From a virus: a stretch of 37,047 nucleotides of DNA. The position numbers and the translations under genes are program-made. The DNA lies in the IMG/VR virus record IMGVR_UViG_3300043470_000314, positions 1-37,047 of that record. One strand, 5' to 3'. Numbering within the stretch: the first letter of the stretch is position 1; each line of letters starts with the position of its first letter. The notes beneath the pieces were generated by a model. That model was given only the letters and a program-made list of their open reading frames with translations. It made no database searches and was not told where the DNA came from. Below, in pieces: positions 1 to 37,047 of this stretch.

Positions 1-72
1 GACACTACTGTGTTTTTGGAAACCCAGAGTGGCACTATTCTAGCCTCGGCTGGTGTTGGGGTGTCGGTATAG
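1..72 (+). CDS. C-terminal end of an upstream gene (partial)
   Basis: The first reading frame is open from base 1 to a TAG at 70-72 and encodes 23 residues, starting DTTVFLETQSG and ending GVSV. The stop lies one base before the ATG of the next gene, the tight spacing used throughout this arm, so this is probably the tail of a real gene whose start lies outside the window. Too little is present to name a family. Confidence 0.45.
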   Translation, partial: DTTVFLETQSGTILASAGVGVSV

Positions 73-73
73 T

Positions 74-553
74 ATGACCCGATTATCGCCCCACGCAAAA
101 GCCAGTCTTGATGCTCTGGCAGAAAAGCACTTGGCGTTTACGATTGCCAAGGCGACTATCGAGGCTGAACTCAAGGCTCAGTTCGAGGAGCGTATTTCGT
201 CTTATAGACAAGATCGTGATATGGCTCTTCGGCTGGCTGACGAGGCCGGTGTGCCTAGAACACAACTCGGTAAGGCTATTGGAACAACTAACTATAAGAC
301 TGTTCAGGAGATTCTAGAAGTCACTGAACACATGGCGCACACTGAAAGTGATGCACATGGTAAGTGGTCTATTGTTAGGCTGCCTAACGGCTTGTATAAC
401 TTGTCTGTGTTTGAGTTGGGTGCTGGTTCAGTGTCTGGTTCGGCTGAGGTTGAGTTGACTGATGACGATATTGTGTTTGTGTCTGGTGACGAGTTTGTTA
501 TCCCACAAATTTATCGTGCAGGTTATTTCGAGCAGGTGTTAGCATCCAGATAA
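74..553 (+). CDS. Small HTH-like phage protein, unknown function
   Basis: This is a 159-residue protein. The N-terminal half is charged and helical. Around residues 55-85 there is a helix-turn-helix-like stretch (LADEAGVPRTQLGKAIGTTN), suggesting DNA binding. The C-terminal half is acidic and beta-rich and matches nothing I recognise. I place the start at ATG 74 rather than GTG 53, because the upstream frame appears to be coding to its stop at 70-72. It heads a run of small early genes. A regulatory role is inference from the HTH-like segment only. Confidence 0.7.
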   Translation: MTRLSPHAKASLDALAEKHLAFTIAKATIEAELKAQFEERISSYRQDRDMALRLADEAGVPRTQLGKAIGTTNYKTVQEILEVTEHMAHTESDAHGKWSIVRLPNGLYNLSVFELGAGSVSGSAEVELTDDDIVFVSGDEFVIPQIYRAGYFEQVLASR

Positions 554-566
554 TAGGACTGGTTGT

Positions 567-631
567 GGTTCTTTCTCCACTTTGGGCGGTTCTTCCATAC
601 TTGTTATGGAGGGACTCCCGAGTGAAGAACC
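567..631 (+). promoter_or_regulatory. Extended RNA hairpin covering a small gene's RBS and start
   Basis: A long imperfect helix can be drawn. GGTTCTT (567-573) pairs with AAGAACC (625-631), CACT (578-581) with AGTG (621-624), GGG (584-586) with CCC (617-619), and TCCATA (594-599) with TATGGA (605-610) around a CTTGT loop. That is about 20 base pairs in 65 nt. The Shine-Dalgarno-like GGAGGG (608-613) and the GTG start at 622 of the next small ORF lie inside it, so it could gate translation. No U-run follows, so it is unlikely to be a terminator. The pairing is seen; the function is inferred. Confidence 0.4.
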
Positions 632-714
632 CTAAATCTAAATTGTATGACCCTGGTTCTAGCATTGGTGCTATTCAACAAAGTTATTGGATTGATAACA
701 ATGGCAGGAACTAG
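622..714 (+). CDS. 30-residue hypothetical peptide
   Basis: This short frame starts at GTG 622, preceded by GGAGGG (608-613), and encodes 30 residues starting MKNPKSKLYDPGSS and ending at TAG 712-714. It overlaps the next small gene by 14 bases in another frame, as is common in this arm. Its ribosome site and start lie inside a predicted hairpin. No family is recognised, and it could be non-coding leader sequence. Confidence 0.4.
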   Translation: MKNPKSKLYDPGSSIGAIQQSYWIDNNGRN

Positions 715-823
715 CAAGTTTGGTTGGTGTTTGTCACCAAACTATCACACAGATTGTATTGAACACATAGGTGATTTGAGATGTGGATGCACATGTCACT
801 CACCAGCTAAGGAGACCGAATAA
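701..823 (+). CDS. Small Cys/His-rich protein, probable zinc binder
   Basis: This encodes 40 residues from ATG 701, with its TAA (821-823) sharing a base with the ATG of the next gene (TAATG). It contains C10, H16, C19, H22, C28, C30, C32 and H33, ending in a CGCTCH cluster that suggests a small metal-binding fold. Tiny proteins with this C-x-C-x-C-H end are common in actinophage early regions; their function is unknown. There is no strong Shine-Dalgarno, so it may be translated by coupling. Confidence 0.6.
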   Translation: MAGTSKFGWCLSPNYHTDCIEHIGDLRCGCTCHSPAKETE

Positions 824-1089
824 TGTATTACGAACACGATGATGACAGTTTTTTGCGCCAGATCGACTTTGAGGCTTATCAGAGCGATGTTGATTGGCTA
901 AAGGGTATTGTTGATGAAGTTGTCCCTATGACTGAGAGTCTTGAGATTACTTGTTGGCTTGCTGACAGTGAAACCGCTGAGTGCGGTGTTGAGGGTGGCC
1001 GGTTTGACAAGCCTGTGTATGAGAATGACCCTGACGAGTTGTTTGCGGTTATCAAACAGGCTTACCCAGAACTCAACTGGGAGGTCTAA
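823..1089 (+). CDS. Acidic hypothetical protein
   Basis: This is an 88-residue, strongly acidic protein (starts MYYEHDDDSF) with no recognised domain. It begins at the last base of the preceding stop, with GGAG at 811-814 as a plausible ribosome site, and its own stop overlaps the start of the helicase gene by one base. It is probably translationally coupled to both neighbours. No function can be assigned. Confidence 0.75.
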   Translation: MYYEHDDDSFLRQIDFEAYQSDVDWLKGIVDEVVPMTESLEITCWLADSETAECGVEGGRFDKPVYENDPDELFAVIKQAYPELNWEV

Positions 1090-2489
1090 TGGAACAGCCA
1101 CTTATTCCTTATCAGTATCAACTTGCTGACATTGACAAGATTGTTGCCAATGGTGGTTCGGGTATTGTTGCTACTCAGGTGGGTGGCGGTAAAACTCTTA
1201 TCGCTATTGAGGTTGCTAAGAGGATGAAGTTTTCTAGTGTGCTTGTGATTGCCCCTAAGGGCACTCATAAGCGCGCTTGGGAACGCACTATCAAACGCCA
1301 AGAGCCTTCGGCTACTGTTCGTTACATCAACAGCAGTGTTGAGGGGAAACGCGCTTACGCTGACCTTATGTTGGGTCGCCCGGGTTGGTTTTTGATTAGT
1401 CCAGAGTTTTTCCGCAGGTTTAGTTGGTCTGCTTTCAAAAAGGTTGACATGGCTATTTTTGATGAGGCTCACCGCGCATCTAACCGCAAGGCTAAGACTG
1501 CTGTTGCTTTGCATTCGCTAAAGTCTGAGGCTCGCTTGGCTATGTCTGGGACGATTGCTGGTAACCGCATTGACGGTATGTGGTCTATTTTGAAGTGGGT
1601 GTTTCCTGAGTTGGCTGGTAAGTCTTATTGGGCTTGGGTTGGAAAATTCCTAAAAACCCGCGACGATTTTTTCGCGGGGAAAGTGCCTGATGGAGAACGA
1701 AATCCTGGGGAAATTGTTGCAAGCATTCCTTGTTACATCCGTCACTTGAAGCGTGAGCAGTGTTGTGTTGAACACCCGAATGGTATTGATGGGCAACTTC
1801 CACCTATGACTGTGGAAGAGCGTGTGGTTCAGTTGTCGCCTGAGCAGAAGAAGATTTATAAACAGTTGGAAAAAGATTTGTTGGTCTGGCTTGGGGAGAA
1901 CCCTTTGGTGGTTGAAGTGCCTGTGGCTATGCGTGTTCGTCTGCGCCAGATCACTTTGGGTGTGCCTACTATTGCTGATGATGGTAGTGTCGATTTTGAT
2001 ATCAACTGTCGTTCTTCTAAGTTTGACGAGTTGGGTGAAATCATTACTGACAGCCCTGTGGGTGAACAAATGTTGGTGTTGACACACTCGCAAAAGTTTG
2101 CTAGGGTTGTTGTATCAAGGTTGAGTAACCTTGGTTACAACGCTGTGGAGTGGTCTGGTGCTGTTCCACAAAAGAAGCGTGATGAATATTTGGAAGCTTT
2201 CATCGGTGGCGAGATTCAGTTTATTGTGGCTGTTATTTCTGCTATTGGTGAGGGGACGGACGGCTTGCAGGAGGCTTGTTCAACAGTGGTTTGGTTGTCT
2301 AAGGATGACAACCGTTTGTTGAATGAGCAGGCCGCTGGTCGCTTGGATAGGCGTGGCCAAACTCGTAGTGTTGTTTCGTATGAGATTATTGCGGAGGACA
2401 CTTATGATGAGGGTCAGTTGTCTAAGTTGGTTCGTGAACAGTTAGCAATGAATGAATCGTTGCGTGAAAAGGAGAGTGGTAAGAAATGA
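1089..2489 (+). CDS. DEAH-box / SNF2-like superfamily 2 helicase
   Basis: This 466-residue SF2 helicase or translocase would use ATP to move along or remodel DNA during replication or recombination. Motif I (Walker A) is TQVGGGKT at residues 30-37, motif II is DEAH at 125-128, motif III is SGT at 153-155, and motif VI is QAAGRLDRRGQ at 414-424. The EGTDGLQ stretch before motif VI, the RRGQ variant and the two-lobe layout fit SNF2-like phage helicases. The length is normal for phage versions with no accessory domains. The substrate cannot be read from sequence. Confidence 0.93.
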   Translation: MEQPLIPYQYQLADIDKIVANGGSGIVATQVGGGKTLIAIEVAKRMKFSSVLVIAPKGTHKRAWERTIKRQEPSATVRYINSSVEGKRAYADLMLGRPGWFLISPEFFRRFSWSAFKKVDMAIFDEAHRASNRKAKTAVALHSLKSEARLAMSGTIAGNRIDGMWSILKWVFPELAGKSYWAWVGKFLKTRDDFFAGKVPDGERNPGEIVASIPCYIRHLKREQCCVEHPNGIDGQLPPMTVEERVVQLSPEQKKIYKQLEKDLLVWLGENPLVVEVPVAMRVRLRQITLGVPTIADDGSVDFDINCRSSKFDELGEIITDSPVGEQMLVLTHSQKFARVVVSRLSNLGYNAVEWSGAVPQKKRDEYLEAFIGGEIQFIVAVISAIGEGTDGLQEACSTVVWLSKDDNRLLNEQAAGRLDRRGQTRSVVSYEIIAEDTYDEGQLSKLVREQLAMNESLREKESGKK

Positions 2490-2629
2490 ATGAACGTAAA
2501 GCAATTACTGATTGGTTGAGAAGTCGCAAAGCGTCGGAGCCTATGCGTTTGACGATTGAGCGGTTGGCAGACCTAATCGACCAAGGCAAGCACTTGGAAC
2601 AGAACAAGGGAGAGGGAGAGAACAAGTGA
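2486..2629 (+). CDS. 47-residue hypothetical protein
   Basis: The ATG at 2486 overlaps the helicase stop (ATGA), with GGAG at 2471-2474 upstream. The 47 residues are basic and helical (ITDWLRSRKASEPMRLTIER) and end in KGEGENK. The last 19 bases recur at the end of the next gene and hold the Shine-Dalgarno for the gene that follows. No family is recognised. The coding call rests on the chain of 4-base overlaps on both sides. Confidence 0.6.
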   Translation: MNERKAITDWLRSRKASEPMRLTIERLADLIDQGKHLEQNKGEGENK

Positions 2630-2808
2630 GTGAATTTGAATTCGAGCGTGGTCGTGAAGCTGGAGTCAAGTGGGGTGAACGATTAGAACGTAAACGCATT
2701 ATCAAACTGCTACAAGATGTAGCGTTTACTAAAGCATTTGGTCGCAGTAAAGACTTCAATGCGAAACGAGCAATCCTTATCGCTCTTATCAAGGGAGAGA
2801 ACAAGTGA
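2626..2808 (+). CDS. 60-residue hypothetical protein
   Basis: This starts at GTG 2626, overlapping the previous stop (GTGA), with GGGAG / GGAGAG in front. It encodes a basic helical protein (EREAGVKWGE-like N-terminus, then KRIIKLLQDVAF and an AKRAILIALI helix) ending KGENK. The motif EFERGREAGVKWGERLERKR resembles similar stretches in other small phage proteins, including the FQAGSDWGIEW segment of the next gene. Function unknown. Confidence 0.7.
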   Translation: MSEFEFERGREAGVKWGERLERKRIIKLLQDVAFTKAFGRSKDFNAKRAILIALIKGENK

Positions 2809-3098
2809 GCCTTTACTATATAAAGCAAGACAACACTATCTGGGGCTGTGGAGAAGCCGACTGTTGTGGCGAATATGAGGAAGAGATTGACGAAAGTTTT
2901 GTAGACTGTGATTGCGAAATCCCTGAGTCTAGGATGACTGGAGACCACCTACAATCATGCAATGGTGGCGGAGATGTTTTGGAATGGCGTAAGGCTGATA
3001 GGTTTGAGATTCTGGCATTTAGAGCCGGAACAAGCGAGGGATTCCAAGCAGGTTCTGACTGGGGTATTGAATGGCAGAAAAATAAGGAGAGTGAATGA
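2805..3098 (+). CDS. Cys-rich hypothetical protein
   Basis: This 97-residue protein starts at GTG 2805 (GTGA overlap with the preceding gene; GGGAGAG ribosome site). It is acidic and carries clustered cysteines in its first half (C15, C20, C21, then C35 and C37, and a later C52), suggesting metal binding. The C-terminus (EGFQAGSDWGIEWQ) echoes the preceding small protein. No named domain. Confidence 0.72.
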   Translation: MSLYYIKQDNTIWGCGEADCCGEYEEEIDESFVDCDCEIPESRMTGDHLQSCNGGGDVLEWRKADRFEILAFRAGTSEGFQAGSDWGIEWQKNKESE

Positions 3099-3199
3099 GC
3101 GAGAGTAAATGTATCAACGAGCGTTGTAACGAACCGGCAGGTGTCCTAGGCATGTGTTGGCCTTGTGCTTACTGGGCTTATGACAGGGAGACGAGCTAA
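3095..3199 (+). CDS. 34-residue zinc-finger-like peptide
   Basis: ATG 3095 overlaps the previous stop (ATGA) and has AAGGAG at 3083-3088 in front. The peptide has C6, C11, C21 and C24 in a C-x4-C...C-x2-C arrangement, enough for one zinc site. It stops at 3199, two bases before the next ATG. Its size and cysteine spacing match tiny zinc-finger proteins of actinophages with no known role. Confidence 0.6.
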   Translation: MSESKCINERCNEPAGVLGMCWPCAYWAYDRETS

Positions 3200-3201
3200 C
3201 T

Positions 3202-3387
3202 ATGAGTAGAACTATCAAAGTGGCTGTAAGAAATGTTATCGAGTTTGAAGTTGATGATGATTTTGAGATGACAAATTATGATAGTGAAAACTTTTTGGCG
3301 TTAGCTAAAAAGGCTATCATGTTGACTCCGCAGAGTGAGTTGATGAATGGTGCAAGGTATAAGATCAAAGGAGGAAACAATGAGTGA
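3202..3387 (+). CDS. 61-residue hypothetical protein
   Basis: It starts at ATG 3202, two bases after the preceding stop, with GGGAGACGAG in front as a ribosome site. The protein alternates short beta-like and acidic segments (IKVAVRNVIEFEVDDDFEM) and has a C-terminal ALAKKAIM helix. It overlaps the next gene by 8 bases. No family recognised. Confidence 0.7.
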   Translation: MSRTIKVAVRNVIEFEVDDDFEMTNYDSENFLALAKKAIMLTPQSELMNGARYKIKGGNNE

Positions 3388-3499
3388 AAAGTATTATGGT
3401 TGTGCCGGATGTGGGCATGAGGGTGGCGAAGAGTTCGCAAATAACTGGTGCAACACATGCGGTTCTTACAAATATTTTGGCTGGATTGAGGTAGAATAG
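3380..3499 (+). CDS. Small zinc-ribbon protein
   Basis: ATG 3380 is preceded by AAAGGAGG (3368-3375), one of the best ribosome sites in the window. The 39 residues contain two knuckles, C8-x2-C11 and C24-x2-C27, the hallmark of a rubredoxin-like zinc ribbon, followed by an aromatic tail (YKYFGWIEVE). It is likely a zinc-binding protein. Target unknown. Confidence 0.72.
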   Translation: MSEKYYGCAGCGHEGGEEFANNWCNTCGSYKYFGWIEVE

Positions 3500-3580
3500 T
3501 TGGAGGTCGTTCTTAGCATTGCAATCCTTTTGGTTTGCGTAATTGCGATAATGAGTATGGATGGAGATGGTAATGAATAG
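3500..3580 (+). CDS. 26-residue single-span membrane peptide (tentative)
   Basis: A frame from TTG 3500, immediately after the previous TAG, encodes 26 residues with one hydrophobic span (VVLSIAILLVCVIAIM) and an acidic tail (DGDGNE). GAGG at 3489-3492 could serve as ribosome site. Its stop overlaps the next gene's start by 8 bases, matching the local style. Against it are the TTG start and very small size. Confidence 0.4.
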   Translation: MEVVLSIAILLVCVIAIMSMDGDGNE

Positions 3581-3854
3581 TTTTGAAAAAGCTGTTGAAA
3601 AAGTTTATGCGGATTCACAGGCGGTGCTCCTAAAGAAGCATGAAGATTACGGGCCGAAGAACATTAGCGGTTCGCCTGGTGGGCCTCTGAATGGTTTGCG
3701 TGTTCGCATGCATGACAAGTTGGCTCGCATAAATCACCTAATGGATTCTGGGGCTACGCCTCAGAACGAAAGCCTTGAGGATAGTTTCTTAGACTTAGCT
3801 AACTATGCAATCATTGCACAGTTGGTTATTCGAGGAGAGTGGCCTAATGACTGA
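3573..3854 (+). CDS. DUF1599 / Nmad1-like nucleotide-modification protein
   Basis: This 93-residue protein has the signature of DUF1599, also called nucleotide modification associated domain 1, an all-alpha fold related to MazG-type NTP pyrophosphohydrolases. Key pieces are KHEDYGPKN near residues 22-30, RVRMHDKLARINHLM near 44-58 and ESLEDSFLDLANYAIIAQL near 66-84. In that family the conserved E/D residues are thought to bind metal and nucleotide. I choose ATG 3573 because GGAG sits 6 bases upstream (3563-3566); ATG 3561 is possible. A role in nucleotide-pool or DNA-base chemistry is inference; no other modification enzyme is in the window. Confidence 0.75.
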   Translation: MNSFEKAVEKVYADSQAVLLKKHEDYGPKNISGSPGGPLNGLRVRMHDKLARINHLMDSGATPQNESLEDSFLDLANYAIIAQLVIRGEWPND

Positions 3855-4131
3855 GTATGAAATGATTGATGATGTGACTGGTGAGATTGTTTCGGTGAAG
3901 ACTGAGATTGATCTTGGTTTGCTTGAGGCTTACAACCAGTGGGTTGTTGACCGGAAACTTTTTCCATCAACTTATTCTCCTCAAGAGTATGCTGAATACT
4001 TGGAGGGTGAACTGGCTAAGTTGCGTGTAGCGAAAGGTATCAAGTTTATTGAACAGTATGACTTGGATGCTTCTTGGCCTCCAGAACTTTACCGCTCTCT
4101 ACTGGATATTTTGAAGAATGCTAAGGAATGA
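3847..4131 (+). CDS. 94-residue hypothetical protein
   Basis: ATG 3847 overlaps the previous stop by 8 bases and has GAGGAGAG (3832-3839) in front, so I prefer it to the ATG at 3805 inside the preceding gene. The protein is acidic with a DVTGEIVSVKTEIDLG strand-like start and a helical rest (PQEYAEYLEGELAKLRVAKG). No domain recognised. Confidence 0.72.
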   Translation: MTEYEMIDDVTGEIVSVKTEIDLGLLEAYNQWVVDRKLFPSTYSPQEYAEYLEGELAKLRVAKGIKFIEQYDLDASWPPELYRSLLDILKNAKE

Positions 4132-4132
4132 A

Positions 4133-4159
4133 GTGACAGGGTTTGAACCAATTTATAAT
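4133..4159 (+). promoter_or_regulatory. Candidate sigma-70-type promoter
   Basis: GTGACA (4133-4138) resembles a -35 box and TATAAT (4154-4159) is a perfect -10, but the spacer is 15 bp, shorter than the usual 17. It lies in a 61-base gap before the likely ATG of the DUF2637 gene and would start transcription near 4166. It could add a second transcript for the downstream genes. Sequence match only. Confidence 0.35.
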
Positions 4160-4192
4160 GCTGTTAAGCACCAATTTACGGAAGAGGAAGAT

Positions 4193-4690
4193 ATGACTAT
4201 AGAGGAACAATTTGCTGAGAAGCAAGCAGAGGCTACACTTTTGGTGCAAGCCCCTAAGAAGAAGAGCGCAAGACTGAACCCTGATGCTGTGCCAGTATTG
4301 GCTACCGCTGTGGGTTTGGTTACCATCTTGATGATTTCATCGTTTGCTGTTTCTTTCAGTGGCATTTATGAAGTGTCCGCTTGGACTGGGTTGCCAGTCA
4401 ACTTGCAATGGTTACCGGCCTTGTTCATTGATGCCGCTATCCTTGCTTACACTATTTCACTAATCGTTTTTAAGGCTCGTGGAGAGTCAGTTTGGAGGAC
4501 ACTTGCTGGATTATCTGGGTTTGCTTTGGTATCGGTCGTTGCGAATATTGCTCATACCTTATCATTTTGGGATGGCAATCTTGTCGACTTTCGTGCTTGG
4601 ATTGGTGTTCTTATTACTGCTAGTGCTCCTATCGCTGTATTACTCGCTTCCGAAGAGATTACGAGATTGGCTTTTGAGGAACAAAAGTAG
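4193..4690 (+). CDS. DUF2637 four-helix membrane protein
   Basis: This 165-residue protein starts at ATG 4193, with GAGGAAG at 4184-4190 upstream. A cytoplasmic basic segment (KKKSARLNPD) is followed by four hydrophobic spans at roughly residues 35-58, 68-92, 103-123 and 132-152. The WLPALFIDAAILAYT segment and the SASAPIAVLLASEE-like end match DUF2637, an actinobacterial family related to the SpdB-type spread proteins of conjugative plasmids and also carried by actinophages. It would sit in the host membrane. Its phage role is unknown. An upstream ATG at 4118 is possible but less well supported. Confidence 0.8.
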   Translation: MTIEEQFAEKQAEATLLVQAPKKKSARLNPDAVPVLATAVGLVTILMISSFAVSFSGIYEVSAWTGLPVNLQWLPALFIDAAILAYTISLIVFKARGESVWRTLAGLSGFALVSVVANIAHTLSFWDGNLVDFRAWIGVLITASAPIAVLLASEEITRLAFEEQK

Positions 4691-5025
4691 TGTCGAAGAA
4701 GCGTAAGCTAAACGATGATCTCTACCCAGCCCTCGGGGTAAAACCTGAGGCGGTAGAGCCTCTAAATTTGCTACTTGACACGATGGCAGAATTAGAGGAG
4801 AATGGGATAGTAAGGAAGTGCGGCGAGGATTACTGGTCATACACAGAGCAAGAAAATCTTACAGCGGATGATGCTGAAGAACTTTGTTATGGCTGTCCGT
4901 TGCTGAAACTTTGTTACGAATACGCAGTTGCTGACGAAATTAGTTGGGGAGTGTGGGGCGGAATTGACTTTTCGCCAGAAGACGATACACTGTTTACTTT
5001 AGGAGATGAGGAGAACTATAAATGA
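4690..5025 (+). CDS. WhiB-family iron-sulfur transcription regulator
   Basis: This 111-residue protein has the four cysteines expected to hold a [4Fe-4S] cluster, C44, C66, C69 and C75 (C-x21-C-x2-C-x5-C), and the family's GVWGG turn at residues 87-91. WhiB-like proteins bind the primary sigma factor region 4 and change promoter choice; known phage versions interfere with host WhiB function. The C1-C2 spacing is a little shorter than usual and there is no basic AT-hook-like tail after GVWGG, so it may act through sigma rather than DNA. Start GTG 4690 shares a base with the previous stop, and the end overlaps the nuclease gene by 4 bases. Confidence 0.85.
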   Translation: MSKKRKLNDDLYPALGVKPEAVEPLNLLLDTMAELEENGIVRKCGEDYWSYTEQENLTADDAEELCYGCPLLKLCYEYAVADEISWGVWGGIDFSPEDDTLFTLGDEENYK

Positions 5026-5753
5026 TTGCTGATTCAAGAATTAGAGACATGGCTCTAGGTTTATTTAAGCAAGAGTCTGCGCGTGACCAACAGAAAAAGG
5101 TTGGCGCTTCAGACTTTAGCGACCCATGTGAATACCACTTGGCAAAAAAGTTGCTGGGCATGCCGGGCGGAGAGTTTAAATACTTTCTAGGCGCAAAGAT
5201 TGGGACTGCTACACACGAGTTCCTTGAGAAGCGTATTGAGACTGTGGACTTTGACGAGTTCCCAGAGTTCAAGTCAGCCAAGATTGAGGAAACTATTATC
5301 CTTGGCGAACTTGAGGGTTACGGCACTGTGAAGTCTAAACCTGACCTTGTGCTTGTTGATGGCAAGCACTTGGTTGACTGGAAGACTTCTAAGCGTGACA
5401 AGTCTAAGCAGTTGCAAGCGGTGGTTGATGGCACAGCCAAGGACACTAAAGCAGCGGCTGAAGCGCTTTACTCGTTGAAGAAGTATTACGCACAGGCGCA
5501 GATTTATGCGTGGGGCTTGAACAAGTCTGGCACTGAGATCGATGCTTGTTCGTTAGTGTTCATCAACCGAGACGGCTCTTATGACCCTGATGTGTGGACT
5601 TACACTTTCCCTTATGACGAAGAGTTCGCTCAGTCTATGTGGGATCGTCTAGTTCGTTTGTGGGCTGAAGTGTCTGGCGGTCGTGACTTGGAAGAGTTCG
5701 AGCGTGACCCGATGTGTTTTAACTGTAAAGTTGTTGACGGTTATGAGGGTTGA
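5022..5753 (+). CDS. PD-(D/E)XK exonuclease, Cas4/RecB-like
   Basis: This 243-residue nuclease has the RecB-family motifs: HEF at residues 65-67, PD at 107-108, then D119-W-K121 (the D...DxK catalytic core) and the helical QAQIYAWGL motif near 157-165. C36 near the N-terminus and C232-x2-C235 near the C-terminus recall the cysteine-ligated iron-sulfur cluster of Cas4/AddB-type enzymes, although only three of the usual four cysteines are evident. It probably resects DNA ends for recombination with the Sak4-like ATPase and ssDNA-binding protein downstream. ATG 5022 overlaps the WhiB stop (ATGA). Confidence 0.85.
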   Translation: MIADSRIRDMALGLFKQESARDQQKKVGASDFSDPCEYHLAKKLLGMPGGEFKYFLGAKIGTATHEFLEKRIETVDFDEFPEFKSAKIEETIILGELEGYGTVKSKPDLVLVDGKHLVDWKTSKRDKSKQLQAVVDGTAKDTKAAAEALYSLKKYYAQAQIYAWGLNKSGTEIDACSLVFINRDGSYDPDVWTYTFPYDEEFAQSMWDRLVRLWAEVSGGRDLEEFERDPMCFNCKVVDGYEG

Positions 5754-6000
5754 GTTCAACCTTAAGACAGCGAGCATAATGTTCTGGCTGGCTGTGTCGC
5801 CTGTGATAATATTGAGGTTCGCGTTAGGAGCTTTTCTAATTAACTTTGGAAAGGATTTGACAGACTTTAATAAGTCTGCTATCCTGATAGGACTCGGGAT
5901 TTATTTTGCACTCTCGGGTGCTACAACAGGTATGAGAGCGGTTAAGAAGTATTCCGCTCTGAGAGAACAACTAAAAGAAATAGTAAACAATGTCGATTAG
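5743..6000 (+). CDS. Small two-span membrane protein
   Basis: This 85-residue protein has two hydrophobic segments (about residues 11-30, IMFWLAVSPVIILRFALGAF, and 45-62, AILIGLGIYFALSGATTG) joined by a polar loop, with a basic helical tail (AVKKYSALREQLKEIV). I use ATG 5743, overlapping the nuclease stop by 11 bases, because the longer frame from 5683 lies inside the nuclease gene. No family recognised. Confidence 0.65.
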   Translation: MRVEFNLKTASIMFWLAVSPVIILRFALGAFLINFGKDLTDFNKSAILIGLGIYFALSGATTGMRAVKKYSALREQLKEIVNNVD

Positions 6001-6044
6001 ATATGGTAGACTGTTCAAACAAGGAAACAAAGGAGGAAGATAAT

Positions 6045-6770
6045 ATGACTGATTTCCCAGCACTGCCTTTCGAGGCGCATGTAAAAAAAGCTGAGGCTCT
6101 CAACACACCAAAGACTATCTTGGTGTATGGAGACCCGAAGCGTGGCAAGTCTTGGTTCGCTGCATCTGCGGCTGAACTGAAAGACCTTTCACCAGTGCTC
6201 GTAATTGACACTGAGGGCGGCTCTTCTGCTATCGCCCGCGACTGGAAAGACGTGGACGTAGTTGAGGTTGACACTCACGAAAAGTTCCAAGCCACAGTAT
6301 CAGCACTGCTAGGTCAGAAGCACAAATACAAGACTGTCATCATTGACACGCTTGGTGTTGCAATGGATCGTGCAGAGAAGTTCTTTGGTGAAAAGCCTGA
6401 GAACAAGAACAACAAGTTTGGCCGTTGGGGTGACCTGAAGAACTGGACGAATGAACTTATTCGTGCATTCCATGGCGCACCATTCCTGTCAATCATCGTC
6501 ACTCATGCACAAGATGAGAAGGACGACAACACCGGTGCAGTCAAGACCATACCAATGCTACCTGGTTCATCTAAGGGAACTCTCCCAGCGATTCCAGATA
6601 TCATCGGATACATGACTAGCGAAAAGACCGAAAACGGAGTAGAGCGTGTGCTATACTTGCAGTCTTCCGATCGATTCGTCACCGGAAACCGCTTCGGTCT
6701 TGAGCCGAAGATGTATGCACCAAGCATCAAGAAAATCATTGATGCAATTAACACCGTAGGAGGTAAATAA
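6045..6770 (+). CDS. AAA_24 / Sak4-like RecA-fold recombination ATPase
   Basis: This 241-residue RecA-fold ATPase has Walker A GDPKRGKS at residues 29-36, the acidic VIDTEGG motif at 53-59 and Walker B TVIIDTLG at 97-104, plus a sensor-like VTHAQDEKDD segment. These are the features of the AAA_24 family, whose phage members (Sak4) act as single-strand annealing or RecA-like recombinases. Start ATG 6045 has AGGAGG at 6031-6036; the in-frame ATG 6003 has no such site. The gene is followed two bases later by a DUF669 protein, the usual partner of Sak4. Confidence 0.87.
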   Translation: MTDFPALPFEAHVKKAEALNTPKTILVYGDPKRGKSWFAASAAELKDLSPVLVIDTEGGSSAIARDWKDVDVVEVDTHEKFQATVSALLGQKHKYKTVIIDTLGVAMDRAEKFFGEKPENKNNKFGRWGDLKNWTNELIRAFHGAPFLSIIVTHAQDEKDDNTGAVKTIPMLPGSSKGTLPAIPDIIGYMTSEKTENGVERVLYLQSSDRFVTGNRFGLEPKMYAPSIKKIIDAINTVGGK

Positions 6771-6772
6771 TA

Positions 6773-7258
6773 ATGACAAGCATTAACATTAACATTTCAA
6801 ACGAAGATCTTGCTTCGACCAGTTCTGGTTCGTATGACCCGATTCCAAAGGGAACTTATGCAACTACCATCTTCACTGCGGAACTTGTTCCTGTGAAGAA
6901 CGGCGAGAACGCTGGTAAGCCTCAACTGAAGATTCAGTTGCGTGTTTCTGAGGGTCAGTTCGAGAACCGCCGTCTGTTCACTTTCGTTCCGCTTTACACT
7001 GGTAAGGCGTTCTGGAAGACTAAGGCGTTCTTTGAGGCTCTAGGTTACGACCTTAACGCTGGTAACTTTGAGGTTCCAGATGTTACAGAACTTCTCGGCA
7101 AGCCACTAGGCGCTAAGGTTACTCTTGTAGCTAACAGCGTTTCGGGTGAAGACGAGAACAATGTCGGTGGTTTCACTGGCGCATCATCAAGCACTGATGA
7201 ATTGCTAAAGGGCATGGGCGCAATCCCGACTGGCTCTGTCGGCAGTCCCTGGGCTTAA
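6773..7258 (+). CDS. DUF669 single-stranded DNA-binding protein
   Basis: This 161-residue DUF669 family protein is an OB-fold-like ssDNA binder found beside Sak4/AAA_24 recombinases. Diagnostic parts are the N-terminal SYDPIPKGTYATTI, KPQLKIQLRVSEGQFENRRLF in the middle, and FFEALGYDL near residue 90. The C-terminal tail is flexible but lacks the acidic DDDxPF end of bacterial SSB (it ends GSPWA). It is separated by 2 bp from the ATPase gene, with AGGAGG at 6759-6764. It is the last gene before the tRNA block. Confidence 0.82.
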   Translation: MTSININISNEDLASTSSGSYDPIPKGTYATTIFTAELVPVKNGENAGKPQLKIQLRVSEGQFENRRLFTFVPLYTGKAFWKTKAFFEALGYDLNAGNFEVPDVTELLGKPLGAKVTLVANSVSGEDENNVGGFTGASSSTDELLKGMGAIPTGSVGSPWA

Positions 7259-7269
7259 TGGGCAACCCT

Positions 7270-7293
7270 GGACATGGTTTAAAACTGTCCACA
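7270..7293 (+). other. Hairpin before the tRNA block
   Basis: TGGACA (about 7269-7274) and TGTCCA (7287-7292) form a 6-bp stem around an 11-base AT-rich loop just after the DUF669 stop. There is no U-run. It may mark RNA processing at the start of the tRNA block. Weak evidence. Confidence 0.3.
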
Positions 7294-7294
7294 A

Positions 7295-7364
7295 GCCCCC
7301 ACTGGTGGAACACATGCTCTTCTCCTTGGCGCGTGTAGTCCGAGTTCGATTCTCGGCCGGGGCA
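7295..7364 (+). ncRNA. tRNA-like element with perfect T-arm but no clear D-arm
   Basis: The 3' part is a textbook tRNA: T-stem CCGAG (7340-7344), loop TTCGATT, stem CTCGG (7352-7356), then CCGGGGC plus A. The acceptor's 5' side begins GCCCC (7295-7299), giving five pairs, and the final two pairs would need a CACT bulge before GG (7304-7305). Between them no D-arm forms. Instead ACACATGCT (7310-7318) and GGCGCGTGT (7328-7336) pair, with one A-C mismatch, around CTTCTCCTT. It is either a decayed tRNA or a reduced tRNA-like RNA; I cannot assign an anticodon. Confidence 0.4.
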
Positions 7365-7369
7365 CTAGA

Positions 7370-7435
7370 CTTACCGAATGGGAACTCTCGCTTGGTAGGG
7401 GCAGGCTCATGACCTGCTGGCGGATTATTTCGCCA
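7370..7435 (+). ncRNA. Three-hairpin tRNA-like remnant with a CAT loop
   Basis: Three consecutive stems occur: CTTACC/GGTAGG (7370-7375/7394-7399), GCAGG/CCTGC (7401-7405/7413-7417) around CTCATGA, which presents CAT at the anticodon position, and TGGCG/CGCCA (7418-7422/7431-7435) around GATTATTT. The order mimics D-, anticodon and T-arms, but no acceptor stem pairs, the T-loop lacks TTCGA, and position 37 is G rather than the A expected for a Met tRNA. Probably a degenerate tRNA or other structured RNA. Confidence 0.3.
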
Positions 7436-7438
7436 CTA

Positions 7439-7511
7439 GCCTCAATAGCTCATCTGGTAGAGCAACGCACTTGTAATGCGTAGGTGGCGGGTTCGAGTCC
7501 TGCTTGAGGCT
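7439..7511 (+). tRNA. tRNA-Thr (anticodon UGU)
   Basis: This is a full cloverleaf: acceptor GCCTCAA/TTGAGGC, D-stem GCTC/GAGC, anticodon stem ACGCA/TGCGT with loop CTTGTAA (anticodon TGT), and T-stem GCGGG/CCTGC with loop TTCGAGT. No CCA is encoded. It reads ACA (and by wobble other ACN) codons. Confidence 0.95.
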
Positions 7512-7581
7512 CGATGTGTGGTGGTTCGCACATTAAGGTAAGATGATTTCTTATTTGGTTATTTGTTCATTGGTAACAGGT

Positions 7582-7607
7582 TGGCCCCCCTGTATAAACA
7601 GGGGCCA
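7582..7607 (+). other. C/G-rich hairpin between two tRNAs
   Basis: TGGCCCCCCTGT (7582-7593) and ACAGGGGCCA (7598-7607) form a strong stem around an ATAA loop, with two extra C bases bulged. Only CTTT follows, so it is at best a weak terminator; it may be an RNA-processing or stability element between the Thr and Asn tRNAs. The rest of the gap 7512-7581 shows nothing recognisable. Confidence 0.45.
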
Positions 7608-7610
7608 CTT

Positions 7611-7683
7611 TGGGACATAGCTCAGATGGCAGAGCGCCGAACTGTTAATTCGGATGTCGCAGGTTCGATCCCTGCTGTCCCAG
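7611..7683 (+). tRNA. tRNA-Asn (anticodon GUU)
   Basis: This is a full cloverleaf: acceptor TGGGACA/TGTCCCA, D-stem GCTC/GAGC, anticodon stem CCGAA/TTCGG with loop CTGTTAA (anticodon GTT), T-stem GCAGG/CCTGC with loop TTCGATC, discriminator G. No CCA is encoded. It lies 34 bases before the primase-helicase start. Confidence 0.95.
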
Positions 7684-7717
7684 CGTTTCAAGGAGAAGTA
7701 TTACAATAGGAGGTATG

Positions 7718-9922
7718 ATGCAAGCAATAGATTTTTTTGAGTCAGTCTTAGGCACTGGGGCAGGCTATGCCACAATCGTCACAAAGGACGGCAGTGGCAA
7801 CCCAACAGTGCAAAAGTTTTTCAGTTACCCTGACGAACTTGATGCGATGGCTGCTTACGCAAAACAGTTTGAGAACGAAGACGTTTACTTTTCACCAATC
7901 TTGTTTTACGAAACTCGTCGCATCCGCGAGAACGCTAAGAGCGTTTCCGCTGTGTATTCGGACGCTGACACTTGTGACCCGAAGAACTTTCGCCTACAGC
8001 CGTCAATCATTGTAAAGACTTCTGAGGGGCGTTGGCATGCATACTGGATTCTGGATGCAGAAGCCGATCCACACCGCGTAGCAATGGCTAGCAAGCAGGT
8101 TGCTTATGGGCACAAAGATCAAGGCTGTGACCTTTCAGGTTGGAATCCAACCAAGTTGCTTCGTGTGCCTAACTCACGCAACACGAAGTATGGTGATGCA
8201 CAGGTCGTTGAGGCTGTGAACACTGGCTTGGTTTACAAGCTTGAAGAAGTTGAAGCCGCATACGCTGACGTTAAGGTTGATGCAGTGCTTGAACCGTCAC
8301 TCGCACCAATGCCAGAGATAACGCCAGACGTTATGGGTATCCTTGGCAAGATTAAAAGCAACACTGAAGTGTTGTCTTTGTTCATGGATGAGCCAGGCCC
8401 GAACGCAGACTACTCTCGCATGCTGTGGAAACTTGAACTGGAACTGTTCCGTCAAGGCTTAACCATTGACGAAGTGTTTGCTGTCGCTAAACACGCTCGC
8501 TGTAACAAGTATCGTCGCCCAGACCGCCCAAAGCGTTCTGACCCGGACGGTGACCTGTGGCGTGAGATTCAGCGCGCCCACCAAACTTTCCAGATCCCTG
8601 CCGAGGTTGAACAGGTTGAGGCCATCTTCATTGATGACACTCCACCTGAAAAGCCAATCAGTTTCTTGACTGATGCAGAGCGTGAGATTGTGTCGAACAC
8701 ACCAACCTTTATTGACAAATATGTGGCGTGGGCTGGCAAGAAAACTGATGGTGCTGTTGAGTATCAGATTGCTAGCGCATTTACTATGCTGTCAACTTGT
8801 TTCTCCGACATTGGTTACGCTACCCCAAAGTATGGGAAGCTTGGTTTGAACCTTTGGTTCATGCTGTTGGGTGAAACCACTCTGTCGCGTAAGTCTACTT
8901 CGCGCCAGTTGATGCTACGCATGCTCCGTTCGTTTGAGAAGTTCGCTGGTTACCAGATCGATATCGGTTCAAACGTTACTGCTGAAGGTTTGGTAAAGCA
9001 CTTGTCAGGTCGTGACAAACTTACTTCGCTGTTCCACCGCGATGAAGTTCAGGGTATGTTCAAGGAGTTCGTGACCAAGACCTACATGGCTGCAGCTGCT
9101 GACCAGTTCACCGAGCTTTACGATGGCCATGTCCCTGTGGTTATTCGTGCCACCGGTGCGGCTTCAGGTGTTAAGGCTGTTCAGTCTGAGCGAGCCGAGA
9201 CAAACTTCCTAATGTATCTGATGGGTATCACCAGCAAGGTTGCAGAGATTCTGACTGTGGACTATTTCCGTTCCGGTTTCTTGGCACGTTTCGTTTATGT
9301 TATCGCTGATTCACCAGAGCGCACATTTGAGAGCGAAGCCATTGAGCAGTCCGCTGAGATTGAAGTTGTGAAACAGGATGATGAGATGGAACAGATTGTT
9401 CGCACCCTGTATGACAGCACTCTTTACTGGCAGAAGAAAGGCGCACCTTTCCCACGCCCAGTTCGGATGACTGATGATGCCTTGGCTCGTTTCAACAAGT
9501 TCAAGTGGGACATGGGTAACTTTACTGTTGGCCACCCGAACGAAGAATCGATTGAGCCATCACGCCAGCGCCTAGCCCTATCCATTTGGAAGTGTGCTGT
9601 GTTGCTAGCAATGTATGACAAGTCAGATGAAGTTGAAGAACGTCACGTTCTAGTTGCAGTGCACTATGCAGAGCAGTGGTTTAAGAACCTTGTTCGCATG
9701 GCTGACTCGATCTCTGCTTCAGAGTGGCAACGAGAAGTTGACGAGCTTGAAGCACTGCTTGTCACTAAGGGTGGTCGTATGCGTTATGAAGAAGCTTACA
9801 AGAAGTTTGGTAACAAGCGTAAGCGTGAGTTCGACGAGATGGTTGACGCTTTGAAGTCGCAGGCTCGCATCGCAGTAAGAACAGAAAACATGAGAAACTT
9901 TTTGGAGGTAACAGGTAGATGA
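7718..9922 (+). CDS. Primase-helicase: AEP primase fused to P-loop ATPase
   Basis: This 734-residue protein should prime and unwind DNA at the fork. The N-terminal archaeo-eukaryotic-type primase has the metal motif SDADTCDP (D82 and D84), GRWHAYW with H107, and LLRVPNSRNTK with R149. After a linker and helical segment (about 225-290) comes an ATPase domain (about 325-560) with a P-loop-like GETTLSRKST at 385-394 and an acidic HRDEVQG at 441-447. The P-loop is unusual: R replaces the glycine before K. I use ATG 7718 because AGGAGG (7708-7713) is too close to ATG 7715. A winged-helix-like tail ends the protein (about 685-734). Confidence 0.87.
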   Translation: MQAIDFFESVLGTGAGYATIVTKDGSGNPTVQKFFSYPDELDAMAAYAKQFENEDVYFSPILFYETRRIRENAKSVSAVYSDADTCDPKNFRLQPSIIVKTSEGRWHAYWILDAEADPHRVAMASKQVAYGHKDQGCDLSGWNPTKLLRVPNSRNTKYGDAQVVEAVNTGLVYKLEEVEAAYADVKVDAVLEPSLAPMPEITPDVMGILGKIKSNTEVLSLFMDEPGPNADYSRMLWKLELELFRQGLTIDEVFAVAKHARCNKYRRPDRPKRSDPDGDLWREIQRAHQTFQIPAEVEQVEAIFIDDTPPEKPISFLTDAEREIVSNTPTFIDKYVAWAGKKTDGAVEYQIASAFTMLSTCFSDIGYATPKYGKLGLNLWFMLLGETTLSRKSTSRQLMLRMLRSFEKFAGYQIDIGSNVTAEGLVKHLSGRDKLTSLFHRDEVQGMFKEFVTKTYMAAAADQFTELYDGHVPVVIRATGAASGVKAVQSERAETNFLMYLMGITSKVAEILTVDYFRSGFLARFVYVIADSPERTFESEAIEQSAEIEVVKQDDEMEQIVRTLYDSTLYWQKKGAPFPRPVRMTDDALARFNKFKWDMGNFTVGHPNEESIEPSRQRLALSIWKCAVLLAMYDKSDEVEERHVLVAVHYAEQWFKNLVRMADSISASEWQREVDELEALLVTKGGRMRYEEAYKKFGNKRKREFDEMVDALKSQARIAVRTENMRNFLEVTGR

Positions 9923-10308
9923 GTTCAATAATTAATTTACAAGCAATCAATCTAGCAATCTGGATCCGAGACAACGCTCTCAAAATTGACAGGAACCTGC
10001 TCATTGAGCAGATTCAAAACCTGGCAGAGTATGAGATCTTCTCTAACAGACAGTTAGAATCGATTTGCAAAAAGCGTATCAGTTATGCTACCATCGGAGG
10101 ATACACTCGCAAAAGCACTAAGAGCGGTGGTCGGTTAAACCCGGACACGCTTGAAGACTTGCGTGAAGTGTTGTTCCTGAAACACAACGGTCGCATTGCA
10201 TACAGCAATATCAAGAACGCTGTGGATAACGGAACGTCACAAAACATGGTGTCACGACTTACTGGTGTGGCCCAGTCAACAATCAGTAAACATTTTGGAG
10301 GAAACTAA
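9919..10308 (+). CDS. Helix-turn-helix DNA-binding protein
   Basis: This 129-residue protein starts at ATG 9919, overlapping the primase-helicase stop (ATGA), with GGAGG at 9904-9908. Its C-terminal end (NMVSRLTGVAQSTISKHFGG, about residues 109-128) is a clear HTH with a recognition helix, and a second HTH-like stretch is possible near residues 37-60 (LAEYEIFSNRQLESICKKR). It is likely a sequence-specific DNA binder. Whether it regulates transcription or helps replication cannot be told. Confidence 0.8.
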   Translation: MSSIINLQAINLAIWIRDNALKIDRNLLIEQIQNLAEYEIFSNRQLESICKKRISYATIGGYTRKSTKSGGRLNPDTLEDLREVLFLKHNGRIAYSNIKNAVDNGTSQNMVSRLTGVAQSTISKHFGGN

Positions 10309-10550
10309 TGATAACTATTTACACAAACCCACAGTGCATTCAGTGCGACATGACTAAGAAGCAGTTCGATAAGGCCGGCCTTGAATATAAAAGCGTTGAC
10401 CTTGCTAGTGTGCCAGAACTGGTTGAACAGTTTAAAGCCGACGGTTACATGGCTGCACCAGTCGTGGTAACAAACATTGGAACCTGGTCTGGTTTTAAAC
10501 CAGAGCGCATCAGCCAGATCACTCACCCAAGTTACAGGAACAAGCTTTAA
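10308..10550 (+). CDS. NrdH-like glutaredoxin
   Basis: This 80-residue thioredoxin-fold redoxin has the active site C10-I-Q-C13, followed by the helix DMTKKQFDKAGLEY, the cis-proline motif APVVV near 49-53 and WSGFKPERI near 60-68. This last motif is typical of NrdH, which passes electrons to class Ib ribonucleotide reductase. No reductase gene is in the window, so it may serve the host enzyme. Its start shares a base with the previous stop, and GGAGG (10297-10301) precedes it. Confidence 0.88.
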   Translation: MITIYTNPQCIQCDMTKKQFDKAGLEYKSVDLASVPELVEQFKADGYMAAPVVVTNIGTWSGFKPERISQITHPSYRNKL

Positions 10551-11062
10551 TGTATTTAGACCCTAAGCTTGCATCGTGTGTGGGCGAAGAACCAGACATG
10601 TTTTTTGCAGACGATGAAGAGTCTCCAAACGAGACTCTCATTCTTCTAGCAAAACTTATTTGCGTCGTCTGCCCACTAAAAGAAATGTGTTTACAGAAAG
10701 CTATGGACGAAGACCTCGATGGTATCTGGGGTGGAACTACGACTCGTGAGCGCAGGATTACTGCCAACAGAGAGATGCGAGGCTACGTGCCAATCCCAAG
10801 AGTAGTTTCAGAAAAAGCTAAACAAGCAGCCAGTAAAAGTAATCTGGCTAAAGCCACTGCAACTGTGGAGCGTGACATGGAAGTATTGACAGAAGCTTTG
10901 CAACGCTTTGTTGACTTAGACGAGTTAACTAAAGAAGTTATCAAGTTGCGTATAGACAACCCTGGAAAATCTTTAGCAGATATTGCTGGCATGCTTTCAG
11001 TGTCACGAGACATTGTTGCTGGGCGTATTCGCAGAGTAAAGGAGAGAATAAAAAATGGATAG
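10550..11062 (+). CDS. WhiB domain fused to WhiA-like HTH
   Basis: This 170-residue protein has two recognisable halves. Residues 8-75 are WhiB-like: cysteines C10, C38, C41 and C47 (C-x27-C-x2-C-x5-C) for a [4Fe-4S] cluster and GIWGG at 58-62 followed by TTTRERR. After a basic linker and helix, residues 129-164 (VIKLRIDNPGKSLADIAGML, then VSRDIVAGRIRRV) closely resemble the C-terminal HTH of the actinobacterial sporulation/division regulator WhiA, including VAGRIRR. WhiA and WhiB act together at the same promoters in Streptomyces, so this single chain could mimic or hijack that pair. That function is inference. Its end overlaps the next gene by 8 bases. Confidence 0.82.
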   Translation: MYLDPKLASCVGEEPDMFFADDEESPNETLILLAKLICVVCPLKEMCLQKAMDEDLDGIWGGTTTRERRITANREMRGYVPIPRVVSEKAKQAASKSNLAKATATVERDMEVLTEALQRFVDLDELTKEVIKLRIDNPGKSLADIAGMLSVSRDIVAGRIRRVKERIKNG

Positions 11063-11258
11063 TATTAAAAATGGAATCTATGAAAGCAAAGCCAAGTTCA
11101 TTGACGTTGCGCAAAGCAGGTATGCTCTCGACGCACACTATCGCAGGTATCAGCGTGGAGAAAAGTATTCCTTAGCTAAACAATGCTTCCTCCATGTTGA
11201 GAAGCTTGCTAGCGAAGGTGTTGACTGGGCTATCAAAATTAAGGCAGGAACATTCTAA
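11055..11258 (+). CDS. 67-residue hypothetical protein
   Basis: ATG 11055 overlaps the preceding gene by 8 bases and follows GGAGAG (11041-11046). The protein is basic and helical with aromatic residues (YALDAHYRRYQRGEKYSLAK) and a single cysteine. Its stop shares the first base of the next ATG (TAATG). No family recognised. Confidence 0.7.
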   Translation: MDSIKNGIYESKAKFIDVAQSRYALDAHYRRYQRGEKYSLAKQCFLHVEKLASEGVDWAIKIKAGTF

Positions 11259-11707
11259 TGACAACAATGTTATGCCTTGACCCAGGTGGCACAACCGGGT
11301 TAGCAGTGTTCAGCTTTCAAACCGACGCAGAACCTTCTCTCGTGCATTTTGACCAGATCCCAGGCGGTTTAGACGGCTTCCTGGACTGGTATAAGAGTGA
11401 GCGAGAGATCTGGAACTGGGACATGATTGTGTGTGAAGACTTCACTCTACGCATGAACGTCAAGTTCCCAGACCTATCCCCGGTTTACATTATTGGGGCG
11501 TTAGAAGCTTTAGAGTGGCCGAACAAGCCAACCTACCAACAGCCGACACAAAAACCTTTGTGTGATGATGATAGACTTAAAGTATTAGGAATGCACAAGC
11601 CTGGAAAAGGCCACGCTAACGATGCTATAAGACACGGTATAATTTACCTAAGAAACAGTAGGCACATGCCTACATTGAAGAAAGGATGGGCGATCAATGG
11701 GTTGTAA
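11258..11707 (+). CDS. RuvC-like Holliday junction resolvase
   Basis: This 149-residue RNase H-fold nuclease has acidic residues in the RuvC order: D8 in CLDPGGTTGLAVF, E60 in VCEDF, and D122 with H126 in GHANDAIRHGIIYL. Phage RuvC-like proteins cleave four-way or branched DNA left by recombination and replication before packaging. It fits with the Sak4, Cas4-like and metallophosphoesterase genes nearby. It overlaps the next gene by 11 bases. Confidence 0.85.
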   Translation: MTTMLCLDPGGTTGLAVFSFQTDAEPSLVHFDQIPGGLDGFLDWYKSEREIWNWDMIVCEDFTLRMNVKFPDLSPVYIIGALEALEWPNKPTYQQPTQKPLCDDDRLKVLGMHKPGKGHANDAIRHGIIYLRNSRHMPTLKKGWAINGL

Positions 11708-13007
11708 ACTATGCACACTTCTGCCAAACGCAGAACTAGAATCAATGCTACTAACAAAGTCAAGTCGCTACATTGCAAGCAAGTTCGACATTGGACCAAC
11801 CACTGTGAACAAGCACCGCAAAAAGTGTATGGGAGTTTATGTTCCCAAGAACACTGACCGTCAGATGATTGAAGAAGAGAACCAGTCAATGACGTGGAAT
11901 GGAGACAAAGGTGTTTGGAACACTGGCCTGCTCGACATGGCCCTTGAGGGAATCTCACACGAAAGTATTTTGCAAAAGTTTGGGCACAACCCAGACAAGG
12001 TTGCAATTCGTGGAACCCTGCGTGAATCTCACAAAGAGTATTGGTCTCGCGACCTTGAGAAGATGCTGTGGAAGCACAGTTACTCTTTCTCGGTGGAACG
12101 TAAAAGCGAATCACTTGGCGAAGAGATCAATGCTGTTGAGCTAATCAAATCATTGAACACAGCCACGCCAATCAAAAAGAATGCACAAGGTGAAGACTCT
12201 ACCTTTGTGCTGGCTTGGGGTGACTGGCAGTTTGGTAAGAAAGAGGGTGGCGGAACTGCTGCGCTTATCGAACGACTAGACACCGCTTTCCATCAGGCTG
12301 TTGAACGAGTGCAAGAACTACGCAAGATTGGGCGCAAGCTTGACGAACTCGTAATCATTGGTGGTGGCGACATGATTGAAGGTTGTGTAATCTATCCTCA
12401 ACAATCATTCGGTATTGACGGTAACCGTCGTGAGCAGGTTCGTGGCACAGTCACAGCTATCTTGCACGGTTTAGCAATTCTTGCCCCACACTTCGACAAG
12501 GTTCGCCTGCAGGTTGTGCCAGGAAACCATGGTGAACACCGCATCACTGGTAACCGCACCGAAATTGGTGACAACGATGACCTGCTAGTGTTCGAGATGG
12601 CGCAAGTTGCTTGCGAGAACGACCCACGTTTCAAGCATGTTTCGTTTGAGATTGCTGAGAAAGAAATCTCAACCGTAACCAATGTTCGAGGCTGGATTTA
12701 CGGCGCAACACATGGTGACGTTTACGGCAAAGGTGGCGGAACTGGTGTCCGCAACAAGGTCTTCAACTGGTTTAAAACCATGGCCGCTAACCGACACGCT
12801 GTCGGTGGGGCTGACGTATTAGTAACATTCCATTTTCACCACGACGCACAGGAAGACTGGGGCAACACACTATGGGTTCAAAGTCCAACGATAGACGGCG
12901 GAAGCCACTACTTCAAAGAATACTCGGGGCACGACACAAAGCCTGGAATGCTCTCTTGGGTCGTAACCGAAAGCGAAAGGTTTCAGGACAAACAGATCCT
13001 GAGATAA
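11697..13007 (+). CDS. Metallophosphoesterase with N-terminal zinc-HTH
   Basis: This 436-residue protein begins with C3-x2-C6 ... H40-x3-C44 surrounding an HTH-like stretch (SSRYIASKFDIGPTTVNKH), a probable zinc-stabilised DNA-binding head. From about residue 168 it has the calcineurin-like phosphoesterase motifs GDWQFG (D176, Q178), GGGDMIEG (D225), GNHGEH (N277, H278), ATHGD (H339) and a His cluster HFHH at 379-382. Such phage proteins are related to the Mre11/SbcD nucleases. A DNA-processing role with the resolvase is likely but substrate specificity is unknown. Confidence 0.85.
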   Translation: MGCKLCTLLPNAELESMLLTKSSRYIASKFDIGPTTVNKHRKKCMGVYVPKNTDRQMIEEENQSMTWNGDKGVWNTGLLDMALEGISHESILQKFGHNPDKVAIRGTLRESHKEYWSRDLEKMLWKHSYSFSVERKSESLGEEINAVELIKSLNTATPIKKNAQGEDSTFVLAWGDWQFGKKEGGGTAALIERLDTAFHQAVERVQELRKIGRKLDELVIIGGGDMIEGCVIYPQQSFGIDGNRREQVRGTVTAILHGLAILAPHFDKVRLQVVPGNHGEHRITGNRTEIGDNDDLLVFEMAQVACENDPRFKHVSFEIAEKEISTVTNVRGWIYGATHGDVYGKGGGTGVRNKVFNWFKTMAANRHAVGGADVLVTFHFHHDAQEDWGNTLWVQSPTIDGGSHYFKEYSGHDTKPGMLSWVVTESERFQDKQILR

Positions 13008-13012
13008 TTTAT

Positions 13013-13192
13013 ATGGTGTTTGACCAAGAGACAGAACGTTTTGTTGAGGTCCAACCATATTGCAACTGTGGTGACGTGTTCTTCGCAAACGGTTTCGGTG
13101 GAGCATACTGCCAACACTGCGACCGTTTGTGTGAAGACAAAGAATGCATAGGTTGTTTAGCTTTAGGAAGGAATTTCAATGCCGGTATATGA
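13013..13192 (+). CDS. 59-residue Cys-rich zinc protein
   Basis: I use ATG 13013, five bases after the phosphoesterase stop; the longer frame from 12872 would overlap that gene by 136 bases. The 59 residues carry C17, C19, C33, C36, C40, C45 and C48, giving CNC, CQHC and CIGC knuckles that can hold two metals. It overlaps the following zinc-ribbon gene by 14 bases. No function known. Confidence 0.65.
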   Translation: MVFDQETERFVEVQPYCNCGDVFFANGFGGAYCQHCDRLCEDKECIGCLALGRNFNAGI

Positions 13193-13379
13193 ATACAAAT
13201 GCAACACTTGTGGGCACAGGCAAGTGGAAGAGCGAGGGATGCATGACGAAACAAAAATCCCAGCACTGTGTCAAGAAGAAAAGTGTTCAGGAATAGTTGT
13301 TAAACAGTTTGGTTTTGCACCAGCGTTTAAAGGCGACGGTTTCTACACAAACGACAAGAGAAAGCCAGTAGGTGAATAA
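13179..13379 (+). CDS. FmdB-type zinc-ribbon protein
   Basis: This 66-residue protein starts MPVYEYKCNTCGH, the characteristic start of the FmdB/CxxC_CxxC_SSSS zinc-ribbon family, with C8-x2-C11 and a second cysteine pair at C31 and C36. AGGAAGG (about 13166-13172) precedes ATG 13179. Family members are small putative regulators; the role in phages is unknown. Its stop shares a base with the next start. Confidence 0.78.
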   Translation: MPVYEYKCNTCGHRQVEERGMHDETKIPALCQEEKCSGIVVKQFGFAPAFKGDGFYTNDKRKPVGE

Positions 13380-13732
13380 TGTTTGGATTATTTAAAGAAG
13401 CAGCAGATGGAAAATATAAGCCACCAGCCGGTGTGCAAAGTGCGGCAAAGCGAGCGCTAAAGTGGATTAGTGAAGGTAAGGCTGGTGGAGGTTTTACGAG
13501 CGTAGGTCGTAGACGAGCTTCACAGCTAGCGTCAGGAACCCCAATAACTCGTGACACTGTAGCCCGCATGAAGTCTTACTTCGCTCGTCACACAGTTGAC
13601 AAGAAAGCTACAGGCTTCAGCTCTGGTGAAGAAGGTTACCCAAGTGCAGGGCGTGTAGCCTGGGATGCTTGGGGCGGTGACGCAGGTAAAGCCTGGGTTA
13701 ACCGAATCAACCTAGACCCACCAAAGAAGTAA
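13379..13732 (+). CDS. Conserved phage protein of unknown function
   Basis: This 117-residue basic protein contains PPAGVQSAAKRALKWISEGK, ASQLASGTPITRDTVARMKS, YFARH and GYPSAGRVAWDAWGGDAGKA. I recognise this pattern as recurring in phage genomes, sometimes as a domain in larger head-region proteins, but I know of no proven function. Here it is a stand-alone early gene, the last + strand gene before the terminator. Confidence 0.7.
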   Translation: MFGLFKEAADGKYKPPAGVQSAAKRALKWISEGKAGGGFTSVGRRRASQLASGTPITRDTVARMKSYFARHTVDKKATGFSSGEEGYPSAGRVAWDAWGGDAGKAWVNRINLDPPKK

Positions 13733-13738
13733 AAGATA

Positions 13739-13763
13739 AACCCCCAGCTAAACACTGGGGGTT
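13739..13763. terminator. Bidirectional rho-independent terminator
   Basis: AACCCCCAG (13739-13747) and CTGGGGGTT (13755-13763) form a perfect 9-bp stem around CTAAACA. On the + strand it is followed by TTCTCTT and on the - strand by TATCTTTT, so it can stop transcription of both converging arms. It lies between the last + gene and the last - gene. Confidence 0.9.
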
Positions 13764-13786
13764 TTCTCTTGTCGGGTTATTCCTAC

Positions 13787-14029
13787 CTATGGTAGAAAGC
13801 TTGTTACTAGCGACACTAAGATCGCTGCCACAGCAAGCATGATAGCAATGTTACTCGACTTATTTGCTCGTTGCGTTTTTAGCTCTTTCACATCAAGCTC
13901 AATCTCGTTGATACGGTCGTCCTGTGCGTCTAGTTTCTTTTCCATACGTTCCTGTGATTCTCTCACCGAGCGCATCCCTTCTTCTAGGCGACCCAGTGCT
14001 ACATACAATTCCGGAGATTGCTCAGACAT
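13787..14029 (-). CDS. XhlA-like holin / membrane-anchored coiled coil
   Basis: This 80-residue protein has a heptad-patterned helix (about 10-53) and a single C-terminal membrane span (about 58-77, IAIMLAVAAILVSLVTSF). This is the layout of haemolysin XhlA-type holin accessory proteins. It overlaps the upstream holin-like gene by one base and is the last gene of the structural/lysis arm. A lysis role is inferred from position next to the endolysin. Confidence 0.72.
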   Translation of the reverse strand: MSEQSPELYVALGRLEEGMRSVRESQERMEKKLDAQDDRINEIELDVKELKTQRANKSSNIAIMLAVAAILVSLVTSFLP

Positions 14030-14310
14030 TACTCTTTGTCGCTGTTCTTTTCTTCAAACTTGCGAATAGCGTCGTTCGCTGCTTCGTGCACAGTCTCTTT
14101 TGAAGCCTGTCCAGTAGTTGCAATAGCGTAACCTATAGCACCAAGAATACCTAACATGAGAGTTGTCCATGCAATTAGGATACCTGTGAAAGGGTCACCA
14201 GTAATTACAGCACCAGAACCTGCGGCTCCACCAACGATGAACAGGAATACTCCAAATCCACGCCATATTAGAGTGCCAACAACGGCGAGGATTTCTTTTA
14301 TGCGATCCAT
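14029..14310 (-). CDS. Holin-like two-span membrane protein
   Basis: This 93-residue protein has two hydrophobic spans (about 8-35 and 43-66), glycine/alanine-rich as in many holins, and a charged C-terminal tail (ANDAIRKFEEKNSDKE). It directly follows the endolysin gene, so it is the best candidate for the membrane-pore holin. ATG is at 14308-14310. Confidence 0.75.
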   Translation of the reverse strand: MDRIKEILAVVGTLIWRGFGVFLFIVGGAAGSGAVITGDPFTGILIAWTTLMLGILGAIGYAIATTGQASKETVHEAANDAIRKFEEKNSDKE

Positions 14311-14350
14311 TTTATACCAATCTCGCCCACTATATTAATAGTCTATTCAA

Positions 14351-14962
14351 TTATACCTTATCGGTTTTTGGGGCTGCAGGCTTTGCCTCTGGGGTAACTA
14401 CCGGCACAGAGTGTGGTGGTAGCACAGTTGCTGGTGCGTCCTCTGGGGTTGCCAAGTCTGCTTCTGCGTGTGCTTTTTCAAACTCTAGAACAGACTTAGT
14501 AAACTCCATAGGGTTGTAAAAACCTTTACCCGAAGCGAAGCCGGCCATAGGCTGAGACTTTAGGTGACCCTTCCAGATCTCCCAGTGCAAGTGCTTACCA
14601 GTCGCGAAACCAGTGTCACCCATCTTACCAACAACAGTTCCAGCAGTAATGCGCTGACCCTTCTTGACCTTGATTGAACCAGCAACCATGTGGAAGTAAG
14701 TCCAAGTAACTTTCTTGCCCATCACAGTTGACTGAACAACAACTTTGTTACCTGCGCCACCTGGGTCAGTGCTGGTTGATACGCCAACAACTTTACCGTC
14801 GAAGCATGCTTCAAGGTATGAAGGGTTCTTTGCTTGCCAAATGTCTACACCGTTGTGGTGTTTCTTTGCTTTAGTTTTTGGGTGGACTCGCCAACCAAAT
14901 TTACTTGTTACTTTCCAAGCTTTGCCTGGTTTGCCATCTAGTGGCCATTGTGATTTTGCCAT
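14351..14962 (-). CDS. Endolysin, M23 (LytM-type) peptidase
   Basis: This 203-residue zinc metallopeptidase would cut peptidoglycan cross-links. The metal ligands are visible: H36-x3-D40 in HHNGVDIW, and H124-x-H126 in GKHLHWEIW; H91 in YFHM is the expected catalytic histidine. The GWRVHP start and VVGKMGDTGFATGKH are typical of the family. There is no signal peptide, so release needs a holin. The C-terminal 50 residues are Pro/Ala-rich with no recognised wall-binding domain. Followed by two holin-like genes. Confidence 0.92.
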   Translation of the reverse strand: MAKSQWPLDGKPGKAWKVTSKFGWRVHPKTKAKKHHNGVDIWQAKNPSYLEACFDGKVVGVSTSTDPGGAGNKVVVQSTVMGKKVTWTYFHMVAGSIKVKKGQRITAGTVVGKMGDTGFATGKHLHWEIWKGHLKSQPMAGFASGKGFYNPMEFTKSVLEFEKAHAEADLATPEDAPATVLPPHSVPVVTPEAKPAAPKTDKV

Positions 14963-14964
14963 TT

Positions 14965-15660
14965 TTATTCCTTAATAAATACGTAGTTCATGTTTATATC
15001 TGCTTCGTCAGCGATTGCTGACCCAATAGCGGTTATTACACCTATGCCAGTGGAGCCACTTATGTAAGAGGCTGCAACTGGCCCAGCGCTACCGCCAAGG
15101 CCTGGGGCTTGAACACCAATCGGTCTATAGCCTGAAGAAATTGTGAAAACACTTTCGTTACCAATATTACCGGCAGAAAGGTCTCCACCCTTGCGTTTAA
15201 CGTTTATGCTCAAGTTCACCATGCCATTTTTCTCTGTGTAAGTGTAATCAGTTATAGTCCATTCGGAAGTGTTCACAGCTGTGATAATCACAGGGCTAGT
15301 TAAGTTTGTTCTAACAATCGGGGTTTTATTCCACATCAGTTTCCACTCTGAATTATCCCATATATATAGAGCGTCATTAGTGGTGTCGTAATACATTGAT
15401 CCTTCAGTGCCACTGTTGCTTGGAGCGCCACTAGGTGCACCAGCACCATCCTGCAGGTTCAAAGCTAACCTTGTGTCGGTTGCTACAATAGCTTGCTTTA
15501 AAGTGTAAATCGTGTCGTCACTGTTTGCTCCACGAATGTTCGCCTTTAAAGCAGTAATAGCGGTGTCAGCTGTGTCAGCTAGATTCTCGAAGTGTGATTC
15601 AAGCGGGGTAATTGCACTCGAACCATCTGGGTATTCTATTCCATTTGGGGTAGTTGGCAT
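14965..15660 (-). CDS. Minor tail / receptor-binding protein
   Basis: This 231-residue protein begins YPDGSSAITPLESHFENLAD, an N-terminal segment shared in pattern (PL-x-SHF-x2-LA) with the next gene upstream, probably a tail-attachment motif. The middle has the phage-fibre signature MYYDTTNDALYIWDNSEW, and the C-terminal part is beta-rich with Gly/Ser repeats, fitting a trimeric tip. Host binding is inferred from position between hub genes and endolysin. Confidence 0.7.
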   Translation of the reverse strand: MPTTPNGIEYPDGSSAITPLESHFENLADTADTAITALKANIRGANSDDTIYTLKQAIVATDTRLALNLQDGAGAPSGAPSNSGTEGSMYYDTTNDALYIWDNSEWKLMWNKTPIVRTNLTSPVIITAVNTSEWTITDYTYTEKNGMVNLSINVKRKGGDLSAGNIGNESVFTISSGYRPIGVQAPGLGGSAGPVAASYISGSTGIGVITAIGSAIADEADINMNYVFIKE

Positions 15661-15674
15661 TTTATATTCCTATC

Positions 15675-16565
15675 TTATGCGCCAAGAAAGTTGACGGTTA
15701 ACATGCAAGGGATTACTGCGCCGGTCATTGTGGACGAAGCGGTAGTAGATGCGCCTTGAGCTCTAATTATTTCACCAGCGTTAAGCCTAACAGCGCCAGC
15801 AAGATTAACGTAAGCTGTAGTTGTAACGTCAGATCTCTGCCGTTGCATCAAAACTTCAACTGGAGTTGCTGAAGGGCCTGCAGCAACAATAGCGTCCCTA
15901 GCACCTGCAGCGGCGCTAGCATAGTTGAGCTGTAAACCGATCTGATACCAGCCGTTAAAAGGCACAGTTACAATGCCGGATGCTTCAGTGAAACCGCCAG
16001 TTGCTAAAGTTGAGTTAAAAGTTAAAGTGTATTTAGAGTTGGCCGTAGCCATAGCAATTGTTCCAGTCTGCTTCCCAAGGAAGGTTGCGGTTCGTCCAAA
16101 AGCTGGCAACCAAGCTGACCCATTCCAAAGGTAAACCTGGTCTACATCTTTAAGGTAAGCTGTGTCACCGTTGTAAAGGTCTTCAGGTAAAACAGCATCC
16201 ATCACTGTTTTGCTGTCAAAAGTGAACTGTTTAGACTGCAACATCCAACCAGTGCCACTTGAAGGGTTAACGTTCCAAACATACTCCCGCTTGTTGGCGA
16301 TAATTAAACACCTGTCACCATCTACAAGATCTGGTTTTCCAGTGGTTTCATCTATGGCCTTTCCAAATCTTGGGTGACTTGGATTGAGCTCTTCATATTC
16401 GGCTTGTCTAGCCTCTACAGTTTCGTAACGCAAATACTTCAACTGAAGGCGGTCAGTAACCCCCTTGTCAACGCTACTAGCCAAAGCCGCAAAATGGCTG
16501 TGCAAAGGCACAAGAACGCTATTAGCGTCAGGTGCGACAATCTTTAAGTTTGTTGTTTCAGACAT
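15675..16565 (-). CDS. Minor tail / receptor-binding protein with jelly-roll-like end
   Basis: This 296-residue protein shares the N-terminal PLHSHFAALASSVD motif with the following gene. The middle carries DTAYLKDVDQVYLWNGSAW, a common phage-fibre surface motif. The last 130 residues (FNSTLATGGFTEASGIV, PFNGWYQIGLQLNYAS) alternate strands and resemble C1q/TNF-type jelly-roll trimer tips. A receptor-binding role is likely but unproven. Confidence 0.72.
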   Translation of the reverse strand: MSETTNLKIVAPDANSVLVPLHSHFAALASSVDKGVTDRLQLKYLRYETVEARQAEYEELNPSHPRFGKAIDETTGKPDLVDGDRCLIIANKREYVWNVNPSSGTGWMLQSKQFTFDSKTVMDAVLPEDLYNGDTAYLKDVDQVYLWNGSAWLPAFGRTATFLGKQTGTIAMATANSKYTLTFNSTLATGGFTEASGIVTVPFNGWYQIGLQLNYASAAAGARDAIVAAGPSATPVEVLMQRQRSDVTTTAYVNLAGAVRLNAGEIIRAQGASTTASSTMTGAVIPCMLTVNFLGA

Positions 16566-16578
16566 TATGTTTCCTTAA

Positions 16579-17376
16579 TTAACTAACCGTATATGTAACC
16601 ATCATGTATGGTTTAGAAGAGTATCCCGCACCATAAAAATAACCGTAAGAAGCCACACTGTTTGGTGCAGCAACACCCACCGAAAAACCCCTAACCGAAC
16701 CTGAAGCCAAGCCAGCAATTACACCGCTAGAAAGATTTAAAGTTTTAGCCTGCCCATAGCTGAAGGAGCTGGTGAAAGCATTTGTTGAAGAGGTCGGTTT
16801 AGTTTTGCCCTGATAAGAGTGTGTAGCAAAATAGCCTGTTCCGCCAGAACTATTATAAAAATGTTTGTTTCTGATATATAATGTTGCAGAATCAATTGTT
16901 ACGTTAGCTGCGCGGAGGGGCGCTAAGTCAACTTCTGAAAACCAGAAAGACCCAACCTTTTCTGAACCGTCCCTACCATCCTGATACAACATGTTAGCGT
17001 CAGTATATTCACCAGAGCCAGTAACAAGACCATAAGAGTTCCAAGTAGCAGAACCCGAAGCATTTATTTTAACAACCTTTTGCACAGGTGGGGCAACCTC
17101 TTCAGGGGCAATCTGACCAATGTTAGTGATCTTGTCCATCTCAACTTTAAAGGCTGCATAATCCGCAGACTCCTGAACCTTATCAATAATATATTTCAAC
17201 TGAAAAGTTAGTGTTGCCATGTTCTGTTGATAACGCAAATCGTTAGCTGCAATCCTATCCATCTGTGCTTTAATCAGAGGTATAGCACCTTCACCCAGCT
17301 CATCAAGTTGGGTGTCAACCCAGCGAGACCACTGTTGCATCTGCGCTGGTGCGTTAGATAAAGGTTTAGTTTCCAT
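16579..17376 (-). CDS. Minor tail protein, probable carbohydrate-binding tip
   Basis: This 265-residue protein has an N-terminal helical part (about 1-90, with QMQQWSRWVDTQLDELGEGA) and a beta-rich C-terminal part (about 105-265) with Ser/Gly/Tyr repeats, including WFSEVDLAPLRAANVTIDSA and SKPYMMVTYTVS. This type of domain is common in actinophage minor tail proteins. It overlaps the hub gene by 11 bases, suggesting coupled expression. Confidence 0.72.
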   Translation of the reverse strand: METKPLSNAPAQMQQWSRWVDTQLDELGEGAIPLIKAQMDRIAANDLRYQQNMATLTFQLKYIIDKVQESADYAAFKVEMDKITNIGQIAPEEVAPPVQKVVKINASGSATWNSYGLVTGSGEYTDANMLYQDGRDGSEKVGSFWFSEVDLAPLRAANVTIDSATLYIRNKHFYNSSGGTGYFATHSYQGKTKPTSSTNAFTSSFSYGQAKTLNLSSGVIAGLASGSVRGFSVGVAAPNSVASYGYFYGAGYSSKPYMMVTYTVS

Positions 17377-19036
17377 ACTTGTAAAGCGTATCTCCTAACG
17401 GATAAATAGTTGCGTCATTAAAAGTCATGTCACTATAGTATTCATCCAATTGCCCAAATGTTCTAGCCGGGTAATCATCGTTAAACTCAGTAAAAACCTG
17501 ACCACTGTATTGCGTGTTAAAAGTTGTAAAAGTATCTGTAGACTCAAACCCAGAAGTTTCACTAAAAGTATCAAAGTTCACAGAATATATACTAATTATA
17601 TCATCAAATCGTGTGTCGACTTTAGCGTTAATAGATATAGAAGCATTGTTAATTGTTGCTGTTTTAACCCTATAATATCCGTTGTCATACAAGAATCTTG
17701 CACCAACAATTTCAGTAAAATCATTATCTAACTGTGTAAAAGGTAGAGTCAGGCTTAAGTCCACTGTTGGGCCGGTAGCGTAAGCTGCGGCTTGAAGCAT
17801 GTGGTAACTAGCGTCGCTAATAAAAATGTTGTCAATAGTTGCTTTGCTGTCTTTTTCAATAAAGTTTCTGTCAGCCCCAGTGTCAACTGTGCGCATCACC
17901 TTAGTAACTTTTACTCCTTCGCCACAAATATATAAAGCTGGGCGGGTTTCAGTGTCATACTCTGCGATGCGGAAAGGTTCAGTATAAGCTGAGTTCGGTT
18001 GGTTTGGTGCTTGAATAATGATTTCAAGTTGCATAGGGTTTTCGTCAGAAACTTTTACAGTAATTTTACCCCCAGCTTCAACCCACCACTGTGGTGAAAC
18101 CGGAATGTTAAGATTGTCTACAACAACATAAGGGGATTTTGCTATGCCACCGGTGAAAGGGATTGGTTGGATTGCTTGCACACAAACAGGTTGAATGATT
18201 TTTTCAGTTGTTGTTGAGTTTGTTATGTCAACAACTTCCTTGATTCTTTCGCCCATGTTAACTTGATATGTTGTGCTGGCTGAGAAGATAACCATATCCT
18301 GTTCCCAGGAGCAGTCGTAGTCGTAAAGTTCTACAGATCTTGATGCGCCTAAGGCTGTGATGCTTCTTGAAACGCCGGCTGCTTCATCAACAAAAATCGT
18401 TCTCCTGCCCATTGGCACAAGCATTAGGTTACCTTCAGGGCCTACCAGGATATCGGCTTTGTTTGCGACACAAAACTGTTTCATATATTCCCAAACGTTG
18501 CCCTTCCAACCTGGGTATGCTACTGGAGTGGCAAAATCTTCATCAACGTCATCAGGGTTTACAGTGATCCCAGCAAGGCTACAGTAATATATGAAAGCTG
18601 TCTTAATTGTTTTGCCTTCTCCAAAGTGTGGTTCAGCGCTCTTAACTGCATTCATTTTAAACAAAGGCCCATCAACCGACATTGACAGATTATATCCAGA
18701 AATGTTCATTGAGCTTACTGTGCCGTGAAAAGTTCCTCTACCTTGCACAAGTCCCTGATAGTCGGATGGTAGTTCGCCATCAAAAATGCCGTAATCAGAC
18801 AAATAAACTTCACGACCCAGCAAAGCGGTGGATCGTTTGCTTCCAGTGATCTTAACAATGTTTCCATTAGCATCAACCTTTGTGAAGGTTCCTGGAGCTA
18901 TAATGTCTAATGTGCCAGTAGAGCCAGAGGAATCGGTAGCGTCTGTTGGTATTGATTCAAGCGAAAGGCTGTAACTTTGAATGTCCCCAATTTCAGCTTT
19001 GCTTGTAACGTCTTTAGTGACAAGTTTTACAGCCAT
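17366..19036 (-). CDS. Tail hub / baseplate-like minor tail protein
   Basis: This 556-residue protein lies directly after the Dit-like gene and before the fibres, the usual place of the tail-hub (Tal/gp27-like) protein. The N-terminal 120 residues are beta-rich, followed by the GKTIKTAFIYYCSLAGITVN and NVWEYMKQFCVANKADILV motifs seen in hub proteins that form the channel tip, and a beta-rich C-terminal half with IDNIFISDASYHMLQAAAYA. No lytic domain is visible. It overlaps the Dit-like gene by 10 bases. Confidence 0.75.
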   Translation of the reverse strand: MAVKLVTKDVTSKAEIGDIQSYSLSLESIPTDATDSSGSTGTLDIIAPGTFTKVDANGNIVKITGSKRSTALLGREVYLSDYGIFDGELPSDYQGLVQGRGTFHGTVSSMNISGYNLSMSVDGPLFKMNAVKSAEPHFGEGKTIKTAFIYYCSLAGITVNPDDVDEDFATPVAYPGWKGNVWEYMKQFCVANKADILVGPEGNLMLVPMGRRTIFVDEAAGVSRSITALGASRSVELYDYDCSWEQDMVIFSASTTYQVNMGERIKEVVDITNSTTTEKIIQPVCVQAIQPIPFTGGIAKSPYVVVDNLNIPVSPQWWVEAGGKITVKVSDENPMQLEIIIQAPNQPNSAYTEPFRIAEYDTETRPALYICGEGVKVTKVMRTVDTGADRNFIEKDSKATIDNIFISDASYHMLQAAAYATGPTVDLSLTLPFTQLDNDFTEIVGARFLYDNGYYRVKTATINNASISINAKVDTRFDDIISIYSVNFDTFSETSGFESTDTFTTFNTQYSGQVFTEFNDDYPARTFGQLDEYYSDMTFNDATIYPLGDTLYKYGN

Positions 19037-19932
19037 GCGCCTATCTCCTTAAGGCTGACAGACATTGTAATAAGCCTACGCCCATCCACAACGCCTTTAT
19101 AGTTCATTTGTGGGGCTCCAGCAATAGTGCAACCTGTAAAGCCTTCACCAGAGCTCCAAGGCCCTGAAACATCAATCGGCTGGTGGTGGTGAGAGCCACC
19201 AATTGCTGCAAGCTTTGCCATACCTCCGCGAATAGTAATCGTTGAAGAGGTGTTGTCTGTTCTTGAAATGTAAACTCGGATAGCGCGAACCCTGTTAGGG
19301 TTGCCCTCTTCGTTTGAGAAAGTGTCGCTGTAACGTGAACCAGTGCTAGCTGATAGTTCACCCAAAACAACTGTCGCCCCGTCAGTCCCATCAGGGTTGA
19401 CTTTAACCGCACGTATTGCTGCTGTGCCAGTTTTTGAATAAACAAAGCCAATGCTTAAACTGTGCCCCTCAGGAATCAAAAGGGTTAAAGAACGTGAAGT
19501 TTCTGCAGTGTTTGTTACAGGATACTTTGCGCTTTGGAAAGGAAAGTTGTTTGGGTTCGTTGTGTGGCTGATTGGTTCTGGCTTGTTGCCAGAGGAAATC
19601 AAGCTAGGCCAGTCACGCACAGTAAGCATGGGGGCGGCCCAGTGTGGCGGTAGGATGTTGTCTGCAAAAGGGTCTTCCCAGTAGATTAGCCCACCACCAT
19701 AAAGTCCGTCTTTGAAGTCTTTAATAACTTGCAGGTCGGCACGATCTCCCACCCAAGACATCTCAAAGTTGCGGGCTGAACCGAAAGAGGCTTTAACAAA
19801 CTGTCCACCATTAGTAAACTGTTGTTCTTCGGCGTTTCCGATTGCTGACGCACCCATTTCGGCTAGTGGTGCTTTAACCCATCTAGCGTTTCGGGCGTTG
19901 CCAAACCAAATTTTACCATCGTATGCGGCCAT
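19027..19932 (-). CDS. Distal tail (Dit-like) minor tail protein
   Basis: This 301-residue protein directly follows the tape measure gene; its ATG overlaps the tape measure stop by one base. N-terminal motifs (DGKIWFGNARNARWVKAPLA, SFGSARNFEMSWVGDR, DFKDGLYGGGLIYWEDPFA) match the Dit-like ring proteins of actinophages, and a galectin-like beta insert may occupy about residues 120-250. It would join the tail tube to the tip. Confidence 0.78.
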   Translation of the reverse strand: MAAYDGKIWFGNARNARWVKAPLAEMGASAIGNAEEQQFTNGGQFVKASFGSARNFEMSWVGDRADLQVIKDFKDGLYGGGLIYWEDPFADNILPPHWAAPMLTVRDWPSLISSGNKPEPISHTTNPNNFPFQSAKYPVTNTAETSRSLTLLIPEGHSLSIGFVYSKTGTAAIRAVKVNPDGTDGATVVLGELSASTGSRYSDTFSNEEGNPNRVRAIRVYISRTDNTSSTITIRGGMAKLAAIGGSHHHQPIDVSGPWSSGEGFTGCTIAGAPQMNYKGVVDGRRLITMSVSLKEIGAWL

Positions 19933-22900
19933 TAGTTGCTTCCTCTCATAGCCAGTAGCATGTTGCCTCGGTTTGCCGAGCTAGCAATTTGGCGGTCGTC
20001 ACTGTAAAGGTTTACAGGTCGGTTTGCGATTGCCATAATCTGCATTACTGCACTAGGTGATAATTCTACCACACTTGACCCTCCGCCGGAAACTGTTCCG
20101 ATCATACCACCGGATGCGTAGCGTGGAATTTGCATGTTGTTGATAGCATTCATGAAGTCCAGCCCGTAGTATTGAACAGCTTTTTGGTTTTGAATAAACT
20201 CGCCCGAGCGAACTGCCATCAGTCCACCAGGACCAGCGGCTAGCATGTTGTCTACTCTAGGGTTTTGTGGAGACTTTCCAGGGATTAGACCACCGGATGC
20301 ATAACCGACAACGCCACCGTTCCAGGCAGAATCTTTAATTGCTTTAGCAATCTGTTCAGCCATGTATTTTACGCTGTCTTTTTTAATCCCAATATCTTTC
20401 TTAACAGCGCTTGTTTGACCATCTTCTAGATAAAGTGGGTTAATTGCAGAGTTACCAGGAATTTTCTTATCAGAAAGAGTCGAACCAAGAGCCGCATCTC
20501 TAGCGTCATTTTGTGCCTTAACGATCTGAGCAGTGCGCTTGTCACCTTCGTCCATAATTTTATTAACCTTAGCGATGACACCACCCTTCTTAGTATCATC
20601 GCTAACAAGATCCCCAGCACCCTGTTTAGAGTCTGTGTTAAACATGTCGTTAACCTTATTAAGGTAAGGGTTGAATTCACCAGGGTATAGTCGAGCGTGT
20701 TCTGCACCAAGAGCCAATCGAGTCTTCTTGTTGTTCATGGCTGTTACCATTTCAGCATCCATTGGGCCCGTGTTGACTTGACCCGTATAAGGGTTATACT
20801 CTCCAGGGTGAGTAGCTGCGTGAAGTTCACCCCTTGTTTTCAAAGGAACCAAGCCCTTTTCGTCAAGCGTCTTCTTCGACTCTGGCCAAGGGTTCGGCTG
20901 GCCAGTGAACGGGTTATATTCTCCAGGGTAACGCTTTGCGTGAATAGCTGCATTCTTTTTAAGCATTGATACAGTTTGGTTAGCATCATACCCTGCCTGC
21001 TGATATTTGCTATGCATGCTCAAGATTTCGGTCGCACCTGTGCGAGCTGCCTGAGCCCCATTAGCCTTGTTGTAGTTAACGTTCTTAAAGTTGTCTACAC
21101 TTGACATGGCTGAACGGCTACCAATGATTTCGCCACTTCTAGCTACAAGCTTTGCTTCACCAGGATTTAGTTTGCCAGTGAATGGGTTTATTTCACCAGG
21201 GAACTTTGACGCATGTTCAGCTGCCATTGCCTTCTGGGATGCCACAGTGACACCAGTGCGTTTCATTCTTCCAGGAATGCCAGCTTCATCTACTTCTTGT
21301 TTGGCTTCGCCATAAATACGAGCCTGATCCCATTTGTATAGGCGCTCATCATACTGTTCGTTGTATCTCTTAGCCTTATTTACATTTACGTTATTGAAGT
21401 TATCATTGTAGTAGTCAATAGCTGCTTGCTCCTCCTTTGTCCTATCCTCCCTATCTTTATCCCATCCAGGCGATGCATCCATAGAGGCTTTCCATCTATC
21501 GCCATTGAATACATCTGCAAAACCAGCCCAAAGATCTGAAAATCTAGCTAGGACTAGATCGCCCTGACCAGCTTCCTTGACTGGCCTTACGTCAGACGAT
21601 CCATCCCATGCCTTAGTTGAAGGGCCATTCCACAACTCATTTTCGTTTGGGTCTGAGCTAGGGCCGTTAAACTGGCCCCCGTTTCCATTGGAAGATCCCT
21701 TCTTATTCCTTGAGCCTCCACCGTTATTTTGCTTAACCTGCCATTCCATGAATGCACGGGTTCCAGGGTCAGCATCAACACGAAGAGTAAGTTCCTTTGG
21801 AAGCTTGTCAACAATCGTGCGGAAGTCCTTAAAGGACTTAACATAAGGATCCATTTCCTCAGCAGAGAAACCAAGTGCCTGCCCCTGTGCTAGCATGTCA
21901 GCCTTAGCTTGGTCTGAACGCTTCTTCAATTCCTTCTGAGACAAGTTAGTGTTAGCAAGAGATTCAAGATACTTGTTGTAGTCTTGGATTAGTCCACGCA
22001 TGACAGCACGGTTATCAGCAGCCGCTTTAGTATTTCCGACTAGGCTAGTGCTTGCACCGTCCTGAGCTGTCCCAAGTTCCTTGCTCTTGTCAGCAAGTTC
22101 TTTGTCTTTTGCTTCAAGTTCTGCACGAAGTTTGTCAGCTCGCATAGTGTCGCCATACTTAAGCGCAATGTTGAGCTGGTATTCAAGAATGTTGCGGTCT
22201 GCAGTCATTGCCTTGATTTCGTCTTTAATCTTTTCGATTGCTTCACGAGCTTCGTCGACGCGGTTCTTAACGTTTTCCCATGAAGCAGCTAGAGCATCAG
22301 TTGCTTCTTCCTTGCCATAGCGAATAGTGAAAGCGGCGCTAAGGATAGAGGACAAGTCCCCAACATAATCAGTAAGTGTGTAAACACGAGCGATAGTGTT
22401 GTCAAGTTCACTATTTAGATCTCCAGCACCGTCTTCCGCTGCCCCCACGGAATTACCAAGAGCCTTCATTATCTTGGAGTTTTCAATACCAGATTTTGTT
22501 GTGCCGTCTAAAGCGTAAGCTATGTCTGAAAGGTCTTGATACAGGCCTGGGGCTGTAGCTCTAAGCTCTGCAGAGCTAGTGAACCAGCCTTCGAGATATT
22601 TAGAAGCACCATTCCCAGGGTCTTCTAATGCCATACCAATCATGTCTTGCAAACTTATGTTTGCATCTTTAGCAAGCTTGTCTAAGTCCTTGCCCATGTT
22701 GAAGTATTTTTTAAACTTTTCTTGAATCTGGTCGTCATTCATTGCTGCTTGAGCGAGCCATTCCATTGCGTTAGCGCCAAGAGCAAGAGTTTGCTCAGTA
22801 ATACTGTCAGTTGTTTCAGTAATAGCGCTGGTCATTTTTGCAGAAGAACCAGTGGTTGCTTCCATAGATTGCGCCCAAGCTGTTAGACCAGTCTCGGAGG

Positions 22901-25900
22901 TTGTGACTTTGCTCTGCACGGTATTGATGGCTTCGCCATTTTCTTTCCAAGCAGCAGTGTCTTTGTAGATTGCTTCACGGAAAGAGTCGAGGCCACCACC
23001 AGCCTCTTCGAGGTTGATCTGCATATCTTTGTAAATTTGCGTAGCAGCCCCAACGATAGTTAAGACAATCATTAATGCGCCAGCAGCTTTAGTTGCAAAA
23101 TCAACAGTTTTACCAAACTTAGTAGTAGCGGCGCTACCCTTATCTGCCTCTGTTGCAACAGTGTCAAGACCTGCGCCCATGTTGTTTAGAGACTCGGTGC
23201 TCTTGTCAACGTTTGTAGCAATTTCTTTAGGAACAACAGCTTCTGGGTTAATTGATGCAGTCTCTAGCGCTTCAAGGTTTTCTGCCAAGCCTTTGTCCAG
23301 GCTTTCTAATTGACCTATTTCGCGACTGCTAGCTGCTGCATCTGCGGCTGCTTTTTCGGCAGCGGCCGCATCACCTTGAGCTATAGCGTAAGCGTGTAAA
23401 CCGGTTGAAGCCTCAAGAGATTGTTGAGCAATCCTGGCGCGAATTTCAATAAGCTGTCGGTTAACTTCAATCTGCTCTTTTAACTGAGCAATGCTTGGAC
23501 CCTGAAGTTCTTCTGCAACGTTCGGCAAAAGCCCTCCGGGGTTCTCACTCAACGGACCAAGGGTCATTCCAGACTTGTAAGCGATCTCTTCATCCATTAA
23601 CCCAGGGTTTGCGGCTTTACGCACATCAAGGTTGGCTTTTAAGGCTCGGTCTATAGGGCTTCCATCGGGAACAACCTTGCCAAGCTCTTTCATCTCATTG
23701 AGACGGTCCTTAGTGATTGAGCGTAGTCGACCGTTAGAGTCGATAATCATACGCTCTTGACCTGTTAGCACATCCAGGAGGCCCTTGATGCCGGTGTTTT
23801 CTCCACCCATCTTGCCAATCTGAACCATAGCGGTTTTCATGGCAAGAGTCGCCGCTGTTGCTTTATAGGTTACAACCTGGTAAGCAACAAAACCTGCAAC
23901 CAAAGCTGCCAGGCCGGCTGCAATGCCAGTGATAAATTTACCAATTGGGCTTGCAGTGAACCTGTTAATCCACTCCATTGCGCCACTCATTATGTCAAGC
24001 AAAAACTTTAACCCAGGAGCAAAGGCTGCACCAAAGTTATCCTGAAGAATCTTTAACTGGTTGTTTAAGATTTCAAGTTTAGCGGCAACGTTGTCTTGAG
24101 TCTTAGCATAAGCTTCACCCAAGAAGGTTCCATTTTCGTAAGACTCTTTAGCGTCACCCATTGACTGGTTGTAAACGTCCATGTTCTTTGCCAAACGCTG
24201 AAGCGTGTTAACTTCACGAGTCTCAACAATGTTGAGCTTGTCAAGAGCTGTTGTCATACTTCCAGCTTTAGACAAGTTCTCAAGCATGCGCTGGAAAAAA
24301 GCTTGTGGGTCAGTTTCCCAAAGTTCTTTAGTTTCTTCAGCTGTTAGCCCAAGGTGTTTAGAGTAAGCGGTAAGTTCTTTTCCACCGTTTTGCATTCCAC
24401 GCTCAATGTCACCAAAGAGTCGCACAATAACACCACGAGCCTGTTCAGGGGCAATACCAAGTGAGGAAATTGCTGTGGCTAGACCGATAGTTTCGTCAGC
24501 ACCAAAACCTGCAAGGTTAGTAGCAGCCGCGATTGACTCGGTTAGGGTAATGATTTCTTGGTCAGTTGCAACAGCGTTAATACCAGCATAAGCAACAGCT
24601 GAGGCTAGCTTGTTAAAGTCGTCAGCCGGAATGTCAGCTAGCTGACTAATTCGACCAAACTTTTCTGCAACAGTGTCAGCAGACATTCCAGTAATTGTTG
24701 AATACTTTACAACCTGTTCGGTGAAGTTGTTGATACCGTCAGCGTTGATACCCATCTGTCCACCGAGGGTGGCGATCTTTGCTAGCTGGTCAAAGGCTAC
24801 AGGTAGCTCTTGTGTCATCAATACTAGGCGTTGGCGCATCCCATCGATTTCGTCTGGTAGCGGTTGCATTACACGCTCTACAGCGGTGAATGAGGTTTCG
24901 TAAGAAGAGTTAACCATAACCGCTTCACGAATGTAAGAGGTGAGCACACGAAGCTTCTTGCCCATGTCTTCATAAGTGCTGGCAACGTCATAGAGTGAGT
25001 AACGTGTTGAAATCCAGCTGTCAACCATTTTACGGTTAGCATCAGCAACAACCTTCTCGTGCGCTTGGACAGCTTTGCTCTGGGCTTCTAGAGATTTTTT
25101 ACGAGCCTTAGCTTCTAATTCTGCTCGCTCAATTTCCTGGTCAATCCAAACCCGGTTTTGGTTGCCTGGGTTTGCCGAATCCAAAACAAGAGCTTTATAC
25201 TCTGGAGTAGGCTCATCAGAATAGCCACCCCCAGGTGTGCCAGTCTTGATAGGCGGCTTCCCGGCTCCGCCTCCACTGCGGCTCGGGCGATCTTCAGGAA
25301 CTCTCGTGCCAGCCTCAACATCTATCTTATTAATAGCGCGTTTTGCTTTGTCAATAGCTTTTTGAATTTCATCAGCAAGTTCGCGAGAAGGCTTTTGCAG
25401 TTTTGCCTCAAAGTAAGAACGGACCTTTCCGTTCATACCAATCTGCGCCGCTACGCCTTGAGCAATATCTTTGTCTTCCATGGCTTTAGCAATGGAAGCA
25501 TTGTTTTTAGCAAGCTTTGGTTTTTCATCCTCAGTGATAGTTTTGCCAGCAATTTTAGAGTCGCTTAATTTATCAAAACCAATAGCCTTGTTCTCTGACA
25601 TGAGCTGTTCAACCATGTCAATCTTGTATTGACGTTCAGCCTTTAAGCGTTCTTGCTGTAGGCGAGCCTTTTCCTTTTCGCGCTCTTCAATTAGTCTTGC
25701 AAGTTCCTGTTCGTAAGCCTGTCGACGTTGAGCACTGTCTTGCATAGCCTGAATTTCAGCGTCATCAAACAATGTGTCCTGTGAACTTGGTGGGGTTACA
25801 AGAGTATTACGGCTTGGCACAGCAGGCTGGAGCTGCCCGCCATGAGTAGCTGCCTGAAGTTCCATGCCTTTTAGCGGACTATTGCCTACACGTTCGCGAC

Positions 25901-28900
25901 GGTTTCCCCAGATTGCGCTTGAAGCGTCTTTAACGGTTGCGCTTGTGAAGTCAACAAGTTCCTTGAACCAACCCTTCTGCTTTACGTTGTATTGTTTAGC
26001 AGCTTCCATCATGGATTTAAAAATAACTAGGGTAGCGTTTGCGTCAGTTTGTGGGTCGTGGGCTCCCTCAGCACCTGGCGCATAATTAGGGGTGCTTCCA
26101 GTTTTTGGGGTTAGCTCTGAACCCATTTCAGTGCCGCTGAAGAACTTGTAAATGTTTCCAAGTTTTTGCGAGAACTTTTCACCAAACTCTTTAAAGATGC
26201 CATTAAGCATTGTTGCCATGTTTTGGGTTTCAATAAGCATGCCAGAGTCACGCATTTGACCACCAGTAGGTGCTTCAATACCATAGTGAGCGAACTCTTT
26301 TCCAAGGGTTGTTAGGTCAGGAAGTGTTTGCCCGTGAATAGCTAATGGGGTTCCTGTTTCGTAAAGCTTCATCAAAAGAGCAGCAATGTCTTCAAGCTGT
26401 TCTACATAAGCTTGCTCGGAACCTTCTTTGTTTCGCTCAGGGTAACCAAGCTTATCCATCCGCTTACCAAGTAAATCGACAAGCTGTTTGTTGGTTTGGG
26501 TTCCATCACCAAGAATTCCAGCAATAGCTTGCTGGTTAAAGACACTGCCTTGCCTGTTTGGGTCAACTGGGGGGACGAGCATGTTATGATTGATTCCAAC
26601 GGTTTTAGGGCGAACAATGTCAACACCGTTACGCCCAGCGCTTGGTTGGCGGCTTTCTTCGCCAAAACCAGCGGTGGCACCATAAGCAAATACTCGGTTA
26701 CGCATTGCTCCCTTGGCTGGCTGATCCCCCTTGGCTGGGGTGGCAGCTAAAGCACCAGTTGATTCAATGTCGAGAGCCACAACAAGGTCTTCATTTGCGG
26801 CTTTAAGTGCATCAATAGCGTCTAGCGCAGGCTTGTTACGAGCTTTGATCTCGGCTGGGGTGGAAAGTTTATAGCCTGCAAGATTCTTTCCTTTAGGGTC
26901 ACCTGCTGGTGCTTGACGCATCTGTGCCTTAAGAGCATCAGCCTGCTTTGTTAGTCCAGCGTTTTCAAGCTCTTGGATCTTGGCAATAGCGTTGACCTTA
27001 GCCTGGTCAGAGTATCCAGAGCTGAATGATTCAGCAAGTGCCTTGCCTGCTTCGTTAAGATCTTTAAGACGCTTCTGTGAACCAACGATAACACCTTCAG
27101 CAGCGTCGCCAGCAGCATCGATAAAGTAGGTGGCTGGTGAGTTGCGACCAATTTGTTCGTCGAAACCATCGCCAAGGGCTTTACCCATGTCTGCACCGGC
27201 TTGGCCAATTTCACTTTCTTTAGCTGATAAGCCTTGTGTCAGACCAGCAACAATATCTCCAGCGGCTTTAGGGTCAATAGATTGTTTTTTAAAGTTTCTA
27301 GGCTGTGGGCGTTCTCCCATTTGTTTTTCAGCCTGACCCAAAGCCCAGTCTTGAACAGAAAGCTTTAACTCCTTAAGCGAAGGAGTTTCTCCAGTAAGGT
27401 CTAGATCATCAACATAACTTCCAAGTATTTCAGAAATCCATTTGTTAAACTTTTGGCGAACAGCTTTAACCTGGTCAATCATGTCAACTGGGTTTTCTTC
27501 GTCTCCGGCAAACTCTCCAGATTCTAATTGCTGAACTAGGAGGTCTTCAACCCTGTTGTATTCGTTTTGGAAATATTCTGCAAAAGGTTTAGAGGCATCA
27601 AACTGTGCCTTACTGAAAACGTCTGAAACTGATCCACCAAACTTGTCGACAGCATCTTGTTGCACAGAACGACCACGCATAGCAGCGTCTCTAGCGTTCT
27701 CACTGAAACCAAGCTGAGAAGGGTCTTGAGACGCATTCCACATTCCTCGATAGCTTGCCATTTCCCCACGCGAGTAAGGCCCGGCGTTAGCCCCAGTGCC
27801 AATACCTTTTTCAAAAGACGCATCAACTTGTGGCAAGGCGTTAGTAATGTCGCCAATCATCAAACGCTGTGTGCGTTCAGCAATGTAGTTGAGGAAAGCG
27901 TCACGGTTCTTTACAAAAGCTTCACCATAACCCATCTCAACTGGCTCTTGGCCTTGCTGGTAAGGTCCAGTTGGTGATGCTGGAGTAAACGTGTCTGGTT
28001 TAAACAATCCAGTTTGACCAATTTTTTCAGCAAAGCTGCCCTTGTAAATGGCGGCAAAATCTTGTTCAAGGCTCATCAGAATTTTAACTATAGGAGCAAA
28101 CATTCGGACACCAATGTCCGTGCCACCCATGTAACTTCCAGGGGTTGAACCAGTAGTTGATGATGATGTTTCTTGTCCAGTTGTTGGGTCAATAAACTTA
28201 ACCGTGGATGATGGGGAATAATTGTTTTGGTCAAAAAGTTTCTCAAGCGTGTTCTGGTCAGGAATGTTTGCGTTACCCATTCCAATCTTTGAAAGCTGCG
28301 CACCAGAAGTCTGAAGGTTATCTGTTAGCATTCCAGTGAAAATACCAAACTGTTCCGCTATTGCAATAAGGTCTTGTGCCCCAGCCGGAAGGTTTTTGAG
28401 GTCTGCCATGAAGGAATCCCATTGGGAGTTTACAAGCTTTCCAACGTTTCCGCCTTCTCCCTTGAGGTCAGGGTTGCGAGCTCCCATAGTAATCTTTTTA
28501 ATCATTTCCCAAATCTTTTGGGTTATGTCATAGCTTTGGCCAATCTTTGGCACTCCGCCGTAAACGTCTTCTTGGGAATCAGAAAATCCAAGCTGAGTGC
28601 TACCCTTCTTTTTTCCATCCTTTAAGGCACGGGCATCCCAAGCGGCTTGCGCTGCGTTACGTCGAGCAATTTCAGTAGCAAGATCAACCTTTGTCAGTTC
28701 GCTACTATACTCGTCTTCTAAACCGTAGAATGGTTTGGGGTTTTGTTGCACAATGCCGGCAGTAGGCACACTGCCTCTAGTGTTGCCTTTGTTAATAATT
28801 TTTAGCGCAGCGGTGGCATCAGTGAATGCACGAATGAAATCGTCTGCCGCAATTGTTAGTCCACCAAAGTTTGGGTCATATTCTTCGCCAAGTTTTTCAA

Positions 28901-30731
28901 TTGGGAAAAGTCCACCGATATAGTCTAGCGGTGCAATGCCTCGACTGTTCATTCCAGTTTCTGGGTCGTAGGTTGACCCAATACTTGAACCCCTTAAACC
29001 ACCAACCTCATTGCCTAGGCTAATCATTTCAAGAATGGTCATTACAAGATCATTCTTTTCTTTAGCCTGCTTGCGAAGAGCTTCGGCTTCTGTGATAATG
29101 TCTGAACCTAAACCAACGTCTTGACGCTGGTTTGACAACCTATCGGCGTTCTCTTTGTCATCGGCAGAGTATTGAGACCTTGTGATAGCTTCGGATTCGT
29201 CGTTGTCTTGGTTTTGCTCAAGAACTGTTAGTATGTCTCCGAGTGTCTGTGCCTGAGCAATTTCGCTGTCAGTGTCTTCGTCGTCTGATTCTTCAATGTT
29301 TAAAGTTTTCATTGTTTGGCTTATGATATCGCCAATGTCTTCTTTGCGCACACCAATGCCGGTGAAGGTCACTCCGCCAGAAGCTAAGGCTGCTTCAATT
29401 TGTCCTTTAAGTGCGTCAGCAAAACCGGCAGTAAACTCACTGCTTTCTTGTCCGCTCTTGCTTGTGAAGTCTTGGCTTATTGGGCCTGAGAGGCCAGGGG
29501 CGGCTTCAGCGGTTAGAGCTTTGAGTGCAGCCTTTGTTTTGTCGCCTCGACCCGTCCCGAGTGCTTCTGAAGCAAGTTTCAGAACGGAGGCTTCACGAGA
29601 GGCAATAACAGATGCGGCCTGTTCCGCTGTGATAACATCACGCTTAACAAGCGCCTGAATGATTAGGTCGTTAAGCGCACCGCTACCAGGAATGTTAGAC
29701 TTTTTAATTCTCTTCAAGAACTCTTCAGCGACAGACCTGGCTACGGAAGAAGTAACTCCGTCAACGTTAAGCCCGGCAAGCGGGTCGTAGTTTACTAGTG
29801 GCTTGTCTTCGTTCTTCTTCTTAGTTCCACGCTGACTTGGCTTATAAGCAGTAGTTACAAGGTTTGTTGGAAGATTGTTGGACCTTAAAGTAACTTCCAA
29901 GTAGGACTGGAACTTAATTGTCTCCTCAATCCACTCCTGAATGTCCTTAGCGTGTTGTGCCAGCTTTTTGTATTCAAGGCTTGCGGCTCCAGAGAAGTTG
30001 CTTTTTAGTTTTGTTGCACGAGAAGTCATTGCAGCAATTTCAGCTTCTAGCTGCTTCTCTTGCTGGATTAGTGGAGATTGCTTCTCACGCATTTTAACGA
30101 CAATGCCTTTACGGGCGCGGCTAGCAGGATCTTTGTCCGCTTTCCATTCAGCCTCGGCTTGTTCGCGAATCTTTTTAATTTCTCCACGAACAGTTGCAAG
30201 TTTTTTGTGAGAGTCAGTAACAGACTTTGTGATGCCTTCAATCTCTGAAGCAATGTCAAGCTGCGCCTCTGAAGGCTTCATTGCGGCAAGCTTTGCCTTC
30301 GCAGACTTTAACTCTGTGCGCAAGCCTGTAACAAGGCTGATTGGGCCTTCAATGATTTTGCGGAATTCGCCAAGAAGTTGTTTCTGTTCGCTTTCGTTCT
30401 TCGCAATGTCAGCTTTGAGTGACTTCATCTTTCCGCCACGCTGGGTCTTCACCTCTGGAGACATAGTGTTCCACTCGGCCGACATTAGCTTACCTAAAGC
30501 TTTTTCTTCTTTTTTAAGAGTCTTGTAACGGTCTCGCACACGGTCGATGTTTCTAATAACTTTGTCTACACCAGCAGCAGTGTCAGCCAAGTCAACGCTT
30601 ACAGACATACCGCTCAAGCGCTTCTGAATTTTCTCCTGTTCAAGCTGTGCTTGCTTTCCAAACTTCTTTAAATCAATCAGGGCAGGACTGGTGTCAAGGC
30701 CGAGTGATATGTTAAATCTTTCGTTCGCCAA
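19932..30731 (-). CDS. Tail tape measure protein, TP901 core, with exonuclease-like domain
   Basis: This 3599-residue protein would set tail length and help DNA entry. The N-terminus (1-300) is coiled coil. The TP901-type core is about residues 1900-2230 (GGQMGINADGINNFTEQVVK, IAAATNLAGFGADETIGLAT). Membrane spans lie near 2266-2287 and 2550-2568, with coiled coil at 2700-2850. Four HA-x4-PGE-x-NP repeats lie at 3173-3361, and the C-terminus has the usual GGLMAVRSGEFI motif. At about 1316-1580 lies a DEDDh exonuclease signature (separate entry). At roughly 0.15 nm per residue it predicts a tail near 540 nm. The start is TTG 30731 with AAGGA five bases upstream. Confidence 0.95.
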   Translation of the reverse strand: MANERFNISLGLDTSPALIDLKKFGKQAQLEQEKIQKRLSGMSVSVDLADTAAGVDKVIRNIDRVRDRYKTLKKEEKALGKLMSAEWNTMSPEVKTQRGGKMKSLKADIAKNESEQKQLLGEFRKIIEGPISLVTGLRTELKSAKAKLAAMKPSEAQLDIASEIEGITKSVTDSHKKLATVRGEIKKIREQAEAEWKADKDPASRARKGIVVKMREKQSPLIQQEKQLEAEIAAMTSRATKLKSNFSGAASLEYKKLAQHAKDIQEWIEETIKFQSYLEVTLRSNNLPTNLVTTAYKPSQRGTKKKNEDKPLVNYDPLAGLNVDGVTSSVARSVAEEFLKRIKKSNIPGSGALNDLIIQALVKRDVITAEQAASVIASREASVLKLASEALGTGRGDKTKAALKALTAEAAPGLSGPISQDFTSKSGQESSEFTAGFADALKGQIEAALASGGVTFTGIGVRKEDIGDIISQTMKTLNIEESDDEDTDSEIAQAQTLGDILTVLEQNQDNDESEAITRSQYSADDKENADRLSNQRQDVGLGSDIITEAEALRKQAKEKNDLVMTILEMISLGNEVGGLRGSSIGSTYDPETGMNSRGIAPLDYIGGLFPIEKLGEEYDPNFGGLTIAADDFIRAFTDATAALKIINKGNTRGSVPTAGIVQQNPKPFYGLEDEYSSELTKVDLATEIARRNAAQAAWDARALKDGKKKGSTQLGFSDSQEDVYGGVPKIGQSYDITQKIWEMIKKITMGARNPDLKGEGGNVGKLVNSQWDSFMADLKNLPAGAQDLIAIAEQFGIFTGMLTDNLQTSGAQLSKIGMGNANIPDQNTLEKLFDQNNYSPSSTVKFIDPTTGQETSSSTTGSTPGSYMGGTDIGVRMFAPIVKILMSLEQDFAAIYKGSFAEKIGQTGLFKPDTFTPASPTGPYQQGQEPVEMGYGEAFVKNRDAFLNYIAERTQRLMIGDITNALPQVDASFEKGIGTGANAGPYSRGEMASYRGMWNASQDPSQLGFSENARDAAMRGRSVQQDAVDKFGGSVSDVFSKAQFDASKPFAEYFQNEYNRVEDLLVQQLESGEFAGDEENPVDMIDQVKAVRQKFNKWISEILGSYVDDLDLTGETPSLKELKLSVQDWALGQAEKQMGERPQPRNFKKQSIDPKAAGDIVAGLTQGLSAKESEIGQAGADMGKALGDGFDEQIGRNSPATYFIDAAGDAAEGVIVGSQKRLKDLNEAGKALAESFSSGYSDQAKVNAIAKIQELENAGLTKQADALKAQMRQAPAGDPKGKNLAGYKLSTPAEIKARNKPALDAIDALKAANEDLVVALDIESTGALAATPAKGDQPAKGAMRNRVFAYGATAGFGEESRQPSAGRNGVDIVRPKTVGINHNMLVPPVDPNRQGSVFNQQAIAGILGDGTQTNKQLVDLLGKRMDKLGYPERNKEGSEQAYVEQLEDIAALLMKLYETGTPLAIHGQTLPDLTTLGKEFAHYGIEAPTGGQMRDSGMLIETQNMATMLNGIFKEFGEKFSQKLGNIYKFFSGTEMGSELTPKTGSTPNYAPGAEGAHDPQTDANATLVIFKSMMEAAKQYNVKQKGWFKELVDFTSATVKDASSAIWGNRRERVGNSPLKGMELQAATHGGQLQPAVPSRNTLVTPPSSQDTLFDDAEIQAMQDSAQRRQAYEQELARLIEEREKEKARLQQERLKAERQYKIDMVEQLMSENKAIGFDKLSDSKIAGKTITEDEKPKLAKNNASIAKAMEDKDIAQGVAAQIGMNGKVRSYFEAKLQKPSRELADEIQKAIDKAKRAINKIDVEAGTRVPEDRPSRSGGGAGKPPIKTGTPGGGYSDEPTPEYKALVLDSANPGNQNRVWIDQEIERAELEAKARKKSLEAQSKAVQAHEKVVADANRKMVDSWISTRYSLYDVASTYEDMGKKLRVLTSYIREAVMVNSSYETSFTAVERVMQPLPDEIDGMRQRLVLMTQELPVAFDQLAKIATLGGQMGINADGINNFTEQVVKYSTITGMSADTVAEKFGRISQLADIPADDFNKLASAVAYAGINAVATDQEIITLTESIAAATNLAGFGADETIGLATAISSLGIAPEQARGVIVRLFGDIERGMQNGGKELTAYSKHLGLTAEETKELWETDPQAFFQRMLENLSKAGSMTTALDKLNIVETREVNTLQRLAKNMDVYNQSMGDAKESYENGTFLGEAYAKTQDNVAAKLEILNNQLKILQDNFGAAFAPGLKFLLDIMSGAMEWINRFTASPIGKFITGIAAGLAALVAGFVAYQVVTYKATAATLAMKTAMVQIGKMGGENTGIKGLLDVLTGQERMIIDSNGRLRSITKDRLNEMKELGKVVPDGSPIDRALKANLDVRKAANPGLMDEEIAYKSGMTLGPLSENPGGLLPNVAEELQGPSIAQLKEQIEVNRQLIEIRARIAQQSLEASTGLHAYAIAQGDAAAAEKAAADAAASSREIGQLESLDKGLAENLEALETASINPEAVVPKEIATNVDKSTESLNNMGAGLDTVATEADKGSAATTKFGKTVDFATKAAGALMIVLTIVGAATQIYKDMQINLEEAGGGLDSFREAIYKDTAAWKENGEAINTVQSKVTTSETGLTAWAQSMEATTGSSAKMTSAITETTDSITEQTLALGANAMEWLAQAAMNDDQIQEKFKKYFNMGKDLDKLAKDANISLQDMIGMALEDPGNGASKYLEGWFTSSAELRATAPGLYQDLSDIAYALDGTTKSGIENSKIMKALGNSVGAAEDGAGDLNSELDNTIARVYTLTDYVGDLSSILSAAFTIRYGKEEATDALAASWENVKNRVDEAREAIEKIKDEIKAMTADRNILEYQLNIALKYGDTMRADKLRAELEAKDKELADKSKELGTAQDGASTSLVGNTKAAADNRAVMRGLIQDYNKYLESLANTNLSQKELKKRSDQAKADMLAQGQALGFSAEEMDPYVKSFKDFRTIVDKLPKELTLRVDADPGTRAFMEWQVKQNNGGGSRNKKGSSNGNGGQFNGPSSDPNENELWNGPSTKAWDGSSDVRPVKEAGQGDLVLARFSDLWAGFADVFNGDRWKASMDASPGWDKDREDRTKEEQAAIDYYNDNFNNVNVNKAKRYNEQYDERLYKWDQARIYGEAKQEVDEAGIPGRMKRTGVTVASQKAMAAEHASKFPGEINPFTGKLNPGEAKLVARSGEIIGSRSAMSSVDNFKNVNYNKANGAQAARTGATEILSMHSKYQQAGYDANQTVSMLKKNAAIHAKRYPGEYNPFTGQPNPWPESKKTLDEKGLVPLKTRGELHAATHPGEYNPYTGQVNTGPMDAEMVTAMNNKKTRLALGAEHARLYPGEFNPYLNKVNDMFNTDSKQGAGDLVSDDTKKGGVIAKVNKIMDEGDKRTAQIVKAQNDARDAALGSTLSDKKIPGNSAINPLYLEDGQTSAVKKDIGIKKDSVKYMAEQIAKAIKDSAWNGGVVGYASGGLIPGKSPQNPRVDNMLAAGPGGLMAVRSGEFIQNQKAVQYYGLDFMNAINNMQIPRYASGGMIGTVSGGGSSVVELSPSAVMQIMAIANRPVNLYSDDRQIASSANRGNMLLAMRGSN
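20649..21215 (-). repeat. Four-copy HA-x4-PGE-x-NP-x-TG protein repeat in the tape measure
   Basis: Four degenerate 18-residue units occur near the C-terminus: HASKFPGEINPFTGKLN, HAKRYPGEYNPFTGQPN, HAATHPGEYNPYTGQVN and HARLYPGEFNPYLNKVN. Their PGE prolines are P3178, P3269, P3309 and P3350, so spacing is 91, 40 and 41 residues. The core is HA-x3-(F/Y/H)-PGE-x-NP-(F/Y). I do not recognise it as a named domain. Confidence 0.85.
25992..26786 (-). other. DEDDh (DnaQ/RNase T-like) exonuclease domain inside the tape measure
   Basis: Tape measure residues about 1316-1580 show the three Exo motifs in order. Exo I is VVALDIESTG with D1321 and E1323; Exo II is AIHGQTLPDLTTLGKEF with D1472; Exo III is GAHDPQTDANATLVIF with H1558 and D1563, exactly the H-x4-D spacing of DEDDh nucleases. 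A helical DSGMLIETQN and KLGNIYKFF precede Exo III, as in DnaQ and RNase T. All five catalytic positions are present, so activity is plausible. Motif II is slightly longer than usual. Substrate and timing are unknown. Confidence 0.8.
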
Positions 30732-30750
30732 AGCAATCCTTACCTATCGA

Positions 30751-30773
30751 AGTGTATACACCTATTATACACT
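30751..30773 (-). repeat. Inverted repeat at the chaperone stop, before the tape measure
   Basis: AGTGTATA (30751-30758) and TATACACT (30766-30773) are perfect 8-bp inverted repeats around a 7-base loop. On the - strand the stem covers the stop of the downstream chaperone frame and lies just ahead of the tape measure's AAGGA site, so it could modulate translation or be an operator-like site. Confidence 0.45.
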
Positions 30774-31103
30774 ATCCCGGGCGGCTAAAGACTGGAAATA
30801 ATCGCTCCTAGAAGGCAAAGGACCATTGTCATAAGTGTAAGCCACAATGTAAGGATACTCACCATAAGACTTCTTTGTAGTCTTCTTTTTAGAGTCTTTT
30901 TCAAGCCACTTATCAAGCTCCGCTTTACCAAAACAACGCCCAGTCTTAATCTTAAAACCGACATTGGAAGCGTCCTCATTACGGCACACCCAGATAGGGT
31001 TGCCACACTCATTACAAGTTTCATCCTCAAGCGTCTGATACGCTTCTAAAAGCAAAAAGTCGAACGGAACCCAAGGGTCGCTAGGCTGCTCATGGAACAG
31101 CAT
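30765..31103 (-). CDS. Tail assembly chaperone, frameshifted C-terminal part (T)
   Basis: The 112-residue frame from ATG 31103 has the motif PWVPFDFLLLEAYQTLEDETC, a zinc cluster C30-x2-C33, C40 and C57, and a basic patch. It is probably not an independent gene. The frame is open upstream to 31187, where a TTTTTTA slippery site near the end of the preceding gene allows a -1 shift, adding TEVLTWEGNRQYLVRVKTA and more before this Met. Such zinc-bearing T parts bind the tape measure in lambda gpGT-type chaperones. The full fused product would be about 341 residues. Confidence 0.8.
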   Translation of the reverse strand: MLFHEQPSDPWVPFDFLLLEAYQTLEDETCNECGNPIWVCRNEDASNVGFKIKTGRCFGKAELDKWLEKDSKKKTTKKSYGEYPYIVAYTYDNGPLPSRSDYFQSLAARDSV

Positions 31104-31174
31104 AGCGACCGGACGGATCCCATTCTTAACGGCAGTCTTAACTCTGACGAGATATTGGCGATTGCCCTCCCAGG

Positions 31175-31789
31175 TTAAGACTTCGGTAAAAAACCTGCAT
31201 CCGTTAGTTGTTCAAAATAGCCACTAGCAAGAGTTAGCTTCTGCATCGTATCTGCAAGCACATCCCAAGCATCGCGGGTAAGGTCTTCACGAAGAGCATA
31301 CATTTCCTCAACAGTAAACAAGTGCTCGTCAACGTTACCTTCAGCATCTGTAACACGGATAATGTTCTGTGCTACCAAGCTTGACACATAGAACTTAACC
31401 CATTCAGGGTTGTTTCCGTTAGCGTCATCACGAGGATACTTTTCGTTAGCTTCAGCCATAACCTTGTCAACAATCTTCTGGCTAACGCCACGCATTGTGA
31501 AAGTAAGAGCCGACTTTAGAATCTTGTCAGCCAAAACCTTAGCCTTAGCTTCAAGTTCTTTCTGGTAATCAAGATCAAGGTAGCCGTTTAGCTCTTCATT
31601 AATTTGGGCAAGATCAAACGCCGCTTCAGCGTCAAGATAAATTGTTACATCCTTTGTAGGGAACCCACGTCCCTTAATAACCTCACTGAGGTTAAACACT
31701 CCCTTAGCCTGAGCTTCCTTAACGATAGCAAGAGTTTCCGCTACCTGATCTGGAACCTGCTCAGTTGTTGCTGTTGTTTCTTCGCTCAT
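31175..31789 (-). CDS. Tail assembly chaperone (G)
   Basis: This 204-residue protein starts at ATG 31789 (MSEETTATTEQ) with AAAGG about 8 bases upstream; the longer start at 31816 lacks a good site. It lies between the major tail protein and tape measure genes, the standard place of the G chaperone that keeps the tape measure soluble while the tube assembles. The sequence is acidic and helical with no enzymatic motifs. Near its end, TTTTTTA spans the codons for F209-L210 (numbered from 31816), and a -1 shift there makes the longer GT form. Confidence 0.85.
   Translation of the reverse strand: MSEETTATTEQVPDQVAETLAIVKEAQAKGVFNLSEVIKGRGFPTKDVTIYLDAEAAFDLAQINEELNGYLDLDYQKELEAKAKVLADKILKSALTFTMRGVSQKIVDKVMAEANEKYPRDDANGNNPEWVKFYVSSLVAQNIIRVTDAEGNVDEHLFTVEEMYALREDLTRDAWDVLADTMQKLTLASGYFEQLTDAGFLPKS
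31187..31193 (-). promoter_or_regulatory. -1 programmed ribosomal frameshift site (TTTTTTA)
   Basis: On the - strand the heptamer T TTT TTA fits X-XXY-YYZ exactly in the reading frame of the G chaperone (GGT TTT TTA). Slipping back one base switches from the frame that stops at 31175 to an open frame that runs without stop into the 112-residue T frame. The summed length is consistent to the base. This is the normal way tail chaperones of siphoviruses make their GT fusion. Confidence 0.88.
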
Positions 31790-31829
31790 TATTGCGCCTT
31801 TCGTATAACTGCCCATTGTGGAAGTTTAA

Positions 31830-31870
31830 GGTTGGAGCGGGGCAAATGGGCGCAAGTCCCCGCTCCAACC
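31830..31870 (-). terminator. Long hairpin after the major tail gene
   Basis: GGTTGGAGCGGGG (31830-31842) and CCCCGCTCCAACC (31858-31870) pair perfectly over 13 bp around a 15-base loop. It sits 13 bases after the major tail protein stop on the - strand. The following sequence has only TTAAACTT, so it may attenuate rather than fully stop transcription, or protect the very abundant upstream mRNA. Confidence 0.7.
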
Positions 31871-31883
31871 GGTCTATTTAAAC

Positions 31884-32960
31884 TTAGTCAGTGGTCGAAA
31901 CCATCACGCCAAGCTTACCCTGTGGGGCAAAGTTGACCATGAACTTAACTGAGTCTTCGCCTTCGGTGTTGTCCATGTAAGCGTCTGCAATGAACTTGTA
32001 GACAGAAACAACTTCTGCGTCAGCGTAAGCGCCAGCAGCAGGCTTGTTGATACGTGTAACCAAGTAACCCTGTGGGCGTGTGCCATCAGTCGAAGCCTTG
32101 AAAGCTTCGCGAGCGATAGCGTATGCACCAGTGGTGTCCTCTAGGTCACCTTCACGGAAGAAGGTTAGCGAACCAGTAAACTGTGCAAATCCACGAACCT
32201 GAACCTGGCCCTCGTCGATGATTGAACGGTCGTCAATCTTGTTCGAGTCCTGAGCGCCAAGGTCGTAACCGTCCCAAGCAATAGCTGCAGTTAGGTCGAT
32301 TCCGTCGTTTAGGATAGCAATGTCAGGAGATGCAAGGAATGCAGACTCGTTAGTTACGTCAGCAACAGGAACCCATGTAACCTTGATCTTACCGTTAGAG
32401 GTAGACTTGGTTCCAACAGTTGTGCGAAGCTCTGGACCAACGCCAGCAGTTCCAGCAGCAACAGCAACGTTAACAGCAACTTCACCAGTGGTCAAGAAGC
32501 GAGCGCCCATACGGACCATTTCGCCATCGCCAATAAGCTCAGTTGGGTAGTCAGTCTTCACACCGAAGATGCTGATTTCCTGTCCAGCTTCAAAAGCTGC
32601 ATCGTGCTCAAAACCAACACGCTTGATTAGGTAATACTTAACATCAGCGGTCTTGAATAGGTCGCGGAACTTGTTGTAAACCGAAGTAGCGGTTAGGTTC
32701 TCGTCGCGGAAACCATCAAGGGAAGCCTCGTAGTTGTAGTAGGTTGGGGTGGTAACATCTGCGTTGTCAACGATCGACAGCGAGTTGTCCGACTGTGATT
32801 CAGTCTGGTTTAGTGTGTAGTCGTCAGTGACGGCCTGTGAAATGTTGAATACCTTGGTAGCGTCGGTGATTTCTGTAAGGGTAGGAGCCTTCCAGTCAGC
32901 GAACGCATCTCCGGCTGCAACGTAAATACCCACATTTGGGCGTAGCATTTTAGTAGCCAT
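31884..32960 (-). CDS. Major tail (tube) protein
   Basis: This 358-residue protein lies just before the chaperones, the standard position of the tube subunit. It begins KMLRPNVGIYVAAGDAFADW and contains QAVTDDYTLNQTESQSDNSL, a typical beta-sandwich tube N-terminus, then a middle segment (about 155-215, GEVAVNVAVAAGTAGVGPEL) that may be a surface insertion. The C-terminal part (VRGFAQFTGSLTFFREGDLE, QGYLVTRINKP, KFMVNFAPQGKLGV) completes the tube fold. GAGGAAT upstream of ATG 32960 is a strong ribosome site, fitting high expression. Confidence 0.87.
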   Translation of the reverse strand: MATKMLRPNVGIYVAAGDAFADWKAPTLTEITDATKVFNISQAVTDDYTLNQTESQSDNSLSIVDNADVTTPTYYNYEASLDGFRDENLTATSVYNKFRDLFKTADVKYYLIKRVGFEHDAAFEAGQEISIFGVKTDYPTELIGDGEMVRMGARFLTTGEVAVNVAVAAGTAGVGPELRTTVGTKSTSNGKIKVTWVPVADVTNESAFLASPDIAILNDGIDLTAAIAWDGYDLGAQDSNKIDDRSIIDEGQVQVRGFAQFTGSLTFFREGDLEDTTGAYAIAREAFKASTDGTRPQGYLVTRINKPAAGAYADAEVVSVYKFIADAYMDNTEGEDSVKFMVNFAPQGKLGVMVSTTD

Positions 32961-32964
32961 GTTT

Positions 32965-33180
32965 TTATTCCTCGTTAGTCTCGATGGTTGGGGTTTCGCC
33001 CTCTTCGGCTTCTACCTCAACAGGTATCGCCACTGGAGCTTCTTTCTTCTGCTTCTTCTCTGGCTTCGCCGGAGCTTCTGCATCTACTGGAATGAGGTTC
33101 TTTCCCAATACAGGGTTAAGAGCATAATGCGCTGGGGCATCAATAATCTCTCCAGTAAGCTTGTGCTTAAAAAGTGCCAT
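32965..33180 (-). CDS. Small acidic-tailed phage protein
   Basis: This 71-residue protein starts ALFKHKLTGEIIDAPAHYAL and then has a Lys/Ala/Glu-rich, low-complexity acidic tail. The N-terminal pattern recurs between tail terminator and major tail genes of related phages, but no function is known to me. It may bind the tube or assembly factors. It ends four bases before the major tail gene. Confidence 0.7.
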   Translation of the reverse strand: MALFKHKLTGEIIDAPAHYALNPVLGKNLIPVDAEAPAKPEKKQKKEAPVAIPVEVEAEEGETPTIETNEE

Positions 33181-33202
33181 GATGGTCCTTTCTTATCTTA
33201 TA

Positions 33203-33634
33203 CTATGATACCACATCAGTATTTACGAAAAATATAAATGTGATTTCAGAAATGTATTTAATCGGTTTGATTGAATTGTCAAATACTAGGGATCCAGCAT
33301 TTGGTGCTGGCTTAAGTTCTCCAGCGTCCACCGGCTTAAAACCGGTGAGTTTATTGAGCACGAGGTCTGCGACCTGTCGTGCCGAGCGTTCGGTTGGGCC
33401 CACACAAGCAACTGTGACATAGCTTTGCCCAAGGTCGTTTCTTACCCCTGTAATGCCTCTGCCTTCGTAGGCGTGTGCGTAACCGCCATAGATTGGCACA
33501 ATAAAGGGGAGCATAGTGCCACCACTGTATTCTAATTGGTCATCTGCTGGTGCAGTGTTTTCGTAAACTGTTTGTGGCAGTTCTCGAAGCTTTGTTGTGA
33601 TCTGGTCATGCACAGCGAGTAGTGATAGAGCCAT
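33203..33634 (-). CDS. Tail terminator protein
   Basis: This 143-residue protein occupies the tail-terminator slot between neck and major tail genes. Motifs such as VHDQITTKLRELPQTVYEN and ESARQVADLVLNKLTGFKP-like helices flanked by strands, with a C-terminal IKPIKYISEITFIFFVNTD, match the small alpha/beta gpU-like terminators. It would cap the tube and join it to the head. It shares a base with the preceding gene's stop. Confidence 0.75.
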   Translation of the reverse strand: MALSLLAVHDQITTKLRELPQTVYENTAPADDQLEYSGGTMLPFIVPIYGGYAHAYEGRGITGVRNDLGQSYVTVACVGPTERSARQVADLVLNKLTGFKPVDAGELKPAPNAGSLVFDNSIKPIKYISEITFIFFVNTDVVS

Positions 33635-34176
33635 TACTTACCCTTCTTGTATAGTTTGCCAAGTTCTTGTAAAGCATATTTCTCTGCCATAACTAAGGCT
33701 CTGCGCGTTGCATGCATACCAACTTTAACGTTTGAGCCAGGCATTTCAGAACCATATTCTTGCATTGCAATATAGTTTTTGTCTGCAGCCCATGGTCGAA
33801 ACTTTGGGTTTCGCATAGAGTCTACACGTTTTTGGTATTTAGCTGATGAGCGAGTGTCTCGGATTCCACCAAACCCTGTCGGGGAAAATGGGAAACCGAA
33901 TGAGGCTTCCCACATTTTTGTTTCAGTGTTCCATTGTGGTCTTGAGAACTTTACGCTCTCAAACATTTTACCAGTTTCTTTACGAGCGCCGAACTGGTTT
34001 CCACGCATTTTGTTTATCATTACGTGCCATTGTGAACCTGTTGGTGAACCGCCAAGAATGTTTTTGCGTGTTTCTTCAGCACCTAGACGTGCCGCTCTGC
34101 CGACGATGAGTCGAACTTTTTCTTCTTGTTTGCCGACCCAAGCTTCTGCGTCTATTATTGTTGATCTTCTAGCCAC
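33634..34176 (-). CDS. Neck / head-tail connector protein (HK97 gp10-like)
   Basis: This 180-residue basic protein starts at GTG 34176. It has the helix-rich N-terminus EKVRLIVGRAARLGAEETRK, a strand region ASFGFPFSPTGFGGIRDTRS and ends in ALVMAEKYALQELGKLYKK, the general plan of gp10-like neck proteins. Position between head closure and tail terminator supports the call. It overlaps the head closure gene by 8 bases. Confidence 0.72.
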   Translation of the reverse strand: MARRSTIIDAEAWVGKQEEKVRLIVGRAARLGAEETRKNILGGSPTGSQWHVMINKMRGNQFGARKETGKMFESVKFSRPQWNTETKMWEASFGFPFSPTGFGGIRDTRSSAKYQKRVDSMRNPKFRPWAADKNYIAMQEYGSEMPGSNVKVGMHATRRALVMAEKYALQELGKLYKKGK

Positions 34177-34642
34177 GGACTGGCCTCGATTCCTGATTCA
34201 CCTCACAGGTAATACCGCGTGACCAAGAGTTTGAACTGTTGATTACCGATTTAACTGTGTATTGGAAACCTGTTAGAAGAGGGTCTGCGACTGCGCTGAT
34301 AACAATAACTTCGTAGCCTGGGCGGATATCTGCTAGCTCGCCGTCCCAGTCTTCCATAAGATTCTTTTTAAGGTTAAAGAACATGGCAACATCTTTACCG
34401 GTCATTGGCACAAAGTCGTTGCTTGATTCAGAAATTGTGGACTGGCGTAATGGTTGGATTCGTGCCCAACCTTCATAGATTGTTGCAGTTGATTCAGTCC
34501 AAGTGTTGCTCACTGCGTCGTAAGTTTTTTCTACAGCGTTTGGTTTAATGACCTGGATGTGCGCTAAACCTAAGCCATCTTCAACTGGAACGTTGTGGCT
34601 TGTCCACTTAGGGTGCAATACTGGACGAGTGTTTAGAGCCAA
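34169..34642 (-). CDS. Head closure (head-tail stopper) protein
   Basis: This 157-residue beta-rich protein starts at TTG 34642, overlapping the adaptor gene by 10 bases; GGGA seven bases upstream is the nearest site. Motifs ATIYEGWARIQPLRQ, NLKKNLMEDWDGELADIRPG and GFQYTVKSVINSS fit the stopper fold that plugs the connector after DNA packaging. The length and gene order match other siphoviruses. Confidence 0.73.
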   Translation of the reverse strand: MALNTRPVLHPKWTSHNVPVEDGLGLAHIQVIKPNAVEKTYDAVSNTWTESTATIYEGWARIQPLRQSTISESSNDFVPMTGKDVAMFFNLKKNLMEDWDGELADIRPGYEVIVISAVADPLLTGFQYTVKSVINSSNSWSRGITCEVNQESRPVRG

Positions 34643-35037
34643 TCGTTATCCCATTTCGTTGTTGGAGAAACAATCATGAAGGTGTCGAAAGAGTCCACCA
34701 TGTCGTCTTGTGCAGCTTCGTCTTGCAACATTTTTGCTTGAGCGCGAAGTTCAGCACCAAGCTTGGCTCCGTCGGTTGTGAAGTCGTAGGTTTTGATAAC
34801 CTTGTTAATTAGGGCTTCAGAAGTGGCTAGGACGAGTTTGGCTTGAGCTGCAGCACGTTTAACGTTGTTGCTGTATAGCACAAGGAACGCTTGGATCTGT
34901 GGGTCACTGAAGAGGTAAGCTGGGGTTACCTCTGGGTCGCGCGGGTCGTCAAGTTGTTCAACGTCTGGGATTAGTAGACGGACCTGACCTACTGCGGTTG
35001 AATAGTCTGGTGGTGTGATGTCTGGAATGTTTGCCAT
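34633..35037 (-). CDS. Head-tail adaptor (connector) protein
   Basis: This 134-residue helical protein has VGQVRLLIPDVEQLDDPRDP, YLFSDPQIQAFLVLYSNNVK, RAAAQAKLVLATSEALI and a C-terminal helix. These are the hallmarks of the HK97 gp6-like adaptors that bind the portal ring. It lies between the collagen-like gene and the stopper. ATG is at 35035-35037. Confidence 0.8.
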   Translation of the reverse strand: MANIPDITPPDYSTAVGQVRLLIPDVEQLDDPRDPEVTPAYLFSDPQIQAFLVLYSNNVKRAAAQAKLVLATSEALINKVIKTYDFTTDGAKLGAELRAQAKMLQDEAAQDDMVDSFDTFMIVSPTTKWDNDWL

Positions 35038-35057
35038 TTACTAATTATACCTTATTG

Positions 35058-37028
35058 TTATGTGTTATCTGAATATGTTGGTCTCATTTGCACAGCCAAC
35101 CAGTTTACTACTACTGGGGTGTTATTTGGAATAGCTACGTTATCAATTGTTTTCAAAGTTATCGTCATTGTTGTAGTTGTAACATTGGAAACTGTAGCTA
35201 AAATATTTTTTACATCAGTCGTAAGAGTGATTACAGGTTGGTCAACAAATGGAACTTCTGCAGGGTCTGCAAGAAAACTTATGTTGTTTGTTATCTTTTC
35301 AGCCGAACCAGACCCGTATATTAGCTGTCTACCTGCCACCATGTTAAACGGTGTCCCACCAACCCCAGGAGCGGCTACCGTGCCATTTTCTATCTCTTCC
35401 TGGAGACTTTCTTGAACTGCGCTTCCAACGTTGGATGATGTGACTAAGGTTACCCATTCAAAATTGTAGTCAGTATCACTTAGTTTAGCTAAAACCTGAT
35501 CTCTGCTTCCGCCAATTGGAAGACCTACTCCATCGTTTCCATCTACACCTCTAACCACAAACCTTATAAAATCTGCCTCGTTATCAACAAAAACTTGGTT
35601 ATAATTTTTTCCGGTATTATAGTCTGTGAATTCACCATCTGGATCGTAATCTTGATACCAGTTTAAACCTTCATTAACTGCTAGCTCATACGCACTAAGA
35701 CCAGTATCTCCCTTTTCCCCCTTCGGTCCAGTTGGGCCTTCAACCCCTCTTTGGCCTTGTGGCCCCACTACATATCCAGCATTAGAGAAAGCACTTGAGG
35801 TTTGAGTTGCAGGGTTAAAGGTTCTGTATTTTAAATAACCGTCTTCAACCAGGAAATTGTTTGCATAAATACCTTGGTCGCCCTGTGGGCCTTGATCACC
35901 AGTATCCCCTTTATCGCCTTTGTCGCCTTTTGGTCCAGCTGGTATCCCAAAGTTTAAAACATTTCTTTCAGAACCATAATCCCCTGTTCGGGTTATGCTC
36001 AACGATGGCGTTTCACCATAGTCTAATGCAGTAGCAGTTCCTGCTTCTATTGCCCCGACCTCGCCTTGAGGGCCTCTTACATAGCCGACCTCTTCCCAAC
36101 CGGTTCCGTCTGTTTTATAAAGATTTAACACCCCATTTTCTACATTTGCGCTAGTATATCCAGGGCCCCGAACATCGCCATCAACAGATATTGAGCTATC
36201 GTCACTCATGTTGAGCGTCATTACGCCACTTGTGTTAACAGTTGCGCTTTCAATATATGGAGCATCTTGCCCGTCATAGCCAACAACTCTGCCTAAGTTT
36301 TCTGCAGTGCCATTGTCGTAAAACAAGGTAAGTTCATTATTGTAAATCTCAGCGTCTTGGATTGATACTCCAGTATCTCCTTTATCACCCTTGAGTGATG
36401 CAATCCACTCTGATTCAGAGCCCACAAAACCATTCTGTAATGCAACAACATAAGCTGAGTCACCAGCACCAGAACCCGGGGCTCCTTGTGGACCTCGTGG
36501 ACCTTCTGGACCTTGAGGGCCTGGAGGGCCACCAGGTGTTCCAGGTTCGCCCTGAGGACCTTCTGGGCCTTCAGGTCCACGGTCGCCACGTAAGTAAAGC
36601 ACACCGCTAGAGTCCTGTAAAGGCATAACTGATGTTAAGTCAACAGTTTCTCCAGCTGGCAAGTTAAAAGAGTAAGGTGGAATTGGGCGAGTTGGTGAAC
36701 CTTCAGCGTCGGTAAGTCTGAAATCTACTTTCCAAGTCCAATCGACTGGGTTATTCTCTTCAATGTCTGTGGCTAAAAGCCTAATGCCTCGTTGGTCGTC
36801 TTCACCTAAAATGTAGCCTTCAGAGTCAACTGTTGCTTCAAAAGTTGTTGGCAAAAAGGTTAAGTCAAGTTGAGTGTTAACAATATAGTTTGGGGCTGGG
36901 GTAAAGAGCACAGACCCGCCGGCAGCAACCCAGTCAAGCTCAAGTCCTTCGTCTGAGCCGTCGGGTTTTGCTAAAAGAAACCTGCCTGTAACAGTTCCGT
37001 AAGCGTTAGTTATTGGCGCGTTTACCAT
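35058..37028 (-). CDS. Collagen-like structural protein (head or neck fibre)
   Basis: This 656-residue protein has a beta-rich N-terminal domain (about 1-145, GTVTGRFLLAKPDGSDEGLE, TFLPTTFEATVDSEGYILGE), then several Gly-x-y collagen tracts. These lie near residues 147-190 (GPEGPEGPQGEPGTPGG), 210-218, 362-385 (GPKGDKGDKGDTG) and 420-445. Between them are beta modules, with a C-terminal beta domain. Collagen-like fibres trimerise. Its place next to the head-tail adaptor, away from the tail-tip genes, suggests a capsid or neck fibre, but a tail fibre is possible. Confidence 0.82.
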   Translation of the reverse strand: MVNAPITNAYGTVTGRFLLAKPDGSDEGLELDWVAAGGSVLFTPAPNYIVNTQLDLTFLPTTFEATVDSEGYILGEDDQRGIRLLATDIEENNPVDWTWKVDFRLTDAEGSPTRPIPPYSFNLPAGETVDLTSVMPLQDSSGVLYLRGDRGPEGPEGPQGEPGTPGGPPGPQGPEGPRGPQGAPGSGAGDSAYVVALQNGFVGSESEWIASLKGDKGDTGVSIQDAEIYNNELTLFYDNGTAENLGRVVGYDGQDAPYIESATVNTSGVMTLNMSDDSSISVDGDVRGPGYTSANVENGVLNLYKTDGTGWEEVGYVRGPQGEVGAIEAGTATALDYGETPSLSITRTGDYGSERNVLNFGIPAGPKGDKGDKGDTGDQGPQGDQGIYANNFLVEDGYLKYRTFNPATQTSSAFSNAGYVVGPQGQRGVEGPTGPKGEKGDTGLSAYELAVNEGLNWYQDYDPDGEFTDYNTGKNYNQVFVDNEADFIRFVVRGVDGNDGVGLPIGGSRDQVLAKLSDTDYNFEWVTLVTSSNVGSAVQESLQEEIENGTVAAPGVGGTPFNMVAGRQLIYGSGSAEKITNNISFLADPAEVPFVDQPVITLTTDVKNILATVSNVTTTTMTITLKTIDNVAIPNNTPVVVNWLAVQMRPTYSDNT

Positions 37029-37047
37029 TATGCTACCTGTGTAATGT

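Follow-up and report, generated by a model that had tools for sequence, protein, structure and literature searches.

The tape measure protein (TMP) encoded by this virus probably carries a complete DEDDh 3'-5' exonuclease domain (RNase H-like, of the TREX1/DnaQ type) that would be delivered from the particle and act at the site of genome entry, as judged from the sequence, its conservation, and the predicted fold. We call the window the whole stretch of DNA analyzed, an IMG/VR virus record of 37,047 bases, of the linear class and with a G+C content of 46%. The residues of the domain follow the order of the DEDDh superfamily, with Asp and Glu in Exo I, Asp in Exo II, and His-x4-Asp in Exo III (Table 1). 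The preliminary description of this DNA had named these motifs together with D1321, E1323, D1472, H1558, and D1563, and a check of the translation located all of them where it had placed them. It had also argued that the frame is continuous and that the domain is not an adjacent gene; indeed, the TMP is one open reading frame (ORF), and long unbroken TMP ORFs with the same domain are found in other contigs, thus ruling out a frameshift or a misjoined gene. The position of the domain inside the TMP stood, while its extent had to be enlarged from residues ~1316 to 1580 to residues 1296 to 1600, and the strand (minus) was missing from that description.

Table 1. Coordinates of the exonuclease-like domain, the TMP, and the neighboring tail genes in the window
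Feature	Position	Strand	Basis or remark
DEDDh 3'-5' exonuclease-like domain, residues 1296-1600	25932..26846	-	AlphaFold2, Foldseek, hhalign
Exo I motif LDIESTG, from residue 1320; D1321 and E1323	26754..26774	-	
Exo II motif TLPDLTTL, from residue 1469; D1472	26304..26327	-	
Exo III motif GAHDPQTDANAT, from residue 1556; H1558 and D1563	26031..26066	-	
TMP gene, 3599 aa, TTG start	19932..30731	-	Family matches and tail neighbors on both sides
N-terminal TMP part before the exonuclease, residues 1-1295	26847..30731	-	
Conserved TMP core, residues ~1889-2298	23838..25067	-	Stretch hit by tape-measure families
Tail assembly chaperone pair	30765..31816	-	Directly upstream of the TMP gene; ordinary tail context
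Minor (distal) tail protein	19027..19932	-	Directly downstream of the TMP gene

Structure prediction supports this assignment. The AlphaFold2 model built on eight sequences had a mean pLDDT of 82.2 and a pTM of 0.87, with the strand and helix order of the DEDDh fold, whereas the first run on four sequences had reached a pLDDT of 45 with TREX2 as the best Foldseek match (E = 0.15), a result that we do not count as evidence by itself. With the confident model, all 13 matches to the PDB at E ≤ 0.001 were TREX1 (best E = 5e-6, probability 1.00), followed by the MAEL domain of Maelstrom and then, with weak E-values, by the exonuclease domains of polymerases (Pol epsilon, RB69, T7). Among viral models, the named top matches were mostly exonucleases, DEDDh members included, and polymerases. 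The TREX1 overlays gave TM-scores of 0.43 to 0.46 by query and 0.55 to 0.58 by target with an rmsd of 6 to 7 Å, moderate values which indicate that the overlay covers the core and not every loop. The RNase H-like exonuclease fold, whose absence had been set beforehand as grounds for abandoning the idea, survived this examination, and the domain is predicted to have the DEDDh fold with the strands and helices of the family.

The relation is also detected when profiles are compared. We aligned with hhalign the profile of the eight domain sequences to that of 14 known DEDDh enzymes (DnaQ, RNase T, ExoX, and oligoribonuclease of Escherichia coli and ten phage enzymes) and obtained a score of 34.4 (E = 3e-4) with all five residues paired, compared to 11.3 for the reversed profile, 17.9 for the best of 100 column shuffles, and 18.1 for the unrelated TMP core; the hhalign probability was 40%, with a thin domain profile (Neff of 2.4). 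At the profile level, the domain is thus related to known DEDDh members. Only profile-profile and structure comparison detected this relation. Single-sequence searches of the domain against Pfam, PHROGs, the PDB, and GenBank phages returned nothing significant, and no curated family model (PF00929 RNase_T, NCBIfam) scored above its cut-off, which reflects the sensitivity of the search and not the definition of the enzyme; the NCBIfam model of Pol III epsilon was weakly matched by two domain members (E = 0.0067). With HMMER, the domain profile searched against single known DEDDh proteins was not separated from shuffles, and the domain is unlabeled in databases because this kind of comparison misses the relation.

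The preliminary description had proposed a search for the same insertion in other tape measures, and the domain was indeed found elsewhere, always in one clade. Scanning IMG/VR with the domain and then with the conserved TMP core yielded seven further distinct domain sequences, 31 to 77% identical to that of the window over the domain and six of them in complete TMP ORFs. The closest is L016 (77%), whose contig ends within the TMP, and the most distant is L011 (31%); the others are L001, L002 (identical to L003), L005 (identical to L021 over the extent of that contig), L007, and L009 (identical to L012). All eight sequences are from uncultured contigs; no relative of the domain was found among GenBank phages, and two contig scans of the GTDB genome collection revealed no prophage relative. 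The equivalents of D1321, E1323, D1472, H1558, and D1563 are invariant in all eight sequences, at identities down to ~30%. These residues had been named before the alignment existed, and 39 of its 247 ungapped columns are invariant, so that the probability for five random columns to be all invariant is ~8e-5 (~2e-4 when drawn among the D/E/H columns). Also invariant are the AHDPxxD of Exo III and H1466, six residues ahead of D1472. Over the domain, dN/dS was ~0.11 to 0.21 for the pairs window/L016 and L001/L002, compared to ~0.4 to 0.8 over most of the TMP segment N-terminal to it for the same pairs; these values are rough, with synonymous sites near saturation. By this measure, the exonuclease-like domain is under purifying selection.

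The carrier protein is identified as a TMP by strong family matches and by its gene context: it matches the PHROG 17594 tail length tape measure family (E = 5e-132), with a PF10145 PhageMin_Tail match at residues 1972 to 2157, and its gene is the longest of the tail genes, flanked by the chaperones and the distal tail protein. Two strongly hydrophobic segments, at residues 2266 to 2284 inside the core and at residues 2545 to 2563, both lie C-terminal of the exonuclease. We compared 68 distinct tape measures over their cores, and the exonuclease TMPs grouped in one clade (support of 1.0), with L029/L031 as sister group. In this clade, the complete TMP ORFs are 3,316 to 3,712 residues long (stop to stop) and the core starts at residues 1450 to 1993, whereas in other TMPs the core starts at residues 54 to 388 of ORFs mostly 1,000 to 1,850 residues long; in the window, the N-terminal part and the exonuclease place the core at residue ~1890. 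Neither the domain profile (no match) nor a generic DEDDh profile (no convincing exonuclease) found the domain in TMPs outside the exonuclease clade, and no stand-alone gene for it was found near the TMPs of the clade. The late start of the core and the absence of the domain from the other TMPs suggest that the domain arrived on a single branch, either as part of an extension of >1,000 residues or together with it. Within the clade, L005 is 91 to 98% identical to the window over the core (residues 1901 to 2300) but 42 to 55% over residues 1301 to 1900 (25044-26843, minus strand) and 70 to 76% just before; L016 is 59 to 85% identical around the domain and 21 to 41% over the first 900 residues. 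On these comparisons, the TMP is a block mosaic within the clade, with modular swapping inside the protein. In the C-terminal part of the window TMP (residues ~3173 to 3361; 20649-21215, minus strand), the motif HxxxxPGExNPxxxxxN occurs four times (e.g., HAKRYPGEYNPFTGQPN); there are three copies in each of the L002 and L005 TMPs and none, by pattern, in the other TMPs checked.

We propose that the domain is most likely a metal-dependent 3'-5' exonuclease that travels in the virion and is delivered along with the TMP when the genome enters the cell, for which we infer catalysis, substrate, and target. The lumen of siphophage tails is ~4 nm wide, and a globular domain of 305 residues (~33 kDa) would be ~4 nm wide as well by the usual volume rule; since other TMP copies share the tube, the domain is probably unfolded or distorted in the virion and would be silent inside the tail lumen. 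TMPs are released from the tail earlier than the DNA; the TMP of the window would thus exit ahead of its genome and take the exonuclease domain along, to be folded at or beyond the cytoplasmic membrane. Folding on exit has been proposed for a TMP-like effector (PMC13277306), and the TMP of lambda was found together with proteins of the inner membrane while the genome was being injected (PMC13190303). Once folded, the domain could bind two metal ions via D1321, E1323, D1472, and D1563, with H1558 as the general base, and would remove nucleotides from 3' ends, of DNA more likely than of RNA, DNA being favored because TREX1 is the nearest fold. Its use would most likely be at the entry site, against harmful nucleic acids (host defense nucleic acids, DNA ends of the host or of competitors) or for the trimming of exposed ends. 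Actinophage genomes often have 3' overhangs, which would be open to a 3'-5' exonuclease; hence, either the phage ends would be shielded from the domain or trimming of its own ends would be part of the job. More tentatively, and with appreciable doubt on our side, the TMP-borne nuclease might clear nucleic acids at genome entry, as counter-defense or against competing DNA, before phage gene expression, the block-wise swapping then being the trace of an arms race.

Several other explanations have to be weighed. An active exonuclease acting on RNA or short oligonucleotides, in the manner of RNase T or oligoribonuclease (e.g., on tRNA ends or linear signaling oligonucleotides early in infection), is the most serious of them, and we consider it rather unlikely: the same five residues are found in RNase T, oligoribonuclease, and ERI enzymes, all of the DEDDh family, the aligned core is common to RNase T and Orn of E. 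coli, and the first, low-confidence fold search also returned ERI2, 3'hExo, and CNOT, but the confident model matches the DNA exonuclease TREX1 ahead of every RNase. It is improbable that the fold was kept and its enzymatic use lost, the domain serving as a nucleic acid-binding module to guide or slow the DNA in the channel. A module that binds and does not cut would fit a position in the path of the DNA, yet the four acidic metal ligands and the catalytic His, needless for binding, are invariant at 30% identity.

We give the same low credit to an action in the producing cell during assembly, e.g., the trimming of DNA ends at the head-tail joint. The TMP is made before tail assembly, and cytoplasmic action of the domain is conceivable at that time; however, siphovirus heads are filled apart from the tails, and during assembly chaperones bind the TMP, around which the tube then closes. 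Finally, a chance match of the motifs in a TMP region of another kind, to which the lack of sequence matches in Pfam, PHROGs, and the PDB could have pointed, is largely refuted by the fold model, the structure matches, the profile comparison with its shuffles, and the invariance of the residues, and appears highly improbable. A delivered 3'-5' exonuclease is therefore the reading that we retain.

Among known enzymes, TREX1 is the best match of solved structure, with the five catalytic residues in the same order, and its Exo II Asp is also preceded by a His at a distance of six residues. The same spacing is found in the exonuclease of phage SSU5 (HNGEAFD), as for H1466 in the window. The likeness to TREX1 and TREX2 concerns the overall predicted fold only: identity to TREX1 is ~14%, and TREX1 is a free-standing animal enzyme and not part of a virion protein. 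DnaQ/Pol III epsilon and the phage DnaQ-like exonucleases had all catalytic residues paired in the profile alignment, and the enzyme of Flavobacterium phage Fpv8 has the element KLGDTYKRYTG...AHDALNDVRATL in common with the window domain. However, DnaQ-like enzymes are encoded by separate replication genes, whereas the window domain sits inside a tape measure and is recognized by no curated model; a loop of ~20 residues separates its KLG helix from the HD.

TMPs with embedded virion-associated lysin (peptidoglycan hydrolase) domains have been described in TM4, T5 (pb2), and phiIPLA35 (PMC6116005 and references therein). As in these phages, the enzyme domain of the window is built into the TMP and would be carried in the virion, but theirs cut the cell wall whereas ours has a predicted nuclease fold, which would place its target at the membrane or within the cell. 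The effectors of contractile injection systems (Sle1; PMC13277306) are likewise TMP-like carriers with exchangeable functional domains that are ejected from a tube; they belong to tail-like particles and not to a phage tape measure, and the word nuclease is absent from that paper. SNIPE, a host membrane nuclease (PMC13190303), also ties nuclease action to the TMP at the genome injection site, but it is a host defense cutting phage DNA, whereas the putative nuclease of the window is part of the phage's own TMP. In the open-access papers searched, we found no exonuclease or DEDDh domain described in a tape measure, such enzymes appearing only as separate genes, which agrees with the view of the preliminary description that no TMP family with a 3'-5' exonuclease had been reported and does not prove priority. 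Thus, TMPs with embedded cell-wall enzymes were known, and the embedded enzyme reported here would be of an activity class undescribed within that literature. A nuclease in the TMP could allow a phage to bring nucleic acid processing to the entry site before expressing any gene. What happens during injection to DNA and RNA at the membrane, the place of action of host systems such as SNIPE, becomes testable. The domain is small and expressible, with clear catalytic mutants.

The genes of the window are divided between the strands. The plus strand carries early genes, which encode a helicase, a Cas4-like exonuclease, a Sak4-like annealing protein, a primase, and a WhiB regulator. The minus strand carries the tail genes, with the fiber, the major tail protein, the two chaperones, the tape measure, distal tail proteins, and an M23 peptidase. 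The phage WhiB gene suggests an actinobacterial host. There is no small immunity-like gene between the TMP gene and that of the distal tail protein, and PADLOC matched nothing noteworthy. The chaperone pair has a slippery TTTTTTA in its 37-base frame overlap, the usual -1 frameshift arrangement. On the plus strand, a WhiB domain and a WhiA-type HTH domain are joined in a single phage protein (10550-11059), and two tRNA genes, tRNA-Thr (TGT) and tRNA-Asn (GTT), are located at 7439-7512 and 7611-7684, respectively.
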